A DNA stretch of 64,000 nucleotides from Phycisphaerales bacterium. Its GTDB lineage: Bacteria > Planctomycetota > Phycisphaerae > UBA1845. The notes under the pieces are model-generated. The model searched no databases. It was not told the DNA's origin and worked only from the letters and a program-made list of their open reading frames with translations. Below are positions 1 through 64,000 of the stretch, piece by piece (positions within the stretch are counted from its first letter, which is position 1; each line of letters begins with the position of its first letter). Location: contig JADZBE010000032.1 of assembly GCA_020852275.1 (NCBI GenBank), forward strand, positions 62,001-126,000, given 5' to 3'. The translations under genes were made by a program, and so were the position numbers.

Positions 1-180
1 AACGGGGCAACGGGTTGTAGCCACGGGTGAAGGTCGCGCAGCGGCCGAAACCCGTGGAAGGGTCGAACAAACGCAGTCTCGCCCCGGCAGGGGCGAAGGG
101 GGTCGGCGTGGATCGCGCGCGGCCGCGTGCCCTTGGCGCCCTTTCGGGGCGGAAGCGTGAAGACCGCGCGAACTCGTTCG
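1..180. repeat. dispersed palindromic repeat, CCACGGGT family
   Basis: No gene is visible before position 200. The stretch holds an inverted pair: CCACGGGT near 20 and ACCCGTGG near 50, with a GGTCGC/GCGGCC core between them. A CCCCGGCAGGGGC palindrome follows near 80-95. The same modules recur at 9400-9690, so this is a dispersed non-coding repeat. Further GC-rich sequence up to the end of the next gene shows no recognisable signal. Confidence 0.6.
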
Positions 181-199
181 ATGCCTTAGCGCTGCCATG

Positions 200-1255
200 C
201 TACGGCAGCTCCCGGTCGGAGACGTACTTGAACTCTCCGCCGTTCTCGCGGGCGATCGTCTCGAGCAGCTCAGCCCCTTCGGGATCGACGTAGGCGATGG
301 TGAAGATGCGGACCTTGTGATCGCGGTTGATGACGCGCAGGCGCTCGATGAGGCTCTTGTGAAACGCTCCGTCGGTCAGAAAGAAAATCATCTCGGGCTG
401 GCACTGAAACGCCTTTTCCATCGCCTGCGTCGGGTTCGTGCTCCCTTCCGGGCGGACGGTGTCCAGGAACTCGAAGAACTCCTGCTTCTGCCCGGCACGG
501 GCGCTGATGAGGCGCTTGGGCGGGTTTTCCAGCGGATCGCCGGCGCTGAAGAAGATGACGTGGAACTTCTGCGACATCTGCAGCTTGCCGATCGAGGTCT
601 TCAGCTCCTGCTTGACGCGGTCAAACGTGTCGATCATCGAGCCGCTGCGGTCCACGACGTAGACGACACTGGTGACGCCGCGGGCTTTCCCGCCTCCCGT
701 CTTGAACAGCTCCGGACCCGGCGCGCCCGAGCCGCCGCGCCCGCCGACGCTGCCGAAGTCCGCCCCGCCCGTGCCGATGCCGACCACGTCGATCCCGCTG
801 CCCCCGGTCATGCCACCGACGCCCTCCCCGCCGTCCCCCGCGCCGGACCCCGTGCCCGTTCCGCCGGCGCCCGTTCCGGTAGCGGCCTGAACATCCACGT
901 AGGCGCGCGGCTCAAACTGCGCCGCATCCGCGGGCGCGTCGATGGCCGATCGGGACAAATCAGGACGGCTTGCGAAATCGACGGGATCGCCGCTCGGGTC
1001 GCCCGCGATGTCGGTGAGCGCGATGGGCAGCGCCTCGTCACGCTGCGGAATGGCGCTGAGCCACGCCAACTTGAACATCAGGATCAGCAGAAACCCGTGC
1101 AGACCGAGGGAAATCGTCCATGCCGTCAGCAGGGAGCGACCGGTGACCGGCTGGTACTTCGCGCGAAGATGTCGCGGCGGCGGCGGCGCGGCCGACTGAG
1201 CGGTCGTGCTCGAGGCTTGTGCGCCCGGCTGTGTTGCGGCGGCGTTCATCTGCAT
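200..1255 (-). CDS. membrane-anchored von Willebrand factor A (VWA) domain protein
   Basis: A 351-residue protein. It has a short Ala/Pro-rich cytoplasmic N-terminus and one membrane segment at about residues 41-67. A long Gly-rich linker (about 120-192) leads to a C-terminal VWA domain. The metal-ion-dependent adhesion site is intact: DRSGS at 202-206, a Thr in STNPT near 276, and Asp in LTDG near 295. VWA domains bind protein partners through a divalent metal. The architecture suggests an extracytoplasmic VWA domain tethered by a glycine linker, as is common in planctomycetes. The partner is unknown. The gene stands alone on the minus strand, with non-coding DNA upstream. Confidence 0.85.
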   Translation of the reverse strand: MQMNAAATQPGAQASSTTAQSAAPPPPRHLRAKYQPVTGRSLLTAWTISLGLHGFLLILMFKLAWLSAIPQRDEALPIALTDIAGDPSGDPVDFASRPDLSRSAIDAPADAAQFEPRAYVDVQAATGTGAGGTGTGSGAGDGGEGVGGMTGGSGIDVVGIGTGGADFGSVGGRGGSGAPGPELFKTGGGKARGVTSVVYVVDRSGSMIDTFDRVKQELKTSIGKLQMSQKFHVIFFSAGDPLENPPKRLISARAGQKQEFFEFLDTVRPEGSTNPTQAMEKAFQCQPEMIFFLTDGAFHKSLIERLRVINRDHKVRIFTIAYVDPEGAELLETIARENGGEFKYVSDRELP

Positions 1256-1480
1256 CGCAGGCTGCCGAGCGATGCCTGTCTCCGCACACGGAGATCGCCA
1301 TGCGCGGCATCGCTTCCCGTGATTTTAGTCCGGCGTGGAAGCGCGGGCAAACGAAATGAAATTGTGGGAGGGTGAATGGCGAATTCCGACGCACCGGCAG
1401 GGGCTGCGGCGCGCCTGGTTCCGGCGACCTCGACGCTTCCCAAGCCGGTCAGTCCGCCCGTGCGTGCCCTGAAAGGCGAG
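1256..1480. other. intergenic, no feature recognised
   Basis: This is the upstream region of the VWA gene and the downstream region of the next minus-strand gene. Overlapping reading frames here have no recognisable protein features. No clear terminator or promoter could be picked out. Confidence 0.5.
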
Positions 1481-1930
1481 TCACTTCCGCTTGGGCATCT
1501 GCGGGATCAGGCGTTGATGACGCGGGTCCACGCAAAAGCCGGCGGATTCCAGAATCGTAACGCCGAGGAGCGGCTCCTCATGCTCGCCGGCGAACACCAC
1601 TGTGCCCCCTGAGGCTTCGCCGAGAATTTCGATGATCCCGAATCCGATCGGAAGCTCCTGCTCAGTTCCGTCGGCCAGTTCGTACACGCGTTTCCGCAGC
1701 GGCTTGATGCCGAGTTCGCGCAGCACGCTCGAAGGAAGAAACGTGTCCGTGGCGCCGGCGTCAACGAGCGCGCGGCCCGTCCAGGACTTCTTCGAGCCGC
1801 CCATGGGGCGAACGGTGATTTCCGCGTGGACGTGTCCCAAATCCGTCTCCCTGATGGGCATGGGCCACAAAAGCCCTTGACTGCGGCGCTTACGCCCGAT
1901 CGCCTTCGCTTCGGTCATGTTGTTGGACAT
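1481..1930 (-). CDS. retropepsin-like (clan AA) aspartic protease
   Basis: A 149-residue protein with one aspartic-protease signature, VDAGATDTFLP, whose catalytic Asp is about residue 57. A hydrophobic-hydrophobic-Gly strand (ELPIGFGIIEI, then PLLGVTIL near 120) follows, as in single-domain retropepsins that act as homodimers. There is no signal peptide and the N-terminus is Lys/Arg-rich, so it is probably cytoplasmic. Bacterial members are usually annotated clan AA aspartic protease, often without known substrates. The length fits the family. The start ATG at 1930 is chosen as the longest in-frame ATG; an internal ATG four codons later is also possible. Confidence 0.75.
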   Translation of the reverse strand: MSNNMTEAKAIGRKRRSQGLLWPMPIRETDLGHVHAEITVRPMGGSKKSWTGRALVDAGATDTFLPSSVLRELGIKPLRKRVYELADGTEQELPIGFGIIEILGEASGGTVVFAGEHEEPLLGVTILESAGFCVDPRHQRLIPQMPKRK

Positions 1931-2047
1931 GGTGCTCGACCCTCACCGCAGAGACTGTAATTCTACCCGGCAATGAATGCCGATTCAATCAGCGCGAGAA
2001 TCCAAGACTTGTGCGACTGCTGATAGGTTCGGATCGGGGCGGTCCGG

Positions 2048-2518
2048 TTAGTTCACCCGGCTCCGGACTGCTGTGAATCCGAGGATTTCGCTGGCATTCT
2101 TCATGACAAACCGATGCAAGAGGTCCGTGAGATCTTCAGGATAGCAGAGAAAATCGCGATCAAGCTCCGACCCAATTGATCCTTCGTGACCGTGATCCTT
2201 CACAAGGAACGCTCTTCGTTCGCGGATGTCAACCGGGGGTCGTCCCTGGGGCCAAGCGACACAGGCCCTACGCACGATGTCCGCCATCTTGGGAGCACCA
2301 ATGGTCAGCAGCGCCTCGACGGCGCCTGCGACATCTTGATGCTCAGCATTGAAGAACCACTGATCGAATCCGCCATTGTTCACCTCGGCTTCGATCCTCC
2401 ACACCATGCGAAACACCTGTTCCGGGCCGCTTAGCGCCTCGAACCCCCGCTGCCAAAGGCCGCCGATGTACCAGTCGGCCACTTCGCAGATGAGATGATT
2501 CTTCTGGTCGTCGTCCAT
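2048..2518 (-). CDS. DMP19/DUF4375 family protein
   Basis: A 156-residue soluble acidic protein. The core E-V-N-N-G-G-F-D-Q-W-F-F-N near residues 47-60 is the hallmark of the DMP19/DUF4375 family (N-G-G-F-x-Q-[WFY]-x-x-N). DMP19 of Neisseria is a DNA-mimic protein that binds a transcription factor, but most family members are uncharacterised and the role here cannot be read from sequence. Its start lies only 9 bases from the stop of the upstream carboxylase gene on the same strand, so the two may be cotranscribed. Confidence 0.7.
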   Translation of the reverse strand: MDDDQKNHLICEVADWYIGGLWQRGFEALSGPEQVFRMVWRIEAEVNNGGFDQWFFNAEHQDVAGAVEALLTIGAPKMADIVRRACVAWPQGRPPVDIRERRAFLVKDHGHEGSIGSELDRDFLCYPEDLTDLLHRFVMKNASEILGFTAVRSRVN

Positions 2519-2527
2519 CGTTATGGG

Positions 2528-4186
2528 CTACATCCTGAACACGCCGTGGCTTCGCGGCTGCGGCGGGGCATTGAGGGAGACGCTGATCGCCAGACCGAGG
2601 ACGGTGCGCGTGTCGGCGGGGTCGATGATGCCGTCGTCCCACAGTCGGGCGGTGCTGTAGTAGGCGCTGCCCTCCGCGGCGTATTTTTCCAGGATCGGGC
2701 GTTTCAGTTCGACTTCCTCTTCGGGGGTCATCAGCGGGGCCGCGGGATCGCCATCACCCGTCCTCGCCCGGGGGGAGAGGGGGCCGGAGCGCTTCGCGGC
2801 GAGCTGGTCCTTGCGCACGGTGAGCATGACGCTGGCGGCCTGCTCACCGCCCATGACGCTGATGCGCGCGTTGGGCCACATCCACAGGAACCGCGGCTGA
2901 TACGCCCGTCCGCACATGCCGTAATTCCCCGCGCCGTACGAGCCGCCGATGATCACCGTGAACTTCGGCACGCTCGCGTTCGCCACTGCCGCCACCATCT
3001 TCGCGCCGTCCTTGGCGATTCCGCCGGCCTCGAACTGCCGCCCGACCATGAAGCCCGTGATGTTCTGAAGGAAGACCAGCGGCACGCCGCGCTGGCTGCA
3101 CATTTCCACGAAGTGCGCGGCCTTGACCGCGCTCTCGGAGAAGAGCACGCCGTTGTTGGCCAGGATGCCGACCGGAAATCCCCAAATGTGGGCGAAGCCG
3201 CAGACGAGCGTCGCGCCGTACAGCGCCTTGAACTCGTGAAAACGGCTGCCATCCACAATGCGCGCGATCACTTCGCGCACATCGTAGGGCCTGCGGATGT
3301 CCTTCTGGATGATGCCGTAAACGTCCTTCGCGTCGTAGAGGGGCTCCTCGACGGGCCGGGTCTCGACGAACGACTTGAGCGGGCGGTTCAGATGCGCCAC
3401 GATCGAGCGCGCGATGGCCAGCGCGTCCTCGTCGTCCATGGCGTAGTGGTCGGCCACGCCCGAGGTGCGGCAGTGAACCTCCGCGCCGCCGAGATCCTCC
3501 GCGCTGACGTCCTCGCCCGTGGCCGCCTTCACCAGCGGCGGACCGCCGAGGAAAATCGTGCCCTGCTTGCGCACGATGATCGTCTCGTCGCTCATCGCGG
3601 GCACGTACGCGCCGCCCGCCGTGCAGGAGCCCATCACCACGGCGATCTGCGGGATGCGTTTCGCCGACATGCGCGCCTGGTTGTAGAAGATGCGCCCGAA
3701 GTGATCGCGGTCGGGGAACACGTCCGCCTGCAGCGGGAGGAACGCGCCGCCCGAATCCACGAGGTAGATGCAGGGCAGGTGGTTCTCCTCCGCGATTTCC
3801 TGCGCCCGCAGGTGCTTCTTGACCGTCAGGGGGTAGTAGGAGCCGCCCGCCACGGTGGCGTCGTTGGCGACGATCATGCACTCGTGCCCGCTGACCCGCC
3901 CGATGCCCGTCACCACGCCCGCCGCCGGCGCTTCCTTCTCATACACGTCCAGCGCCGCCAGCGCGGACAACTCGAGGAACGGGCTGTCCGGGTCGATCAG
4001 CCGGTCGATGCGGTCGCGCACGAAGAGCTTCTTCCGCGCCGTGTGCTTGGCGACGGCGTCCGCCCCGCCGCCCTGCTTGGTCCGCTCAAGGCGGGCGCGG
4101 AACTCGCCGACCACGGCCTCCATATGCGCCCGGTTTTCGGCGAACGCCGCGTCCTGCGGATGGATCGAAGTTGCCAGCACTTCCAT
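2528..4186 (-). CDS. acyl-CoA carboxylase carboxyltransferase (beta) subunit
   Basis: A 552-residue biotin-dependent carboxyltransferase subunit, closest in plan to methylcrotonyl-CoA carboxylase beta. It would transfer CO2 from carboxybiotin to a short acyl-CoA in leucine/isovalerate or propionate metabolism. The crotonase-fold halves are recognisable: an N-terminal region with [20 protein letters not shown], then [16 protein letters not shown] and [16 protein letters not shown], and a C-terminal half with [10 protein letters not shown] and [20 protein letters not shown]. The start is the ATG at 4186 (MEVLATSI), because the upstream extension has no family similarity. An odd Arg/Ser/Asp-rich insert of about 15 residues sits near the C-terminus, where DNA resembles an intergenic palindrome (see 2745-2800). 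No biotin carboxylase (alpha) subunit gene is in the window. Confidence 0.93.
2745..2800. repeat. palindromic repeat inserted in frame within the carboxylase gene
   Basis: The DNA TCCTCGCCCGGGGGGAGAGG is an imperfect palindrome of the kind that is otherwise intergenic (compare the CCCCCGGCACCGCCGGAGGG stretch at 33620-33660). Here it encodes the Ser-Gly-Pro-Leu-Ser-Pro-Arg-Ala-Arg segment between DQLAAKR and [12 protein letters not shown]. In family members these two conserved segments are normally close together. Confidence 0.5.
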
Positions 4187-4261
4187 GCGGGCACACGTTA
4201 CCCGTCGTTGCATCGTTTGCAACGCGGGACTCGTTTGGAAACTCTCCAAGTGTAAACTGCG

Positions 4262-4345
4262 TAGCACGGCGTGGCGTACTCCCCTGACCGTGGCGAGCGA
4301 GACAAGACCACGGCCAACGGAGTACCGTTGACCGAGCCACCCGCC
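4262..4345. repeat. dispersed repeat, GGCGTACTC/GCCGTGG family
   Basis: This lies upstream of the carboxylase gene. It contains CACGGCGTGGCGTACTCC and two later GACCGTGGCGA/ACCACGGCC blocks. The same words occur at 60060-60225 (CACGGTCTGGCGTACTCGCC). It is non-coding; the rest of the 4187-4454 gap shows no gene. Confidence 0.45.
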
Positions 4346-4454
4346 GAGCCACCCGCGCTCTGCGACTTGTTTGCCTTCAGCGCGGTGTTAGCGGGTCGAA
4401 TAAACTCGCCTTCAGGGCGAATACCGCGACAGGCCTGATCGAAAGCCGAATGCC

Positions 4455-5168
4455 ATGCAACCCGATCCCACACACGACGCGAAGCCGCTGTGGCACCGCC
4501 TGCTTCCCACGGAGAACCCGGACTGGTTCGCCCGCGTGCTGATCAGCGTCGTGGCGGCGGCGGTGCTGGCAGGGCTGGCCATGCTGGTGCTCGGTGTGGT
4601 GGACGTGGTGTCGAGCGGGCGTCCGGTCTCGTACACGCAGCCGGACGGCCGCGTCGTGACGTACACGGTTAACACCGTGGATGAGGAACTGATCGCCATC
4701 GCCCTGGCGATTGCCGGCGTGGTCTGGTGCCTTGTTCTGCCGGGAATCTGGCGGGGCTTTCACCGCTTCCGGACAGGCCTGAAGACGCTGTTTCAGACGG
4801 TGGCGATCTGGGTGTGCGTGATTCCGGCGTGCGTGGTGATCGACCGGGCCACCCGGCAGGAGGAGTTGTGGATCGCCGCGGTGATTTTGTTGGCGATCGC
4901 GGGGACACTGCTGGTATGCGCCCGCGCGTACGCGGCCATCCGCGCCGGAAAACCCGTGGTCAACACGCTCGGCGAAGTGGATGTCCGCTGCCCGAAATGC
5001 GGATACTCGCTGATCGGGTTGGGTGAGTCGCGCTGCCCGGAATGCGGCACGCAGTACACGATCGACGAGTTGATCCGCCTTCAAGGATACAGCAAGCCGC
5101 CCGGAAGCGCGCCGCCGTTCCCGCATCGCGTCACGCCCTCGCTCGCGCTTCGGGTTCAGAACCCGTAG
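4455..5168 (+). CDS. multi-pass membrane protein with C-terminal zinc ribbon
   Basis: A 237-residue protein with four predicted membrane segments (about residues 27-52, 76-96, 108-128 and 141-160). A cytosolic zinc ribbon follows, CPKCGYSLIGL then SRCPECGTQY near 178-202, and places two CxxC knuckles in the DNA- or protein-binding style typical of planctomycete membrane proteins of unknown function. The last residues (PSLALRVQNP) come from a dispersed repeat: the TAG stop lies inside the repeat word CCCGTAGCGCC. The true ancestral C-terminus was probably shorter or different. Confidence 0.7.
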   Translation: MQPDPTHDAKPLWHRLLPTENPDWFARVLISVVAAAVLAGLAMLVLGVVDVVSSGRPVSYTQPDGRVVTYTVNTVDEELIAIALAIAGVVWCLVLPGIWRGFHRFRTGLKTLFQTVAIWVCVIPACVVIDRATRQEELWIAAVILLAIAGTLLVCARAYAAIRAGKPVVNTLGEVDVRCPKCGYSLIGLGESRCPECGTQYTIDELIRLQGYSKPPGSAPPFPHRVTPSLALRVQNP

Positions 5169-5262
5169 CGCCAGCAAGGGCCCTCCTCCCGAACCCGTAG
5201 CGCCAGCAAGGGCCCTCCTCCAGAACCCGTAGCGCCGGCAAGCGCGCCTCCGACCGAGCCGG
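5138..5262. repeat. CCCGTAGCGCCAGC dispersed repeat, inverted pair plus two direct copies
   Basis: An inverted copy (CTCGCGCTTCGGGTTC) directly abuts a forward copy (GAACCCGTAGCGCCAG), giving a long hairpin centred near 5158. Two more forward copies follow with a period of about 33 bases (near 5193 and 5227). Related copies lie at 7459, 12190, 26113, 33148-33295, 41900, 45045 and 63014. The hairpin overlaps the 3' end of the zinc-ribbon gene and could act as a transcription terminator. Confidence 0.7.
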
Positions 5263-5371
5263 GGCGGTTTACTGTCACGGAGTCCTCCTTTAGACTCGGT
5301 CAACGCACGCGTCGCGGTTTGCAGCACTTTGCCGGAGGGCGCCGCTGCGCCGTTCTCCCTGGACTGCAACC

Positions 5372-7423
5372 ATGAGCAAAAAGCCACGCACCAGCGCACG
5401 CCAAGATCACCCGCGCTCAGCCGGGTCGCAGGCGGAATCCCCGCAAAGTCCAGCCCCACCGGCGCGGCGGCGAGCGCCTCACAAGGTCATCCTGGCGGTC
5501 GCCGTGCTGGTCGCCGCACTCGCCACGGCGTACCTCACTCTGCGCGCCAGACCCGCCGCGCGCGAGACCCTCAACGTCGTGCTCATCTCCCTCGACACGA
5601 CGCGAGCGGATCATCTCGGCTGCTACGGTCATCCCACGAGCATCACGCCGAACATCAATCGCCTCGCCGCCGAGGGCACGCTCTTTACGCAGTGCACGAC
5701 CGTCGCTCCTTCCACGCTCCCTTCCCACGCCAGCCTGCTGACCGGCACATACCCGTTCATTCACGGCGCGCGCGTCAACGGCAACTTCGAGCTTTCTACG
5801 GAGAACCAGACGCTCGCGGAGACCCTCAAGGCCGCCGGATTCGTCACCGGCGCGCAGACCGCCGCCATGGTCCTCAACCGCGAGTACGGGCTGAATCAGG
5901 GCTTCGATGTGTACCTCGACCCGCGGGCCCTCACCGCCGAGCGGCCCAAGCCCAGTGGCGGACCCGTCCGTGAACGCAAGGCAACCGACATTGCCGATCG
6001 CGCCATGCAGTTCGTCCGCGAGCACCGCGAGGAGCGGTTCTTCCTCTTCCTGCACTTTTTCGACCCTCACCAGCCGCTCGATCCGCCCGAACCGCTCAAG
6101 AAGCTCTTTCCCAACGACCCGTACCTCGGCGAAATCGCCTATGTGGACCAGCAAATCGGCCGCATCTGCAAGGAGCTTGAAACCCTCAAGCTTGACGGCC
6201 GCACGCTGATCGTCCTGACCGCCGACCACGGTGAAAGCCGTGAGGAGCACGGCGAGGAGAACCACGGGCTTTTCGTGTACGACTCGACCCTTTTGATCCC
6301 GCTGATCCTGCGATGTCCGGGGTGGATTCCGGCCGGCGGACGCGTGGATGCACAGGTGCGGCTCGTGGACATCGCGCCGACGATCCTGGATTTGACCGGC
6401 GTGAAGATCCCGGGCAGCGTAAGCGGCGCCACCCTGGCCGGCTTGATTCGCGGCGAAGTGGAGCCGGGCAGGCCGGCGTATTCGGAAACGCTGGCTTCGC
6501 TCTACGACTACGGCTATGCGCCGCTGCGGAGTCTGCGGCAGGACGGCTGGAAGTACATCCTCGGACCCAAGCCGGAGTTGTACCACCTCGCCTCCGACCC
6601 GAAGGAGGCGAAGAACCTCATCGAGGCCCAGCCGCAGCGCGCGGCCGCGATGCGCGCCGATCTGGAGAAGCTCATCTCCAGCGGCGGCGCGGGGATTCGC
6701 TCTTCCCGCAGGCAGCCTTCTCCGCAGGAGCGCAGCGATCTGGCGGGTCTGGGATATGTCAGCCTGCACGCTCCCGAAGACGCGGACCCGGATGCCGCCA
6801 ACGACCTGCAGCGCTACCCCGTCAGCGGACTAAACCCGATGGAGCGCGCGGAGGAAATCAAGTTCGTCAACGGATGCATCACGCTGTGCATGGCCCGCCG
6901 CTATCCGGAAGCCGAGCGCCGCCTGCGTTCGTTCCTGTCGGAGCACGCCGACCGCAAGGACGGGCTGTACAACGTCTATAAGACGCTGGCGAACACGCTG
7001 GACGGCATGGGCAAACCCGCCGAGTCGATCGAGTTTTACGAGAAAGCCGTCGCTGAGCGCCCGGACGACGTCATTACGCTGACCGACATGGGCATCGCGC
7101 TGCATGCCGCGGGCCGCGTCGACGAGGCCATCGCGACATTCCGACGCGCGCTGGCGCAGCCGCTCGACTCGCCGTACACGCACCTGCAGCTCGGCGCGGC
7201 GCTGGCGACGAAGGGCGACGACGAAGGCGCCGTCAAGGAATACCTTGCCGCGCTGCAGGCCGATCCGCAGATTGCCGCGGCCCATGCGGCGCTGGCGACG
7301 ATCTACGCAAAGACGAACCGCAAGGAGGAAGCGCTGGCGGCGATCCAACGCGCCGTCGAGCTGAACCCGCTCGATCCAAGCTACAAACGACGGCTGGAGG
7401 AGCTGACCGCGCCCGCGCCCTGA
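5372..7423 (+). CDS. sulfatase-fold (alkaline phosphatase superfamily) hydrolase fused to TPR repeats
   Basis: A 683-residue protein. One membrane anchor sits at about residues 38-58, followed by an extracytoplasmic sulfatase-like domain at about 65-450. NVVLISLDTTRADHLGCYG supplies the first metal Asp (about residue 75), and LTADHGESREEHG the later metal ligands. About six TPR-like helical pairs follow (about 490-675; MGIALHAAGRVDEAIATFRRAL is typical). The usual formylglycine motif C/S-x-P-x-R is replaced by T-L-P-S-H (Thr about 115). Classical sulfatase maturation is therefore not expected; a Thr nucleophile as in phosphodiesterases is possible. The substrate is unknown. Confidence 0.85.
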   Translation: MSKKPRTSARQDHPRSAGSQAESPQSPAPPARRRAPHKVILAVAVLVAALATAYLTLRARPAARETLNVVLISLDTTRADHLGCYGHPTSITPNINRLAAEGTLFTQCTTVAPSTLPSHASLLTGTYPFIHGARVNGNFELSTENQTLAETLKAAGFVTGAQTAAMVLNREYGLNQGFDVYLDPRALTAERPKPSGGPVRERKATDIADRAMQFVREHREERFFLFLHFFDPHQPLDPPEPLKKLFPNDPYLGEIAYVDQQIGRICKELETLKLDGRTLIVLTADHGESREEHGEENHGLFVYDSTLLIPLILRCPGWIPAGGRVDAQVRLVDIAPTILDLTGVKIPGSVSGATLAGLIRGEVEPGRPAYSETLASLYDYGYAPLRSLRQDGWKYILGPKPELYHLASDPKEAKNLIEAQPQRAAAMRADLEKLISSGGAGIRSSRRQPSPQERSDLAGLGYVSLHAPEDADPDAANDLQRYPVSGLNPMERAEEIKFVNGCITLCMARRYPEAERRLRSFLSEHADRKDGLYNVYKTLANTLDGMGKPAESIEFYEKAVAERPDDVITLTDMGIALHAAGRVDEAIATFRRALAQPLDSPYTHLQLGAALATKGDDEGAVKEYLAALQADPQIAAAHAALATIYAKTNRKEEALAAIQRAVELNPLDPSYKRRLEELTAPAP

Positions 7424-7500
7424 ACCAGCGGAGGAATCAGTCAAGCATTTCGCCCTCGCTCCCCGAACCCGCAGCGCAAGCGAGGCTTGACCGTGTGCCT

Positions 7501-7720
7501 GACCTGTGGCACAAGTTTCCAACCTGTGAGCTGTAGCACGGGTTTCCCAACCTTGGACCTGTGGCACAGGTTTCCAACCTGTGACGTGTAGAACAGGTTT
7601 CCCAACCTGTGACCTGTGGCACAAGTTTCCAACCTGTGACGTGTAGCACAGGTTTCCCAACCTGTGACGTGTGGCACAGGTTTCCAACCTGTGACGTGTA
7701 GCACAGGTTTCCCAACCTGT
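7501..7720. repeat. eight-unit tandem hairpin array (27/28-bp alternating units)
   Basis: Eight units alternate between 27 and 28 bases, so the true period is 55 bases repeated four times. Each unit carries ACAGGTTTCC(C)AACCTGT, an inverted repeat with 7-base arms. The G-type units read GTGGCACA and the A-type units GTAGCACA. The array lies between convergent genes, directly after the sulfatase gene, and could terminate transcription from both sides. There are no unique spacers, so it is not a CRISPR array. Confidence 0.85.
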
Positions 7721-7730
7721 GCATCCGCCC

Positions 7731-8894
7731 TCAGCTCGGCGGCGCCACCTCCCAGCAGGCCACCTCCTGCCCCGATCCAAGCCGGATCAGCGGCGGAGCG
7801 GCGCCTCGCTTCGCCTCGCCCCGGGCGCACTTCGCCAGTACCCTGATGCGGCCACCCGCGTGATCGGAAACGTCCATGACCTCCGACGCGGTCGCACCCT
7901 GCGCCCAAGCCCTTGTCAAGGCACATCGCGGTGCGAACCGGCATCCAGGCACGTAGTCCGCCGGATCGGGCACACGCCCGGGGATCGTCGCCAGCCGGCG
8001 AACCGGCTCGTCCTCCTCCAGCGGCGCGGTGCGATCCAGCCGGGGCATGCACTCCAGCAGCGCTTGGGTGTACGGGTGCCGCGGGGATGAGAACAGAGCC
8101 TGAACCGGCGCCTTCTCGACGATCCTTCCCGCATACATGACGGCCACCTCGTCGGCGATCCGCGCCACGACGCCCAGGTCATGCGTGATGAGAATCAGCC
8201 CCAGCCGCGTCTGCCGCGCAAGCTCAGCCAGCAGATCCAGAATCCGCGCCTGCAGCGTCACGTCCAGCGCCGTCGTCGGCTCGTCGGCCACCAGCACGCT
8301 CGGCTCCATCGCCAGCGCCATGGCGATCATCACCCGCTGCTGCAAGCCGCCGGACAACTCGTGCGGAAACTGACGCATCCGCTCCAACGGCTGATCGACG
8401 CCGACTCGCTCCAGCCACGCGGCCGCTCGATCCCTCGCCGCCCGGGTGCGCATTCCCAGGTGCAACCTCACGCCCTCCGCGACCTGGTCCCCGATGGTCC
8501 GCAGCGGATGCAACGCCGACATCGGCTCCTGAAACACGAAACCGATGCGACACCCGCGCACGCGGGTTAACTCGCGGTCGTCCAACCGGGCGATGTCGAT
8601 CGGCTCGGCATCCGCGCGCGGGTCATGGAGCAGAATCCGACCGGCACGGATACGCAGCGGCGGATCGGGCAGCAGCCGGGCAAGGCTCAGCGCCGTCACC
8701 GTCTTGCCGCATCCACTCTCGCCGACGATGGCCAGCGCGCGACTCCCAGCGACGGAGAACGAAACGCAATCCACCAACTCAACCGCTCCGCCGGACCGCG
8801 ACAGCGAGATGGAGAGATCTCGGACGTCCAGCAGCACGCGGCCGGCGGCGGGAGGATCGCGGTCGCTAGGGAGTGGGTGTGCCGAGGCCGTCAT
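7731..8894 (-). CDS. oligopeptide/dipeptide ABC transporter ATP-binding protein (DppD/OppD type)
   Basis: A 387-residue nucleotide-binding subunit. It has Walker A GESGCGKT near residue 58, ABC signature LSGGLQQRV near 180, Walker [13 protein letters not shown] and the switch His in ILITHDLG. The C-terminal oligopeptide-transporter extension is present ([15 protein letters not shown], then PGCRFAPRC). It would power import of peptides or nickel with DppBC-like permeases, but neither permease, binding protein nor DppF partner is in the window. The start ATG at 8894 overlaps the end of the upstream gene by 29 bases. The C-terminus runs close to the hairpin array. Confidence 0.92.
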
Positions 8895-9339
8895 GCGTTT
8901 TCATGTACTCCTCGACGCGCCGGCGGTCGTCCGACAGGCGGGCTTCATACGAGCCTTTCATCAGGAACTCGGCGTGGCCATCCGAGAACAGCAAAGCCCC
9001 GCCGTCGCCCCCGTGGTTGGAGAGCGGCTCGTAGGCGATCACGTGAACAAAAGGCAGTGCGATGGCCGGGCGGATGTCGCGCTCGTAGCCTCCGCCGCTG
9101 CGCGGGCAGCGGAGTGACTCGAACGAAACCTTGCCGGCATGATATGCCTTCAGGTTCTCGCAGCAGTCCATCCGCCGCTGGAACTCCCTGGCCGGCAGGT
9201 ATGCGTAGGCGAGCATCCCGGCAACGGCGAGCAACACGATGCCGACGCGAACGGCCTGCCCGCGACGCGAGATGCGCGGCGGTGGAACGGCAGTGGCGCC
9301 GGCGACCCTGTCGTCCGTGTTTGAGTGGTCGCTCTCCAT
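8866..9339 (-). CDS. single-pass membrane protein with H-x-G-G-DG pseudopilin-like C-terminal motif
   Basis: A 157-residue protein with one membrane segment (about residues 30-46) and an exported C-terminal part containing two adjacent Cys (MDCCENLKAYH). The stretch LSNHGGDGGALLFSDGHAEFL resembles the H-x9-DG motif near the end of planctomycete pseudopilin-like (DUF1559-type) proteins. However, there is no prepilin cleavage site. It overlaps the ABC ATPase gene by 29 bases and is probably cotranscribed with it. The function is unknown. Confidence 0.65.
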   Translation of the reverse strand: MESDHSNTDDRVAGATAVPPPRISRRGQAVRVGIVLLAVAGMLAYAYLPAREFQRRMDCCENLKAYHAGKVSFESLRCPRSGGGYERDIRPAIALPFVHVIAYEPLSNHGGDGGALLFSDGHAEFLMKGSYEARLSDDRRRVEEYMKTHDGLGTPTP

Positions 9340-9399
9340 GCGCCTCGATGGTACTCAAACGAAGCAGGCCTGTCCCGTCGCCCGTGCTCGGCGGCGGAC

Positions 9400-9690
9400 A
9401 CACGACCCGGGGACAATTCATGCGAACGGAGGCTTGCCCCGACCGGGGCACAGGAGTGCAGCCACGGGTGGCGGTCGTCTTTGCGACCTGAACATGGGGT
9501 TGTCGGGTCGCCGGCGAGACCGTTCTACGAGGAGCAGAGGAAACCTTTGTGATGACGGAGTCTGCGGCGACAAGGCCGCGACCGGGGTTTCCTCGACTCC
9601 TTCCGGCGTCGAGGTTCGATCCCCATCATGACCACGGGTTCCGCTCCGACCTGAAGGTCGTCGCTGCACCCGTGGCTGCAGTCCTCGGCC
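9400..9690. repeat. CCACGGGT palindromic repeat cluster upstream of the aminotransferase gene
   Basis: Two copies face each other: AGCCACGGGTGGCGGTCG near 9461-9478, and the block from ACCACGGGTTCCGC to GCACCCGTGGCTGC (about 9631-9684). The second contains a GACCTGAAGGTC core hairpin. GCCCCGACCGGGGC near 9435 is a further palindrome. The open reading frame upstream of position 9765 passes through this repeat, which argues for the later start of the aminotransferase. No gene lies in 9340-9764. Confidence 0.6.
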
Positions 9691-9764
9691 CGATGGAGCC
9701 GCCAATCCTGCCGCGAACGACTGAGAAGACGGCGAGCTTGGGCAACCGCGCCCGCCGCGATACC

Positions 9765-10945
<1,181 letters not shown>

Positions 10946-10949
<4 letters not shown>

Positions 10950-12151
10950 GCCGGTCCGCGATCCTGGCACTGGAAGACGGCACCGTGTTCCGCGGCACGG
11001 GCTTCGGCGCGTGCGGCACGCGCGCCGGCGAGGTGGTGTTCAACACGGCGCTGACCGGCTACCAGGAAATCCTCACCGATCCGTCCTACCGCGGGCAGCT
11101 CGTCGCCATGACCTACCCGCACATCGGCAACTACGGCGTCAACGAGGGCGATGTCGAATCCGCCTCGCCGCAGGTCTTTGGCTTCATCGTGCGCGAGGCC
11201 ACGCGTACGCCGAGCAATTTCCGCGCGACGCAGTCGCTCGACGCCTACCTGTCGCGGCACGGGGTCATCGGCATCGAGGGCATCGACACGCGCGCGCTCA
11301 CGAAACTCCTGCGCGTGCAGGGCGCCATGAACGGCGTGCTGACGACCGAGGAGTCGGGCGCCGACCGGTGCGTCGAGCTGGCACGCGCCGCGCCGTCGAT
11401 GACCGGCGCGGATCTCGTCAAGGACGTGATGCCGAAGAAGTCTTTCTCCTGGTCCGACGGACTTGACGCGGCCTTCGTTGCAGCGCGCGGCGGCGATCAC
11501 GGCTCGGCGCACGGCAACGCTGCGCACCTCGCGAAGCGCGTCGTCGCCATCGACTGCGGCATGAAGCGCAACATCCTGCGGCATCTCGTGGACATCGGCG
11601 CAAGCGTCACCGTCGTGCCGCCGAACGTTTCCGCGGCTGAAGTGCTCGCTCACAAACCCGACGGCGTGTTCGTCAGCAACGGTCCCGGCGACCCCGCCGC
11701 GGTGACGTATGCGATCCATCTGCTGCGCGGGCTGCTGGGCAAGGCGCCCCTGTTCGGCATCTGCCTCGGGCATCAGCTTCTCGGTCTGGCGCTGGGCGCG
11801 TCGAGCTACAAGCTCAAGTTCGGGCACCGCGGCGCCAACCAGCCCGTGCTCAACAAGGGCACCGGTCGCGTGGAGATCACGTCGCAGAACCACGGTTTCG
11901 CGGTGGACGCGGCCTCGGTGGAGGCGCAGGGCGCCACGGTCACGCACGTCAACCTCAACGATCAGACGCTCGAAGGCTTCGTGCATCAGGACCCATGCCT
12001 GCTCGCGGTGCAGTATCACCCGGAAGCCAGCCCCGGTCCCCACGATGCAACCTACCTCTTCGACTGCTTTGCGCGCATGATGGAAACCCGCCGCGCGCCG
12101 ACGACGGACGACATGGCCGCCGCCCAGGCCGCGCTGCAAGGCCGCCGATGA
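10946..12151 (+). CDS. carA: carbamoyl-phosphate synthase small (glutaminase) subunit
   Basis: A 401-residue protein that releases ammonia from glutamine for the CarB synthase in pyrimidine and arginine synthesis. The N-terminal CPSase small-chain domain is clear (GEVVFNTALTGYQEILTDPSY, NYGVN). The class I glutamine amidotransferase domain has the nucleophile Cys in GICLGHQLLGLALG and the His/Glu pair in VQYHPEASPGPHD. It starts at GTG 10946, overlapping the aspC stop (GTGA), so translation is likely coupled. carB is not in the window. Confidence 0.96.
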
Positions 12152-12310
12152 GCGCCGGCGTAGCGCCGGCAGGAGGCCGCCCCTTCAGCACCCGCAGCGC
12201 AAGCAAGGGGTCTTTCCTCATCGCACCCCCGCGGCAGTCTCGCGTGCCGCTGCTCTGTGAGCAGTGTTCCTCTCAAGCAAGGGTCTTTCTTCATCGCACC
12301 CCGCGGCAGG
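12152..12310. repeat. mixed dispersed repeats after carA
   Basis: The stretch holds a CCCGCAGCGCAAGCAAGGG copy near 12190, an imperfect direct duplication (AAGGGGTCTTTCCTCATCGC near 12207; AAGGGTCTTTCTTCATCGC near 12281), and a GCTGCTCTGTGAGCAGTG hairpin near 12250 that recurs at 56925 and 57000. No gene is seen from 12152 to 12590. Confidence 0.55.
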
Positions 12311-12590
12311 GCATTGCAAGATTCCGAATCTCATGGTTCGGCACAGGAGTTCCCCGGAAAAAAACACATCCCGGACGTCCATGCCACCCAGCGAGAGGGG
12401 CGCGGCGAACCTGATCCACACTTGACATGACGCGCGCCCCGCGTCCAACATGCGGCAGCCTGCGGCGGTGGCGCGCCGCCTCAAGGCGCTTCGCGCGTCC
12501 GTCGCCGGGGGGTGGAGAAACGATCGAAGCAACGTCTGCGGACATGAAACCCGCGGACATGGCCCGTGCCCGTATGGATTGGGGGGAATG

Positions 12591-13280
12591 ATGCGCATGA
12601 TCCCAACGCTCGCGCGAACTCGAGCCGTGCCCGCCATCGCACGGTTCCTCCGACGCGCAGCACGCCCGCTCCTTGCCACTGTCGGCCTCCTCGCCCTTCC
12701 CGCCTGTTCCCCTCGAACCATGCAGATGCGCATCATCGATCACCGCCAGGCCGGACCCGACGCCGTCTATGTCGAGACTTTCAACGAGTGCTACTACGAC
12801 GCCGACGCGGAGGGCAACGTGGATGTCGTGCTCCGCCGCGAGCATGTGAAAACCGACGACCCTTCGCAGACCGTCACGCAGATTATCCATGTGCGCAGCT
12901 TCTGGAAGTCCATCCCCGGCACCACCGTCGCCCACGACCAGCAGATCAACGCGACGGTGCGCTACATGATCCTCAGCGGCCGCGCCGGCGCGAGCTTCCA
13001 GGGCGCCGGTTCCATCTTCTGCGAAAAAACCCGGGGAAGGAGCGTGCTCGAAGGCGACCTCGGCCTCGCCTACCTCTCGCCTCGGACGCGGCTGAACAAC
13101 GGCAACATGCTCTTTGAGCGCGCCGAGATCTCCGGTTCGTTCCGCGCCAGACACGACCCGCGCCGCGTCGTCCGCATCCTCAACGAGATGGACGAGTTGT
13201 TCCGCTTCAGCGAGCCGGGAGACGCGCATGCATCCCGCGCGCAAACTCCCGGTGCGCGGGCTTCCGCCGTGCAGCCATGA
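12591..13280 (+). CDS. putative lipoprotein of unknown function
   Basis: A 229-residue protein. A positively charged N-terminus and hydrophobic stretch (ARPLLATVGLLALPAC) end in a lipobox-like LPAC, indicating export and lipidation. The mature part has no recognised domain but is rich in beta-type sequence (VYVETFNECYYDADAEGNVD). A GGGGGG tract just upstream serves as ribosome-binding site; ATGs at 12588, 12591 and 12597 are all possible. The end overlaps the next start (ATGA), suggesting translational coupling to the cysteine desulfurase, though a functional link is not obvious. Confidence 0.7.
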   Translation: MRMIPTLARTRAVPAIARFLRRAARPLLATVGLLALPACSPRTMQMRIIDHRQAGPDAVYVETFNECYYDADAEGNVDVVLRREHVKTDDPSQTVTQIIHVRSFWKSIPGTTVAHDQQINATVRYMILSGRAGASFQGAGSIFCEKTRGRSVLEGDLGLAYLSPRTRLNNGNMLFERAEISGSFRARHDPRRVVRILNEMDELFRFSEPGDAHASRAQTPGARASAVQP

Positions 13281-14416
13281 TCTACCTCGATTACAACGCC
13301 TCGACCCCCGTTGATCCGCGCGTGCGACAGGCCATGCTCCCTTATCTCGGTGAGTGGTTCGGCAATCCGTCCGCGCCGCACGCGATGGGTCGCGCCGCGC
13401 GCAGCGCCGTCGATGCGGCCCGCGCGCAGGTCGCCTCCCTGCTGGGCGCGTCGCCGGAGGAGATCATCTTCACTTCGAGCGGCACGGAGGCGAACAACAC
13501 CGTGATCAAGGGCGTCGCCGACCGCGCGGCCGGCCGGGGGCGACACATCATCACCTCGGTGATCGAGCACCCCGCTGTGCTGAATCCCTGCGCATGGCTG
13601 GAAGAATCGGGATACGAAATCACGCGCGTGGGGGTGGACGCGACCGGTCGCGTCGATCCGGGCGACGTCGAGCGCGCCATCCGCCCCGGCACGATCCTCA
13701 TCAGCATCATGCACGCCAACAACGAGGTCGGCACGATCCAGCCTCTGGCGGAGATCTCGGCCGTCGCACGTCGCCGCGGCGTGCCCTTCCACACCGATGC
13801 CGCGCAGTCCGTCGGCAAGATCCCGACGCGCGTGGACGAACTCGGCGTGGACTTCCTCTCCATCGCCGGGCACAAGTGTTACGCGCCGCAGGGCGTCGGC
13901 GCGCTCTATGCGCGCAAGGGATTCGGCTTCGAACCGCTCATGCACGGCGCGGGACACGAAAGCGGCAGAAGAGCCGGAACGGAAGCGGTGGCCATGATCG
14001 TGGGGCTGGGGGTGGCCTGCGAGCTGGCGAAGTCGTTGGTCGGCGATCCCGCGATTCGCACGCTGCGCGATCGGCTGCACGAAGGTCTCAAGGCTGCGTT
14101 CAAGGGCGAACTCGTCCTGCACGGACACGCCGATCTGCGGCTGCCCAACACGCTCAACGTCGGCTTCGCCGGCTGCCGCAACGGAGAGCTGCTCGAAGCC
14201 ATGCCCGGCGTCTGCGCCACCGCGGCCGCCGCCTGCCACGCCGGATCGAACGCGATTTCGCCGGTGCTCGCGGCGATGAACGTCGCCCCGCGCAGCGCCG
14301 CCGGCGCGATCCGGTTCAGCGTCGGACGCCCGACCACCGCGCCGGAGATCCAAGCCGCGGTTCGACTGGTCGCCGAAGCCGCCAACGCGGCTTATTCTTC
14401 CACGAGCACACCGTAG
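13277..14416 (+). CDS. cysteine desulfurase (NifS/IscS family)
   Basis: A 379-residue PLP enzyme that removes sulfur from cysteine for Fe-S clusters, thiolated tRNA or selenoprotein pathways. It shows the N-terminal IYLDYNASTPVDP, the SSGTEANNTVIKG motif, HTDAAQSVGKI, and the Schiff-base Lys in SIAGHKCYAPQGVGALY. The catalytic-Cys loop reads ACHAGSNAISPVLAAM, which keeps the Cys in a NifS-like context. The start ATG overlaps the preceding lipoprotein stop. The 3' end overlaps the convergent lipoprotein gene by 25 bases. A tRNA-Sec in this window makes a role in selenium supply conceivable but unproven. Confidence 0.93.
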   Translation: MIYLDYNASTPVDPRVRQAMLPYLGEWFGNPSAPHAMGRAARSAVDAARAQVASLLGASPEEIIFTSSGTEANNTVIKGVADRAAGRGRHIITSVIEHPAVLNPCAWLEESGYEITRVGVDATGRVDPGDVERAIRPGTILISIMHANNEVGTIQPLAEISAVARRRGVPFHTDAAQSVGKIPTRVDELGVDFLSIAGHKCYAPQGVGALYARKGFGFEPLMHGAGHESGRRAGTEAVAMIVGLGVACELAKSLVGDPAIRTLRDRLHEGLKAAFKGELVLHGHADLRLPNTLNVGFAGCRNGELLEAMPGVCATAAAACHAGSNAISPVLAAMNVAPRSAAGAIRFSVGRPTTAPEIQAAVRLVAEAANAAYSSTSTP

Positions 14417-15006
14417 TACGGGAACTCGTCCTCGCCCTCCAGACCGGCGGGAATCTCGACGCCGGCCGCTTGATTCACCGTCGTCTTGTAGCTGAACGTC
14501 CCTTCCATGCGGCTGCCGTCGCGCGTGCCCACGGCCGTCGCACGACCGCCGCCGACCTTCACCCCCGCGAAGGTGGCAATCGCGCGAATTTGAAATGCAA
14601 AGCCCGAGTCGTTCTCCACGCCGTAGGTCGAGGCGGCGTAGGACAGGCCTGTGATGGTCGTCGGGTGAGACGCGCCGTCCGTGTCGATTCGATCGCCGAA
14701 TACCTCCTCGCCGATAATCGCATTCTCCACGAACGCATCGAGCGAGCCGTTCTCGTCGAACACCACGTAGCTGAGGAATGCGTTGTCGCGCGCGTCGAAG
14801 AGCGCCCACTCGGTGGAGGCGAGCGATTCAGAGCCACCGCCGCGGACCGCCGCCAGCTCCGCGTCATCTGGTAGGGACAGGTTCACCGAATCAGGCAATG
14901 CGCTGGAAACCGCACCGCATCCCGTCCACGCGGCCACCCCCAGCAAGGCCGTCACCGCCATCAGCGCATTCCTGGAAAACCTCAGCATCATCGAGCGTCC
15001 TTTCAT
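14392..15006 (-). CDS. putative lipoprotein of unknown function
   Basis: A 204-residue protein with a signal peptide ending in a lipobox-like AAWTGC near residue 30. The mature part contains a beta-strand-rich segment with Asp/Gly turns and no recognised domain. The start chosen is the ATG at 15006 (MKGRSMMLRF), because the upstream in-frame extension adds residues before a good signal peptide. The stop lies inside the 3' end of the convergent cysteine desulfurase gene. Confidence 0.6.
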   Translation of the reverse strand: MKGRSMMLRFSRNALMAVTALLGVAAWTGCGAVSSALPDSVNLSLPDDAELAAVRGGGSESLASTEWALFDARDNAFLSYVVFDENGSLDAFVENAIIGEEVFGDRIDTDGASHPTTITGLSYAASTYGVENDSGFAFQIRAIATFAGVKVGGGRATAVGTRDGSRMEGTFSYKTTVNQAAGVEIPAGLEGEDEFPYYGVLVEE

Positions 15007-15189
15007 AAGCGCGCCATCTCGGGCGCGCAATCCCGTCGTCAGAGTGCAGACCCGCCTGACGCGACCGGGGTTGGCCCGACGCCCCGGTTCGCCCCACCTT
15101 CATCGGCGACTTCACCTCACCAGCCGGACGACCCTGTGCCCGCTTGGCCGCAACCGGCCGAATCATCCAAAGCCCCAGGTGTCGCGCGA

Positions 15190-15354
15190 AGTCCGGTAAC
15201 GAGAAGGGCTTAGGAAGAGGTTGGACCGCGAATAGACATGTGATATTAACTAATTACGCTTGTCATTCAAGATTATGTCTTGACTATGCCGACTATTAGT
15301 ATAATATAAAGCTTGTTAAGCCTTGAAACGCTGTCGCTCGGATTTGGAGCCGTT
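15190..15354 (+). promoter_or_regulatory. AT-rich promoter region of the glutamine synthetase gene
   Basis: From about 15230 to 15315 the DNA is strikingly AT-rich against a GC-rich background. TTGACT (15280-15285) and TATAAT (15300-15305) are present but only 14 bases apart, which is short for a sigma70 promoter. An upstream CTTG-tcatt-CAAG inverted repeat (15259-15271) and TTGTCA (15260-15265) could be an operator or an alternative -35. A GGATTTGGAG ribosome-binding stretch precedes the ATG at 15355. Nitrogen regulation is plausible but no NtrC or sigma54 site was recognised. Confidence 0.5.
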
Positions 15355-16800
15355 ATGAACACGACTGCCGCACTGCGAGATTTTCTGGAAATCCCCTACG
15401 ATAAGCTTGAGGAAATGAACCTGCGCGTGAAGACGGCTCGCTCCCAGCGCACCGACCCCCGCGCGACCGCGGAGGAGCGAATCAAGTACCTCGCGGATGA
15501 GCGTCGAATCAAGGCCGTGACCGTCTGCTTTTCCGACCTTGAAGGCAGGCTTCACATGCTCGACTACGACAAGAAGTTCCTGCTCAAGTCCGGCAGCCAT
15601 CTGACCTTCGACGGCTCATCCGTCCGCGGCTTCACAGAGCAGGCGGAGTCCGACCTCGTCCTCACGCTCGACTGGCCAGCGTTCTACTGGCTGCCAGCCG
15701 ACATCTTCGGCCCGGGCAAGGTCATCGTCTTCGGCTTTGTGCACGACAAGGACGGCACGCCGTTTCATGCGGACTTCCGCTCGACCCTGAAACGCTACAC
15801 CGACGAGCTTTACCGCAAGGACCGGCTGGTGGCCCACGTGTCCGCGGAGATCGAGGGCTTCCTCTTCAAGGGGCTGGATGCCGAGCGGCATTACCACCGG
15901 GCGGGGCAGTTCGAGTTCCTCTCCACCGGCGGCTACTACCACTCGCTGCCGCAGGATCCCTTACGGCAGTTCATCGACCGCGCGGCCGAGGCCCAGCGCG
16001 CCTTGGGTTTCTCCAACGAGAAGGACCATCCGGAGGTCGCCCCTTCGCAGTTCGAGATGAACTTCAGCTACGCCGAGGCGATGGTCGCGGCGGACCAGAT
16101 TCTCCTTTACAAGCTGATCTGCCGGCAGGTCGCCAATCAGCTTGGCATGACCGCGAGCTTCCTGCCCAAGCCGATCGTGGGCATCAATGGCAACGGCATG
16201 CACACCAACCTCTCGCTCTCGCGGGATGGAAGGAACCTCTTCTATGATCCGAAGGGCGAACACAGCCTCTCGGCGATGGCTTGGGACTTTGTTGATCGAA
16301 TTCTGAACAACGGCACGGACATCTGCCTCGCGCTGAATCCCAGCGTCAACGCCTACCGGCGGCTGGATCCGCACTTCGAGGCGCCGAATCAGATCAAGGC
16401 CTCGGCGGTCAACCGCGGCGCCATGATCCGCGTGCCGCTGGCCAACGAGCGCTCAGCGCGCATCGAAGTGCGCTCCGTCGCGCCGGACACCAACCCGTAC
16501 ATGCTCGTGTACGCGCTGCTGCGCACGGGGCTGGAAGGCCCGCCCTCCGATCCCGCGGACGCTGAAGGCAAGCGCTCGCGCACGCGGTTCCTGCCCGCCA
16601 ACATCCACGACGCCATCCGCGTCTTCAAGGGCAGCAAGTTCATGACCGACATCTTCGGCGAGCGAACCGCCGACAAGCTCGTGGAGCTTAAGCAGGCCGC
16701 CGCGGACCGCTGCCCGAAGGAGCTGGGGAGCCTGATCAAGCGCGAGGAAGTCATGTTCCATCACGAAGTGACGAACCAGTTCCTCTGGGGTCAATTCTGA
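15355..16800 (+). CDS. glnA: glutamine synthetase, type I family
   Basis: A 481-residue enzyme that makes glutamine from glutamate, ammonia and ATP. The beta-grasp domain has LTFDGSSVRGF near residue 83. The catalytic domain shows AEIEGFLF, HPEVAPSQFEMNF, GINGNGMHTNLSLS, NRGAMIRVP and the substrate-binding Arg in ARIEVRSVAPDTNPY. It is slightly longer than the usual 440-475 residues. No adenylylation Tyr motif (NLYDLP type) is seen near the C-terminus, so regulation is more likely at transcription or by feedback. The start ATG 15355 has a good Shine-Dalgarno sequence. Glutamate dehydrogenase is encoded nearby on the opposite strand. Confidence 0.93.
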   Translation: MNTTAALRDFLEIPYDKLEEMNLRVKTARSQRTDPRATAEERIKYLADERRIKAVTVCFSDLEGRLHMLDYDKKFLLKSGSHLTFDGSSVRGFTEQAESDLVLTLDWPAFYWLPADIFGPGKVIVFGFVHDKDGTPFHADFRSTLKRYTDELYRKDRLVAHVSAEIEGFLFKGLDAERHYHRAGQFEFLSTGGYYHSLPQDPLRQFIDRAAEAQRALGFSNEKDHPEVAPSQFEMNFSYAEAMVAADQILLYKLICRQVANQLGMTASFLPKPIVGINGNGMHTNLSLSRDGRNLFYDPKGEHSLSAMAWDFVDRILNNGTDICLALNPSVNAYRRLDPHFEAPNQIKASAVNRGAMIRVPLANERSARIEVRSVAPDTNPYMLVYALLRTGLEGPPSDPADAEGKRSRTRFLPANIHDAIRVFKGSKFMTDIFGERTADKLVELKQAAADRCPKELGSLIKREEVMFHHEVTNQFLWGQF

Positions 16801-16805
16801 GGGCG

Positions 16806-16822
16806 GGACTGCCCGGCAGTCC
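16806..16822. terminator. palindrome after glnA, possible terminator
   Basis: GGACTGCC-C-GGCAGTCC is a perfect 8-bp inverted repeat starting 5 bases after the glnA stop. No T-tract follows. Its right arm is also the outer end of the MITE-like element. Confidence 0.4.
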
Positions 16823-17060
16823 GTGGTGAGAGGCGGCGTTCGTCATTCCCGCGCGGGCGGGAATCCAGCTTCGTCATTCCCGCGCAGGCGGGAATCCAGC
16901 CGGGGGCTTGCCAGGAGGCACGAATCCAGCAGTTCTCCGGGGCGTTCTGGACCCCTGCCTGCGCGGGGGTGACGGTTCTGCGGCCTTCACGGAGGTGACG
17001 GTTCCGCGGGGACGACGGGCTTCATGTCCGGTTTCGAGACCCACCAAAGACTGCCGGGGC
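16814..17060 (+). mobile_element. MITE-like element, copy A
   Basis: The element starts with GGCAGTCCGTGGTGA and ends with CCACCAAAGACTGCC, which are imperfect terminal inverted repeats. Inside are two copies of GTCATTCCCGCGC..GGCGGGAATCCAG (about 16842 and 16873), a GGACCCCTGCCTGCGCGGGG hairpin near 16950, and the conserved tail TGTCCGGTTTCGAGACCC near 17024. Other copies lie at 31588, 34033 and 51892, with degenerate ones at 27600 and 58690. It carries no protein-coding gene. Confidence 0.7.
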
Positions 17061-17166
17061 GTCCATCCGCTCCTCGCCCCCGCGCATGGCCGAAAACAAA
17101 ACGATCCTCGGCACTGCCCGCAAGGGTGGCCGAGGATCGCTTCATTTCGATCGCCGATCGCCCAAC

Positions 17167-17370
17167 TCAGGCGCCGTCGTTGTCCGTGTCGTCAACCAAG
17201 AAGTTGGCGAGGACCAGGTCACTGACGATGTTGGCCGGAATGCCGCCCAGCGCGTAGCCGAAGCCCTTCCAGATGTTGTTGGTCAGACCGCCGAAGCTGC
17301 AGCCGCTGCCCAGCACCAGACCGCCGGTCAGCGTCAACGCCGCCAGCTTCGAGAACTTGTTCATACGCAT
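17167..17370 (-). CDS. small lipoprotein, 67 residues
   Basis: The peptide starts MRMNKFSKLAALTLTGG and has a short hydrophobic signal ending in a lipobox-like LGSGC near residue 24, followed by about 43 mature residues (NNIWKGFGYALGG, ending acidic DDTDNDGA). The start at 17370 is supported by a strong Shine-Dalgarno GGAAGGAAC 5-13 bases upstream; a second ATG lies two codons later. The function is unknown. Many planctomycete genomes carry such short exported lipoproteins. Confidence 0.65.
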   Translation of the reverse strand: MRMNKFSKLAALTLTGGLVLGSGCSFGGLTNNIWKGFGYALGGIPANIVSDLVLANFLVDDTDNDGA

Positions 17371-17587
17371 GTTTCGTTCCTTCCAAAAAAACGAGATTCC
17401 AGATGAATCCAAACCGCCGGCGTCCATCACCCATGAATGGACCGGCTGCAACTCCCGCGACGTGGGACGTTGCCTCACCGCGATGCAGGCCGCGCCAGCC
17501 CCACGCAGTTAAGCAAACAGGTTGAACGCCCGACGCCGAAACGTCAAGGGCTTGCGGGTCAATTTTTTTTGGGGACAGCCGTAGCGA

Positions 17588-18856
17588 CTACCGTCGGCCA
17601 TTCACCCAGCCGCGCAGGCGGCACGCCTCTGCAACCCTCGACACCGCAAGCAGATACGCCGCTTCCCGCAGGCTGATCTGCCGCTCCTGCGACAGGGCGA
17701 AAACGGCCTGAAACGACTCCGTCATCCTCCGGTCCAACGCCGTGTGGACGTCGTCCATCGCCCAGTAGTAGTTGTAGGCGTTCTGCACCTGCTCGAAGTA
17801 CGAGACCGTCACGCCGCCCGCGTTGGCCAGAATATCCGGGATGACGGGAATCCCTCGATGGTGCAACGTGTGGTCCGCGCCCGGCGTCGTCGGTCCGTTC
17901 GCCAGCTCGCAGATGAGCCGCGCCGAAATCTTGTCCGCGTTCTGCCGCGTGATGACGTGCTCGATCGCCGCCGGGATCAGCACGTCGCACGGCTGCGTCA
18001 GCAGATCGTCGTTGCTGATCAGCTCGCCGCCGGGAAACCCGTCGAGCCGCTGGGCATGATGCTGGTAGTAATCCAGCGCGGCCGGCACGTCGATGCCACG
18101 CTCGTTGCGGATCGCCGCGTCCTCCGCGCCGATAGCGACCACCTTCCCGCCCGCCCTGTGCAGGATCGTCGCCAGCCCGCCCCCGACATTGCCGAAGCCC
18201 TGAATGACGTACCGCGAGTTGGAGCCGAGATTCAGCCCGAGCGCCTTGTCGGCCTCGCGGATCGCGTACATCCCACCCCAGGAGGTAGCGTCCGCCCGCC
18301 CGCGCGAGCCGCCCAGCGCGAGGGGCTTGCCGGTAATGACGCCCGGCTCGCTGTGCGCCCGGATCATCTCGTACTCGTCCAGCATCCACGCCATGTGCTG
18401 AGGGGTGGTGTGCACATCCGGCGCGGGGACATCGCGGTCCCACGCCAGCTCGTGCGCGAACGCCTGAATGTACGCGCGCGACAGCCGCTGCGCCTCCAGC
18501 GGGGACAGCGCCCGCGGATTGCAGGTGATGCCTCCCTTGCCTCCCCCCAAAGGAAGATCCACGACGGCCGTCTTCCACGTCATCCAGCACGCCAGCGCGC
18601 GCACCGTGTCGATGGTCTCGTTGACGTGCCAGCGCAGCCCGCCCTTGGTCGGTCCACGGGCGTTGTTGTACTGCACGCGGTAGGCCTGAAAGACCTGAAC
18701 GGCGCCGTCGTCCATGCGGAAGGGGATGCGGGCCTCATACTCCCGCATAGGCCAGCGCAGCAGTTCCCGCAGCCCATCTTCAAGCCCCAGCGCGTGCGAC
18801 GCGTGATCCACCAGCGCCTGGGCGTGATGGAACGGATTGTGTCCTTCGCTGCTCAC
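17588..18856 (-). CDS. gdhA: Glu/Leu/Phe/Val-type glutamate dehydrogenase
   Basis: A 422-residue NAD(P)-dependent dehydrogenase linking 2-oxoglutarate/ammonia and glutamate. The substrate-binding Lys lies in YNNARGPTKGGLRWH and the catalytic Lys region in VVDLPLGGGKGGI; the catalytic Asp lies in VPAPDVHT. The nucleotide-binding loop is GFGNVGGG, and the final GGVTVSYFEQVQNAYNYYW is typical. The start is the GTG at 18856 (SSEGHNPFHHA), supported by GGAGG just upstream. The longer in-frame extension is repeat DNA. Together with glnA, about 0.8 kb away, it forms the ammonia assimilation module here. Confidence 0.94.
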   Translation of the reverse strand: MSSEGHNPFHHAQALVDHASHALGLEDGLRELLRWPMREYEARIPFRMDDGAVQVFQAYRVQYNNARGPTKGGLRWHVNETIDTVRALACWMTWKTAVVDLPLGGGKGGITCNPRALSPLEAQRLSRAYIQAFAHELAWDRDVPAPDVHTTPQHMAWMLDEYEMIRAHSEPGVITGKPLALGGSRGRADATSWGGMYAIREADKALGLNLGSNSRYVIQGFGNVGGGLATILHRAGGKVVAIGAEDAAIRNERGIDVPAALDYYQHHAQRLDGFPGGELISNDDLLTQPCDVLIPAAIEHVITRQNADKISARLICELANGPTTPGADHTLHHRGIPVIPDILANAGGVTVSYFEQVQNAYNYYWAMDDVHTALDRRMTESFQAVFALSQERQISLREAAYLLAVSRVAEACRLRGWVNGRR

Positions 18857-18901
18857 GGATGCCTCCGAACCCAAGATTGAACACCGGGGATCAGGATGCG
18901 T

Positions 18902-18929
18902 AGCATACTGGGAAGAAGGGCATTCCCAA
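18902..18929 (-). promoter_or_regulatory. candidate sigma70 promoter for gdhA
   Basis: On the minus strand TTGGGA (18929-18924) and TATGCT (18907-18902) are separated by 16 bases. Transcription would start near 18895, giving a leader of about 40 bases. Confidence 0.45.
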
Positions 18930-19285
18930 ACTGGGGCCCAGGCTGGAAACCGCTGCGCGGAAGCGCAAGGCCATCCCTGGAGGAAGTCATCGTCCGGCAT
19001 GCCCACGCAGGCGGGGAGCCAACAGCCGAGTGTCACGTCTGGCGTCCTTCCCCAAGGCGTGGAAGATGCGCCGGGTGGGGCTTGCCCGCGGTCGCGGCGC
19101 CTGCTGGGAAGAACGAGCGCGCGTGGGGCGGGCTATGCCCGCCGCCACCCCGCCCATCGGGCATGATCCATGAGATGCACTCCACACACCAGGGATCGTG
19201 AAATGGGTGCATCCAGCTTCCCGCCCCGTTCGACCGATACTCAACTGTCGATACCTTTGTCAGTCGCGCTTTCACGAGACTTGCC
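18930..19285. other. intergenic, degenerate repeat remnants
   Basis: This is the divergent region between gdhA and the next gene. It holds a degenerate GGCATGCCCACGCAGGCGGG block near 18997 (core of the MITE-like family) and a GATGCA..TGCATC pair near 19175-19210. No convincing gene is seen. No strong promoter for the plus-strand gene was found. Confidence 0.45.
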
Positions 19286-20653
19286 ATGTTGAACTTGCAA
19301 CGTGCCTTGGCCATCGCCCCCCCGACTCGATTCTTCGCCGCCGCCGCCGCGATCCTGCTCGTTTGGGAAGTCTCGGCGAGGTCGGCCCGCGCGCAGGCGA
19401 CTGAACGAACCGCACAACCCGCCCATGCTGAAGTCGCCGCTTGGATCGAGAAGCTGGCCGCTCCGAAGTATCAGGACCGCATCGAGGCCACGCGGCGACT
19501 CTGCCAGATGGGTCCGGTCGCGCGCGAGGCGCTGCGCGCCGCGTGCAAGAGCGAGTCCTTCGAGCTTTCCACGCGCGCCCAGCAGCTTGTGGCCGTTCTC
19601 GACCGGCAGTTCTTCGCCGGCGTCCGAGTGACGCTGACCGCCTCCAAGCCCTCCGTCGCGTGGGACGAGCCGTTGAGCGTGGTGATCGAGTTGGAGAACA
19701 CGTCCGCCTACGAAGCCCGCGTGCCGCTTGAGCTGGGTGCGGCGCCCGCAGCGGACTCGACGACCGTGACCGATCTCCAGCAGGCCACGGCGATGGTGGA
19801 CGCGGGCGATTTCCTGGAGGTTGCGGACGGCGCGGGGCAGCCCGTCGCCCTGCGGCTCGACGACATCAACGAGGAACCCGCGATCAACGCGATGATCTCC
19901 GCGCGGGCGTCCGCCGGTCCGGTCCAACTGCTCAAGCCGGGGGAGAAGGCGTCATTCGTTCTCGCGCAGTTCAACCGCGGGTGGGCGCGTTTCCCCCTGC
20001 TGACGGCCGGCGAGGCGACGATCCGCTTCAGCTACGTGCCGGAATGGCCCGAGGACGAGACCTTTGGCGAGTTCAACCGCCAGCGCATCGGGGAAGTGTC
20101 CAGCGCGCCGATCCGGGTGCGCGTGACGCGAGGCGCGCCGGAGACGTTGAGCCGCTCGGGGCGCATGGCCGAGATCAAGGTCGAGGCGTCCGGCGATGAG
20201 TACATCGCAAAAATCCTCTGCCTTTATGATAAGCCGATTCAACTCAACGTGCAGTACGGCGCGACGCTGCCCTTCGCGCAGTTTCACTGGATGCTCAGCG
20301 CCGGCGAGGAAGATCGGACGATTCCCGGCGCCGAGCAGTCGCGGTCGCGCCTGACCGACTTCGCCGCGTCGGGCTTCTCGCTCCTGCAGCCCGGAGAGTC
20401 GCTCGAACTCGGCCGCGTGAAAGCCGCCCGCGTCCGCGAGGTCTGCGCCGCGCCGCCGAACCCCTCGACGCAGCCTTGGCGGCTGACCGCCTCGTACATC
20501 AACCTCTGCTCGCGCGCCTGGCAGCTCGATCAGCAGCGCCGAAGCGCCGAGGAGTGGAAGACCATGCCGCCGCAACTGCAAAGCCCGCTGCCGTCGCGCA
20601 TCTTCGCCGGTCAGCTCCGCACGGAAGCCATCACCCTCGAGCCGAAGCCATGA
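19286..20653 (+). CDS. secreted protein of unknown function with N-terminal helical repeat
   Basis: A 455-residue protein with a signal peptide (AAAAAILLVWEVSARSARAQA). An alpha-helical section near residues 48-110 resembles a HEAT-like pair (YQDRIEATRRLCQMGPVAREALRAAC). After it comes a long region of probable beta-sandwich character (VTLTASKPSVAWDEPLSVVIELENTS). No catalytic motif is seen. Such proteins may be periplasmic. The start ATG is followed directly by the signal sequence. No operon partner is evident. Confidence 0.65.
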   Translation: MLNLQRALAIAPPTRFFAAAAAILLVWEVSARSARAQATERTAQPAHAEVAAWIEKLAAPKYQDRIEATRRLCQMGPVAREALRAACKSESFELSTRAQQLVAVLDRQFFAGVRVTLTASKPSVAWDEPLSVVIELENTSAYEARVPLELGAAPAADSTTVTDLQQATAMVDAGDFLEVADGAGQPVALRLDDINEEPAINAMISARASAGPVQLLKPGEKASFVLAQFNRGWARFPLLTAGEATIRFSYVPEWPEDETFGEFNRQRIGEVSSAPIRVRVTRGAPETLSRSGRMAEIKVEASGDEYIAKILCLYDKPIQLNVQYGATLPFAQFHWMLSAGEEDRTIPGAEQSRSRLTDFAASGFSLLQPGESLELGRVKAARVREVCAAPPNPSTQPWRLTASYINLCSRAWQLDQQRRSAEEWKTMPPQLQSPLPSRIFAGQLRTEAITLEPKP

Positions 20654-20779
20654 ACGCATGTGGCAATTTCCTGGCGAGCCATCTCCGGCGGGTCACGGCA
20701 GCGGGATTTCAGGGGAGAAGGCGGGCATCGGGCTTCGTCGAACACCGAAATGCGTGCCTGCCGTCTACCAGGGGTAACC

Positions 20780-21110
20780 GCAAACAACGGGATTCTCGGG
20801 AACATCCATGGAGGGGCCGACCGTTTGGGGCAAGCGCCGACTGAGTCGTGCGAGCGCCGACTGATCCGTTCCCCGAAGGGGAACCATGTGGATAGCCGGG
20901 GGTGAAACCCCCCGTACGCGGCCCCACGCGATTCGACCCCAACGGGGTCGTACCCTCGGAATCTCCTGCGTGGGCCGGAATCGAGGCAGACGTACAACCC
21001 CTTTCAAGGTTGAAATGCACGCGCGCCGGATTCCGTGGGCTGCGCCCACGGCTACTCATGTGGATCCCCTTCGGGGATGGGGGCGAGTCTCGCGGGGATC
21101 AATCGAGAGC
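20780..21110. repeat. multi-palindrome repeat cluster
   Basis: The stretch is a chain of short palindromes: TTCCCCGAAGGGGAA near 20870, GGGGGTGAAACCCCC near 20899, GACCCCAACGGGGTC near 20936, AACCCCTTTCAAGGTT near 20997, a GTGGGCTGCGCCCAC hairpin near 21035 and ATCCCCTTCGGGGAT near 21063. CGAGCGCCGACTGA-type words are also repeated at its start. These modules are typical of intergenic repeats of planctomycetes. No gene lies in 20654-21217. Confidence 0.7.
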
Positions 21111-21217
21111 CGGTTGGGGCTCCAGGCAGGTTTGGCAAAACGCATGTCCACAGCCGTGATTTCGTGCCGAAATGACCGCGCGGGACGTTCCCGCCGGCGC
21201 TGATTATCATCGCGTTC

Positions 21218-23302
21218 ATGCGACGAACGATCGCTCGCAACATGGAACCCGAGTTGGACAGGGGAGCTGGCCCTTGGAGAATCGCATTCACGCTCCTGCC
21301 TATTGTCTTCGCGTCGTGCGCCACTCGAGCCTCGGCTCAAGCAACGCCCCCGGTCGCTGATGAACCCGACCCGCCGCCGCGCCTCGTTCTGCCCGACGAG
21401 TCGATGTTCAAGCCTTCGGCCGCGGATGGTCAAGGCTCGGCGGTCGCCGCGCCGCAGCTTGTGGACGTGTCATCGCCCGTCACGATTCGGATCCGCTTCA
21501 CCGTCGGCGCGCCGGGCATTGCCGTGGGCGGAGGCGTGCGCTTCTGCGTCCCGAAGTTCTGGGGCTGGTCCCCGCCGCACACGCGCGATCCCGAGGCGCC
21601 AGGCTTCGCCACGGTCGCCTTGAGTCGGACAGACGCGAGTCTCGAGGTGAATGCGCTCCCCTCCGACGGCTTTGTTTTCGCCGTTGTACGCGGTGCGCCG
21701 CTGATCGCGGGAGACGAGGTGACCTTCACCTACGGCGACACCGCCGACGGTCTTCGCCCCGGCGCGCAGGGCATCAGCGACCGATTCGCCGAGCGCGGCG
21801 AGCGGTTCTTCATCAAGGTCGACGGCGACGGCGACGGCTTCTACACTCCCCTCGCGCAGCAGCCGACGCTCTCGATCCGCGCGACGCGCGCCGATCGACT
21901 CGTGTGCTTTGCTCCTTCGCAGGCTCGCGTCGGTGAGCGGTTCGAAGTCACACTGGCCGCGCTCGACCGGACACTTAACCTCGTGGAATCGCACGTCAGC
22001 GACGCGATCAGCGTGATCGTCGCCGGTCCGCAGCCGCAGGAAGCGCCAATTCGCATTCAGGTCAAGGAAAGCGATCGCGGCGCGATCCGTTTCTCAGTCA
22101 CGCCGAAATCGCCGGGAGTCATCCGCGTGCGCGTCGAAGACGGCGATCACGCCGACCTCCAGCCCGCCACCTCCAACCCCATCCTCGTGAACGACGCAAG
22201 CCCGCGACCCTACTCGCTCTTCTGGGGCGATCTCCAGATTCACACCCAGCTCAGCGACGGAACGGGCGACCCCGGCGACGTGTATCGCTACGCGCGCGAC
22301 GTGGCGCGCCTCGACGTGGCCGCGATCACCGATCACGACCACTGGGGCTACCAGCCGCTCGACGCGGACCTGCCCGCTTGGCGCCGAATCCTCGACCTTA
22401 ACCGGAAGTGGACCAGGCCCGGCGCGTTCGTCACCTTCCCCGGCTACGAGTGGACCAACTGGACGCACGGCCACCGGCATGTGCTTTTCGCGCGGGAGGA
22501 GGACGCGGTCATCTTCAGTTATGCGGACAAGGCCAGCGATCATCCGCTGGAATTGTGGAAGCAACTCGGCGACCGCGACTGCGTGACGATTTCGCATCAC
22601 TGCGGCGGCGGTCCGATCCCCACGTTCTGGAGATACTGGGACGCGAAGTACGAGCCGGTCGTCGAGATGGTCTCGGTCCACGGCGCGTCGGAGATGATGG
22701 GGCATCCGCGCTGCATCTATTCGCCCGTCGCGTCAGGCATGGCGCAGGCGGCGTTGGCGCGCGGCCTGCGGCTGGGAATGATCGGCTCCGGCGACACGCA
22801 CGATGGACATCCGGGACTCGGCTCGCCGGGGCAGCGCGCGGGGCTTGCCGGCATCTGGGCGAAAGCGCTGACGCGCGATGCGATTCTCGAAGCCCTCCGC
22901 GCGCGCCGCGTGTATGCGACGACCGGCTGTCGCGCCCTTCTGCGATTCCACAGCGGAAAGGTGGCCATGGGCGGCGTGCTCCGGCTGGATGACCCCTCGC
23001 AACCGCGGACGTTCTCGATCAGCGTCGTCGCCGACGCGGCCGCCGTGCAGTCCGTTACCGTGGTGAAGAACAACGAGCCGGTCGTCACGGTCCCCGGCAC
23101 GGGTTTCGTGGAGGCACTGGAATGGAGCGACGAAGCGCCGGCGCGCAACGGTGACTACTACTACGCGCGCATCGTGCAGGAAGACAACGAGTGGATATGG
23201 TCCAGCCCCATCTGGATCGAGTTCGCCCCGCGACGAGAAGGCGACCTGCAGGGTAGTTCGTCGCTCCGCGACGAGACTGGACTCCCGCCTGTGCGAGAAT
23301 GA
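21218..23302 (+). CDS. secreted PHP/DUF3604-type metal-dependent hydrolase
   Basis: A 694-residue protein with an N-terminal hydrophobic signal (FTLLPIVFASCATRASAQA; the SC could also be a lipobox). Two beta-rich regions lead to a PHP-like C-terminal domain. Metal-binding motifs are FWGDLQIHTQLSDG near residue 335, AITDHDHWGY, a VTISHHCGGG block, and GSGDTHDGHPGLG near 525. DUF3604 proteins are predicted phosphoesterases of unknown substrate. The last approximately 20 residues (SSSLRDETGLPPVRE) are translated from a dispersed repeat and are probably not part of the fold. Confidence 0.8.
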   Translation: MRRTIARNMEPELDRGAGPWRIAFTLLPIVFASCATRASAQATPPVADEPDPPPRLVLPDESMFKPSAADGQGSAVAAPQLVDVSSPVTIRIRFTVGAPGIAVGGGVRFCVPKFWGWSPPHTRDPEAPGFATVALSRTDASLEVNALPSDGFVFAVVRGAPLIAGDEVTFTYGDTADGLRPGAQGISDRFAERGERFFIKVDGDGDGFYTPLAQQPTLSIRATRADRLVCFAPSQARVGERFEVTLAALDRTLNLVESHVSDAISVIVAGPQPQEAPIRIQVKESDRGAIRFSVTPKSPGVIRVRVEDGDHADLQPATSNPILVNDASPRPYSLFWGDLQIHTQLSDGTGDPGDVYRYARDVARLDVAAITDHDHWGYQPLDADLPAWRRILDLNRKWTRPGAFVTFPGYEWTNWTHGHRHVLFAREEDAVIFSYADKASDHPLELWKQLGDRDCVTISHHCGGGPIPTFWRYWDAKYEPVVEMVSVHGASEMMGHPRCIYSPVASGMAQAALARGLRLGMIGSGDTHDGHPGLGSPGQRAGLAGIWAKALTRDAILEALRARRVYATTGCRALLRFHSGKVAMGGVLRLDDPSQPRTFSISVVADAAAVQSVTVVKNNEPVVTVPGTGFVEALEWSDEAPARNGDYYYARIVQEDNEWIWSSPIWIEFAPRREGDLQGSSSLRDETGLPPVRE

Positions 23303-23425
23303 GGGAGCCTGCCGTTCGCCTTCGGTCTCCCGGAAAGCACTCGGTTTCGCAGCCCGCGGGTTCTGCGGGAAACCCTCGCTCCCTAACGGTCGCGGCTCTG
23401 TTGTGCAACAGAGTCCAAGCGAGAT
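23258..23425. repeat. two dispersed repeats between convergent genes
   Basis: CGCTCCGCGACGAGACTGGA (23262 onward) recurs inverted at 29070-29090. GCTCCCTAACGGTCGCGGCTC near 23378 recurs at 37720-37800. The palindrome CTCTGTTGTGCAACAGAG (23396-23413) could serve as a terminator. The first repeat supplies the C-terminus of the DUF3604 protein. Confidence 0.6.
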
Positions 23426-23439
23426 CTCCCGTCGCCGCA

Positions 23440-25404
23440 TCAGGGGGCGACGGGACGCAGGTACGGCGCGGCCACCGAGTTCCTGACGGCGGTCGGGCTG
23501 GGGCGGACCGTTCTTCGTGCCGGCGCGGCGGAGGCCGGGCGCGCGGCGTTGCGGTCCTGCCGGCACCAGTGGTCCACGACGTCATCCACGTTATTGATGG
23601 GCTTGTCGTTGGACCAGTGTCTGAAGAAGTCCACGTTGCCGGATTGCGGCGTGTGCTCCGGCAGGTCGATCAGCGTGCGCATCGGCATCATGACGCTGTC
23701 GCCGATGACGAAACCTTCGCCCGGGCGCAGAATCGGCAGCATCTTGATCAGATCGGTGAAGTGATCGCTGACCACCCGGGCGATGTAATGCTGGTCGTCC
23801 GGGTTGCTCAGCCGCATCACCAGCAGGTTGTTGCACTGCGCCAGCACCGTCTCCGACAGCTCGGACGGCCTCTGCGACACCACCATGGCACTTACGCCGT
23901 ATTTGCGACCTTCCTTGGCGACGCGCTCGACGGCCTTCTTGGCGAAGCAGCGGCGCGTTTCGACGCGCGGGATGTAATTGTGCGCCTCCTCATACACCAG
24001 GCAGATGGGGTGCCGGTCCGACGCCGGCGTCCAGAAATTCACGTCGAACATCAGCCGCGTCAGCACCGCCACGGCCACGTCCACCACCTCGAACGGGATG
24101 CCCGACAGGTCGATGATCGTCAGGTTACTGCGCGGCTCGACCCTCCCGGTCAGCAGCTTGATCAGGTGGTTGAGCACGGCGGACATCTGACCGGCGCTGT
24201 TCTCCACGGCGAGCTGGTCCCTGAAGTAGCGCGACTTGGCCGCGTGCTCGATGGGGCGCAGGAGAAACTCATAGCGCCGATCGTTCAGCAGGGTGTCTAT
24301 GCGGTCTATGAGGCCTATGAGCTTGGAATGGTAGATCGGGTGCGGGGTCTCGCCCTGGGGGTTGCCCTTGTTGAAGGGGCATCGCTGCCGGCGCAGGAGC
24401 TTCTGCTGCTCAGCGGGGTCCATTGACCTCATAGCCAAGTTCGAGAAGGCCAGATGCTCACTGTTGAGAACGAAGCGCGCCTCGTTGAGGTTCTCCGCGT
24501 ATTCCTTGAGCCGCTGGAGCGAGAAGTAGACCGGCGTGTCGAGCGTCAGGGCCTGCTCCAGCCCCAGCTCGCCGGCGGCGTCTTCCTTAAACTCCAGCAG
24601 GGCGGAACGCAGGAACGAGATCTGGCTGGTGATGTGCAAAGGGTTGGATTCATCCACGAAGAGCGATTCAAGCTCCTCATACTTCAGCAGCCAGTAGGGC
24701 AGCACCAGCTCTTCGACGGATAAATAAGTGGCGTTGGCGTCAATCTGCCCGGCCTCGTCGCTGAACGCCTTGCGATACTCGCCGTGCATGTCGAACATGA
24801 CGACCTGCGCCTGGGGCAGGTCAAGCACTTCCTGGAGAATCTTCGCCGTCGCGCAGCTTTTGCCCGAGCCGCTGTTGCCCACCACCGCGACGTGCTTGGC
24901 GAAGAACTCCGTGCCCAGCACGTTCACGTCGAAGCTGGTGTTCAGGGCGAATCGGCCCAGGCGGAAGGCCTTCTGGTGGTCCTCGGCCTCGGTCATGCGG
25001 TTGAAACCGCAGAAGATGGTCTCGAAATCGGCTTGGACGGCGAGCCGCACGGGGTCGCCGATGAGGGGGTAGGCGTTGATCCCGCGGGCGAAGGTGTTGC
25101 CGTGGACCTCACCCAGCAACTGCACCTGCAGAACCGTTCCGCCTTCCGCCCGATCCGAACCGGTTCCTCGCCGGGAGGCGGTCACGAAGCCGACCAGGTT
25201 TCGGTCGGCCGCGGGGAAGACGAGGTAGGAGCCGATCCGCCCCACCGGGTAATCGCGCCCGGCGTGCTCGATGTGGGTCTGCCCCGTGGTCAGGTCCACA
25301 TCAACATGACCCACCGCCACTCCCGCCACGGCGCCCACTGTCAGGTGATCGTCACCGTTTCCCATGCAAGCCATCCGATCGAAAGGCTGAAACGTGCGCT
25401 TCAT
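23440..25404 (-). CDS. HerA-like hexameric ATPase (HAS-barrel, DUF87)
   Basis: A 654-residue protein (from ATG 25404). An N-terminal HAS-barrel region (DLTTGQTHIEHAGRDYPVGRI) precedes a FtsK/HerA-type ATPase. Walker A is GNSGSGKS near residues 176-183; Walker B is close to ICLVYEEAHNYIPR; GVSAMVVSQRPSEL is the typical sensor strand. HerA proteins translocate DNA with the NurA nuclease or act in anti-phage systems with SIR2 or nuclease partners. None of these is adjacent, so the role is open. The start is uncertain: ATGs at 25434, 25404, 25374 and 25365 all lack a strong Shine-Dalgarno. The C-terminal tail is Ala/Arg/Pro-rich. Confidence 0.87.
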   Translation of the reverse strand: MKRTFQPFDRMACMGNGDDHLTVGAVAGVAVGHVDVDLTTGQTHIEHAGRDYPVGRIGSYLVFPAADRNLVGFVTASRRGTGSDRAEGGTVLQVQLLGEVHGNTFARGINAYPLIGDPVRLAVQADFETIFCGFNRMTEAEDHQKAFRLGRFALNTSFDVNVLGTEFFAKHVAVVGNSGSGKSCATAKILQEVLDLPQAQVVMFDMHGEYRKAFSDEAGQIDANATYLSVEELVLPYWLLKYEELESLFVDESNPLHITSQISFLRSALLEFKEDAAGELGLEQALTLDTPVYFSLQRLKEYAENLNEARFVLNSEHLAFSNLAMRSMDPAEQQKLLRRQRCPFNKGNPQGETPHPIYHSKLIGLIDRIDTLLNDRRYEFLLRPIEHAAKSRYFRDQLAVENSAGQMSAVLNHLIKLLTGRVEPRSNLTIIDLSGIPFEVVDVAVAVLTRLMFDVNFWTPASDRHPICLVYEEAHNYIPRVETRRCFAKKAVERVAKEGRKYGVSAMVVSQRPSELSETVLAQCNNLLVMRLSNPDDQHYIARVVSDHFTDLIKMLPILRPGEGFVIGDSVMMPMRTLIDLPEHTPQSGNVDFFRHWSNDKPINNVDDVVDHWCRQDRNAARPASAAPARRTVRPSPTAVRNSVAAPYLRPVAP

Positions 25405-25556
25405 GAACTGGAGCCTGACCCAGACCCCAATCATGAGTTTCGGATATCGCCACGCGCCCGGTCGCGCGCCCGGCGGATGACGGGATCGGTCCCGATGGTT
25501 CTCGGTCCTGGATTTTGCAAATCGACAAAGAATCCGAAAAAAATCACAGGTTTCGC

Positions 25557-25585
25557 TTGTCAAGAGCATTGGTGCGAGATATACT
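25557..25585 (+). promoter_or_regulatory. strong sigma70-type promoter reading away from herA
   Basis: TTGTCA (25557-25562) and TATACT (25580-25585) are separated by exactly 17 bases on the plus strand. Transcription would begin near 25592 and proceed away from the HerA gene into a stretch with no recognisable gene. Confidence 0.6.
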
Positions 25586-25591
25586 GAAATA

Positions 25592-25965
25592 CTCCCGGTT
25601 GGAAATCCCGAAACCCCTTGCGCGTCGGGAGATGCGAGGCTTCGGCGGGCGTGCCGCCGACTCGGTGGGAGGGCTCGATGGGGAGAGCGTGTGGCGATCA
25701 GATCCGAACGAGTCCGGCGGCCGGTCGGGCATCGTTCGCGGCGGGTCGGGTTGATGCCGGACGCAAACCGCGCCTCGTGCGCGATGGGTGGCCGACCGAA
25801 GGATTTGGAAAGCGCGACGAGATCGAATCAAGTTTTTTCAAGATTGCCACGATGATAGGAATGGACCGACGAGCCGTCGGTTCGACATGCTAGAACACTT
25901 TGCTTCCACTCGCTGCGGCACCCTTTGACCGCGCCAAGACAGAACAGGGTGCCGCACGCCTTTTT
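25592..25965 (+). ncRNA. candidate non-coding transcript (promoter to hairpin), unproven
   Basis: The region between the 25557 promoter and the 25915-25965 hairpin has no convincing coding sequence: a 91-codon frame at 25618 has no recognisable features. A transcript of about 370 bases is predicted only from its ends. It lacks the conserved words of RNase P RNA, tmRNA and SRP RNA. It could also be the leader of an unrecognised short gene, or decayed DNA. Confidence 0.25.
25915..25965 (+). terminator. hairpin with T-tract
   Basis: GCGGCACCCT (25915-25924) pairs perfectly with AGGGTGCCGC (25946-25955) across a 21-base loop. TTTTT follows at 25961-25965. The loop is large for an intrinsic terminator. 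Confidence 0.45.
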
Positions 25966-26099
25966 ACTGCACCTCGCGACCTTTCATGCAGGCTTCCAGA
26001 CCCTCTGACTCGGGCTCCCCGGTCCCAGCCCTCTGACCCAGGCTTGATCGCCTGCACGACGCGAGGCCTCCCGATATCCGAAGGACGCCGCGCCTCGGC

Positions 26100-26225
26100 C
26101 GGCTCCGCACTCCGAACCCGTAGCGCCAGCAAGGGTCATCGGAACCCGTAGCGACAGCGAGGGCAAGCTGGGTGCGCGGGATGCGCCTGCGATGCGCCCT
26201 CGGTTGCGCTTCGGGTTCGGAAATG
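26100..26225. repeat. CCCGTAGCGCCAGC dispersed repeat cluster
   Basis: Two forward copies (GAACCCGTAGCGCCAGCAAG near 26113; GAACCCGTAGCGACAGCGAG near 26142) are followed by an inverted copy (CCTCGGTTGCGCTTCGGGTT near 26198). A long-stem structure is possible. The remaining DNA from 25966 to 26314 has no gene. Confidence 0.65.
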
Positions 26226-26314
26226 CGCCTTGGACCCGCCGGAGTACAGGCGAGCGACCGGCAGCCCATCGCCGAGCGGGAGCCGGCACGCTCCCAAAAG
26301 TTCTGCGTAGAACG

Positions 26315-26357
26315 AAACACCCCCATCCGCGCCGATTCGGCGGGATGGGGGTTTCAG
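26315..26357 (-). terminator. intrinsic terminator of the outer-membrane protein gene
   Basis: CCCCCATCC and GGATGGGGG form a strong stem around 26318-26352, with GCGCCGATTCGGC in the apical part. It lies about 40 bases after the stop at 26397 on the minus strand. Only short T-runs flank it. Confidence 0.6.
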
Positions 26358-26396
26358 TTGCGATAGGTTGTACGGCTGCTTACCGAGTCTGCTGAA

Positions 26397-27329
26397 TCAG
26401 CCGCCGAACTCGACCACGTAGCTCATCTTCGCGCCCAAGCTGGCGTTGTCGTTGTCGTCGCCGTCCAAGCTCACCTCGGTCATGAAGTTGAACGACTGGT
26501 TCTCCGCGAAGTGCCAGTCGAAGCCGACTTCCAGGGAGTGATTGTCCCGGTGCCCCTCGGTGATGCTGGTTCCGTACACGTAGTCCCAGATCAACTTGAA
26601 GTCGTCGGTCAGGTCATAATCAAAGCCCGTGATGATGCCCCAGCGGAAGTGGCGGCCGTCCTCGGTCACCTCGTCGCCGTCATCGTTGACGGTGTCGCGG
26701 TCGAAGTTGTCGCCGTTCACCGACCGGGCATAGCCGCTCAACGTGTAGTGAGCGGAGTCGGAAACCGTCCACGTCATGATCGGGCGGATTTCGTAGTCCA
26801 CGCCTTCCGAATCGTGACCCGTCGGAATCCGGACGAACTGGCGGATGGCCGTCCCCGGAAGACCGCCGTCCTCGTTCCACAGCTTCCAGTGCCAGCCCAA
26901 GGTGATGTCCCAGTTGCCGGTCACGCGACCGTCGCCAATCTCCAGGGGAAGTGCGAACAGAAGCTGGTGATTCTCCACCAAGCCGTACTCGAGTTCCAGC
27001 TCGTACTCCCATGAATCGCTTCCGCCGCTGCGGATCGTACTCCAGCCGAAAACGTTCTTCAGCTCCAGTTCGCCAGGCGGCAGAGCATTGGCCGTTCGCA
27101 GGCTGACAGGACCGGTGATGTCGCGCCCGGTGGACGTCGTCACGGTGGTAACGGTCGTCTTCTCCGCCACAACAGTGTCCTGCCCGCCTGCCGGCTTGTC
27201 CTGATAACTCGCCAGCGAAAAAGTCCCTTCACCCTTCGGGGCGACGTACTTGCCCTCATCCGCCAGCACTGCGGTGCAGAACGTCACCGCCGCCAGCGCC
27301 CAAGCGTACCTCGAACAGAGAATCCGCAT
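26397..27329 (-). CDS. outer-membrane beta-barrel-like protein
   Basis: A 310-residue protein. Its signal peptide ends near AVLADE. A Thr/Val-rich linker precedes alternating amphipathic strands with aromatic ends (WEYELELEYGLVENHQLLFALPLE, WDITLGWHWKLWNED, FRWGIITGFDYDLTDDFKLIWDYVYG). The C-terminus is MSYVVEFGG. This matches 12-16-stranded barrel proteins annotated as transporters or as meta-pathway phenol degradation-like. The start at 27329 has an AAAGGAG Shine-Dalgarno. No neighbouring partner gene is present. Confidence 0.75.
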   Translation of the reverse strand: MRILCSRYAWALAAVTFCTAVLADEGKYVAPKGEGTFSLASYQDKPAGGQDTVVAEKTTVTTVTTSTGRDITGPVSLRTANALPPGELELKNVFGWSTIRSGGSDSWEYELELEYGLVENHQLLFALPLEIGDGRVTGNWDITLGWHWKLWNEDGGLPGTAIRQFVRIPTGHDSEGVDYEIRPIMTWTVSDSAHYTLSGYARSVNGDNFDRDTVNDDGDEVTEDGRHFRWGIITGFDYDLTDDFKLIWDYVYGTSITEGHRDNHSLEVGFDWHFAENQSFNFMTEVSLDGDDNDNASLGAKMSYVVEFGG

Positions 27330-27599
27330 GTTTGTTGACTCCTTTTGTGATTATCCGAGGATTCCGGTTGGATGTGCCGTGCGACCGCGCCTGCACCTGC
27401 CCCCACCCTCCCGGGAACCTGTTAGACAGAATCCAGTTATCACACTATCGGCCACTGAGGGGCGTGTCAAGCAGGGTTTTCACGAGTGCAACCCCTCAAA
27501 CGAGGCTGGAAACGTCGATTTGGTAATCTGGGCTATTCACGAGCCGGTGCCTTCCTGCTCTGACGCATCCCTTTCGACCGCCACGGTCGTCCCGCCGGA

Positions 27600-27745
27600 A
27601 GACTCTGCCGTCATTTCCGCGCAGGCGCGAATCCAATCCGTCATTCCCGCGCGGGCGGGAATCCAGCCCGTCGAGGGGGTGCCCTGGGCCCCCGACTGCG
27701 CGGGAGCGACGACCCAAGCCATGCAACGCGACTCCGGGCAACGCG
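27600..27745. repeat. degenerate MITE-like core repeats
   Basis: Two GTCATT-CCGCGC..GGCG..GAATCCA units lie near 27609 and 27640. A GGGCCCCCGACTGCGCGGG block follows near 27688. The outer inverted repeats of full copies are not recognisable. The rest of the gap from 27330 to 27821 shows nothing else. Confidence 0.6.
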
Positions 27746-27821
27746 AATCCTGACGCCGCGGATGCAGTCTACGCGGAGTCACGCGGCGAGGAGTCGCGCG
27801 ACAGGAGTCAGGCTCCCCGCC

Positions 27822-28979
27822 TCACCCGCCCCCCATCCCCACGAGCATCCGCGCCACTCGCGCTGAGGCCCCTCCCCCCGACATGCGATCCGCCAAGTTC
27901 CCCAAGGCGACGCTCATCCTCGATCGCTCCCCGGCGTCTCCCAGGATCGCGACCGCGCGCTCAGCAATCGGTCTCGTTGAGGAGTAGTAGGGCATGAACT
28001 CGGGAACCAGTTGCCGTCCAGCGAGGATATTCGGCAGCGAGAGGTACGGCGTGGTCAGCAGCCAGCGGCCAACGAGGTGATAGAAGACACGGGAGGCGTT
28101 GTACATGACGAGCATCGGCTTGCGATGATGCGCCACTTCGAGCGTCGTCGTGCCGGAGGCCACCAGAACAAGGTCGGCCGCACTGATTCCCGCGCCCGGC
28201 GCACCCTCGACACACTTCACCCGCAGACCCGATGGCCCCCGCGCGAGCGCCTCCCTCACGGCCGCCGCCACCGGCGCGCCGGCCACCGAGATCGCGAACC
28301 CCGCCTGCGGAAACCGTGCTTGAATGCCCGCCGCCACCTCGAGCTGTCCCGGCAGAACCTCTGAAACCACGTGCCTCCTCGATCCCGGCAGCAGGGCGAC
28401 CAGCGGGTCACCGAGCGTGCGGAGTCGGGCTGCCTCCGCCGGATCGGGAGGATGAGCGGCCAGTTCCTCAAACAGCGGGTGCCCGACAAACTCGGCCTCC
28501 ACGCCACGGGTGCGGAAGAACTCCTCTTCAAACGGCAGAATCACGGCCACGCGCGTCGCCCGCCGCCGCAGCTTGCCGATTCGCCATCCCCCCCACGCCC
28601 ACATCTGCGGCGCGACATAGTACAGCAGGGGAACGCCGCGGCGCCGGATGATCCGCCCCATCGGCAGGTGCAGCGTCGGGGAGTCAATCACGGCTGCCGC
28701 AGTGATGTGTTGCCCTGCAAGCAGCCGGTCCACGCTGCGCAACAGCCGCAGACCTGTGCCGAGCAGACCCAAGACCCCCGTCAACATCCCGGCCTTCTGC
28801 GTCAGGTCCGCGATCGCTTCGCAGCCCGCCTGCTGCATCTTCGGCCCGGCGACCCCGATGAACCGTGCCCGTGGCTGGAGTGTTCGGACTTCCCGAATCA
28901 GCGCCGCCCCGTAGAGGTCGGCGCTCGGCTCGGCAGTGCTGATGAAGTAAGTGGGTTCAGGTTTGACGGGATGATTCAA
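27822..28979 (-). CDS. lpxB: lipid-A-disaccharide synthase
   Basis: A 385-residue GT19-family glycosyltransferase that joins UDP-2,3-diacylglucosamine and lipid X in lipid A synthesis at the inner membrane. Diagnostic segments are YFISTAEPSADLYGAALIRE near the start, IDSPTLHLP, LLYYVAPQMWAWGGWRIGKL, PFEEEFF, ALLPGSRRHVVSE and SGTTTLEVAH. The length agrees with the 380-residue norm. The start is taken as TTG 28979; a longer frame begins at TTG 29060, but those extra residues are encoded by a dispersed repeat. No other lpx gene is in the window, so this is an isolated gene of an LPS pathway. Confidence 0.93.
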   Translation of the reverse strand: MNHPVKPEPTYFISTAEPSADLYGAALIREVRTLQPRARFIGVAGPKMQQAGCEAIADLTQKAGMLTGVLGLLGTGLRLLRSVDRLLAGQHITAAAVIDSPTLHLPMGRIIRRRGVPLLYYVAPQMWAWGGWRIGKLRRRATRVAVILPFEEEFFRTRGVEAEFVGHPLFEELAAHPPDPAEAARLRTLGDPLVALLPGSRRHVVSEVLPGQLEVAAGIQARFPQAGFAISVAGAPVAAAVREALARGPSGLRVKCVEGAPGAGISAADLVLVASGTTTLEVAHHRKPMLVMYNASRVFYHLVGRWLLTTPYLSLPNILAGRQLVPEFMPYYSSTRPIAERAVAILGDAGERSRMSVALGNLADRMSGGGASARVARMLVGMGGG

Positions 28980-29029
28980 TGATTCCGTTTTCAGTTTAGT
29001 TGCCGTGCTCGAGACGACTGGGCGGCAAT

Positions 29030-29100
29030 CGGCGGCTGGCAAGCCCGCTCGTTGCGACAAATGGGGGAATCCAGTCTCGTCGCGGAGCGGTGGACCAGCG
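29030..29100. repeat. dispersed repeat (inverted copy of the 23258 repeat)
   Basis: AATCCAGTCTCGTCGCGGAGCG here is the reverse complement of the 3' tail sequence of the DUF3604 gene, including the TTCCC/GCGAG flanks. It overlaps the false N-terminal extension of lpxB. Confidence 0.6.
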
Positions 29101-29304
29101 CAAGCCCGCCACCACCGGGCTGCGGTAATCTAACGGTTGGGCCACCTGCAATGGCCACCCAGCTCACGTTTTCACGCCCCTCGGGTCCGCCGCAGCGGAC
29201 GCGGTCCACCCGCACGGTGGCCTCAGACGCGGGACGTGGTCCCCCGGAACTGGCCCTGCGGACAGGCTCAGGACGGCAGCCTCCCTTGATCACATCCTTA
29301 CAGA

Positions 29305-29392
29305 CTTGGCCACATGCTCACGCTGAGTACAGCGAGAGCATGCCGCCCGATGCTCACGCTGAGTAGAGCGAGAACATGCCACCCGGCCGTAT
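29305..29392. repeat. CATGCTCACGCTGAGTA palindromic repeat, two copies
   Basis: Two tandem copies of CATGCTCACGCTGAGTACAG with complementary GCGAGAGCATG arms (about 29311 and 29351) form near-perfect hairpins. The family recurs at 47600-47720. The rest of 28980-29430 has no gene. Confidence 0.65.
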
Positions 29393-29436
29393 AATCCGGC
29401 CGCTGCGAATCGGTCGGCCCGGCGGCTGACGCAGGG

Positions 29437-29464
29437 TTGCTTCCCTTGACTTTTCCGTTAGACT
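29437..29464 (+). promoter_or_regulatory. candidate promoter of rpsB
   Basis: TTGCTT (29437-29442) and TAGACT (29459-29464) are 16 bases apart. A leader of about 55 bases follows, with the Shine-Dalgarno GGTGGAGG at 29511-29518. Confidence 0.5.
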
Positions 29465-29525
29465 GAAGCGTTCCGAACATTCGTCCCTCCGGAGAGGGGC
29501 GGACAACCTTAGGTGGAGGTGTTTC

Positions 29526-30371
29526 TTGGCATCGGAGTTGGTTCGTCAACTGATCGAATCCGGCATTCATTACGGCCACCGCGCAAGCCGCTGGGACCCG
29601 AAGATGAAACCTTACATCTTCGGGAAGCGAAACACGATACACATTATCGACATTCGCGAAACCGTGAAGGGGCTCCTGCGGGCGAAGAAGCTCGTCGGGC
29701 ATGTGGTGTCCAAAGGGGAGGACGTGTTGTTCGTCGGCACGAAGCGTCAGGCGAGGTCCGCCATCGAGGAGAACGCCAAGCGCGTGGGCATGCCCTACGT
29801 CGCGGAGCGCTGGCTCGGCGGAACGCTCACCAACTTCCGCACCATCCGGTCGCGCTTAGCGCGATTGGAGGAGCTGGAGCGGGAGGAGGCCGACGGCACG
29901 TTGATGCAGTACAGCAAGAAGATGATCGCGTCGCGCACGCGCGAGCTGCGCAAGATCAAGCGCAACCTCGAGGGCATCCGCAACATGACCAAGCTGCCCG
30001 GCGCCATGATCGTCTTCGACGTGAAACGTGAGCACAACGCCGTGGCCGAGGCGAGAAAGGCGAAAATCCCCACGATCTGCCTGATCGACACCGACTCGGA
30101 TCCGGCGTTCGCGGACGTGCCCATTCCGGGCAACGACGACTCGATGCGCTCCATCGAGATGGTCGCGCGGATGCTGGCCGACGCCGCGTCGGAAGGTCTG
30201 CGGGCCCGCGCGCAGCGGAAGGAGGAGTCCGCTCCGCCGCCGCAGGAAGGCAATCGACCGCGACGCCGCATGAGCGAAGGTCGCGGCGAGGGTGCTTCTG
30301 AAAAGAGGCAGGCCGAAGGAGAGGGGGGCATGGTCGCTTCGGCGCCCGCTCCCGCGGAGAGCGCCGGCTGA
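29526..30371 (+). CDS. rpsB: 30S ribosomal protein S2
   Basis: A 281-residue S2. Conserved segments are QLIESGIHYGHRASRWDPKMKPYIFG, VLFVGTKRQARSAIEENA, RWLGGTLTNFRTI and PGAMIVFDVKREHNAVAEA, then PTICLIDTDSDP. It starts with TTG at 29526, preceded by GGTGGAGG. The C-terminus is about 45 residues longer than the core protein and is rich in Arg, Glu, Gly and Ala (RRRMSEGRGEGASEKRQAEG). Its job is to bind S1 and the 30S platform. It is followed by tsf, as usual, but with an intrinsic terminator between them. Confidence 0.97.
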   Translation: MASELVRQLIESGIHYGHRASRWDPKMKPYIFGKRNTIHIIDIRETVKGLLRAKKLVGHVVSKGEDVLFVGTKRQARSAIEENAKRVGMPYVAERWLGGTLTNFRTIRSRLARLEELEREEADGTLMQYSKKMIASRTRELRKIKRNLEGIRNMTKLPGAMIVFDVKREHNAVAEARKAKIPTICLIDTDSDPAFADVPIPGNDDSMRSIEMVARMLADAASEGLRARAQRKEESAPPPQEGNRPRRRMSEGRGEGASEKRQAEGEGGMVASAPAPAESAG

Positions 30372-30435
30372 TCGCGCCTGCAGCGCCGGCCGACCGCGCT
30401 CGCGCGGAGGCTTGCGGATGTCGTGTACAAATCCC

Positions 30436-30471
30436 GTGGACCTGGGCGATCGTCGCCAGGTCCACGTTTTT
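30436..30471 (+). terminator. intrinsic terminator between rpsB and tsf
   Basis: GTGGACCTGG (30436-30445) pairs perfectly with CCAGGTCCAC (30456-30465), 10-base loop, followed by GTTTTT. It may attenuate readthrough so that tsf is expressed less than rpsB, or tsf may have its own promoter in the following 190 bases. Confidence 0.9.
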
Positions 30472-30656
30472 CTGATTTATTAGAAGCGACGGGTCCGGTG
30501 GCTCCGGTCATGCGGAGCATCGCCGGCCGCACCCGGCATCGAGGGTGAATCGCGCCGCGCGGGCCGCCGGCATGGAGCCGTCGCACGATCGGCGCATTCC
30601 GCCGGGCGTCGGGTCTCGCCCGCCGGCTGAAATACAAGTTTGGAGATCAACCTGAC

Positions 30657-31487
30657 ATGGCTGCCATCACTGCTGAACTGGTCAAGAACCTGCGTGAAAC
30701 CACGGGCCTGCCCATGATGGAATGCAAGCAGGCGCTGAGCGAAAACAACGGCGACTTCGAGGCCGCCAAGGAGTGGCTGCGCAAGAAGCACAAGGGCAAG
30801 CTTGAAGACCGCTCGGACCGCGCCACCGGCGAGGGGCGCATCGCCTTCCATCTCAGCCCGGATCGCAAGGTGGGCGCGATCATCGAACTTCAATGCGAGA
30901 CCGCGCCCGTCGCCAAGAATGAGCTGTTCGTGAGTCTCGCCAACGCCTTTGCCGCCAAGACCGCCGCCGGCTCGTCGCCGACGCCGGACGTGGCCGCCCT
31001 TCGCGCGGATCCGGCGCTCGACAAGATGTTCGTCGAGACCTACGGCAAGCTGCGGGAGACGATGAACCTGCGCCAGGCGCGGCGCGTCGCGGGCGGCTGC
31101 ATCGCCACGTACATCCACCACGACGGGAAGACCGGCGTCATGATCGCCCTGAACGCCGTGCCCAGCGCGGACTCCGTCGCCGCGGACCTGTGCATGCACG
31201 CCGCCTTCGCCAAGCCCATCGCCATCGAGAAGGACGCGGTCCCCGCGGCCGAGGTGCAGAAGGTCCGCGAGCTGGCGAAGGAAGCCGCCCTCGCCGAGGG
31301 CAAGCCCGCCGCCATCATTGAGAAAATCGCCGAAGGGCGCGTCGCCGCCTACCTCAAAGAGAAAGTCCTCATGGAGCAGGAGCACGCCCGCGCCGACGTG
31401 TACGGCAAGAAGACCGTCCGCGACGTGCTCAAGGAAGCCGGCGTGACGGCCGTGACGGACATGGTGCTCATGCGCGTGGGCGGGTAA
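30657..31487 (+). CDS. tsf: translation elongation factor Ts
   Basis: A 276-residue nucleotide-exchange factor for EF-Tu. The N-terminal UBA-like domain (LVKNLRETTGLPMMECKQALSE..GDFEAAKEWLRKK) includes the TGxGxMDCK-like region in variant form. The central dimerisation domain (GRIAFHLSPDRKVGAIIELQCETAPVAKNE) and C-terminal domain are typical. It is downstream of rpsB on the same strand. The start ATG at 30657 is preceded by TGGAGATCAACCTGAC. Confidence 0.96.
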   Translation: MAAITAELVKNLRETTGLPMMECKQALSENNGDFEAAKEWLRKKHKGKLEDRSDRATGEGRIAFHLSPDRKVGAIIELQCETAPVAKNELFVSLANAFAAKTAAGSSPTPDVAALRADPALDKMFVETYGKLRETMNLRQARRVAGGCIATYIHHDGKTGVMIALNAVPSADSVAADLCMHAAFAKPIAIEKDAVPAAEVQKVRELAKEAALAEGKPAAIIEKIAEGRVAAYLKEKVLMEQEHARADVYGKKTVRDVLKEAGVTAVTDMVLMRVGG

Positions 31488-31546
31488 GCCTGAATCCGCG
31501 CGGGCGCGTGACCGGACGAACGTTTTCTATACGATGACGCTTTCCT

Positions 31547-31567
31547 GGGGCCGGAAGGCCCCTTTTT
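31547..31567 (+). terminator. intrinsic terminator after tsf
   Basis: GGGGCC-GGAA-GGCCCC (31547-31562) is a tetraloop stem followed by TTTTT (31563-31567), 60 bases after the tsf stop. Confidence 0.88.
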
Positions 31568-31587
31568 GTTTGGGGTTCGTGGAGGCT

Positions 31588-31877
31588 GGCGGGTCCGTGG
31601 TGAAAGGATTCGCCCGTCCTTCCCGCGCAGGCAGGAATCCCGCCGAGTCATTCCCACACCGGCGGGAATCCCGCCGCGTCATTCTCGCGCGGGCGGGAAC
31701 CCAGCGGTTCGCCGGCGCGCCTTGGACCCCCGCCTGCGCGGGGGTGGCGAGGGCGCGGGGGTGGCGAGGGCGCGGGGGTGACGAAGGCACTGGGGGCGAC
31801 GAAGGCACTGGGGGTGACGAGGGCACGGGGGCGACGAGCCCCCTGTCCGGTTTCGAGTTCCACCAAGGGCTGCTACG
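31588..31877 (+). mobile_element. MITE-like element, copy B (longest)
   Basis: Starts with GGCGGGTCCGTGGTGAAA and ends with CGAGTTCCACCAAGGGCTGC, matching the inverted ends of other copies. It holds three CCCGCGC..GGCGGGAATCC units, the GGACCCCCGCCTGCGCGGGG hairpin near 31719, an internal minisatellite (31741-31840) and the tail TGTCCGGTTTCGAGTTCCAC. Confidence 0.7.
31741..31840 (+). repeat. 17/18-bp minisatellite inside the MITE-like element
   Basis: About six tandem units based on GGGGGTGACGAGGGCAC vary at two or three positions. They look like an expansion of the GGGGGTGACGAG word that occurs once in other copies of the element. Confidence 0.75.
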
Positions 31878-32017
31878 CGCCGCTCAATCGGCGCGACACC
31901 CATTCTCCCAGGTGTAAGAACCTCGGCACCAGCGACGGAAGCCAGATAAGCAGGCCGGGCCAGTGAGAGGCATTCTCCACCGGCCTGCCGAACACCTGAC
32001 CGTAAGGAGGTTCAGCC

Positions 32018-32995
32018 ATGTGCACCGTCGCTTCGAAGAGCATGCCCGCAGCGTCCTCGCACCGTTTCTCGTGGATTGCAGCGCTGGGCGCGCTGGCGAT
32101 GTTCGCGTTCGCTCACCAAGCCAGCGCGGAGAACAAGACCGTGAAGTTTGACGCCTGGAGTTGCCAACCAGGGACCGTCACGATCACCTTCACCATGCCC
32201 GGCAACAACCCCGTGCCCCACGACATCGTGATTCCTCACGCCATGACGGCCGAAGAGAAGGCGGCGTTCATCGTCGCCGATCTGAAGTTCTGGGACCCCG
32301 CGGGAACCTACGAAGCCTCCGGCAGCAGGGTGTCGATGCTCAAGGACGCGCGGATGACGGTCGAGGCCAGTTCCGGCACGACGCAGGAAGCCAAGGACAT
32401 TCTCAGTTGCGCCGCGCCGGGCAACGCGGTGTGCACCTTCACCGGCCAGTTCAATCCTTTCGACGTGAACCAGCAGCCGGCGATCTTCACCGCGGGCATC
32501 GTCACCGACGTGGGCGAGTTGACGGCGCGGGTTTCCGCTCAAGAGCTGAACTTCCAGACCGACGGACCGATCATCTGCCAGGCGCTTTTCCAGCGGCTCG
32601 CCCCGCGCGCTCCGCAATACGGCGCCCAGATCAACTACGCGGGCGACCGACTCGAAGTCTACTTTGACCCGGCGTACACGGTCACGCAGGGGGGCGTGAT
32701 CTTCGGCACGACATCGCCCAGCCCGGGCTGCTCGGGCGGCGTGGAGCTTTCCCCCCTCGGCGGCGAGACCTGCGGCGAGGGCGCCCAGCTCAACGCCGTC
32801 TGCAAGAACGGCGGCGCGACGGTCATCGGCAAGCTCAAAAACGCAACCCCCGGCGCCGCCGTCACGTTTACCCTCGACGACGGTCAGCCCGTGGACAAAA
32901 CCGTCAACGACCGCGGCAAGGCCAAGGCCAAGTACACCGGTCAGCCGCTCGGCCGGCACACCGTCCGCGTCTGCGACCTCTCGGCGAGTTGCTGA
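32018..32995 (+). CDS. secreted protein with shared Cys-containing C-terminal domain
   Basis: A 325-residue protein with a signal peptide ending near AHQASA. The central part has no recognised domain (HDIVIPHAMTAEEKAAFIVADLKFWDP). The final approximately 75 residues (from CGEGAQLNAVCKNGGATVIG to HTVRVCDLSASC) resemble the ends of the proteins at 38887-40137 and 46735-47475. The shared pattern is an early Cys, then LxN(A/G)TPG, an Asp-Gly turn, a GxAKxK strand and GxHTVxVxxC. It is probably an Ig-like beta-sandwich for surface attachment or binding. A TAAGGAGG Shine-Dalgarno precedes the ATG. Confidence 0.75.
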   Translation: MCTVASKSMPAASSHRFSWIAALGALAMFAFAHQASAENKTVKFDAWSCQPGTVTITFTMPGNNPVPHDIVIPHAMTAEEKAAFIVADLKFWDPAGTYEASGSRVSMLKDARMTVEASSGTTQEAKDILSCAAPGNAVCTFTGQFNPFDVNQQPAIFTAGIVTDVGELTARVSAQELNFQTDGPIICQALFQRLAPRAPQYGAQINYAGDRLEVYFDPAYTVTQGGVIFGTTSPSPGCSGGVELSPLGGETCGEGAQLNAVCKNGGATVIGKLKNATPGAAVTFTLDDGQPVDKTVNDRGKAKAKYTGQPLGRHTVRVCDLSASC

Positions 32996-33139
32996 AGTGG
33001 GACGATTCAACCGGGTGTGCCCGCGCTTCCGCCCAATCATGCAGGCAGCCTGAGATCGACGCTGCCGGCGCCGACCGCAGCACGGGTCCCCGCGGTCGTG
33101 CGGGTGATCCGCGCGGATTCAACGACACCCCTCGGCAGC

Positions 33140-33295
33140 GGAGACCCTTGCTTGCGCTGCGGGTTCCGAAGGGGATGGGCACGCTGGCCATCGGCACCCG
33201 TAGCGCCAGCCAGGACGGATTCCGACAGGACGACGGGCGGCAGGTCGGGGGGCGACAGGTCGGGAGAGCCCCTCGCTGGCGCTACGGGTTCGGAA
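33140..33295. repeat. CCCGTAGCGCCAGC dispersed repeat, inverted set
   Basis: An inverted copy (CTTGCTTGCGCTGCGGGTTC near 33148), a forward copy (CACCCGTAGCGCCAGCCAGG near 33199) and a second inverted copy (CTCGCTGGCGCTACGGGTTC near 33272) are separated by GGCGGCAGGTCGG-type tandem words. The rest of 32996-33395 has no gene. Confidence 0.65.
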
Positions 33296-33395
33296 AGGGA
33301 GAGTCGCGCCGGCCCGGTCGCCGGCTTTTCATCCTTCCGAACGGCTCTAGAATGCCTCCCCCTGCTGGTCGATGAATGGTGCGGGGGTGGAGCCC

Positions 33396-33572
33396 ATGAA
33401 AGCCATGAAGACGTTCGTTGTCTATTTCAGGTATCATGTCTCGGGGGAGAAGAACCCCGGACCGGTCCGTCATTACAAGCTCCAGGCTGAGGACTCGCGC
33501 AGCGCCGAACAATTGCTGCGCCGCATGGCGAATTATCAGGGGCTTGAGGTCTTGCAGATCGAGCAGGTGTAG
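33396..33572 (+). CDS. small conserved-looking protein, 58 residues
   Basis: The sequence starts MKAMKTFVVYFRYHVSGEK. Its ordered beta-alpha pattern (VVYFRYHV..RHYKLQAEDSRSAEQLLRRMANYQGLEVLQIEQV) looks like a ferredoxin-like half rather than random translation. GGGGTGGAG 3-11 bases upstream supports ATG 33396 (ATG 33405 is also possible). No known family was recognised. Confidence 0.55.
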   Translation: MKAMKTFVVYFRYHVSGEKNPGPVRHYKLQAEDSRSAEQLLRRMANYQGLEVLQIEQV

Positions 33573-33599
33573 GCTCCCGCTCCAAGCTCGCGCGGTCGC

Positions 33600-33700
33600 C
33601 TGCGAGACACCACGCAAGCCCTCCCCCGGCACCGCCGGAGGGGGAAAAGCGGCAGCCAGCGCGAACGCCCTGCCCCGGGACCTCCCAGAGGGAGGGAGGA
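33600..33700. repeat. intergenic CCCCCGG../..CCGGAGGGGG palindromes
   Basis: Two palindromic blocks, CTCCCCCGGCACCGCCGGAG near 33620 and CCCCGGGACCTCCCAGAGGG near 33673, sit between two small genes. The last GGGAGGGAGG also serves as Shine-Dalgarno for the following gene. A similar palindrome lies inside the carboxylase gene. Confidence 0.5.
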
Positions 33701-33711
33701 AGACGGAATTC

Positions 33712-34023
33712 ATGGAAACACGTCGAGAGAAGATCGAACGGATGCTGGCGGCGGAGCCGGCAGACGTGTTCCTCAACTTCGGACTGGCGATGGAGCTGAC
33801 GAAGGAGAAGGCGTTCGAGGCCGCGCTGGCGAGTTTCGACCGCGTCATCTCTCTCGATGCCGATTACACCGCCGCCTACCACCACAAAGCCGCGACGCTC
33901 TCAGCGTTGGGGAGGTATGACGAAGCCCGAGCAACGGTTGACGGAGGCATCCAAGCCGCGCGGCGCATCGGCAACGGCCATGCCGAAAGCGAGCTTCGCG
34001 ATCTGCTCCTGGCGATACCCTGA
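33712..34023 (+). CDS. small TPR protein, 103 residues
   Basis: A soluble helical protein with two TPR-like motifs (VFLNFGLAMELTKEKAFEAALASFDRVISLDADYTAAYHHKAATLSALGRYDEARAT in outline; conserved Gly/Ala/Tyr/Pro-equivalent positions present). It is likely an adaptor or scaffold. The start ATG 33712 is backed by GGGAGGGAGGAA; upstream residues in the same frame come from repeat DNA. The following 240 bases are a MITE-like element. Confidence 0.72.
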   Translation: METRREKIERMLAAEPADVFLNFGLAMELTKEKAFEAALASFDRVISLDADYTAAYHHKAATLSALGRYDEARATVDGGIQAARRIGNGHAESELRDLLLAIP

Positions 34024-34032
34024 CGCAGGCGG

Positions 34033-34210
34033 TCTTGGCAGTTCGTGATGAACGGCGACGCTCGTCCTTCCCGCGCAGGCGGAAATCCAGCTCCGTCATT
34101 CCCGCGAAGGCGGGAATCCAGCCGTGTTCCCACCTGCACTGGACCCCCGCCTGCGCGGGGGTAACGAGCCTGATGTCGGGTTTCGAGTTCCTCCTCGGGC
34201 TGTCAGGTCG
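34033..34210 (+). mobile_element. MITE-like element, copy C
   Basis: The start GGCAGTTCGTGATGAACGG and the end GAGTTCCTCCTCGGGCTGTC are imperfect inverted repeats. Inside lie two CCCGCG..GGCGGGAATCCAG units, a GGACCCCCGCCTGCGCGGGG hairpin near 34141 and the TGTCGGGTTTCGAGTTCC tail. Confidence 0.72.
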
Positions 34211-34265
34211 CTTGCAGCCATTGCCAGCGCGCTCGCACGGGGGTTGAATGCCGCGTTGAGGGAGC

Positions 34266-35636
34266 ATGGGCGAACCAGCGACTCGCTACACCTTTGATCG
34301 CGTTGTGCGGATGGTGCTGACCGCAGTCGGCACGGTCACGTGCTTCCTGCTCGTGCGATACCTTGCCGACGTACTCATTCCGTTCGCGGCCGCGGCGGTT
34401 CTCGCCTACGTGCTCAATCCTCTCGTGACGCTTCTGGCCACGCGCCTGCGGCGCCGTTTTGTGGCCGTGCTTTTGACGCTGGCGGGGATCGGCATCGTCC
34501 TATTCGGATTGACCGTTGCGGCGGCGAGTCTCGCGGTGCGCCAGACGCGCGCGTTCTCGTCAACGATGCGAGCCATGTCCGACTCATACAGGGAGGTGCT
34601 GGAGGCGACGCTCGCCGCGCCCGCGCCCCCACCCTCCGCCCAGGAAGGACAGAACGATGCGGCGCTCGATGCCGGAGCTTCGCGACCGTGGTTTCCGCTT
34701 TTCAGCGAAGTGCGAGAGGCGTTCTCAGAGTTATCGGCGGAAGCCACGGGCCAGCCGGGCGCCGGTCCGGACGGCGCGCCTGGCGTGGCCAGCACCGGGG
34801 AGGGAGGGATGGGCGCAGCCGCGCCGCCGCCGGATGCCTCACAGCGGTACCGCCGGTTTTGGACCCGGCTGTCCAGCACTCGGCTGTTCATCGTCCTTCG
34901 TGACCTGATGCCGGCAGAAGCGGATCTGCTGCAATGGGCGCTGACGCAGGCGAAACGGCTGCTCCAGGGCGGATGGGTGGCGATCACCTCCGGGATCAGC
35001 GCCATCGCGGTGGCGACGACGTACCTCGTGCTGACCGCCGTGTTCCTCTTCTTCCTGCTGCTGGATTATCCGGTCTATGTGCAGATGGGGCGGGATTACC
35101 TTCCCCCGGATTACCGCGAGGAAATTCTCAGCTTCCTGCACGAATTCGACTTTGTATTGCGTCGATATCTGCGAGGGCAGTTCGTCGTGGCGATGCTCAC
35201 GGGGATGATCCTCGCGCTGGGGTTCTCGATCATCGGACTTCCGCTGGCGATACCGATGGGGCTGCTCGTCGGCGCGCTGAACATGGTTCCGTATTTGCAG
35301 TCGATCGCGCTGCCGCCCATGTTGTTCCTGGCATTGATGAGGCCGTTTGAGCACTCAGGGGCGACGCTGGCGGGGTCGATCCTCCTGGTTCTGCTCGTTT
35401 TCGCTGTTACCCAGGTGATACAGGACACGGTGCTGACCCCCCGTATCATGGGCAAGGCCACGGGCCTGAAGCCCGTGGCGATTTTGCTGGGGGTGTTCAT
35501 CTGGGGTAAGTTACTGGGCATGTTGGGTCTGTTGCTGGCGATTCCGCTGACGTCGCTGGGGATCGCGTACTATCGGCGCGTCGTCTTGCGCCATGGGCAT
35601 GAAGCGACGCGACCCTCCACGGTGGGTCCTGCCTGA
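34266..35636 (+). CDS. AI-2E family transporter (PerM/TqsA-like permease)
   Basis: A 456-residue polytopic protein. An N-terminal group of two or three membrane helices (LVRYLADVLIPFAAAAVLAYVLNPLV) and a C-terminal group (residues about 240-430) are typical. The signature region RRYLRGQFVVAMLTGMILALGFSIIGLPLAIPMGLLVGALNMVPYLQS, in outline, is characteristic. A long Ala/Pro/Gly-rich soluble insert lies between the groups at about 115-195 (APPPSAQEGQNDAALDAG). Family members export AI-2 or act as Na+/H+ antiporters. The next gene starts 15 bases downstream and may be in the same operon. Confidence 0.9.
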   Translation: MGEPATRYTFDRVVRMVLTAVGTVTCFLLVRYLADVLIPFAAAAVLAYVLNPLVTLLATRLRRRFVAVLLTLAGIGIVLFGLTVAAASLAVRQTRAFSSTMRAMSDSYREVLEATLAAPAPPPSAQEGQNDAALDAGASRPWFPLFSEVREAFSELSAEATGQPGAGPDGAPGVASTGEGGMGAAAPPPDASQRYRRFWTRLSSTRLFIVLRDLMPAEADLLQWALTQAKRLLQGGWVAITSGISAIAVATTYLVLTAVFLFFLLLDYPVYVQMGRDYLPPDYREEILSFLHEFDFVLRRYLRGQFVVAMLTGMILALGFSIIGLPLAIPMGLLVGALNMVPYLQSIALPPMLFLALMRPFEHSGATLAGSILLVLLVFAVTQVIQDTVLTPRIMGKATGLKPVAILLGVFIWGKLLGMLGLLLAIPLTSLGIAYYRRVVLRHGHEATRPSTVGPA

Positions 35637-35651
35637 CGGGAGATTGGCATC

Positions 35652-36875
35652 ATGAGACTGCTTTGCGCTTGCATGGGAGTGAGTTTTTTCTGCGCCGCGT
35701 CGATGGCCTCTCCCCCGGAGACGGGCGCGGGCGCCGCCGCGCCCCAGGCTCTGCTGAAGGTCGGCGATCCGGCGCCGCCCATCTCCATCCAGGACTGGGT
35801 GACCAACAGTCCGGTCGATCTCGCCGCCGGCAAGGACAAGGAGTGCTACGCGATCTGGTTCTGGCAGCCGGGTGATCTGGGCAGCACTCAACTCACCCCG
35901 CGCATGACCATCCTTCACCATCGCTACGCCGACCGGGGGCTGAAGGTCGTCGGGGTCGTCACCGAGAGCGAAACCAACACGCTTGAAGCCGTGCGCAAGT
36001 TCGTGACGGACATGGGGCCCAAGGTGGGCTGGACCGTCGCCTACGACAAAGCCAAGGAGACCTGGATGGCGTGGGTCGTGGCGTCGCTGAAGCCCGGCGA
36101 CGGTCCGTCCCTCCCGAAGGTGTTCCTGGTGGATCGCAAGGGCATCATTGTCTGGATCGGCACGCCGGCGGACCCCGATTTTGAAGACATCATCATCGAC
36201 GTAGTGGACGACACGCACAGCATTGCCACATGGGAAAAAGTCGTCGAACTGTGGGGCGTCATGGGCACTTTCATGAACCGCCGCGAGTTCGACAAGGCGC
36301 AGGCTCAGCTCGACGAGGTGCTTCGCGTGTATCCCGCCAGTTCCAAGGCGATCAACGCCAAGGTGTTTGTCTACACGCAGCAGATGCGCGACTGGGAGGC
36401 GCTGCACACCTGGGCCCAGAACTACCTCGCGGCCTATGCAAAGGACGCACACACCATGCACCGCCTCGCCGTCGCCCTCAGTCGTCCGGCCGTGCAAGGG
36501 GAGCTGGCTCAGCGGGATCCGGTCACCGCCTGCCGCGCCGCGCGAATCGCCTACGAGGCGGGCAAGAATACCGGCCTGCTGGGCGACGTGGCGCCCCTCT
36601 ACGCTCGCAGCCTGAAGGATCTCGGCGCGGTCAAGCAGGCCGTGGACGTGCTGACGGACGCCTGCAACCGCATCCAGGGATTTGAGCGCGACCAGCTCAC
36701 CGCGGAGCTTGAGTATTACAAGCGGTGCATGGCCGGTCAGGCGGAGCTGGAGTTGCCCATCGCCGCGATCCTGTCAAAGCTCACCGAAGCCAAGCCCGCC
36801 GAGGCGAAGTCCGTCGATGCCGCTCCAAGCCCGCCGGCGAAACCCGACGGCGATGGCAAGGGAGGCGAGAAGTAG
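35652..36875 (+). CDS. exported thioredoxin-fold/TPR protein lacking the CxxC
   Basis: A 407-residue protein with a signal peptide (about 1-19) and a peroxiredoxin/TlpA-like thioredoxin fold (LLKVGDPAPPISIQDW, then VFLVDRKGIIVWIGTPADPDF near residue 155). Several helical repeats follow (about 200-370), then a Lys/Glu/Ala/Pro-rich tail. Where redox-active relatives have WCGPC, this protein reads WFWQPGDLGSTQL, so a disulfide reaction is not expected. A paralogue at 60308-61261 keeps WCGPC. It might bind or scaffold. The start ATG at 35652 follows GGGAGATTGGC. Confidence 0.8.
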   Translation: MRLLCACMGVSFFCAASMASPPETGAGAAAPQALLKVGDPAPPISIQDWVTNSPVDLAAGKDKECYAIWFWQPGDLGSTQLTPRMTILHHRYADRGLKVVGVVTESETNTLEAVRKFVTDMGPKVGWTVAYDKAKETWMAWVVASLKPGDGPSLPKVFLVDRKGIIVWIGTPADPDFEDIIIDVVDDTHSIATWEKVVELWGVMGTFMNRREFDKAQAQLDEVLRVYPASSKAINAKVFVYTQQMRDWEALHTWAQNYLAAYAKDAHTMHRLAVALSRPAVQGELAQRDPVTACRAARIAYEAGKNTGLLGDVAPLYARSLKDLGAVKQAVDVLTDACNRIQGFERDQLTAELEYYKRCMAGQAELELPIAAILSKLTEAKPAEAKSVDAAPSPPAKPDGDGKGGEK

Positions 36876-36911
36876 TATCTCATACGACGCCGCTGCAAGC
36901 CGGGCGGCGAA

Positions 36912-37664
36912 TCAGCCGCGCGAGTACAGGCGGTCATCGCCGGACAGGAAGCCGTTGGCAGGCCAATTGAGCAGCGCCTCATTCTCCGGAAGCGCGCCCG
37001 GCTTGCGAAAGGGCTGCAGTTTGGCGGCCGCATGACCGTCGCCGAAGCCGACCCGCGTCCCTTTCGCATGGCGAAATGCCTGGGCGCCGGCGTGAACCGT
37101 GCCTTCGGACACGCCTTCATCCAGCGGCGCCCGCATGAACTTGTTCGCCCCCGCGCGATATCCGCCGTCGCCGCACAGCGCCGTCCCCGCCGGACTGCGA
37201 AGCTGGGCGGTCATCGCCGGTGACTCGTCCATCCCGTGGAACGGGCCTTCGTTCTGCCCGCGGCCGATGTAGGTCGTGTTGTAGTTGTAGCCGGTGAACG
37301 GATCGCCCAGCGAAAGATTCGGGCCTTCGTACACGGGGCACTGCTGCACCTCGCCGCCGTCGGCGAACTCCCAGATCAGCCCCGCTCGCGCGCGCCGCTC
37401 GCCGGACCACGGCGTGATCGTGTCCCACGCGACAAATTCACGATGCTGCTCGTCCACATACTGCGCGATCGGGAATCGATCGGCGTAGTCGTGCGAATAC
37501 GCGGACATGGCCGTGACGATCTGACGCAGGTTGGAGGCGCACTGCACGCTCCTGGCCTGCGCTCGCGCCCGCGCAAACGAGGGCAGCAGCAACGAGATCA
37601 GCAGCGCAATGATCGCAACGACGACGAGAACTTCGATCAGGGAGAACGCCGGCTGGGGTTTCAC
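36912..37664 (-). CDS. pseudopilin-like secreted protein (third gene of the B12-riboswitch locus)
   Basis: A 250-residue protein. The prepilin-type N-terminus KPQPAFSLIEVLVVVAIIA gives methylation-site F/S-L-I-E and one membrane helix. The exported part contains Tyr/Asn-rich beta segments and ends with H-A-K-G-T-R-V-G-F-G-D-G-H, like the H-x9-DG motif of planctomycete pseudopilin families. The start is taken as GTG 37664; the frame is open back to GTG 37904, overlapping the previous gene, but its extra 80 residues come mostly from a dispersed repeat. It lies downstream of the cobalamin riboswitch on the same strand. Confidence 0.75.
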   Translation of the reverse strand: MKPQPAFSLIEVLVVVAIIALLISLLLPSFARARAQARSVQCASNLRQIVTAMSAYSHDYADRFPIAQYVDEQHREFVAWDTITPWSGERRARAGLIWEFADGGEVQQCPVYEGPNLSLGDPFTGYNYNTTYIGRGQNEGPFHGMDESPAMTAQLRSPAGTALCGDGGYRAGANKFMRAPLDEGVSEGTVHAGAQAFRHAKGTRVGFGDGHAAAKLQPFRKPGALPENEALLNWPANGFLSGDDRLYSRG

Positions 37665-37719
37665 TCCGCGCCGTCCGCACCCGGCGCTGCGCGCGGGAGG
37701 TTTCGCGTCGCCCGCATGA

Positions 37720-37870
37720 CCGAGCCGCGCCCGTAAGGGAGCGATCCCCTCGGTGTCGATTCGTGTCCGCTCCCTCGCGGTCGCGGCTCCGAAGCACTCG
37801 CTCGCTTGAGGTGCGCGACGGACGACGGGAGCCTTGCTTCTCGCGCCGCGCTTGGGTCGCGAGCCTTTGC
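37720..37870. repeat. GAGCCGCGCCCGTAAGGGAGCG inverted-pair repeat
   Basis: A GAGCCGCGCCCGTAAGGG copy near 37725 faces a CGCTCCCTCGCGGTCGCGGC copy near 37770. GCGCGACGGACGACGGGAGCC follows. Relatives are at 23378 and 44700. It occupies the gap between the second and third genes of the riboswitch locus. Confidence 0.6.
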
Positions 37871-37885
37871 GCGTCCAGGTCGGAT

Positions 37886-38866
37886 TCACCGCGGTCCACT
37901 CCACGTCGCGTGCATGATCGCGTAGTCGTCGAAGTCCACGTCGCCGTCCGCGTCAAAATTGGCGGATCGGCACTCGCAGCGACCCACGCCACCCCCGCTG
38001 CCCGTCCAGCATTCCTGCAGCCGGGCGAAATCGACGAGGTCCACGTCGCCGTCGCGGTCCACGTCGCCCGAGGCCGCCGGCGCCGGCGCGACGTCCGCCA
38101 GCGCGTCCACCTCCCCGCCCTCGCTGGTCAGGTAAACATATTGAATGGACTCAAACCCGCTGGCGGCAAGGTCGAAGCCCGTGCCGCCGCCGCTGATCCC
38201 GTACAGCCCGATCGCCTCGGCCGCGCTGCCCCCGACAAAGTCCCCGTTGCCCAGCGCTGGATCGACGGGTTGACAGAAGTCAGCTTCCGCCGCCCACGCG
38301 CCGGCGCACTCGTCCCACAGGAACGCATTCGTTGGAAAGAGTCCGTCCGCGTGCGGACCCGCATCGAAGACGTGCCATTCCTCCGGGTGGGAGAAGGGAT
38401 CGCCCATGCCCGACGTGCTGACGGCTACCGTCACCGGTTCGCTGAACGCGCCGCCGATGATCGAGACCGCGCCCATGTCGCTGTCCGGGTCGATGATGCC
38501 ATCCGCCGGGAAGAACGCGTTGCCGAACACGATCAAGTCCACACCGAACGCGTTGCGCGGGTCGTCCTCGACCGGCTCGTCGAAGCGCACTTTGATGAAC
38601 TCGCCGCGGCGCAGCGTCACCACCGTCTTGCGGCCCTGTTCATCGCGGTTGACGGCGGCGGACACGACGGATGCGCGAAACACATCGCCGGAGAAGGGGT
38701 CGATAAACGTGCGCGTCGGCTCGCCCAGCAGCGACTCGGGATCGTTGTACAAGCCGGATCCGTCCAGCGACGCCGACGCATCGACGACGGCGTCCACCCA
38801 CGGATCGGATGCGCAGGCAAACGGGATGAAGCACGAAAGCGCCGCGATCGCGATAAAGATTCTCAT
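37886..38866 (-). CDS. secreted protein with dockerin-like repeats (second gene of the B12-riboswitch locus)
   Basis: A 326-residue protein. Its signal peptide ends near PFACA. A beta-rich domain (about 20-245) has the plan seen in cell-surface proteins with a VxFxNAFF segment (DLIVFGNAFFPADG, then VTVAVSTSGMGDPFSHPEEWHVF). The C-terminus has two dockerin-type calcium loops, GDVDRDGDVDLVDFARLQ and NFDADGDVDFDDYAIM. Dockerin modules bind cohesins or, in planctomycetes, serve as generic Ca-binding ends. The start 38866 has a perfect AAAGGAGG. It begins 20 bases after the stop of the propeller gene, so cotranscription with it under the riboswitch is likely. Confidence 0.82.
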   Translation of the reverse strand: MRIFIAIAALSCFIPFACASDPWVDAVVDASASLDGSGLYNDPESLLGEPTRTFIDPFSGDVFRASVVSAAVNRDEQGRKTVVTLRRGEFIKVRFDEPVEDDPRNAFGVDLIVFGNAFFPADGIIDPDSDMGAVSIIGGAFSEPVTVAVSTSGMGDPFSHPEEWHVFDAGPHADGLFPTNAFLWDECAGAWAAEADFCQPVDPALGNGDFVGGSAAEAIGLYGISGGGTGFDLAASGFESIQYVYLTSEGGEVDALADVAPAPAASGDVDRDGDVDLVDFARLQECWTGSGGGVGRCECRSANFDADGDVDFDDYAIMHATWSGPR

Positions 38867-38886
38867 AACGTCGCCTCCTTTCGTGC

Positions 38887-40137
38887 TTACGGGCAGATCA
38901 CCACGAGGGAGTCGACACAAACCGCGGGGTCGGTCAGCGCGACGACGTGTTCACCCACCGCGGCCTGAATCGCGCGCCATCGCGCGACGCGGCCTTCGAC
39001 GAATGCGCGATAGGGCGCGTCGTCCACGGCGACATACAGGACAGCGCCGTGATGCGACGCATTCGTCAGCCGCACGCGTGCCCGCAACTTGCCGCCGGCT
39101 CCGCACCGCGCGCGGAATCGGGTGAGTTCCTCGCATGAAATGCCGGCCGGCTGCGCGTACACAAACGCCGAGGAGGTCCATGCGTCGCGCACCAGCCACT
39201 CGTGCGTCGCGGCGTTGTACGTGGCGTCGTACCAGTTGAACTCGTTGCCGGCGTCGGGATCGACGGCGCGAACCTCCCGCGGGTCGCCGCCGTCAGCCGG
39301 TCCTTTGCCCGCCCACGCGCCTTTCACCGCCTCCGCGGACACGAGGCCCGCGTAGTCGACGTCGCCGGTGTCAAAGTCTCCGCCGCCCACGTGGAGGTTG
39401 TCCGCCTCATCGAACCCCAGTGAAGCGGCAGAGAGCAAGTCGCAGATCAGCGTGCCCTCGGTCTCGTAGTCGATCGGCGGATCGCCCGAGAGCACGCCCT
39501 GCCAGCGCGTTCCTGAAAAGCCTTTGACCCAGCCGGTCTCGCTGGGTCCGCCGCCCGTCAGACCCGTCCCGGTATACAGGTTGCCCGCGCGGTCGAACGT
39601 CAGCCCGGCGGACACGGGCCCGCCCGTGACGATCAACGGGTTTATCGGGTGCTTCGGGTCGCTGGTCGTGTCCAGCAGCGCCACGTCTCCTCCCGCGCGG
39701 ATGGCGAGCTGCACCTCGTCATACCACTCGGCCTCGTAGTGCGGCAGGTTGAACCAGACGCCGGAGCCGTCGCTGAATGTGAAAACGCCGACGGCGTCGA
39801 AGCTGTTGCCCACGGTGAATCGCGTTCCATCCGGCGAGACGCGGATGAACGCGGGGTACACGATCGGCGCGCCGTCGCCCGTGAGCGCGCCCCAGAAGAT
39901 GAACCGCCGCGCGCCGGCTCCGACCTCGATGTGTACGTCATTCGCCGCCAGAACGACCAGTCGCCCATCCGGCAGGGCGTCGAACATGTCCTGGAACGCC
40001 CCGGCGGTAGGCAGCGCCACGCGACCGCGCAACGCATAAGCCGCAATGTCCGAGGCGCGCAAAGACGCCTGCCCCGAGAATCCCGACACGACCGCCAGCA
40101 GGCCGACATGAACTGGCCGGCTCGAAACACGAACCAT
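38887..40137 (-). CDS. secreted beta-propeller-like protein directly under a cobalamin riboswitch
   Basis: A 416-residue protein. Its signal peptide lies at about 8-28. Repeated beta-propeller-type strand motifs follow (FIRVSPDGTRFTVGNSF, LAIRAGGDVALLDTT, GLTFDRAGNLYTGTGL, SLGFDEADNLHVGGGD). The final approximately 80 residues match the Cys-containing domain shared with 32018 and 46735. The ATG at 40137 has AAGGAGGA 6-13 bases upstream. The B12 riboswitch and terminator lie just before it. By analogy with BtuG, a propeller that captures cobalamin at the bacterial surface, B12 binding is a reasonable but untested guess. It is cotranscribed with the dockerin protein. Confidence 0.85.
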   Translation of the reverse strand: MVRVSSRPVHVGLLAVVSGFSGQASLRASDIAAYALRGRVALPTAGAFQDMFDALPDGRLVVLAANDVHIEVGAGARRFIFWGALTGDGAPIVYPAFIRVSPDGTRFTVGNSFDAVGVFTFSDGSGVWFNLPHYEAEWYDEVQLAIRAGGDVALLDTTSDPKHPINPLIVTGGPVSAGLTFDRAGNLYTGTGLTGGGPSETGWVKGFSGTRWQGVLSGDPPIDYETEGTLICDLLSAASLGFDEADNLHVGGGDFDTGDVDYAGLVSAEAVKGAWAGKGPADGGDPREVRAVDPDAGNEFNWYDATYNAATHEWLVRDAWTSSAFVYAQPAGISCEELTRFRARCGAGGKLRARVRLTNASHHGAVLYVAVDDAPYRAFVEGRVARWRAIQAAVGEHVVALTDPAVCVDSLVVICP

Positions 40138-40183
40138 GACGTCCTCCTTCGTGCAAGGGCGCAGCTCCCGTGCGCCCGGACCC

Positions 40184-40221
40184 AAAAAGAAATCCCGGCG
40201 CCTCAGACCTGAAGCGCCGGG
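40184..40221 (-). terminator. expression-platform terminator of the cobalamin riboswitch
   Basis: On the minus strand CCCGGCGCTTCA pairs with TGAGGCGCCGGG across GGTC (40193-40221). ATTTCTTTTT follows (40192-40184). It lies 47 bases before the start of the propeller gene. This suggests control by premature termination when B12 is bound. Confidence 0.88.
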
Positions 40222-40349
40222 ACCGTTGCACGTGAAGGAAAGTCCGCCCGCATCGCCGCGGCCATCCCCGCGTTTGCGGCGATCTGCCCCGGCGGCAGGT
40301 GGAAAAACTCCGTGTCGGTCGCGGCATCCGTCCCCGAGGCGCCACTCCC

Positions 40350-40540
40350 GCACGCGATCACAGGCAGGTTTTCTGGTTTACGGATCGTCCTACCGGCCAA
40401 GCCTTCTCCGCGCGGCGGGCGGGATGCCCGTGTTGCACGAATGGCGTGATTTGGCTTTCGTCCCCGATTACAGCGGCGGGTCCACGGTGGATTCGCACCA
40501 CCTTCCCTCTTCATCCGCCTCAACGGCGGACACCCGCGAT
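40350..40540 (-). promoter_or_regulatory. cobalamin (B12) riboswitch
   Basis: On the minus strand the aptamer core is complete. GGGAAGGTGGTGCGAATCC (40507-40489) is the 5' conserved stem-loop. CCGCCGCTGTAATCGGGGA follows, then a variable arm, GCCATTC, CATCCCGCCC, the GAAGGC receptor stem, and the B12 box AACCAGAAAACCTGCC near 40377-40362. These elements are in the order and spacing of the B12-element family. Repression in the presence of adenosylcobalamin or hydroxocobalamin is expected. Genes downstream are exported proteins rather than B12 biosynthesis or transport genes. Confidence 0.92.
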
Positions 40541-40607
40541 CGCGGAAGATTCACTTGTCAATGTCGCGCCTCAGCCGCAGGAGCCGCAGCTTGGACGCGA
40601 CGCATCG

Positions 40608-40635
40608 AGCCTAACGCGCCCCGACTCCCCGTCAA
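40608..40635 (-). promoter_or_regulatory. candidate promoter of the riboswitch locus
   Basis: On the minus strand TTGACG (40635-40630) and TAGGCT (40613-40608) are 16 bases apart. Transcription would start near 40600, about 70 bases before the riboswitch aptamer. Confidence 0.5.
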
Positions 40636-40807
40636 CCGCCGAGCGGTGGAAACGTCGCCGTGGGTGCGGCCGCGGATTCTACCAAGCGGGTCAGGGGTCC
40701 CGGCAAAGCGGCGTGTCGGGTGCGGGAATTGCAGAAACAAAGCCTGAGCGGCATGGTCTGCTCCCGGGAACGGCCACACCCCGCTTGTTTCGGGTGCGGA
40801 GGCGGCG

Positions 40808-40836
40808 TTGTCCGGTCGATTGACGGGGAGTATATT
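40808..40836 (+). promoter_or_regulatory. candidate promoter of the Ig-like protein gene
   Basis: TTGTCC (40808-40813) and TATATT (40831-40836) are separated by 17 bases. The leader would be about 130 bases. The gene is divergent from the riboswitch locus. Confidence 0.5.
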
Positions 40837-40974
40837 TCACCGCTCGCGCGGCGCGGGGCGCTTCGGCGGTTCATCAAGGCGGATGGCAGCGGACCTGCCA
40901 GCGCCGGGGGCCGGCCGGCACTCGGCCGCCGCGGCGAAGATCACGCTCTCTTTCAGGAAAGAAAAGGCATCACC

Positions 40975-41841
40975 ATGCGAAACCACATCCATCATCGGGC
41001 GCTGGCCTTGCTTCTTGCGGGCAGCGCAACCTCGGCGGCTCTGGGTCAGATTCCCGGCGTGGAAACGTACACCGATCAGGCCTCCGGCAGCACGTGCAAC
41101 CTGATCAACACGGCCAACGGGGCGCACCTGGTTGTGCTGGAAGCCATCGCGGAGGATCCCTTCCGCCGTTTCGCGCTGGTTACGGGGACGGATGTGACGC
41201 TCAGCAGCAGCGAGATCGACGACGACCTGAACGTCTTCTTCGGCGACGAGCTGTTCGGCAGGATCGCCTTCCTTGAGGACGGCGACGGGCTGGCGACGCT
41301 GTGGTGGGTGGACAACTTCGACAACGTCATCGGGCTGGACTCGGTGACGCTTGATCCGTTTCAGACGGACGACCGGCCGGAGGACTTTCAGGATGTGCCC
41401 TGCGACGCCTGCGAATTCTGGGACCGCGAGGAGGACTGCCCCGGCGAGCCGGAGATCACGGAGATCATCACGCAGCCGCTCAGCGGCACGGTCTGCGCGG
41501 GCGAGAACCTGACGCTGTTCATCGAGGCCGTCGGCGTCAACATCGACGGCTTCCAGTGGTTCCGCGGCAACGACAGCATAATTGTCGGCGCGACCGATGT
41601 GGCGCTGGTGATTACCTCGATCGACTTCGACGACGCGGGCAGCTACTACTGCGAGGTGATCGACCTCGACGGCACGCGCACGGTCAGCGACCGCGCGACG
41701 CTCGTGGTGGAGGATTGCCCCGACGAACCGCAAAACCCGGGCCTGCAGCTCTGCGGCGCGAACATCTTCACCAGCGGTTTCGTCAGCCTGCTGGGGCTGA
41801 TCGCGCTGAAGCCGCTCGCAAGGCGCCGGCGTAGGTCGTAA
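40975..41841 (+). CDS. surface protein with Ig-like domain and C-terminal sorting-like signal
   Basis: A 288-residue protein. Its signal peptide ends near AALGQ. An acidic beta-rich N-terminal part (about 25-140) precedes an Ig-like domain (EPEITEIITQPLSGTVCAGENLTL, DDAGSYYCEVIDLDG; canonical Cys pair and D-x-G-x-Y-x-C). The end has a Cys-Gly, a hydrophobic helix (IFTSGFVSLLGLIALKPLA) and RRRRR, resembling the three-part C-terminal sorting signals processed by rhombosortase/exosortase-type systems (MYXO-CTERM-like Cys-Gly). The sorting enzyme is not in the window. ATG 40975 is preceded by AGGAAAGAAAAGG. Confidence 0.8.
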   Translation: MRNHIHHRALALLLAGSATSAALGQIPGVETYTDQASGSTCNLINTANGAHLVVLEAIAEDPFRRFALVTGTDVTLSSSEIDDDLNVFFGDELFGRIAFLEDGDGLATLWWVDNFDNVIGLDSVTLDPFQTDDRPEDFQDVPCDACEFWDREEDCPGEPEITEIITQPLSGTVCAGENLTLFIEAVGVNIDGFQWFRGNDSIIVGATDVALVITSIDFDDAGSYYCEVIDLDGTRTVSDRATLVVEDCPDEPQNPGLQLCGANIFTSGFVSLLGLIALKPLARRRRRS

Positions 41842-41894
41842 TCCGAGCGCGCGGGGGGCGACCGGACCGAATCGCAGCCGCGACCGTCAAGCGG

Positions 41895-42300
41895 CGCATC
41901 AGAACCCGTAGCGCCGGAGAGGGTCTATCCGCAGCAGCGAAGGAATGCCGCGGAATGCGGAATGCAGAATGCTGGGTGCGGATATCAGAACCGCTCACGT
42001 AACCGAGGGGCGTCGCCACGTTCCGTCTCGTTGCGGGCGCGACATGGATGGGAACCGATTCCTCTGGGGCGCAGATCCTACGGGATCCGCCGCAGGAGGT
42101 CATCCGCAGAGGACGCAGCTGAGCGCAGAGGAATGCGGGTGAGAGGCTCGAACCGGATTCTCGCCGTCAGGGGTAGCTCACGCCGACAGGGGTAGCTCAC
42201 GCCCCCAACAAAACGCGCTCACCCAGGCTCGCGCCTGGAACTCTGGTTGGCGTGACGCTCTGCATTCTGCTCTGCGTCCTCCGCGGATCATTCTCCCCAA
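41895..42300. repeat. mixed dispersed repeats
   Basis: The stretch includes GAACCCGTAGCGCCGGAGAG near 41901 and GGAATGCGGAATGCAGAATG near 41952. ATCCGCAGAGGACGCAGCTG (near 42103) and its inverted relative CTCTGCGTCCTCCGCGGATC near 42270 are also found at 44770-44960. A short direct repeat GGGGTAGCTCACGCC occurs twice near 42170-42205. No gene is seen from 41842 to 42415. Confidence 0.6.
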
Positions 42301-42415
42301 CGTCCTCAAAAAGGGCGCGGTTCGCTCATGAGGCCAGTCTGCTTCCTGACGGGCGCGCCTCAGTTGGCGCCGCTCAGTCGGCGCGGCGGCCGATTGCATG
42401 ACAACGCAGCATGAT

Positions 42416-44428
42416 CTACCCGGGCACGCGCGTCGGCAGGATGACCATCGTCAACCCCGCCCAGTGCAGCCGCTTCTGCAGCGCGAAGGCCGTCTGGTTG
42501 TGCAGCAGCGGCTGATACCAGCGCTCGCGCTGGAAGACCAACTGCCCGGCGAAGAATGTGACGCGCGGAAACTCCTGCGCCACCTGCTCGCAGACTTTCT
42601 CCAGTTCGGTGATGACGTCGGTGGCCATCGACGTGCGCGACGTGGCGGGGATGCCGTGCGCCTGCACGAAGTCCACGTAGCGCTGCAGGTCCTGCTCGGT
42701 GCGGCGGCGCTGCTCTTCGATGACGGTCTCGGCCCGGAACGCGCCGGAGTCCACCGCGCTGACGGATACGAACACGACGTTCTTGAATTGGGAGGGGAAG
42801 TTCTTGAACGCCGTCATGATGGTGTGAATGCCCAGACCGCTGTACCCGCCGACGAGCACGGCCGCGGTGGGCTGGTGCGGATCGAGCTTGCCGGGGGCGA
42901 CGCGCGGGAGGCGCGGGTTGGCGATGAGTCCGGCAAACAGCGCCGAAAGACGCTGATTCAGCGTGCGGTAGTGCCGGCGGATCCAGAAGCACAGCGCGAT
43001 GAGACCGCCGGTGATCACCAGCGTGATCCAGCCGCCCTGAAGAAACTTCTCAAGGACGGTGACGATCAGGATCGTCAGGCACATGCCCAGTCCCGCCACG
43101 TGGATCGTGTTTCGCTTTTTCCAGTCTGGGCGCTCCCGCCTGCGCTCCCACCACAGCCGCACCATCGAAAGCTCGGTCATCGAGAAGGTGATGAACACGT
43201 TGATGCTGTACATGACGACGATGTGGCGGACGTCGCCCCTTGTGTACACCAGCGCCGCCAGCGACGCGAGACCCATCATCAGGATGCCGTTCTGCGTGGT
43301 CAGCCGATCGGACAATGAGGCGAACCGGCGCGGAACCCAGGAGTCCAACGCCATGTTCGAGAGCACGCGCGGTCCGTCCGTGAAGCCCGCCTGCGCCGCC
43401 ACGACGAGGATCGCCCCCTCGGCCGCCAGGGTCAGGATGACGAAGATGCCTCCCAGCGGCACGACTTCGACAAAACGCTCCACGAGCACGGCGTTGAGCG
43501 TCTTGCCCTCAACGAACGTCACGTCCCACAGCAGATAGTTGAAGAGCAGCCCGCCCGCGGTGAGTGCCAGCGACGCCGCCATGTACACCATGGTGCGCTT
43601 GCCGGTCTGCACGCGCGGCTCGCGCATGATGCTCAGCCCGTTGGAGACGGCTTCAATTCCCGTGTACGTGCCGCCGCCCAGCGAATAGGCGTGCGTGAAG
43701 AGCAGGAGCAGACCTCCGAATCCCAGCGTCGACAACCCGCCGGAAAAACCGGTCGAGGCTTCCTTCAGCATTCCGGGGAATTGCGGCGCCTTGATCGCGA
43801 TGCCGACGCCGATCAGGACGGCGTGGGTCAGGACGAAGAGAAGAAAGAAAGGCGTGAGGGTCAGGACCGACTCCTTCGTGCCGCGCAGATTGAGCAGCGT
43901 CAGTGCGACGATGGTCAGCACTTCCGCGGGGAGCTTCATTTCGTGCCAGGGGAGCGGCAGGAAACTGAAGAGCGCGTCGCCCGCGGCGGCGATGGATATC
44001 GTGATGGTCAGGACGTAGTCCACCAGCAGCGCGCAGCCGGAGACGACGCCCGCCTTGTCGCCGAGCAGCTTCGTCGCCACCAGGTAACCGCCGCCGCCCT
44101 GCGGAAACTCCTCGATGACCCCGCTGTACGCGATGGAAATGACGATCACCGTCGTGGCCGTCACCACCGCGAGGGCAATGGCCAAGTACGTGTGGCTGCC
44201 GAGCGTGCGGAAGGCCTCCTCAGGTCCGTACGCCGATGAGGACAGCCCATCCGCGCCCAGCCCCACCCAGGCGAGAAACGCGACAATGGAGAGGCGATGA
44301 AAAACGCGGCGATCGCGCAGATCGCGCGGCGGACCGAGCACCAGGCGCTTGCCTCGATCGAACCAGGTCGGTTCTTCTTGCGGGGGGGGCGGCAACGGGC
44401 CATCCGACAACGGGGTCGGATCGCTCAT
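42416..44428 (-). CDS. KimA-like APC-superfamily permease (probable potassium transporter)
   Basis: A 670-residue protein. About 12 membrane helices (about residues 45-500) include the unwound-helix motif FLAWVGLGADGLSSSAYGPEEAF of KimA/YdaO-type transporters, AVVTATTVIVISIAYS and FTHAYSLGGGTYTGIEAVSN. A C-terminal cytosolic domain (about 500-670; AAVLVGGYSGLGIHTIMTAFKNFP) is universal-stress-protein-like. KimA is a K+/H+ symporter in which such a domain controls activity, with c-di-AMP inhibition in some species. Substrate here is inferred. A GGAGGAATACC Shine-Dalgarno precedes the ATG 44428. The gene is monocistronic. Confidence 0.85.
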   Translation of the reverse strand: MSDPTPLSDGPLPPPPQEEPTWFDRGKRLVLGPPRDLRDRRVFHRLSIVAFLAWVGLGADGLSSSAYGPEEAFRTLGSHTYLAIALAVVTATTVIVISIAYSGVIEEFPQGGGGYLVATKLLGDKAGVVSGCALLVDYVLTITISIAAAGDALFSFLPLPWHEMKLPAEVLTIVALTLLNLRGTKESVLTLTPFFLLFVLTHAVLIGVGIAIKAPQFPGMLKEASTGFSGGLSTLGFGGLLLLFTHAYSLGGGTYTGIEAVSNGLSIMREPRVQTGKRTMVYMAASLALTAGGLLFNYLLWDVTFVEGKTLNAVLVERFVEVVPLGGIFVILTLAAEGAILVVAAQAGFTDGPRVLSNMALDSWVPRRFASLSDRLTTQNGILMMGLASLAALVYTRGDVRHIVVMYSINVFITFSMTELSMVRLWWERRRERPDWKKRNTIHVAGLGMCLTILIVTVLEKFLQGGWITLVITGGLIALCFWIRRHYRTLNQRLSALFAGLIANPRLPRVAPGKLDPHQPTAAVLVGGYSGLGIHTIMTAFKNFPSQFKNVVFVSVSAVDSGAFRAETVIEEQRRRTEQDLQRYVDFVQAHGIPATSRTSMATDVITELEKVCEQVAQEFPRVTFFAGQLVFQRERWYQPLLHNQTAFALQKRLHWAGLTMVILPTRVPG

Positions 44429-44689
44429 GGTATTCCTCCGGAGAACATCCCTCGTTGAGAGTCGGCCTCCGGCGGTGCCCGGAAGGGTCTCTCTTTCGAC
44501 GCCTGCGGGGTTAGCTGACGGGCTTGGGCCGAAAGAGTTGCCCTACGCCGAACGGCGATGCGCCCTCGACCGACGATGCGCTCCCGAGCGACGATGCGCC
44601 CCGATGAAAAGTGGTTCCCCCGCTCCCGCGCCAGCGAGACTAAGCGCACTTCACGAGGACATGCTAGTTCGCGCCGACGGCGAAGTCAA

Positions 44690-45075
44690 ACCGGCGCTAT
44701 CGAGCCGCGCCCGTCGGGAAGCGGGCTGGAAGCGGAAGCTTGCGGAATCCCCTTGGGAAAATTCAGGGATCATGATCCGCAGAGATCGCAGCTGAACGCA
44801 GAGAGGAAAGGGGAGGGTTGCGAGATTGAAGGTCCTGGATGCCGGCTTGGACTAGCGCGGCGCTGCTGCGGTGTCGGCGACGGCCGACAGCGTGCGCGCG
44901 GTGGGAGTCTCCGCTCAGCCGGCATTCCTCTGCGTTCATCCGCGTCCTCTGCGGATGAATCTCTCCTTGGTTCCGATCAAGCCTCGCGCGTGTGGGAGAA
45001 ATCCCCGTCTGAGTGGCATCCGTAGGGAGATGGAGCGTGGCAAGGCCCCTCACTGGCGTGAGGGGTTCTGATGCC
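44690..45075. repeat. mixed dispersed repeats
   Basis: GAGCCGCGCCCGTCGGGAAG near 44700 belongs to the family seen at 37725. ATCCGCAGAGATCGCAGCTG near 44776 faces TTCATCCGCGTCCTCTGCGG near 44936, giving an inverted pair. CCTCACTGGCGTGAGGGGTT near 45050 is a variant of the CCCGTAGCGCCAGC family. No gene is seen from 44429 to 45261. Confidence 0.6.
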
Positions 45076-45261
45076 GCGCCCGTCTGGGAGCAATTCCCGC
45101 GGCGCGGTGGGCGGTCCGCCCGCCTGCGGTCGAGGCGTCCAAGCTTGATCCGGCGGGCGTCGTGAATTACGACTCGATCTCGTTGTGCACCCCGCGACGC
45201 CGGACGGAAAGAAGGCTCGACGCGGTTGCAGTCGGCGCAACCGAGATACGGAACGGGTACG

Positions 45262-46524
45262 GTGGACAACGGGAAGGGCCATCAAGACCGCGGAGACGTC
45301 GCGACCGCGCGCACCGTTCCGCCTGCGCCGCCGGATCCGAGCTCCCACGGAGGACGCGGGCGGCGCGCATCGAAGTGGCGCAAGGCCGTGATGGGTCTGC
45401 TCGTCTGTGTGCTGCTGCTGGGCATCGTGGAGGTCGTGCTCCGCGTGTGCGGGCTTCCGCGAGGTCTCTTCCGCGGCGCGTTCGCCACGACGACCGGGCT
45501 TTGGGAACCCAACTTCCGCGGCGACCTGGAGTTTGGACCGTACACCTACCGCGTCGAGGCCAACGAGCACGGCTTTCGCGGTCCGCCGCTGCGCACGGGG
45601 CTGAACGCGGCGCGGACGCGCATCGTCTGCCTGGGAGATTCGGTGACCGACGGATTCAACGTGGACAACGACGCCACCTACCCGAACTTCCTCAACGGCG
45701 CGCTCGACGCGCAAGGGCGGGATGTCGAAGTCATCAATTGCGCCCGCGCCGGCGGCTCGATCAACAAGGAGTACATCATCTACCGCGACATCGCTCGCAC
45801 GCTCGCGCCGGACATCGCCATCGTTCTCTTCGTCACCAATGACATCACCGACCTGGGTTCCCGCACGATCGATCAACTGCTCAAGGTCGAGCTTCAGCGC
45901 GACGCGGGATCGTCGACGGCCGAGATGCTCGTGACGCGCACCGCACTGGGAGAAGCGCTGATGGACGTGTACCTGCGGATTCGTTCGCCCCATTACCGGC
46001 GAGAGGCGCGATCCGGCGGGACGGCGCCCGCGCCGACGAAGACGGTTTCATCCACGGACGCCCCGACGGCGACCGATCAACGCTACGTCATCGAAGGCAA
46101 TGATCGTTACGAGGAGAACGCCCGTCGCTTCATGGACGGCTGGGCGACGGAAGACGCAAGACTGCTGAAGGATCCACTGGATGACGGCGTGCTGCGGGCC
46201 GTGGACAACTACGTGGAGATTCTCCGGCGGCTGGCGGAGCTGTGCCGCGCGGACGGCGTCCGACTGCTCTTTGTATACGATCCGTCCTACCCGGAACTGT
46301 ACCTGCCCCAGCCGCCGGACCGGTTTCACAACCTGCTGGAGGCGCGGGTCAATGCGCTGGGGATCCCATTCTTCGATCTGACGCCGGCCCTGCAAGCAGC
46401 GACAAAACAAGGACCGCAGCACTTGGCGCCGGTCGATTACCATCCCAACCCATGCGGCTACCGGACGATCGCCGAGGCGATTGCCAGGCAGCTCGCCTCC
46501 CTCGGCTGGCTCGATGGCGCATGA
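45262..46524 (+). CDS. membrane-anchored SGNH/GDSL-type hydrolase-like protein
   Basis: A 420-residue protein (from GTG 45262; TTG 45226 and ATG 45391 also possible). One membrane anchor (AVMGLLVCVLLLGIVEVVLRV) precedes an SGNH hydrolase fold: block I VCLGDSVTDGF with the catalytic Ser; GGSIN; VLFVTNDITD; and a DYHPNPCGYRTIAEAIA block supplying Asp/His. Such enzymes act as esterases or O-acyl transfer enzymes on polysaccharides, but the substrate is unknown. The gene stands alone in a repeat-rich region. Confidence 0.82.
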   Translation: MDNGKGHQDRGDVATARTVPPAPPDPSSHGGRGRRASKWRKAVMGLLVCVLLLGIVEVVLRVCGLPRGLFRGAFATTTGLWEPNFRGDLEFGPYTYRVEANEHGFRGPPLRTGLNAARTRIVCLGDSVTDGFNVDNDATYPNFLNGALDAQGRDVEVINCARAGGSINKEYIIYRDIARTLAPDIAIVLFVTNDITDLGSRTIDQLLKVELQRDAGSSTAEMLVTRTALGEALMDVYLRIRSPHYRREARSGGTAPAPTKTVSSTDAPTATDQRYVIEGNDRYEENARRFMDGWATEDARLLKDPLDDGVLRAVDNYVEILRRLAELCRADGVRLLFVYDPSYPELYLPQPPDRFHNLLEARVNALGIPFFDLTPALQAATKQGPQHLAPVDYHPNPCGYRTIAEAIARQLASLGWLDGA

Positions 46525-46594
46525 TCGCAGGTCGTTGCTTCGCACTCAGAACAGGCGTGCCTGCCGGCTGGATCTCCAGGGCGGGATTGAGGTT

Positions 46595-46623
46595 TTGTCG
46601 CACATGGCACAAGGGATATACTG
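46595..46623 (+). promoter_or_regulatory. candidate promoter of the 46735 gene
   Basis: TTTGTC (46595-46600) and TATACT (46618-46623) are 17 bases apart. A leader of about 105 bases follows before the ATG. Confidence 0.5.
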
Positions 46624-46734
46624 ATGTTGTGGCAGAGGAGATCCTGCGATCGGCGCGGTCCGATGGTCAGTTCCAGCCGGACCCGCTGTGTGCCGCAGGA
46701 CCGAGCGTCATTCCAAAGGAGGAGGGTTTCAACC

Positions 46735-47475
46735 ATGAGGAAGCTGTGTGCAATGACCGTCGTGCTGGCGCTGGCGGGCGCGGCGCGGGCCGAAGTGCTG
46801 GATCAGTCGTCGCCGGTGTTCAACACCGGGTTCAACGGCGACGCCAGCATCCTGACCTGGCAGCAGGAGGTGCGCGTGGGCATCGCCGGGCAGCTCACGC
46901 GGGTGGAGATCGACATCAACAACCCCGGCTCGGCGTTCTTTTTCATCAACGTCGGCGCGCCCTGGCAGACGGACGCCAACGATTTCGAGACCACGATCAC
47001 CGCCTCCAACACCGGCACGCTGTCCATCGACGTGTCGTCGGCGAACATCAACCTGAACGTGGACGACCGCTTCGTGATCGGCATCCAGGGCACGGACCAG
47101 CAACTGGGCTTCACCGGCAGCGGCTTCCCCGGTCTCTATGATCGCGGCGAGCTGTGGCTCAACGCTCAAGTGTACGTGGGCGCGGGGCAGTTCGACATCG
47201 CCTTCAACACGTACATGGAAGAAGGCACGTCCTGCAACGGCGGCGAAACGCTCAAGGCCTCATGCCGCTTCAAGAACGGCAACTTCTATGCGAAGGGCGT
47301 GCTCAAGAACGGCACGCCGGGGCAGGACTACACCATGTGCATCGACGGCGGCGGCTGCGTCACGGTCACGGCGAATGCCAACGGCCGCGCCAAACACAAG
47401 TTCACGACATCGGCGGGCGCGCACACCCTCAGCGTGGAGGAGTGCGGGCTGAGCCGGGATACGACGTGCGAGTGA
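46735..47475 (+). CDS. secreted protein with shared Cys-containing C-terminal domain
   Basis: A 246-residue protein. Its signal peptide is MRKLCAMTVVLALAGAARA. A beta-rich N-terminal part (EVLDQSSPVFNTGFNG..LTRVEIDINNPGSAFF) resembles the start of PEP-CTERM-type secreted proteins. The final approximately 80 residues (SCNGGETLKASCRFKNGNF..LKNGTPGQDYTMCIDGGG..NANGRAKHKF..GAHTLSVEEC in outline) match the ends of the 32018 and 38887 proteins. ATG 46735 has an AAAGGAGGAGGG Shine-Dalgarno. The function is unknown. Confidence 0.78.
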   Translation: MRKLCAMTVVLALAGAARAEVLDQSSPVFNTGFNGDASILTWQQEVRVGIAGQLTRVEIDINNPGSAFFFINVGAPWQTDANDFETTITASNTGTLSIDVSSANINLNVDDRFVIGIQGTDQQLGFTGSGFPGLYDRGELWLNAQVYVGAGQFDIAFNTYMEEGTSCNGGETLKASCRFKNGNFYAKGVLKNGTPGQDYTMCIDGGGCVTVTANANGRAKHKFTTSAGAHTLSVEECGLSRDTTCE

Positions 47476-47599
47476 CCCCTCCTGGGTCCAGGTTGGACGC
47501 GAGAACATCATAAGGGGCACAAGCTCGCCCCGGGGATCGGCTCGCAAGCCGGTCGCCCGGGGCGATTCGTGCGCATGGCAGTCTGGGCCATTCAATTAT

Positions 47600-47720
47600 C
47601 GCCGGGGGGCATGCTCTCGCTGTCCTCAGCATGGGCATGTTGCCAGGTGCGTATGCCGGTGACGGGGGGAGGCCGGGTGGCATGCTCTCGCTGTACTCAG
47701 CGTGAGCATGTTGCCAGGTG
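47600..47720. repeat. tandem approximately 70-bp repeat with CATGCTC hairpins
   Basis: Two copies of GGCATGCTCTCGCTGT..CTCAGC.TG.GCATGTTGCCAGGTGCGTA (near 47609 and 47680) are nearly identical. Each forms a hairpin by the CATGCTC/GAGCATG arms. Relatives lie at 29305-29392. No gene is present in 47476-47939. Confidence 0.7.
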
Positions 47721-47939
47721 CGTAAGCAGGTGACGAGGGGAGGCTGCCAGACCGAGCCTGTCCGCAGGGCCCGTCAATGCTCGGTCGCCGCGTTGACGTA
47801 GCTTGCATGCCCGTCGAAAACGAAGCAACGTGTCGATCGTCGAAACCGGGAAAGGGGATATTCTAGAGGCCCTGGTATGGCGGTGCCGTTCCTTTATTTC
47901 CGCCGCCGCGGATCATAAGATGTTTAAGGGAGCTATCGC

Positions 47940-48164
47940 ATGACCTGCCGCGGCGTCGTCAACAAGGGTGTGATCATTCTGGATGCTGGCGCCATTCTTC
48001 CGGACGGGGCCGTGGTTGAAGTCGTGGTGCTGCCCGACCGCGAAGCCGAGCCGTCGCCGACGCTGTATGACACGCTGCAGGATGTCATCGGCATCGCCGA
48101 TGGGCTCCCGGTCGATCTTGCGGAGAACCACGATCATTACTTGTACGGAACTCCCCGCAAGTGA
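47940..48164 (+). CDS. antitoxin of a VapBC-like toxin-antitoxin pair
   Basis: A 74-residue protein. The N-terminal strand GVVNKGVIILDAGAILPDGAVVEVVVL matches DUF104/AbrB-like antitoxins that often precede PIN toxins. The acidic C-terminus would wrap the toxin. The gene ends in GTGA, overlapping the toxin start. It probably binds its own promoter, but the operator is not obvious. Confidence 0.75.
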   Translation: MTCRGVVNKGVIILDAGAILPDGAVVEVVVLPDREAEPSPTLYDTLQDVIGIADGLPVDLAENHDHYLYGTPRK

Positions 48165-48561
48165 CTCTCCGTTTCGCGGATTCGTTCTACTACGTGGCGC
48201 TTCTGAGCCGGGCGGACGCAGCCCACGCTCGGGCGGTGCGGTTCTCCAAAACGGTCTCCGCGGGCACGCTGACGACCCCTTGGGTTCTGGTGGAAGTGGC
48301 CAATGCGTTCAGCGCTCCGGCGGCGCGAGCGGCCTTCTTGCGATTGCTCGACCGGCTTCAGTCGGACTCCACCGTGACGATCGTCCAAGCTTCCCACGAT
48401 CTCTTCCGCGCGGACTCGACTTATTCCGCCGAAGGCCTGACAAGGCTTGGTCCTTGACGGATTGCATTTCGTTCGTCGTCATGGAGGATCATGGCGTAGT
48501 CGAGGCGTTGACGGGCGATCATCACTTTGAGCAAGCCGGGTTCAAGGCCTTGCTGCGGTAG
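48161..48561 (+). pseudogene. PIN-domain (VapC-like) toxin with a frameshift
   Basis: The first frame from GTG 48161 reads FADSFYYVALLSRADAAHAR and WVLVEVANAFS, with PIN acidic residues, up to HDLF near 48409. The second frame then continues with RGLDLFRRRPDKAWSLTDCISFVV and EALTGDHHFEQAGF to 48561, the classic C-terminal half with two more acidic residues. Joining the two needs a one-base insertion or two-base removal around CTTCCGCGCGGACTC (48407-48421). As written, the toxin is truncated at 98 codons and probably inactive. A sequencing error is the alternative. Confidence 0.8.
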
Positions 48562-48572
48562 ATTCTCGCAAT

Positions 48573-49715
48573 ATGGCGAAGTACCCGGCGCCGTCCATCA
48601 GCATGAACATGGGAAACTCCTTGACCGGCTCCGCTTCACTGGCCTCCCTGCCCCTCCTGCGCGACTACCGCAGCGCGCGCGTCAGCAGCCATGACCCGAC
48701 CGGCGGGAACCGCGACTGGATCGACATCGAACCCGGGCAGCGGCGCGTGTTCGCCGAGATCGCCGGGGCCGGGTGCATCCGCCACATCTGGATGACCATG
48801 CTCTTCAAGGACGACCGGCACTTGCGCCGCGTCCTGCTGCGCGTGTACTGGGACGGCTGCCCGGAGCCGAGCGTCGAGTGTCCCGTCGGGGACTTCTTCG
48901 GCCTGGGGCACGCGATGCGCAAGGACTTTCACACGGCCGTGCTGTCCATGAGCCCGCAGGACGGGCGGGCGTTTAACAGTTGGTGGCCCATGCCGTTCCG
49001 CTTGGGCGCGCGGCTGGAAATCGACAACACCGAAGGCGAGGAGAAGTTCCCGTTCTATTTCTACGTGGACTACGAGGTCTACGACGCGCCGGCGGCGCTG
49101 GATGGGCAGGGCTATTTCCATGCGCAATGGCGGCGGGAGAACCCGACGGCCGGCTGGGGCGACGAGCATGAAGCCCTGCGCAAGTCCGACTGGAACCAGT
49201 GGGCGCAGAAGACCTGGCACGGCGGCGACCCGCGCAGCCTCAACACCACGGGCCGCGACAACTACCTGATTCTCGACGCGCGCGGCGACGGCATCTACTG
49301 CGGCGCGCACCTGGACATCGACGTGTTCGAGCGGCAGAAGAACGACTGGTACGGCGAGGGCGACGACATGGTGTTCATCGACGGGGAGGGCTGGCCCCCG
49401 TCGCTGCACGGCACCGGGACGGAGGACTGGTGCAACACGGCGTTCGGTCCGCACACGGAGTTCGCCGCGCCGTATCACGGCATTCTGCTGTACAGCGGAA
49501 CGCCGGAGTGGAAGTGGCAGGGCAAACAGAGCATCTACCGCTACTACATCGAGGATCCGATCCGCTTCCGCAAGTCGATCCGCGCCACGATCGAGCACGG
49601 TCACGCCAACAAGCTCGGCAACGACTACAGCAGCACGGCCTACTACTACCTGTCAAACCCGCAGCGCGGAGGTCCGCCGCTGCCGCCCGCGCCGCAGCGC
49701 CTGCCGAGACCGTAG
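48573..49715 (+). CDS. GH172-like glycoside hydrolase (DUF2961)
   Basis: A 380-residue protein. The DUF2961/GH172 fold is recognisable: LRDYRSARVSSHDPTGGNRDWIDIEPGQ in outline, AGCIRHIWMTM, LRVYWDGCPEPSVECPVGDFFG, and DGEGWPPSLHGTGTEDWCNTAFG with the acidic pair. Founding GH172 members are a bacterial alpha-fructofuranosidase/difructose anhydride synthase and alpha-arabinofuranosidases. No signal peptide is visible, so it may be cytosolic. The tail GGPPLPPAPQRLPRP is encoded by a direct DNA repeat and is probably not functional. Confidence 0.88.
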   Translation: MAKYPAPSISMNMGNSLTGSASLASLPLLRDYRSARVSSHDPTGGNRDWIDIEPGQRRVFAEIAGAGCIRHIWMTMLFKDDRHLRRVLLRVYWDGCPEPSVECPVGDFFGLGHAMRKDFHTAVLSMSPQDGRAFNSWWPMPFRLGARLEIDNTEGEEKFPFYFYVDYEVYDAPAALDGQGYFHAQWRRENPTAGWGDEHEALRKSDWNQWAQKTWHGGDPRSLNTTGRDNYLILDARGDGIYCGAHLDIDVFERQKNDWYGEGDDMVFIDGEGWPPSLHGTGTEDWCNTAFGPHTEFAAPYHGILLYSGTPEWKWQGKQSIYRYYIEDPIRFRKSIRATIEHGHANKLGNDYSSTAYYYLSNPQRGGPPLPPAPQRLPRP

Positions 49716-49739
49716 CCGCCCGCGCCTCAGCGCCTGCCG
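49683..49739 (+). repeat. 24-bp direct repeat across the GH172 stop codon
   Basis: CCGCCCGCGCC.CAGCGCCTG occurs at 49683 and again at 49716, period 33, with the TAG stop between the copies. It may show how the Pro-rich tail was added or shortened. Confidence 0.6.
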
Positions 49740-49854
49740 GGAAGGTAACCGTCTGGCGCAACGGTTCTCGCGTGTTGCCGCGTCAAGAACCTGCGATACA
49801 CGCTGCCGACCCGGCCGCGAAACTCTGCGCTGCACAAGGTCAGCTTCTCAACTC

Positions 49855-49925
49855 TGAAACTTGAGATCTGAAATCTGAAATCTGAAAATCGAAATCCGAA
49901 GTCCGACGTCCGAAATCCAAGCCCA
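49855..49925. repeat. GAAATCTGAAAT simple-sequence repeat
   Basis: Seven to nine degenerate 10-base units (GAAATCTGAA, GAAATCCGAA, GAAGTCCGAC) are present. Such tracts occur between genes in many planctomycetes. The gap from 49740 to 49986 has no gene. Confidence 0.6.
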
Positions 49926-49986
49926 GCCCTCCACTCCGCCTTCCCCTTCCTGCCGCCGCCCCGTACCATCCGGACATGTCACACCT

Positions 49987-50083
49987 CGGGGGTGTCCGGA
50001 CGCCTGGTGGGTCCCGCGGCCTTCAAAGCCGTTGAGGGGTCGTTAGCGCGGCTCCTGGTGGGTTCGATTCCCATCCACTCCCG
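49987..50083 (+). tRNA. selC: tRNA-Sec (anticodon TCA)
   Basis: An about 97-base tRNA with the selenocysteine-specific plan. The acceptor stem has 8 bp (CGGGGGTG with CACTCCCG). There is an extended D-arm region, anticodon arm GCGGCCTTCAAAGCCGT with TCA, a long variable arm (TTGAGGGGTCGTTAGCGCGGCTCC), and T-arm GGTTCGATTCC. It decodes UGA as selenocysteine with SelB. CCA is not encoded. The gene is isolated: no selA, selB, selD or obvious selenoprotein is in the window. A MITE-like end abuts its 3' end. Confidence 0.88.
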
Positions 50084-50084
50084 T

Positions 50085-50200
50085 GGCAGTCCGTGGTGAA
50101 GGCCGTTCCCAGGGGTGGCACCTGCTTTTCAGTGGGGCGCTGGCTGTTCAGTGGGGCACCTGCTGTTCAGTGGGGCACCGGCTTTCCAGCCGGTGATTCT
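50085..50200 (+). repeat. MITE end plus tandem GTTCAGTGGGGCACC repeat
   Basis: GGCAGTCCGTGGTGAAGG (50085) matches the outer end of the MITE-like element. About 20 bases later come four 19- to 21-base units built on CTGTTCAGTGGGGCACCTG (50126-50190), the last running into GGCTTTCCAGCCGG. No other part of the element follows. Confidence 0.6.
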
Positions 50201-50420
50201 TCCCCACACTCCGGGGGTGAATGTGCGGGCAAGTCGTTCCGGTTGACTTTGACGACGGACTGGCAGTCGAGGGGAACCGTCAGGCGAGTGGAGCACCTCG
50301 CGCCAGCGGTTCCATCGGTCGAGGAGACCGCCGCCCGTGCTCTCACCACGGGTCGCCCAACTCGGCGCGCGAAAAAAAACCGCACGAGGCTAACCTCATG
50401 CGGCTGCACGCATTACCAAT

Positions 50421-50494
<74 letters not shown>

Positions 50495-51019
50495 TGCATT
50501 CCGCAGGCACGCTGTCCGAGGACAAGGAGCCAGCCGTTTCGGCGCTGCCACGCCGTCTCCCCGGAAGCTGCAACGCCCGTTTTCTAGCCGGTTCGACAGT
50601 CGGCGTCAAGGGTCTCCAGAACCGCGAATCGCCACCACGCCGCCTCGCCGCGGCAAGTCCAGAGCCGACTGCCCCAAGCGTGAAGGCCGCAACGCCACGC
50701 ATGGGATGCGGCGGTCAAGCGTTCGGGGTCGGCCGCTCGCGCGGGATGTTCGTGCCTGGGAAGGAGAGGGTGAAGCGCCGTCTCCGGTCCCTCCGCCAGC
50801 TCGGCTGCGGGCGAGCGCATGCAGCTTGGATTGCGGACCTCATCGACCTCCACCAGGACGCGCTCCTGTTACTCGCCTCAGGGTAAGCCTGCGTTCACGC
50901 GAATTATCCGTGCTTTTTGGGGACCCTTCCGCAAGACCCGCGCCGGCCGGCGACCTGTGGACTTCCCCCTCCTGAGTCGTAGAATCAACTGCAACCAGTG
51001 GCCACCCGGAGTCCGTGCG
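50495..51019. other. intergenic, no gene recognised
   Basis: Frames on both strands show no family similarity. Promoters for tRNA-Asp (minus strand) and for the next gene (plus strand) are expected here, but no strong consensus was found. Confidence 0.4.
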
Positions 51020-51871
51020 TTGATCTCCAGTGCATCCGTAAGCCCGGCAGCGTCAGGTCGGTCCCCTCTTCCGCACGATTCCAGATCCCTCAGACCGGTC
51101 GGCCGATTCAGGGCGTTCACGCTGATCGAACTGCTCACCGTGATCGCGATTATCAGCCTGCTGATCTCGATCCTGCTGCCGTCCCTGAGCCGCGCGCGGG
51201 AACAGGCCAAGAGCGTCCACTGCCTCGCCCGGCTCAAGGAAATGGGCAACGCGCTGGCCGCGTACATGAACAACTTCGGCGGCCAGCTTCCACCCGCCCT
51301 TTGGAACCCGGACCGCAAGAGCCTTGAGCGCGAAACGGACGTCGACTTCGGCTGGTGCGAGATCGTCTGGACGTACGTGTACAGCGATGCGATCAAGGTC
51401 GCCGAGCACTTCCCCGCGCAGCGCAGCGTCCGCGGCGACATCTGGCAGAATTACTTCGAGTGCCGCGCGGCCGGGGAAGGGCAAAGCAGCGGGCACTTCC
51501 GCGTGTACCTGCCCGCGTGGGCGAGCGGCTCGTACGACATTGAGAAGGACGGCCGCTACGGGTACGACACACGGGCGGAGCCGCGCTACAGCGCCGTGAT
51601 CGAACGGGTGCGCATGGTTCTGCCCATCCTCACGGACGCCAACGAGTTCTCCGAACGGGGCGACGGCATCGGCAACGACGACTGCAGCTACATCGACGCC
51701 GCGGAGGCCAACATCGCCGGCAGCACGGGACGCAACGGCAACCGCATCTCCGACCGCCACTACGGCGGGGCGAACTACCTCTTCCCCGACTTCCACGCCG
51801 AGTCCGACCGCAAGCTCCGCGAACGCCTCGCGCAGGACTGGGATCTCAACGGGATCAAGGACATCGAGTGA
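51020..51871 (+). CDS. pseudopilin-like secreted protein
   Basis: A 283-residue protein. The prepilin N-terminal motif RFRAFTLIELLTVIAIISLLIS is near residue 30, followed by ILLPSLSRAREQAKSVHCLARLKEMG, the standard planctomycete consensus after the membrane helix. The exported part ends with ISDRHYGGANYLFPDFHAESD, an H-x9-DF-H variant of the H-x9-DG motif. The start is assigned to TTG 51020 because CCGGAG lies at the right distance; the frame is open further upstream. It is possibly assembled by a type II secretion/pilus-like system encoded elsewhere. Confidence 0.78.
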   Translation: MISSASVSPAASGRSPLPHDSRSLRPVGRFRAFTLIELLTVIAIISLLISILLPSLSRAREQAKSVHCLARLKEMGNALAAYMNNFGGQLPPALWNPDRKSLERETDVDFGWCEIVWTYVYSDAIKVAEHFPAQRSVRGDIWQNYFECRAAGEGQSSGHFRVYLPAWASGSYDIEKDGRYGYDTRAEPRYSAVIERVRMVLPILTDANEFSERGDGIGNDDCSYIDAAEANIAGSTGRNGNRISDRHYGGANYLFPDFHAESDRKLRERLAQDWDLNGIKDIE

Positions 51872-51891
51872 CCGGGGCTTGAAACGGTCGC

Positions 51892-52070
51892 CGCTGCCCT
51901 TCCGTGGCGAACGGTGCCGTTCCGTCATTCCCGCGCAGGCGGGAATCCAGTTGCTGGCCGGCGGGGCATCACGAATCCAGCGGTTTTCCCGGGCGTTCTG
52001 GGCCCCCGCGTGCGCGGGGGTGACGGGTCCCATGCCCAGTTCATAGTTCCACCTCGGGCGGCTGAATCAA
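51892..52070 (+). mobile_element. MITE-like element, copy D
   Basis: The start CCCTTCCGTGGCGAACGG and the end AGTTCCACCTCGGGCGGCTG are the inverted ends. Inside: one GTCATTCCCGCGC..GGCGGGAATCCAG unit near 51924, and the GGGCCCCCGCGTGCGCGGGG hairpin near 51999. Confidence 0.65.
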
Positions 52071-52072
52071 GC

Positions 52073-52114
52073 GAGCCGGGGACTTCAGCCCACAGAGGCT
52101 GAAGTCCCCGGCTC
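52073..52114 (-). terminator. long perfect hairpin after rplT
   Basis: GAGCCGGGGACTTCAGCC and GGCTGAAGTCCCCGGCTC form an 18-bp perfect stem with loop CACAGA. It sits about 45 bases after the rplT stop (minus strand), where a terminator is expected. No T-tract follows. Confidence 0.7.
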
Positions 52115-52158
52115 GTTGAAAGTTCCGCCGTCCCCGGCAAGCCAAGTCGCCACGGCGA

Positions 52159-52533
52159 TCAGGCCGCCACAGCGCCCTTGGGCGGGTGCTTCCTGGCCAG
52201 TTCGACGATGGCGTCGAAGTCCTGCGGCGCGTGGATGGCGATCTCGCTGAGCATCTTGCGGTTCAGCTCGATGCCCGCGCCCTGCAGCCCGTGAATGAAC
52301 CGGCTGTAGCGGATGCCGCGCATCTCGCACGCGGCCGTAAGGCGCGTGACCCAGAGCGACCGAAAATCCCGCTTGCGCCGCCGGCGATCGCGGAAGGCGT
52401 AAACGCCGGCGCGGATGACCGCCTCCTGCGCCAGCCGGAAGCTGGAGCTGCGCTGCGACCGATACCCCTTGGCGTCGTTGAGTACTCTACGCTTGCGACG
52501 ATGCGTCGCCGCGCCCATTCTTGCTCTTGGCAT
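52159..52533 (-). CDS. rplT: 50S ribosomal protein L20
   Basis: A 124-residue basic protein. PRARMGAATHRRKRRVLNDAKGYRSQRSSSFRLAQEAVIRAG and RDRRRRKRDFRSLWVTRLTAA in outline are the family hallmark. It binds 23S rRNA early in assembly. The start ATG 52533 (MPRARMG) is chosen over a longer frame. Downstream of rpmI in the usual order, with a 164-base gap. A C-terminal extension beyond the approximately 115-residue norm is small. Confidence 0.97.
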   Translation of the reverse strand: MPRARMGAATHRRKRRVLNDAKGYRSQRSSSFRLAQEAVIRAGVYAFRDRRRRKRDFRSLWVTRLTAACEMRGIRYSRFIHGLQGAGIELNRKMLSEIAIHAPQDFDAIVELARKHPPKGAVAA

Positions 52534-52697
52534 GTTCGTATCTCCGCTTCGCGCCGAGCGCCTCGCGGCCCTCGTGCCCAATTTCGTGCGGCGCCACGTG
52601 CCGAACCCCTTGCGGCGCGTCGTCGGTGCCGGCCGCAGCCCGCGCCTCCGCGAGCCTGCGCACGACCCCCCGATTCGACGCCGCCGGCGGCGCGATC

Positions 52698-52895
52698 CTA
52701 CGCTTCACCCATGTTGATCTTGATGTTCTTGCTGATCACGTTGTTCAGCACCCCGTGCTTCTTGAGATGCCGAACGCGTGAGCCGCTCTTCCCGCTCATC
52801 AGGTGGCTGGCGTTGGGACGCTTGTGCTTGACCTTGCCGTTGGCCGTAATCTTGATTCGCTTCTTCAGACCCTTGTGCGTCTTCATCTTTGGCAT
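52698..52895 (-). CDS. rpmI: 50S ribosomal protein L35
   Basis: A 65-residue basic protein, MPKMKTHKGLKKRIKITANG onward, with KVKHKRPNASHLMSGKSGSR. It is the normal length. rpmI and rplT are usually preceded by infC, but no infC lies upstream here. AAAGGGACG precedes the ATG. Confidence 0.97.
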   Translation of the reverse strand: MPKMKTHKGLKKRIKITANGKVKHKRPNASHLMSGKSGSRVRHLKKHGVLNNVISKNIKINMGEA

Positions 52896-52944
52896 GGCAC
52901 GTCCCTTTCCCTTTCGTCCGCGCCACCCAAAGCGCGAGCCGGGC

Positions 52945-52972
52945 AGTATAAGGGCGGGAGGAGCGGCTGCAA
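52945..52972 (-). promoter_or_regulatory. candidate promoter of rpmI-rplT
   Basis: On the minus strand TTGCAG (52972-52967) and TATACT (52950-52945) are 16 bases apart. The 5' leader would be only about 45 bases, too short for an infC-type L20 autoregulatory leader. Confidence 0.55.
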
Positions 52973-53099
52973 TGGGGGGCGAACGGTGAATTCGACGCTT
53001 CTAGTCGGGACTGTCGCGTTTTTCAGCGCGCCGGGGAGAACGTGGTACTCGTCCGAGGCGCCTATCTGCATGGCCGCCTGTGAATCTCTTGTTGCCCCG

Positions 53100-53128
53100 T
53101 TGAGTCCATCCGTGGAAACCTCTAGACT
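53100..53128 (+). promoter_or_regulatory. candidate promoter of the sugar-nucleotide cluster
   Basis: TTGAGT (53100-53105) and TAGACT (53123-53128) are 17 bases apart, 90 bases before the first gene of the cluster. It is divergent from the rpmI promoter. Confidence 0.55.
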
Positions 53129-53217
53129 AACCGGACTCGCCGCTGCGTGCGGCAGTGGCCTTCAGCTTTGCAAGCTGGGGTTAACAAAAACAATTCTGAT
53201 TGACAGGCGGACCAGGC

Positions 53218-53955
53218 ATGAAGGGCGTCATTCTCGGTGGAGGCACGGGGTCTCGGTTGCACCCGTTGACCAAGGTCACCAACAAGCACCTCCTGCCGGT
53301 TTACAACCGGCCGATGATCTACTACCCGATTGAGTGCCTCGTGAAGTCGGGGATCGACGAGATTCTCCTTGTGACCGGCGGCGAGAACGCGGGCGACTAC
53401 CTGCGCCTTCTGGGCAACGGGAAGGAACTGGGCGTCAAGAACCTGCACTACACCTACCAGGAGGCCGCCACGGGCATCGCCGGGGCGCTTTCCCTGGCGG
53501 AGGACTTCGCCGACGGCGGGCCGATCTGCCTGGTCCTCGGCGACAACATCCTCGAGTACGTCATCAAGCACAGCGTCGAGGCCTACAAGATGAAGCCGGC
53601 CGGGGCGCGCATTCTGCTTGCGCAGGTCCAGAACCCGCAGGCCTACGGCGTGGCGGAGATCGAGGGCGACCGGGTCGTGAACATCATCGAGAAGCCGAAG
53701 AACCCCAAGACGAACTGGGCGGTGATCGGCATCTACTTTTACGACAACACGGTGTTCGACTACGTGAAGAAGTTGACGCCGTCGGCGCGCGGCGAACTGG
53801 AAATCACGGACGTCAATAACTACTACATCAAGGCGGGGCGGATGGCGTTCGACAAGGTGGAAGGCTGGTGGGCGGACGCGGGCGAGAACATCGACTTCTA
53901 CCTGCAAAGCTGCCTGCGCGTCTCGCAGACGGGCGCGAATCACCCGGTGGATTGA
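53218..53955 (+). CDS. rfbA: sugar-1-phosphate nucleotidyltransferase (RmlA/RfbA-like)
   Basis: A 245-residue enzyme that activates glucose-1-phosphate with dTTP (or a related sugar and nucleotide). N-terminal [27 protein letters not shown] is the nucleotide-binding signature; [38 protein letters not shown] and WWADAGE complete the active site. It is about 45 residues shorter than typical RmlA (about 290), lacking the C-terminal allosteric part. ATG 53218 follows GGCGGACCAGG. It opens a cluster with a glycosyltransferase, RfbC and an SDR. Confidence 0.88.
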
Positions 53956-54226
53956 GGTGGGGCAGCTTTCCGAGCTGCCAAGGGTCCGGACAGTTCTCCG
54001 AACTGCTGGAAGCACCCTGACAGGGCTTGAGGCGCGGGGGATGGGACAGGCATCGGCGGATTCTGCCGCATCACTTTCCGCCCGTCCGAATAGGGAATCC
54101 GACGTTGTTGAAACACGGTGCGTCCAGCGCCATAATCAGCGGCTCGCGCGCAGGCGTATTCCAGAATACACCGGCCTTGCCATGCTTGCGGTGAGTCGAG
54201 GAGACCGGATCGGAAAGGAGCGGATC

Positions 54227-55015
54227 ATGGACCATAAGACCATCATCGTCATGCCGGCCTACAATGCCGAGCGGACGGTCGAGCGCATCTACAAGGACAT
54301 CCCCAAGGGCAGCTATGCCGAGTGCATCCTCGTGGATGACTGCAGCAAGGATAAGACCTGCGAGGTCGCGGCCAAGCTGGGCATCACGGTCATCAAGCAC
54401 GACCGCAACAAGGGGTACGGCGGCAACCAGAAGACGTGCTACCGGGCGGCCATGGAGCGCGGGGCGGACTACGTGATCATGCTGCACCCGGATTATCAGT
54501 ACGACGCGCGGGTGATTCCCGCGGCGGTGGACATCATGCGCCACGGCATCTGCGACGTGCTGCTGGGCAACCGCATCCGCACGCGGCGCGAAGCGCTGGA
54601 GGGCGGGATGCCCATCGCCAAGTACCTGGCGAACCGCGGACTGACGTTCATGGAAAACGTGGTGATGGGCCAGAACGCCGGCGAGCTGCACAGCGGCTTC
54701 CGCGCGTACACGCGGAAAGTGCTGGAGACGATCCCGTTCGAGCGCAACAGCGACGACTTCGTGTTCGACTCGCAGTTCCTGATGCAGACGGTGCACTTCG
54801 GGTTCAAGCTCGGCGACATCCCGGTCCCCGTGCGCTACTTCGACGAGATGAGCAGCATCAACTACAAGCGGGCCAGCGAGTACGCCATCCTGACGATGTG
54901 GTACCTGTTCCGCTTCGTCACGCACCGCGTCGGCGTGTGGAAGCACCCGACGTTTCAGCCCGGCGGCGAGGACCTGGACCGGCATTGGAGCAGATTGCAG
55001 GGGGCGAGAGCATAA
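54227..55015 (+). CDS. family 2 glycosyltransferase
   Basis: A 262-residue GT-A glycosyltransferase. [22 protein letters not shown] starts the fold; [12 protein letters not shown] and [20 protein letters not shown] follow; the D-x-D-like HPDYQYD supports metal/nucleotide-sugar binding. It resembles dolichol/undecaprenyl-phosphate sugar synthases in the first 230 residues but has no membrane segments. ATG 54227 has AAAGGAGCGG. It lies in the same direction as rfbA and is likely part of a surface-polysaccharide pathway. Confidence 0.9.
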
Positions 55016-55100
55016 CCAATGTCGAATAGCGAATGGCGAATGGCGGAATGCGGCCCGAGGTTTGATCAGATCTTTCGCAATTTGCAATTCGCAATTCGCT
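55016..55100. repeat. GCGAATGGCGAATGGCG / inverted pair
   Basis: TAGCGAATGGCGAATGGCGG near 55026 faces GCAATTCGCAATTCGCTACT near 55084. The two arms can form a broken hairpin in the intergenic space between the glycosyltransferase and rfbC. The same family occurs at 55690-55800 and weakly at 41940. Confidence 0.6.
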
Positions 55101-55120
55101 ACTAACACGCGAGGGAACCT

Positions 55121-55690
55121 ATGCCATTTACTTTCACACCCTGCCCCATTCCCGACGTGCTGCTCATTCAGGCGAAGGCCTTCAATGACCCGCGCGGGTT
55201 TTTCATGGAGACGTTCAAGCGCTCCGACTTCGAGAAGTGGATTCCGAAGCGATTCGTGCAGGGCAACTACAGCCACTCGACGGCGCGCGGCGTGATCCGC
55301 GGCATGCACTTCCAGATCAACCCGCACGCGCAGGGCAAGCTGATGTGGTGCCAGCGCGGCGAGATTTACGACGTCGCCATCGACATCCGCAAAGGCTCGC
55401 CGTGGTACGGCAAGTACGTCGGCGAGGTGCTCTCGGGCGAGAACAAGAGGATGCTCTGGGTGCCCGAGGGATTCGCGCACGGCTTCCAGGTGCTGTCGGA
55501 ATCGGCCGACGTGCTGTACCAGGTGACCGACGAGTGGGCGCCGGCGACGGAGCGCTCGATCATCTGGGACGATCCGGACATCAACGTGCAGTGGCCCATC
55601 AAGGGCGAGCCGCTGCTTTCGGACAAGGACGCCAAAGCGCCGAAGCTGAAGGACGCGGCGGATATCAATTTTGTGTACGAGGGGAAGTGA
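55121..55690 (+). CDS. rfbC: dTDP-4-dehydrorhamnose 3,5-epimerase
   Basis: A 189-residue cupin-fold epimerase. FNDPRGFFMETFKRSDF is the N-terminal signature, then FVQGNYSHSTARGVIRGMHFQ (catalytic His), KLMWCQRGEIYDVAIDIRKGSPWYG and WVPEGFAHGF, and the Tyr near QVTDEW. It produces a 6-deoxy-4-keto sugar for rhamnose or a related sugar. ATG 55121 follows CGAGGGAACCT. No rmlB or rmlD is in the window; the adjacent SDR may do one of these steps. Confidence 0.93.
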   Translation: MPFTFTPCPIPDVLLIQAKAFNDPRGFFMETFKRSDFEKWIPKRFVQGNYSHSTARGVIRGMHFQINPHAQGKLMWCQRGEIYDVAIDIRKGSPWYGKYVGEVLSGENKRMLWVPEGFAHGFQVLSESADVLYQVTDEWAPATERSIIWDDPDINVQWPIKGEPLLSDKDAKAPKLKDAADINFVYEGK

Positions 55691-55800
55691 TAGCAAATAG
55701 CGAATGGCGAATGGCGAATGGCGAACGCAACTCGGATGCGGTGAAGACGCAGGGATCTGGTCTTTCATGCGCTATTCGTAATTCGCCATTCGATATTCAC
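55690..55800. repeat. GCGAATGGCGAATGGCG / inverted pair
   Basis: TAGCGAATGGCGAATGGCGA near 55698 faces TATTCGTAATTCGCCATTCG near 55772. It occupies the space before the SDR gene and could affect its expression. Confidence 0.6.
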
Positions 55801-55826
55801 AGGCGATTTGAGGCGGAACAGCAATC

Positions 55827-56849
55827 ATGATCAAGAACGTCTTCGTCACCGGCGGCGCGGGGTATATCGGCTCGGTCCTCGTCCCTCTGCTGATGGACAA
55901 GGGCTACAAGGTCACCGTGCTCGACCGCCTGTTCTTCGGGCGCGACACGCTGCCGGCGGACGGCGCGAATCTCCGCGTCATCAAGGACGACATCCGCACC
56001 TGCAACGCCTCCGTGCTGAAGGGCATGGACGCGGTGATCGACCTGGCGGCCGTCTCCAACGATCCCGCCGGCGAGCTGGATCAGGAGAAAACGTGGCAGA
56101 TCAACCATCGCGGCCGGGCGCGCATCTGCAAGCTCGCCAAGGAAGCCGGCGTGCAGCGCTACATCCTGCCGTCGTCGTGCAGCATCTACGGCTTTCAAGA
56201 GGGCGTGCTCGATGAGACCGCCAAGATCAACCCGCTGACCACGTATGCCGAGGCCAACGGCGCCGCGGAGCGCGACGTGCTTCCGCTGGCGGACAAGAAC
56301 TTCACCGTCGTCGTCATCCGTCAGGCCACCGTGTACGGCGCGTCGCCGCGCATGCGCTTCGACCTGGCGGTGAACGGGATGGTCAAGGGCTTCCTCGAGA
56401 AAGGGAAGATCCCGATCCTCCGCGACGGGACGCAATGGCGCCCGATGGTCCACGTGGCCGACACGTCGAAGTGCCAGGTGATGCTGCTGTCCGCGCCTGC
56501 GGAGAAGATCAACGGTCAGATCTTTAACGTCGGCTGCAACGCACAGAATTACCAGATCAAGCCGCTGGCGGAAGAGGTCGCCCGCGGACTCAACATGCCC
56601 TTCGAGATGGAATGGTATGGCGCGCCGGACCACCGTTCGTACCAGGTGAGCTTCAACAAGCTGTCGAGCACGCTCGACTGGCGGCCGGACTTCGACGCGG
56701 CCAAGGGCGCCCGCCAGATCGCCGACCAGATCAAGAGCGGCCAGCTCAAACCCGCCGACCCGCGCACCATCACGGTGGGCTGGTACAAGCACCTCATCGA
56801 GAGCAACAAGCTGGCGAAGGAGGTGGCGATGAACGGGGAGATGCTGTAA
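55827..56849 (+). CDS. NAD-dependent epimerase/dehydratase (extended SDR) with altered YxxxK
   Basis: A 340-residue nucleotide-sugar SDR. VFVTGGAGYIGSVLVPLL is the dinucleotide-binding loop; IDLAAVSNDP and the Ser/Tyr region LPSSCSIYGF follow. Where active enzymes have YxxxK, this protein reads YAEAN, so the catalytic Lys is replaced by Asn. Either another Lys takes its role or the protein is not a canonical oxidoreductase. The C-terminal domain has VTVGWYKHLIES. ATG 55827 follows GGCGGAACAGC. It completes the rfbA-GT-rfbC cluster. Confidence 0.87.
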   Translation: MIKNVFVTGGAGYIGSVLVPLLMDKGYKVTVLDRLFFGRDTLPADGANLRVIKDDIRTCNASVLKGMDAVIDLAAVSNDPAGELDQEKTWQINHRGRARICKLAKEAGVQRYILPSSCSIYGFQEGVLDETAKINPLTTYAEANGAAERDVLPLADKNFTVVVIRQATVYGASPRMRFDLAVNGMVKGFLEKGKIPILRDGTQWRPMVHVADTSKCQVMLLSAPAEKINGQIFNVGCNAQNYQIKPLAEEVARGLNMPFEMEWYGAPDHRSYQVSFNKLSSTLDWRPDFDAAKGARQIADQIKSGQLKPADPRTITVGWYKHLIESNKLAKEVAMNGEML

Positions 56850-56914
56850 CTGCCTGCGGCGAACGCCATTCAACTTGGGGCACCGAGTGGACCCAAGTCC
56901 GCTGCTCGCGGCGA

Positions 56915-57030
56915 TGAGGGCACTGCTCGCAGAGCAGTGGCACACCTTCCCCCTTGGGTCCACCACCTCGAGCTGATCCAGAAAGCCATTCAACATGAGG
57001 GCGCTGCTCGCAGAGCAGTGGCACACGTGG
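56915..57030. repeat. CACTGCTCGCAGAGCAGTG hairpin repeat, two copies
   Basis: GGGCACTGCTCGCAGAGCAG (about 56918) and GGGCGCTGCTCGCAGAGCAG (about 57000) are nearly identical hairpins separated by about 80 bases. A relative is at 12245. They precede the lipoprotein gene. Confidence 0.65.
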
Positions 57031-57107
57031 CTTGAAGCGGCGCCTGCTCGTCCTGCCCGGCGACGTGGCGATTGGTTCGCCGCTGGGAGCTGTGTACCAT
57101 AGCCCGA

Positions 57108-57956
57108 ATGAGCGTACGCAGGCTGTGGTCCTCAACCGTTGCCATCGCGGTCATGCTGCCCTCAATCGGCTGCCAGTCGCCCGGCGGCGGTGGGGGGTTC
57201 GGCAGCACCGGCGGGGGAGTGCCCTGGACGATTCTGGCGCTGGAGGTCGAGCAGGGGCCTTACTCAGTCAAGAATGCCGAGCGCATGGCCGAGTCGCTGC
57301 GCGCGGTCAAGGGCATCAAACCTGGAGCCGTGCGCGTGGCGCATGATCCCGACGGAACCTCGCGCGTGTACTACGGGCGCTATCCGACGCGCACCGACTC
57401 CAAGACCGGGCGGCGCATCTTCCCTCCGCAGATGGACAAGGATCTCAAGCTGATCAAGTTCCTCCGCTTCGAGGACGGAACCAACTACTTCGCCCTGGCG
57501 TCGCGCGTGCGCGAGCCCCAGCCGGACGTGGGCGAACCCGCGTGGTCGCTCAAACGCGCGGATCGACCCTACACCTTGCAGGTCGCCGTCTTCGAGTCCG
57601 ACGTGGTGGAGAACTCAAAGGAGTCGGCGGCCAAATGGTGCGAGGCGCTGCGACGGAGAGGCTACGAGGCATACTACTACCACGCCTCGGTCAGCAGCAT
57701 GGTGACCGTCGGCGCGTTCGGCAAGGAGGACGTGCGGCTCGACCATGGCCGGTTGGTGTACGGCGACCGCGTCCGCAGGCTTCAGGAGGACGAGGCGCTG
57801 CGTTACAACTACGTGAACGGCGAGAAAGTGTTCGTGATCGACCACGGCAAGCGCGTGCCCGTGCCGTCGCAGGTCATGCTGGTGCCGGGACATGAGGACG
57901 AGCAGTTGATGAAGGACGCGGAGTTCAGTCCTCCGAAGCAAGGGACCAGGCAATAG
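57108..57956 (+). CDS. putative lipoprotein with SPOR-like domain
   Basis: A 282-residue protein. Its signal peptide ends in a lipobox-like LPSIGC near residue 22. A Gly-rich linker follows. Two similar beta-alpha segments, ILALEVEQGPYSVKNAERMAESLRAVKG and YTLQVAVFESDVVENSKESAAKWCEALRRRGYEAYYYH in outline, resemble SPOR (sporulation-related, peptidoglycan-binding) folds. If so it would bind denuded glycan strands near the septum. The ATG 57108 is the longest sensible start after repeat DNA. Confidence 0.6.
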   Translation: MSVRRLWSSTVAIAVMLPSIGCQSPGGGGGFGSTGGGVPWTILALEVEQGPYSVKNAERMAESLRAVKGIKPGAVRVAHDPDGTSRVYYGRYPTRTDSKTGRRIFPPQMDKDLKLIKFLRFEDGTNYFALASRVREPQPDVGEPAWSLKRADRPYTLQVAVFESDVVENSKESAAKWCEALRRRGYEAYYYHASVSSMVTVGAFGKEDVRLDHGRLVYGDRVRRLQEDEALRYNYVNGEKVFVIDHGKRVPVPSQVMLVPGHEDEQLMKDAEFSPPKQGTRQ

Positions 57957-58020
57957 GCAACAGGCAAGAGGCTAGAGGTAGCAGGCAACCGGCAACTGGG
58001 GAACGGGGAGCGGGCAACGG
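57950..58020. repeat. degenerate GGCAACAGGCAA simple repeat
   Basis: About seven degenerate 8- to 10-base units (AGGCAACAGG, GGCAACCGGC, GGCAACGGG) fill the gap before rdgB, which begins directly after. Confidence 0.6.
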
Positions 58021-58021
58021 G

Positions 58022-58627
58022 ATGCGACTGTTACTGGCGACGTCGAATGCGGGAAAGCTGAAGGAATTCCGGGCCATTTTGGACGGCTTGCCCGTGGAGT
58101 GCGTGACGCTCGATGCGTTTCCCGGCGTTGAGGAGCCGCACGAGGATCGCGCGACGTTCGAGGGAAATGCGGCGCTGAAAGTGATTTACTACGCCGCACG
58201 GACGGGACTGATTACGGTGGCGGATGATTCCGGACTGGAGGTCGATGCGCTGGGCGGCGCGCCGGGAGTGCTTTCGGCCCGGTTTTCCGGTGAACCGAAA
58301 AACGATCGCGCCAACAATGAGAAGCTGGTGAGCCTGCTGGCGGGCGTGCCGCAGCAGCGACGATCCGCGCGGTTCAAATGCGCGGCGGCGCTGGCGACCC
58401 CGGAGGGTCTGGTCGCCATCGAAACCGGCGCCATCGAGGGGCGCATCATCGACCCGCCGCGCGGGGAGAATGGCTTTGGCTATGATCCCCATTTTTTCGT
58501 CCCCCAGCTCGGCTGCACCACGGCTGAGATGCCGCCGGAGCTGAAGAACCGCCTCAGTCACCGGGGTCAGGCCTTGCGGAAACTGCGGGCGCACATTGAG
58601 AGGCTGACCACCGAAATCTCAACGTAG
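58022..58627 (+). CDS. rdgB: XTP/dITP pyrophosphatase (RdgB/HAM1 family)
   Basis: A 201-residue enzyme that hydrolyses non-canonical purine NTPs to NMPs and so protects DNA from deaminated bases. N-terminal LLLATSNAGKLKEFRAIL is the substrate-binding signature; TFEGNAALKV, VADDSGLEVDALGGAPGVLSARF, and the FGYDPHFFVP loop near residue 155 complete the active site, and SHRGQALRKL follows. The normal length is about 200. The gene is monocistronic as far as seen, preceded by a simple repeat. Confidence 0.95.
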   Translation: MRLLLATSNAGKLKEFRAILDGLPVECVTLDAFPGVEEPHEDRATFEGNAALKVIYYAARTGLITVADDSGLEVDALGGAPGVLSARFSGEPKNDRANNEKLVSLLAGVPQQRRSARFKCAAALATPEGLVAIETGAIEGRIIDPPRGENGFGYDPHFFVPQLGCTTAEMPPELKNRLSHRGQALRKLRAHIERLTTEIST

Positions 58628-58689
58628 AGCTGACGGCAAATGCCCCCGTTGTCCGTCGAGAGTCAGCAGAGCACTGCGGATATCGAAGC

Positions 58690-58835
58690 TTGGTACGTGA
58701 TGCGTCACCCCCGCGCAGGCCGGAGAACCGTCAGCCCCGCGCAGGCGGGGGTCCGGTCCGCTCCGGAAATCCGCTGCATTCGTGCCTCTGAAAAGCCGCA
58801 GGCTGGATTCCCGCCTTCGTGGGAATGACGAGCAC
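58690..58835 (-). repeat. degenerate MITE-like element, reverse orientation
   Basis: The core words appear reversed: GTCACCCCCGCGCAGGC, then CCGCGCAGGCGGGGGTCCGG, then GGATTCCCGCCTTCGTGGGA. The terminal inverted repeats are too degenerate to locate. It lies between convergent rdgB and the ATP-grasp gene. Confidence 0.55.
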
Positions 58836-58867
58836 GGGGCTTCAAGACGGACGGGCCGGCGCCGGCG

Positions 58868-59905
58868 TCACGGGCTTGTCAGGCCGAATTGGGCTGAAGC
58901 GTTGGAGACGAACACCGACTGGTCGTAGCGCAGCATGGCGAGGTCGTCCTCGAACGCGCTGGGATCGATGACGGGGGTTCGTCCCAGCAGCGTCTCGATG
59001 ATCCAGCGCGGGAAATCCGCGCCGGCGCGAATGGACAGCGGCGCGCCGCCGCCAAAGCGCGGATTGATCTCGATCACCTTCACCCCGCCGTCGCTCGTCA
59101 GCATCGTCTGAACGGTTACGACGCCGATCGCGCCTCGCAGCGCCTCGGCCGTGCGCAGGGCGGCCTCGATCACCGCCGGCTGCCGCACGATCAGCGACTT
59201 GCTCACCTCGCCGCTGCGGACTTCGATCCGGCGCCGCGGGACGGCGCACTGCGGCCCGCCGCCCAGCCCGCAGTACACGTCCACGGTGTGCTCGACGCCT
59301 TCAACGAACTCCTGCACGATCGGCTCCGGGACGCGTCGCCCGAACGCCTCGAGTTCCTCGCGCGTGCGGATGACGTAGTTGCCCTTGGCGGCGCTGCCCC
59401 GTCGCGGCTTGAGGTAGTACGGATAGGCGCCCGCGTCTTGCCGCAGAAGCTCCTCCCACGGCCACGTGCGGGGCGTATCGATGCCGTGATCGCGCAATAT
59501 CGCATGGGTGAGCAGTTTGTCGCGGCAGGTTTCGATCACCGCCGGCGGCGAAACGAGCACGCGGCAGCCCTCCGTGATAAACCGATCCGCCGCACCGGAG
59601 AGCGGCGGAAGGTCCGGGTCGATCGTCGGAACCAGCAGACGAATTCCGTGATGAGAGACGAGCCGCAGCAGCGCGTCGATATATCGCGGGGAGTCGATCG
59701 ACGGGGTCAGATGCCCGTGATCCACGACGTGCATCGCCGGCGCCATCCAGCCCACGTCCGTACCGTGAGCGCTCAGCGCGACGCCAAGCCGGCGGGCGGC
59801 CTGCCGGAAAGCTTCGATCAGCTCCACGCGCCTGCCCACGCAGGTGAAGAGGATGGGCAGCGGCGAAGCGGTGTTGCTTGCGGCGGATGATGACGGCAAC
59901 TGCAT
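58868..59905 (-). CDS. ATP-grasp ligase-like protein
   Basis: A 345-residue protein. N-terminal ILFTCVGRRVELIEAFRQAA is a pre-ATP-grasp Rossmann signature of the carbamoyl-phosphate-synthase-like ligases. ATP-grasp elements follow: DKLLTHAILRDHGI, YPYYLKPRRGSAAKGNYVI with the Lys, VQEFVEGVEHTVDVYCG, and the metal region VIEINPRFGGGAPLS. Members join an acid and an amine through an acyl phosphate, for instance in surface-polysaccharide or cofactor modification. The substrate is unknown. ATG 59905 is preferred, since the frame upstream has no similarity. Convergent with rdgB. Confidence 0.87.
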   Translation of the reverse strand: MQLPSSSAASNTASPLPILFTCVGRRVELIEAFRQAARRLGVALSAHGTDVGWMAPAMHVVDHGHLTPSIDSPRYIDALLRLVSHHGIRLLVPTIDPDLPPLSGAADRFITEGCRVLVSPPAVIETCRDKLLTHAILRDHGIDTPRTWPWEELLRQDAGAYPYYLKPRRGSAAKGNYVIRTREELEAFGRRVPEPIVQEFVEGVEHTVDVYCGLGGGPQCAVPRRRIEVRSGEVSKSLIVRQPAVIEAALRTAEALRGAIGVVTVQTMLTSDGGVKVIEINPRFGGGAPLSIRAGADFPRWIIETLLGRTPVIDPSAFEDDLAMLRYDQSVFVSNASAQFGLTSP

Positions 59906-60029
59906 CAGGAGCAGTATAACGACGCCGACGCCGCGCAGAAGCCCGGTCGGGCGCGGCGAACTCCGGCGCATTCGCCAAAGTGGATTTGTGGGAGCACGGA
60001 GGCAGGAGTGACGGGAACTGGCGTGCTTG

Positions 60030-60225
60030 CCATGCGAGGATTGTCGAAGCACGAAGGAGCATGCAGCGTGGTCTGGTGTAATCGCCAGAGCAGGATCGTC
60101 GGAGCACGAACCGTCGGGTGGCACGGTCTGGCGTACTCGCCAGGCCGTGGCGAAAGAGATCGTACGCACTTTTGCTGACTCACGGGTCCGCTGCTGCGGA
60201 CCCGTGCCATTCCAGGGGGCACTTG
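60030..60225. repeat. dispersed repeat, GGCGTACTC/GCCGTGG family and GGTCCGC palindrome
   Basis: GCACGGTCTGGCGTACTCGC and CAGGCCGTGGC (about 60121-60150) form an inverted arrangement, matching words at 4262-4345. ACGGGTCCGCTGCTGCGGACCCGT near 60182 is a near-perfect palindrome. No gene is seen from 59906 to 60307. Confidence 0.6.
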
Positions 60226-60307
60226 TCACCCAGGCGGGCGCGTCCCGCCGCACGTTGCAACGAGATCCCGACGAAGAGAAAGCCCCAACGCGGAATTCGA
60301 CCGCCGA

Positions 60308-61261
60308 TCAAGCATCGGTCTGCGTCTTCTCGTACTTCTCAAGCCGGCGCTGGAAGTCGGCTTTGAGCCGCGGATCCTGGCACAGCTCGATGGCCTTCTT
60401 CTGCTGCTCTACGGCTTCCTTGCGCTTGCCGTTTTCAAACAGCGCCCGCGCCAGCGTGTCGAGGATCTCATGCCGCTTTCCGCCCGTCTGCTCGTTGGCC
60501 TTCTCGATCGCGCGCAGCGCCAGCGGCAAGTCGCGGTCGGTGACGCGCGGCTCGTCCATGATGGTCCACGCCAGCGCATTGAGCATGTCCACGTTCGCCG
60601 CGCCGACCATCAGCAGACGCTCCGCCAGCGGCGCCACCTCCTTGGCCGACTTGCCGCCCTCGAGCATCTCCACGAAATACCGCTGGAACAGGTCGCGCGT
60701 CTCCATCTCCGTCATGCGCGGAGCGTCGGTCTTCTTGAACGCTTCGAGGTCGTACTTGTCGGAGACAATGGCCTCCAGCACCCGGTCAAACTCACGCTCC
60801 ATCGGACTGCCGTGCCAGGCGACCACGCCCTTGCGATCCACGATAAAGGCGTGCGGAATCGTGCTGATGTAGAACGCCTGCATGAACGCGCGCGTGGCGT
60901 CGCCCTCCTTCGTGTCCGCGGCCACGGTGTAGCCCATGCGATCGCCCTGTTCCTCGACGAATGCCTTGACCTTGTCGGGATCCTCGTTGCTGATGCTCAC
61001 CAGCACGACCCCCCGGTCCTTGTACTGCTTGGCCACTTCAGTCAAGTGCGGAATCCCCACGCGGCAGGGTCCGCACCACGTCGCCCAGAACTCGACGACC
61101 ACGACCTTCTTGCCGACGGCATCCTTCAGGACGACGGGCGCGCCCTTGATCCATTGGCCGACCTTCAGCTCTTCAGCCGGATCACCGACGCCGCGCGCCA
61201 GCGCGCCGGACACGCAGGCGCCGACGACAATCATGACGTGGAAAAGGCGATCTTGTCTCAT
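60308..61261 (-). CDS. exported TlpA-like thioredoxin with TPR-type C-terminus
   Basis: A 317-residue protein. Its signal peptide is about residues 1-22 (HVMIVVGACVSGALARG). A TlpA/ResA-like thioredoxin domain has VVVEFWATWCGPCRVGIPHL (redox CxxC near residues 69-72), FYISTIPHAFIVDRKG with the cis-Pro, and a helical tail of about 150 residues with TPR-like features. It reduces disulfides in the periplasm, for example in cytochrome maturation. Same architecture as the 35652 protein, which lacks the CxxC. AAGGAAGC precedes ATG 61261. Confidence 0.9.
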   Translation of the reverse strand: MRQDRLFHVMIVVGACVSGALARGVGDPAEELKVGQWIKGAPVVLKDAVGKKVVVVEFWATWCGPCRVGIPHLTEVAKQYKDRGVVLVSISNEDPDKVKAFVEEQGDRMGYTVAADTKEGDATRAFMQAFYISTIPHAFIVDRKGVVAWHGSPMEREFDRVLEAIVSDKYDLEAFKKTDAPRMTEMETRDLFQRYFVEMLEGGKSAKEVAPLAERLLMVGAANVDMLNALAWTIMDEPRVTDRDLPLALRAIEKANEQTGGKRHEILDTLARALFENGKRKEAVEQQKKAIELCQDPRLKADFQRRLEKYEKTQTDA

Positions 61262-61467
61262 GTTCAGCTTCCTTCAATGCTTGCAGCGGTTCATCGAGAA
61301 GTCCGCGCGATCTTCCCCACGTAAACGATTAACGCGAGCGGGGGACGGCGCATTCCCGGTGGGGGGCGGGATACGGTTGTCCGAAGTAACGACCCTTGCG
61401 GTCGCATGGAGCACCCGCGGCTCGACGATTGTGCCGGCCCGGATCGAGGAACAAGCCGGCGGGAGCA

Positions 61468-61818
61468 TCAGCCCTCGGCCGGCTCGATGCTGACGGTCAG
61501 CGACAGCGACTGGAACTGCTCGTGATACAGCTCCGCCCTTTCCTTGTGTGTCACCAGCAGCAGCGCCACACCCGTCTGATCGGCTTCGAGCGTCTTGGTC
61601 ACGGCCTCCTCCATGTCGAGCGGGGTCAGCTTGAGAATGGAGAGAATGACGTGCTCGACGGTGTTCACGTCGTCGTTGTGCAGAAGAACCTTGTACGGCG
61701 GCAACTGGCGCGGCTTGCGTTGCGGGGGCGCAGGCCTTACCGCCGTCGCCACGGCCGCGCCGCCTCCCTGATCCGTGGAAAGGGGCGGATCCGCCACTGC
61801 CGTTTGTTGTGCTGCCAT
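61468..61818 (-). CDS. clpS: ATP-dependent Clp protease adaptor ClpS
   Basis: A 116-residue adaptor that passes N-degron substrates to ClpAP. After a 40-residue Ala/Pro/Gln-rich N-terminus comes the ClpS core: YKVLLHNDDVNTVEHVILSILKLTPLDMEEAVTKTLEADQTG in outline. It has the NDD at the start of the core (substrate pocket) and a His-Lys-Glu-Arg-Ala-Glu segment (LVTHKERAELYHEQF) for ClpA contact. ATG 61818 is preferred over TTG 61833. No clpA lies adjacent. Confidence 0.95.
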   Translation of the reverse strand: MAAQQTAVADPPLSTDQGGGAAVATAVRPAPPQRKPRQLPPYKVLLHNDDVNTVEHVILSILKLTPLDMEEAVTKTLEADQTGVALLLVTHKERAELYHEQFQSLSLTVSIEPAEG

Positions 61819-61934
61819 AGTCCGAGAATCCAAGGTGGCCGGCGATTGCGCGGCGTTCCAATTGCCGCCGCCATCTAGGATCGGCCAACGGCAGGTCGAG
61901 GCCGCATTACGCGTCGAGGCGAAACCTCCGTAAC

Positions 61935-61963
61935 ATTGTACACCAGATCGGCGGGATGCAAGA
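61935..61963 (-). promoter_or_regulatory. candidate clpS promoter
   Basis: On the minus strand TCTTGC (61963-61958) and TACAAT (61940-61935) are 17 bases apart; the overlapping TTGCAT (61961-61956) is 15 bases from TACAAT. The surrounding 61960-62000 is AT-rich. Transcription would start near 61928, giving a leader of about 110 bases. The 61819-62146 gap holds no gene. Confidence 0.5.
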
Positions 61964-62146
61964 AAAAACTTGTATTCTTTTTATGGACAAAAGGTTATCA
62001 CGAGAAAGCTAAGCGGGATGCGACCGTTCATTGCAGGCGACCGGGTGGAGTACGAAGCGCGGGTTGAATATCATGAATGTCGAAATGTAAGCGTGAACTC
62101 AATTGGGGAGGATGAACGCGCGCCGGCATCGCCGGTTCGCGGGTCG

Positions 62147-62854
62147 CTACTTCGGCATATCCCCTGGCGACTGGCCATCCGCGACGGTTGCCGCTTGCGC
62201 AGCATCGCTCCCGGCTGCTTCGGAGGCGGGCGGCGCGATGTCCACCACGCGCTCGGCGTGGAGACCCCGACCCGTCAGGTAGTCGGTGAATTCGACCTTG
62301 ACGTCGATCTGTCGCACGGACGGGGGAGGCATGGCAGAGAACGGGCACTTCAGCGTGTAGTGGTTCGTGAGGAACTTGCTGTGCCACGCCGCGCGAAGCT
62401 CGTCCGGCTCGCTGATGCGGAGCAGGCCGACGACCTTCGGCTCGCCCATCACCGAGCTGTCCACAAGTTGCACGACGACCTGTCCGCCGACCGTGACGAC
62501 GTTGCCCTCGTCGTCGAGCGGGCGGAAGTGGACGGTGACGCCGTCATCGCCCGGCGCGTCGTCGTAGTCCGCGCCGCGCGAGAGGGTCAGAATCTCCAGC
62601 CCGGAGGCCTCGAACAGGCGGGCGCCGCGCGGATCCTTGAATGACTGGAGGTTGGCGACCTGCGTGCGAAGCTGGTCGATGCTGGCCCGATGTTCCTCGG
62701 CCTCGCGCTGAAGCTGATCGTTGGTGACGCGAAGCTCGTCCACCTGCTTTTGCAACTCGACCTTGGTGGTCGAGTGTTCGCAGCCGCCCAGCGGAAGCAG
62801 CAGCGCGACCGCCGCGGCGGACAGCAAACCTCCCAAGGGTCTGTGACGTCGCAT
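62147..62854 (-). CDS. putative lipoprotein with coiled coil
   Basis: A 235-residue protein. Its signal peptide ends in a lipobox-like LPLGGC near residue 25. A coiled coil follows (about 28-70; VELQKQVDELRVTNDQLQREAEEH in outline). The rest is beta-rich (VTVHFRPLDDEGNVVTVGGQVVVQLVD) with no recognised domain. ATG 62854 gives a proper signal peptide; the upstream open frame is repeat-like. It may stand between the outer membrane and peptidoglycan. The tail is Ala/Asp-rich. Confidence 0.65.
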   Translation of the reverse strand: MRRHRPLGGLLSAAAVALLLPLGGCEHSTTKVELQKQVDELRVTNDQLQREAEEHRASIDQLRTQVANLQSFKDPRGARLFEASGLEILTLSRGADYDDAPGDDGVTVHFRPLDDEGNVVTVGGQVVVQLVDSSVMGEPKVVGLLRISEPDELRAAWHSKFLTNHYTLKCPFSAMPPPSVRQIDVKVEFTDYLTGRGLHAERVVDIAPPASEAAGSDAAQAATVADGQSPGDMPK

Positions 62855-63009
62855 GATGTGTTTCCTATCGCCGAACGCGCGGCGGGGCAATGCGGACCCG
62901 ATCGACCCGCCCACCTGTCCAGACCCCTTCTGATACCCCGACCCCGAGCAGAGGTGGCGATCGAACCCCATGCGCCCTGGCCCGGGGAACGCGTCACGCC
63001 TGGCCGGCA

Positions 63010-63045
63010 CCAGCTCGCCCTCGCTGGCGCTACGGGTTCTGGTTT
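63010..63045. repeat. CCCGTAGCGCCAGC dispersed repeat (inverted copy)
   Basis: GCCCTCGCTGGCGCTACGGG near 63018 is an inverted copy of the family, just before the 3' end of the trans-sulfuration gene. Confidence 0.65.
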
Positions 63046-63064
63046 CTGCGTTTCGACGTTTCGC

Positions 63065-64000
63065 TTACGCCTTGCCCAGCGCCGAATCCAGGTCGGCGAT
63101 GATGTCGTGCCAGTCCTCCAGCCCGATGCTCAGCCGGATGCCGCCGGGGAGCAGGCCCTTGGCGAGCTTCTCTTCGGCGGGCATGGCCGAGTGGGTCATG
63201 GTGAACGGCGCCTCGATCAGCGTCTTGATCTGCCCCAGCGACACGGCCAGCGTAATTGAATAAGCAGAGTCCGCGATGGCGTTGATCATGCGCGCGGCGG
63301 GCTTTCCGCTGCCCTCGGGATCGCGCAAGACGAAGTAGAGCATGGAGCCGGGCGCGAATTTGCCGTGATAATCGCGCATCTGCCGGCGCGCCAGCGCGGC
63401 CTGCGGAAACGACTCCAGCCCCGGATAGAGCACGCGCTCGACCTTGGGGTGCTTCTCGAGGAACTCGGCCACGCGATGCGCCGTCTTCTGATAGTTCGCC
63501 ATGCGCGCCGCCAGCGTGGGCAGTCCGCAGACCAGCGGAGGCCAGGCGCCCTTGGGCGACAGCGAGCCGCCGAAGTCCTTGCGGTACAGGATCAGCGGCC
63601 GGCGCAGCTCGCGCGGGCCGATGACCGCGCCGCCGATGTCCGTGCCGAATCCGCCGATCGCCTTGGTGAGCGACTGGCAGACCAGGTGCGCGCCCAGCGT
63701 CAGCGGTCGCTGGCAGAAAGGCGTGGCGAAGGTGTTGTCCACCACGACCCACAGGCGATCCTCGGGCCCGCGCCTGGCATTCACCTCGTCGGCCACGGCG
63801 CGCACCGCAGCGATGTCGATCATGGCAAGGTCCGGGTTGACGGGCGTCTCGAAGTAGATGACGCGCGTCCCGGGGCGGATGGCCTGGCGCAGCGCGCCCG
63901 CCTGCGTGAGGTCCGCCAGCGTGGCATCGATGCCGTAGCGCGGCAGCCAGTTCTCGATCAGCGAATACGTGCAGCCATAGAGCACCTTGTGAGCGACGAT
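63065..64000 (-). CDS. trans-sulfuration enzyme (cystathionine gamma-synthase/O-acetylhomoserine family), truncated by window end
   Basis: The 3' 311 codons of a PLP enzyme; the 5' end is outside the window. VIYFETPVNPDLAMIDIAAV and VVVDNTFATPFCQRPLTLGA are typical; the PLP-Lys lies in HLVCQSLTKAIGGFGTDIGG. The C-terminal half has YPGLESFPQAALARRQM and VSLGQIKTLIEAPFTMTHSAMP. These enzymes make or cleave homocysteine and cystathionine in methionine metabolism. The exact reaction (MetB, MetZ, MGL) cannot be settled from this part. A different lysine context (TKAIGG, not TKYIGG) suggests an OAH-sulfhydrylase or MGL branch. Confidence 0.88.
   Translation of the reverse strand: MVAHKVLYGCTYSLIENWLPRYGIDATLADLTQAGALRQAIRPGTRVIYFETPVNPDLAMIDIAAVRAVADEVNARRGPEDRLWVVVDNTFATPFCQRPLTLGAHLVCQSLTKAIGGFGTDIGGAVIGPRELRRPLILYRKDFGGSLSPKGAWPPLVCGLPTLAARMANYQKTAHRVAEFLEKHPKVERVLYPGLESFPQAALARRQMRDYHGKFAPGSMLYFVLRDPEGSGKPAARMINAIADSAYSITLAVSLGQIKTLIEAPFTMTHSAMPAEEKLAKGLLPGGIRLSIGLEDWHDIIADLDSALGKA

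Follow-up and report, generated by a model that had tools for sequence, protein, structure and literature searches.

Uptake of vitamin B12 by Gram-negative bacteria depends on BtuB, a TonB-driven transporter. In Bacteroides, the B12-binding surface lipoprotein BtuH (PDB 7biz) is usually, but not always, encoded with btuB; residues Asn399, Phe401 and Gln333 of BtuH2 contact the vitamin, and in some BtuH homologues a propeller forms part of the same polypeptide (PMC8941943). A second B12-binding family, DUF4465/BtuJ, includes a secreted protein of Mucisphaera, a planctomycete of the class Phycisphaerae (PMC12751083, PMC13398666). Planctomycetes also carry large sets of DUF1559 pseudopilin genes, 74 in Rhodopirellula baltica (PMC2754498) and 68 in Planctopirus limnophila (PMC10632474), and dextran has been seen attached to pili-like fibres and reaching the periplasm through uncharacterised machinery (PMC5394234). 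The open-access literature yielded no paper on a cobalamin (B12) riboswitch in Planctomycetes and no description of a B12 acquisition system made of a BtuH-like protein and a pseudopilin.

A riboswitch operon of three exported proteins

The window analysed here is a stretch of 64,000 nucleotides (GCA_020852275.1, contig JADZBE010000032.1, positions 62,001–126,000 of the forward strand) from the 5.05-Mb genome (G000) of a Phycisphaerales bacterium, and positions below follow window numbering. On its minus strand, a riboswitch and a terminator precede three genes, P0001, P0002 and P0003 in that order, all encoding exported proteins, and the first-pass annotation's account of this arrangement is confirmed, the promoter excepted:

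40608–40635, minus strand: promoter proposed by the first-pass annotation, not confirmed
40346–40552, minus strand: cobalamin riboswitch aptamer, RF00174 (112.6 bits, E 2.1e-27)
40191–40224, minus strand: intrinsic terminator between the aptamer and the first gene (15-pair stem, then TCTTTTT)
38887–40137, minus strand: P0001, secreted propeller-like protein with a small C-terminal beta domain, 416 aa
37886–38866, minus strand: P0002, secreted protein with a BtuH-like domain and a C-terminal dockerin, 326 aa
38084–38809, minus strand: BtuH-like core of P0002 (residues 20–261), candidate B12-binding domain from fold and profile matches
38513–38524, minus strand: GNAF motif of P0002 (G115–F118), aligned with Asn399 and Phe401 of BtuH2, invariant
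37910–38068, minus strand: dockerin type I-like region of P0002 (residues 267–319), PF00404, E 4.6e-4
36912–37664, minus strand: P0003, DUF1559-type pseudopilin with a prepilin methylation motif, member of the riboswitch-linked pilin group

The proposed covariance-model check with the Rfam Cobalamin family was significant: the aptamer matched the complete model (1–189), exceeded the gathering score of 31.5 bits, and was the single match in the genome. The strong terminator reported downstream is present and is kept in three relatives (L002, L003 and L058), and it is probably the expression platform of the riboswitch; B12-dependent repression would be the direction of regulation. The promoter placed at 40635–40608 was not recovered, as a sigma-70 scan of 40100–40750 found no sigma-70-like promoter. 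An alternative upstream start of P0003 is possible at 37904.

The BtuH-like protein and its propeller-like neighbour

Direct single-sequence and A1 profile searches of Pfam, NCBIfam and PDB with P0002 alone did not find BtuH, so that riboswitch-linked intermediates and a fold search were needed to establish the connection. A profile of related riboswitch-linked proteins matched 8blw_B at 5e-28 and 7biz at 5.7e-20, and the P0002 family aligned to the riboswitch-linked protein profile in hhalign with a probability of 98.7 (E 2.6e-16). For the structure model of the core, which is of moderate confidence (pLDDT 61), the first-ranked Foldseek match was B12-bound BtuH2 (7biz; E 7e-4, probability 1.00), and the VIA fold comparison gave Z 9.4 for 7biz_A (BtuH2) and 9.2 for 8blw_B (BtuG1/BtuGH), with the next best at 7.6. 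By these profile and model matches the P0002 core is a BtuH-type domain, which relates P0002 to a known B12 protein and speaks against the earlier statement that none of the three genes is a known B12 gene. The same matches make P0002 the likely B12 binder of the set. All four loci of P0002 relatives in genome contigs sit downstream of RF00174.

The P0002 core resembles BtuH in its fold, that of the C-terminal domain, and in the Asn/Phe contact pair, and its gene likewise belongs to a cobalamin-riboswitch operon that also encodes a neighbouring propeller-like protein. Gln333 is not kept, and the remaining contacts are not confidently alignable. In contrast to BtuH, P0002 has a dockerin rather than PKD domains and no lipoprotein signal that is clear by eye, and both its operon and its genome lack btuB, and a pseudopilin is co-encoded. 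The description of the second protein as secreted and dockerin-bearing stands in part: a dockerin-like region is present, although its PF00404 score (20.8 bits) falls just below the gathering score of 22.9, and the core is the BtuH-type domain. We also considered DUF4465/BtuJ, the family already known from this class, as an identity for the partner proteins and dropped it, as no protein scanned in this work matched DUF4465 in Pfam.

For P0001, direct sequence searches of Pfam, NCBIfam and PDB returned no family, profile matches to YVTN/WD propellers were weak, and the AlphaFold (AF2) model was poor (pLDDT 41). The propeller-like character given to it in the first-pass annotation is putative on these weak matches, and the accompanying comparison with BtuG was supported by no search, and we dropped that identification given the lack of any sequence or profile match to BtuG and the poor model. 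What the locus shares with BtuG/BtuGH of Bacteroides (PDB 8blw) is its layout, a secreted propeller-like protein encoded beside a BtuH-type protein, and in one related locus (L004) a single protein joins a BtuH-like domain to a PQQ propeller; the propeller in the window differs in matching, weakly, other propellers only.

The riboswitch-linked pilin across genomes

RF00174 is present in 151 of 159 genomes of the class. Near 74 of the 100 cobalamin riboswitches that we read in the class there is a sense-strand pilin, and at 60 of the 100 a BtuH-like protein and a pilin occur together; in a held-out set of riboswitch loci, the pilin was found at 20 of 20. Control DNA (798 kb) contained 8 pilin matches of at least 60 bits, with prepilin signatures at a density of about 0.05 per 5 kb and strand, and h.hmm and Hfam, the two profiles for the BtuH-like protein, had no match in it. 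Orthologues of P0001 lie behind a riboswitch in the three relatives that keep the terminator. The most constant part is the pseudopilin rather than the propeller: it accompanies most of the cobalamin riboswitches in the class and is also seen in further classes of planctomycetes.

Several loci tie the pilin to B12 genes. In L098 and L140, the riboswitch, a BtuH-like gene, a pilin and btuF-btuD-btuC form a single operon, which in L140 also includes cobT and cobC. Outside the class, the riboswitch is followed by a pilin, cobC, cobU, cobT, cobS and btuF in L237, and by a pilin, bluB, cobyric acid synthase, cobO and cobT in L238; in both, the pilin opens a B12 salvage operon and no co-encoded capture protein was detected. 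Several loci have a pilin and no BtuH-like partner, and partner proteins bear dockerin or PEP-CTERM tails. Riboswitches without a pilin mostly head genes for ribonucleotide reductases, MetE, BtuB or salvage.

The identification of P0003 as a pseudopilin was sound, with PF07963 (N_methyl, 26.5 bits) and PF07596 (DUF1559, 29.9 bits) both exceeding their Pfam cut-offs of 21.2 and 23.3. Riboswitch-linked pilins form a group separate from background pilins, and a single clade for all of them was neither rejected nor proven (AU p 0.50). The narrow motif NKFM was rejected as a group marker, as it occurs in just 16 of 74 riboswitch-pilins; a broader motif pair, picked after viewing the set, is present in 73 of 74 compared with 1 of 20 controls. 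P0003 shares the DUF1559 type with other planctomycete pseudopilins; in comparison with these and with the pili-like uptake fibres (PMC5394234), what differs is that the riboswitch and operon context tie this one pilin group to a single small ligand.

No TonB-dependent receptor (barrel or plug) was detected in the genome of the window, although positive controls were, and such receptors are absent from 98 of 159 class genomes; FecCD is found in 158 of 159. The genome has a btuFDC operon, on another contig than the riboswitch operon, together with MetH and five secretins; the cobalamin-synthesis marker CbiC was not found in it. In a small number of relatives (L114, L147 and L151), BtuB takes the position of cobalamin-riboswitch target, and these riboswitch loci, led by a TonB receptor, are without pilin. 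A strict rule that the pilin occurs only where TonB receptors are missing was dropped: because, of 35 genomes that encode some TonB receptor, 26 carry a riboswitch-linked pilin as well, the pilin is not simply a mirror of TonB. Most TonB receptors in pilin-bearing genomes may serve other ligands.

Proposed function and alternatives

We propose that the operon is probably a B12-repressed, TonB-independent module for B12 acquisition, combining a BtuH-like capture protein with a dedicated pseudopilin. When B12 is scarce, the riboswitch would let transcription read through the terminator and the three exported proteins would be made. The BtuH-like protein probably binds B12 at the cell surface, where its dockerin would anchor it, with the propeller-like protein as its putative partner. 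The pseudopilin probably replaces BtuB in this TonB-receptor-free planctomycete, presenting the B12-loaded capture protein or dragging it into the periplasm by way of a secretin-type machine in the outer membrane; from there BtuF and BtuCD, whose genes lie elsewhere in the genome, would import the vitamin. We infer that the operon proteins bind B12 and function jointly, and the pilin would have a role in crossing the outer membrane. The first-pass annotation had anticipated a B12-responsive surface capture set of propeller, dockerin protein and pseudopilin, and the comparative evidence supports that core idea well, with the dockerin protein rather than a BtuG-like propeller as the candidate binder.

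A less likely but serious alternative, to which we assign a minor share of our confidence, is that a type II secretion-like machine exports the capture proteins, with the pseudopilin as one of its parts, and that B12 crosses the outer membrane otherwise; a passive large pore is a possible route. DUF1559 pseudopilins are very numerous in planctomycetes (PMC2754498, PMC10632474), and the five secretins and the dockerin or PEP-CTERM tails of the partners would suit such a machine. However, a pilin for general secretion would hardly be expected to be under B12 control, and in L237 and L238 the pilin stands alone at the head of the salvage operon, with no capture protein detected, so that partner export is not its sole role. 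Somewhat more doubtful is that the pseudopilin itself binds B12, the DUF1559 C-terminal domain being a solute-binding module on the filament and the BtuH-like and propeller proteins accessory. PF07596 carries the name SBP_bac_10 and has been presented as a family of solute-binding proteins (PMC2754498), and in several loci the pilin has no BtuH-like partner, but it is the BtuH-like domain that has kinship to a protein proven to bind B12.

It is improbable that the operon is regulated by B12 for some other purpose, such as attaching to surfaces or forming biofilms when B12 is limiting, with no uptake involved: proteins of the propeller, dockerin and pilin kinds are surface components of general use, but in relatives the same operon includes btuFDC and cob genes, P0002 is akin to BtuH, and pilin-free loci mostly carry classical B12 genes. 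Chance proximity of riboswitches to pilin and surface genes, conceivable where pilin genes are common (PMC2754498, PMC10632474), is refuted by the control counts set against the 74 of 100 and 20 of 20 loci.

The B12-switched pilin is met with throughout the class, so its members may take up B12 with a pilus-based system. In a large bacterial group, many of whose members have no TonB receptor, the B12 switch governs a pilin and BtuH-like binders instead. One member of the vast, functionally uncharacterised DUF1559 pseudopilin family thereby gains, for the first time, a specific ligand that can be tested, and its B12-responsiveness offers a clean way into the question of how large molecules cross the planctomycete outer membrane. 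More tentatively, and with slightly less than even conviction, we suggest that Planctomycetota import B12 by a TonB-independent, pilus-driven route using a B12-specific pseudopilin and BtuH-like surface binders and, by extension, that the approximately 70 DUF1559 paralogues per genome are ligand-specific uptake pilins. If true, ligand-specific DUF1559 pilins would explain the uncharacterised macromolecule uptake of planctomycetes.

Riboswitch, terminator and gene order

The minus strand of the window carries a complete cobalamin riboswitch, matched by the RF00174 covariance model at 112.6 bits (E 2.1e-27). RF00174 matches nowhere else in the 5.05-Mb genome. The riboswitch precedes three genes:

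40552-40346, minus strand: cobalamin riboswitch RF00174, complete
40224-40191, minus strand: terminator, a 15-pair stem followed by TCTTTTT
40137-38887, minus strand: P0001, propeller-like secreted protein, first gene
38866-37886, minus strand: P0002, secreted BtuH-like protein, second gene
37664-36912, minus strand: P0003, DUF1559 pseudopilin, third gene

The riboswitch and the strong terminator (15 pairs with a T-rich tail) proposed in the first-pass annotation were both recovered, and a consensus scan gave no site for its promoter. About 20 bases separate P0001 from P0002 and ~220 bases P0002 from P0003, although the latter two overlap if P0003 starts upstream at 37904. The order riboswitch, propeller-like gene, BtuH-like gene, pilin, whose conservation had been put forward as a check, is kept in three related loci (L002, L003 and the congeneric L058), together with both aptamer and terminator. 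All four P0002 relatives from a genome-contig scan lie downstream of a cobalamin riboswitch, and phylum-wide, 12 of 16 loci found with the P0002 profile also have an RF00174 match. Locus L004 fuses a PQQ propeller and a BtuH-like domain into one protein, and L005, from a different order of bacteria, reads riboswitch, pilin, small secreted protein, BtuH-like protein. In a different class, a cobalamin riboswitch is directly followed by a BtuH relative that resembles a lipoprotein and carries PKD domains, the architecture of BtuH2 (L022 352-2148, genome G011).

Elsewhere in the window, a c-di-AMP riboswitch (RF00379, 78.3 bits; 44484-44656, minus) lies immediately 5' of an APC/KUP-like transporter ORF (42416-44428, minus). 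A selenocysteine tRNA (RF01852, 66.3 bits; 49988-50082, plus) indicates that the lineage probably makes selenoproteins. The ORF at 33845-34267 (minus) contains TPAQAGVQ...WIPAFAGMT, which we take to be a peptide typical of translated intergenic repeats, and is probably a repeat rather than a gene.

Predicted roles of the three proteins

Sequence profiles and a structural model identify P0002 as a relative of BtuH, a Bacteroides B12 binder encoded in B12 transport operons (PMC8941943). In a Foldseek search of the PDB, the AlphaFold model of residues 20-261 (pLDDT 61, pTM 0.62) matched best to 7biz, BtuH2 from Bacteroides thetaiotaomicron with B12 bound (E 7e-4, probability 1.00); VIA-align gave Z scores of 9.4 for 7biz and 9.2 for 8blw_B (BtuG1/BtuGH), both covering the BtuH-type domain, against 7.6 for the runner-up. 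Independently, a profile built from related proteins of planctomycetes, several of them encoded downstream of RF00174, found 8blw_B at 5e-28 and 7biz at 5.7e-20, and hhalign joined the P0002 family to this profile at 98.7% probability (E 2.6e-16). The B12 contacts of BtuH2 include Asn399 and Phe401 (PMC8941943), which align to a GNAF motif invariant across the P0002 family; Gln333 is not conserved in P0002. A dockerin-like region at the C-terminal end of P0002 scored slightly under the Pfam cut-off.

P0003 exceeded the Pfam cut-offs for both the prepilin methylation motif and DUF1559. No family matched P0001 itself. The propeller of the first-pass annotation survives as a lead, in that profiles of P0001 relatives weakly matched YVTN and WD propellers; because these matches are weak and the AlphaFold model is poor, we call P0001 only propeller-like and do not claim BtuG membership.

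Riboswitch-linked pilins across Phycisphaerae and beyond

RF00174 occurs in 151 of 159 genomes of the class, mostly in single copy. We read up to 9.4 kb downstream of 100 riboswitches from 90 genomes, counting pilins of at least 60 bits on the sense strand within 6 kb. A pilin was found at 74 riboswitches (72 of the 89 loci whose sequence ran to 3.8 kb or more) and jointly with a BtuH-like protein at 60. Across 798 kb taken from these genomes as control DNA, the pilin profile gave 8 matches of at least 60 bits, the general prepilin signature occurred at 0.053 per 5 kb and strand, and BtuH-like profiles found nothing except one 26-bit match of a variant profile. With profiles fixed beforehand, a held-out set had pilins at 20/20 loci and BtuH-like proteins at 13/20. 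Motifs picked after viewing the set were present in 73/74 riboswitch-linked pilins versus 1/20 control pilins. On the tree, the riboswitch-linked pilins clustered beyond every one of 500 shuffles, and constraining them to a single clade carried no likelihood cost.

Several loci extend into B12 transport and salvage genes: L098 reads riboswitch, two BtuH-like variants, pilin, btuF, btuD, btuC, and L140 riboswitch, small secreted protein, BtuH-like, pilin, cobT, cobC, btuF, btuD, btuC. At least 16 genomes have a FecCD/BtuC-type gene no more than 10 kb from a riboswitch. In other classes the pilin was the first gene at 10 of 20 loci read, followed by cobC, cobU, cobT, cobS and btuF in L237 and by bluB, cobyric acid synthase, cobO and cobT in L238; others began with a TonB receptor (L249, L250, L252 and L256 by Pfam, L246 by eye), or with a secreted protein, some of these being propellers (L245 and L255 by Pfam, others weak). 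Where riboswitches of the class lack a pilin, they head salvage genes or genes for ribonucleotide reductases, MetE, radical-SAM proteins or TonB receptors, with one receptor nearest to the BtuB model TIGR01779; some further pilin-less loci are cut off by contig ends.

A small secreted family recurs between riboswitch and pilin (L016 820-1374; L086 6846-7691, minus; L072 7140-7823, minus), with a motif around FGYxWxGxxTxxDALLAI and PEP-CTERM as its sole Pfam domain; its members may also bind B12. Frequently, a comF-like gene lies behind the operon (downstream ends of L008, L014 and L017; also L132 and L152), which may reflect competence-like machinery or chance synteny, and a mutS2-like gene lies 3' of the pilin in five related genomes (L064, L066, L073, L074, L081). 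A second pilin-like ORF in the window (50819-51868, plus; 75.7 bits to the pilin profile) has no riboswitch, and on the tree it is not a close neighbour of the B12-linked pilins.

TonB receptors and a possible pilin-based route for B12

Neither plug nor barrel models found a TonB-dependent receptor in the window's genome, while controls matched. The genome encodes MetH, five secretins and a btuF-btuD-btuC operon (3629-7027 of another contig, L166); CbiC, which marks de novo synthesis, was not found. Across the class, 98/159 genomes lack a TonB receptor and 158/159 have a FecCD permease. Among genomes with untruncated loci, a riboswitch-linked pilin was present in 45/48 without a TonB receptor versus 25/31 with one; in G209, G261 and G296 it appears once their other riboswitch is included. 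In three genomes (G220, G310 and, at one of its two riboswitches, G407) the loci read had a riboswitch heading a TonB receptor but lacked a pilin, and G057 has both, each on its own riboswitch.

When B12 is abundant, cobalamin riboswitches shut their genes off. At ~1,355 Da, the vitamin is too large for ordinary porins (~600 Da; PMC5394234). The operon is best explained as a capture set under B12 repression. A BtuH-like binder at the surface would act together with a propeller-like protein, and a dedicated pseudopilin would help to deliver B12 to BtuF in the periplasm. In planctomycetes, dextran attaches to pili-like fibres and is internalised by an unknown machine that requires energy (PMC5394234), and DUF1559 proteins, of unknown function, form the largest paralogue group of Planctopirus limnophila (68 members, two essential; PMC10632474); by analogy, a pilin-based route for B12 is therefore plausible.

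BtuB, BtuG, BtuH and BtuJ (DUF4465) are already described in Bacteroides, and the B12-binding members tested include one DUF4465 protein from the planctomycete Mucisphaera (PMC12751083, PMC13398666). We found no open-access paper linking cobalamin riboswitches to planctomycetes or pilins. The predicted B12-binding part is a new member of an already known kind; what is new beyond that is that, in bacteria without TonB receptors, it is coupled to a pseudopilin under riboswitch control.
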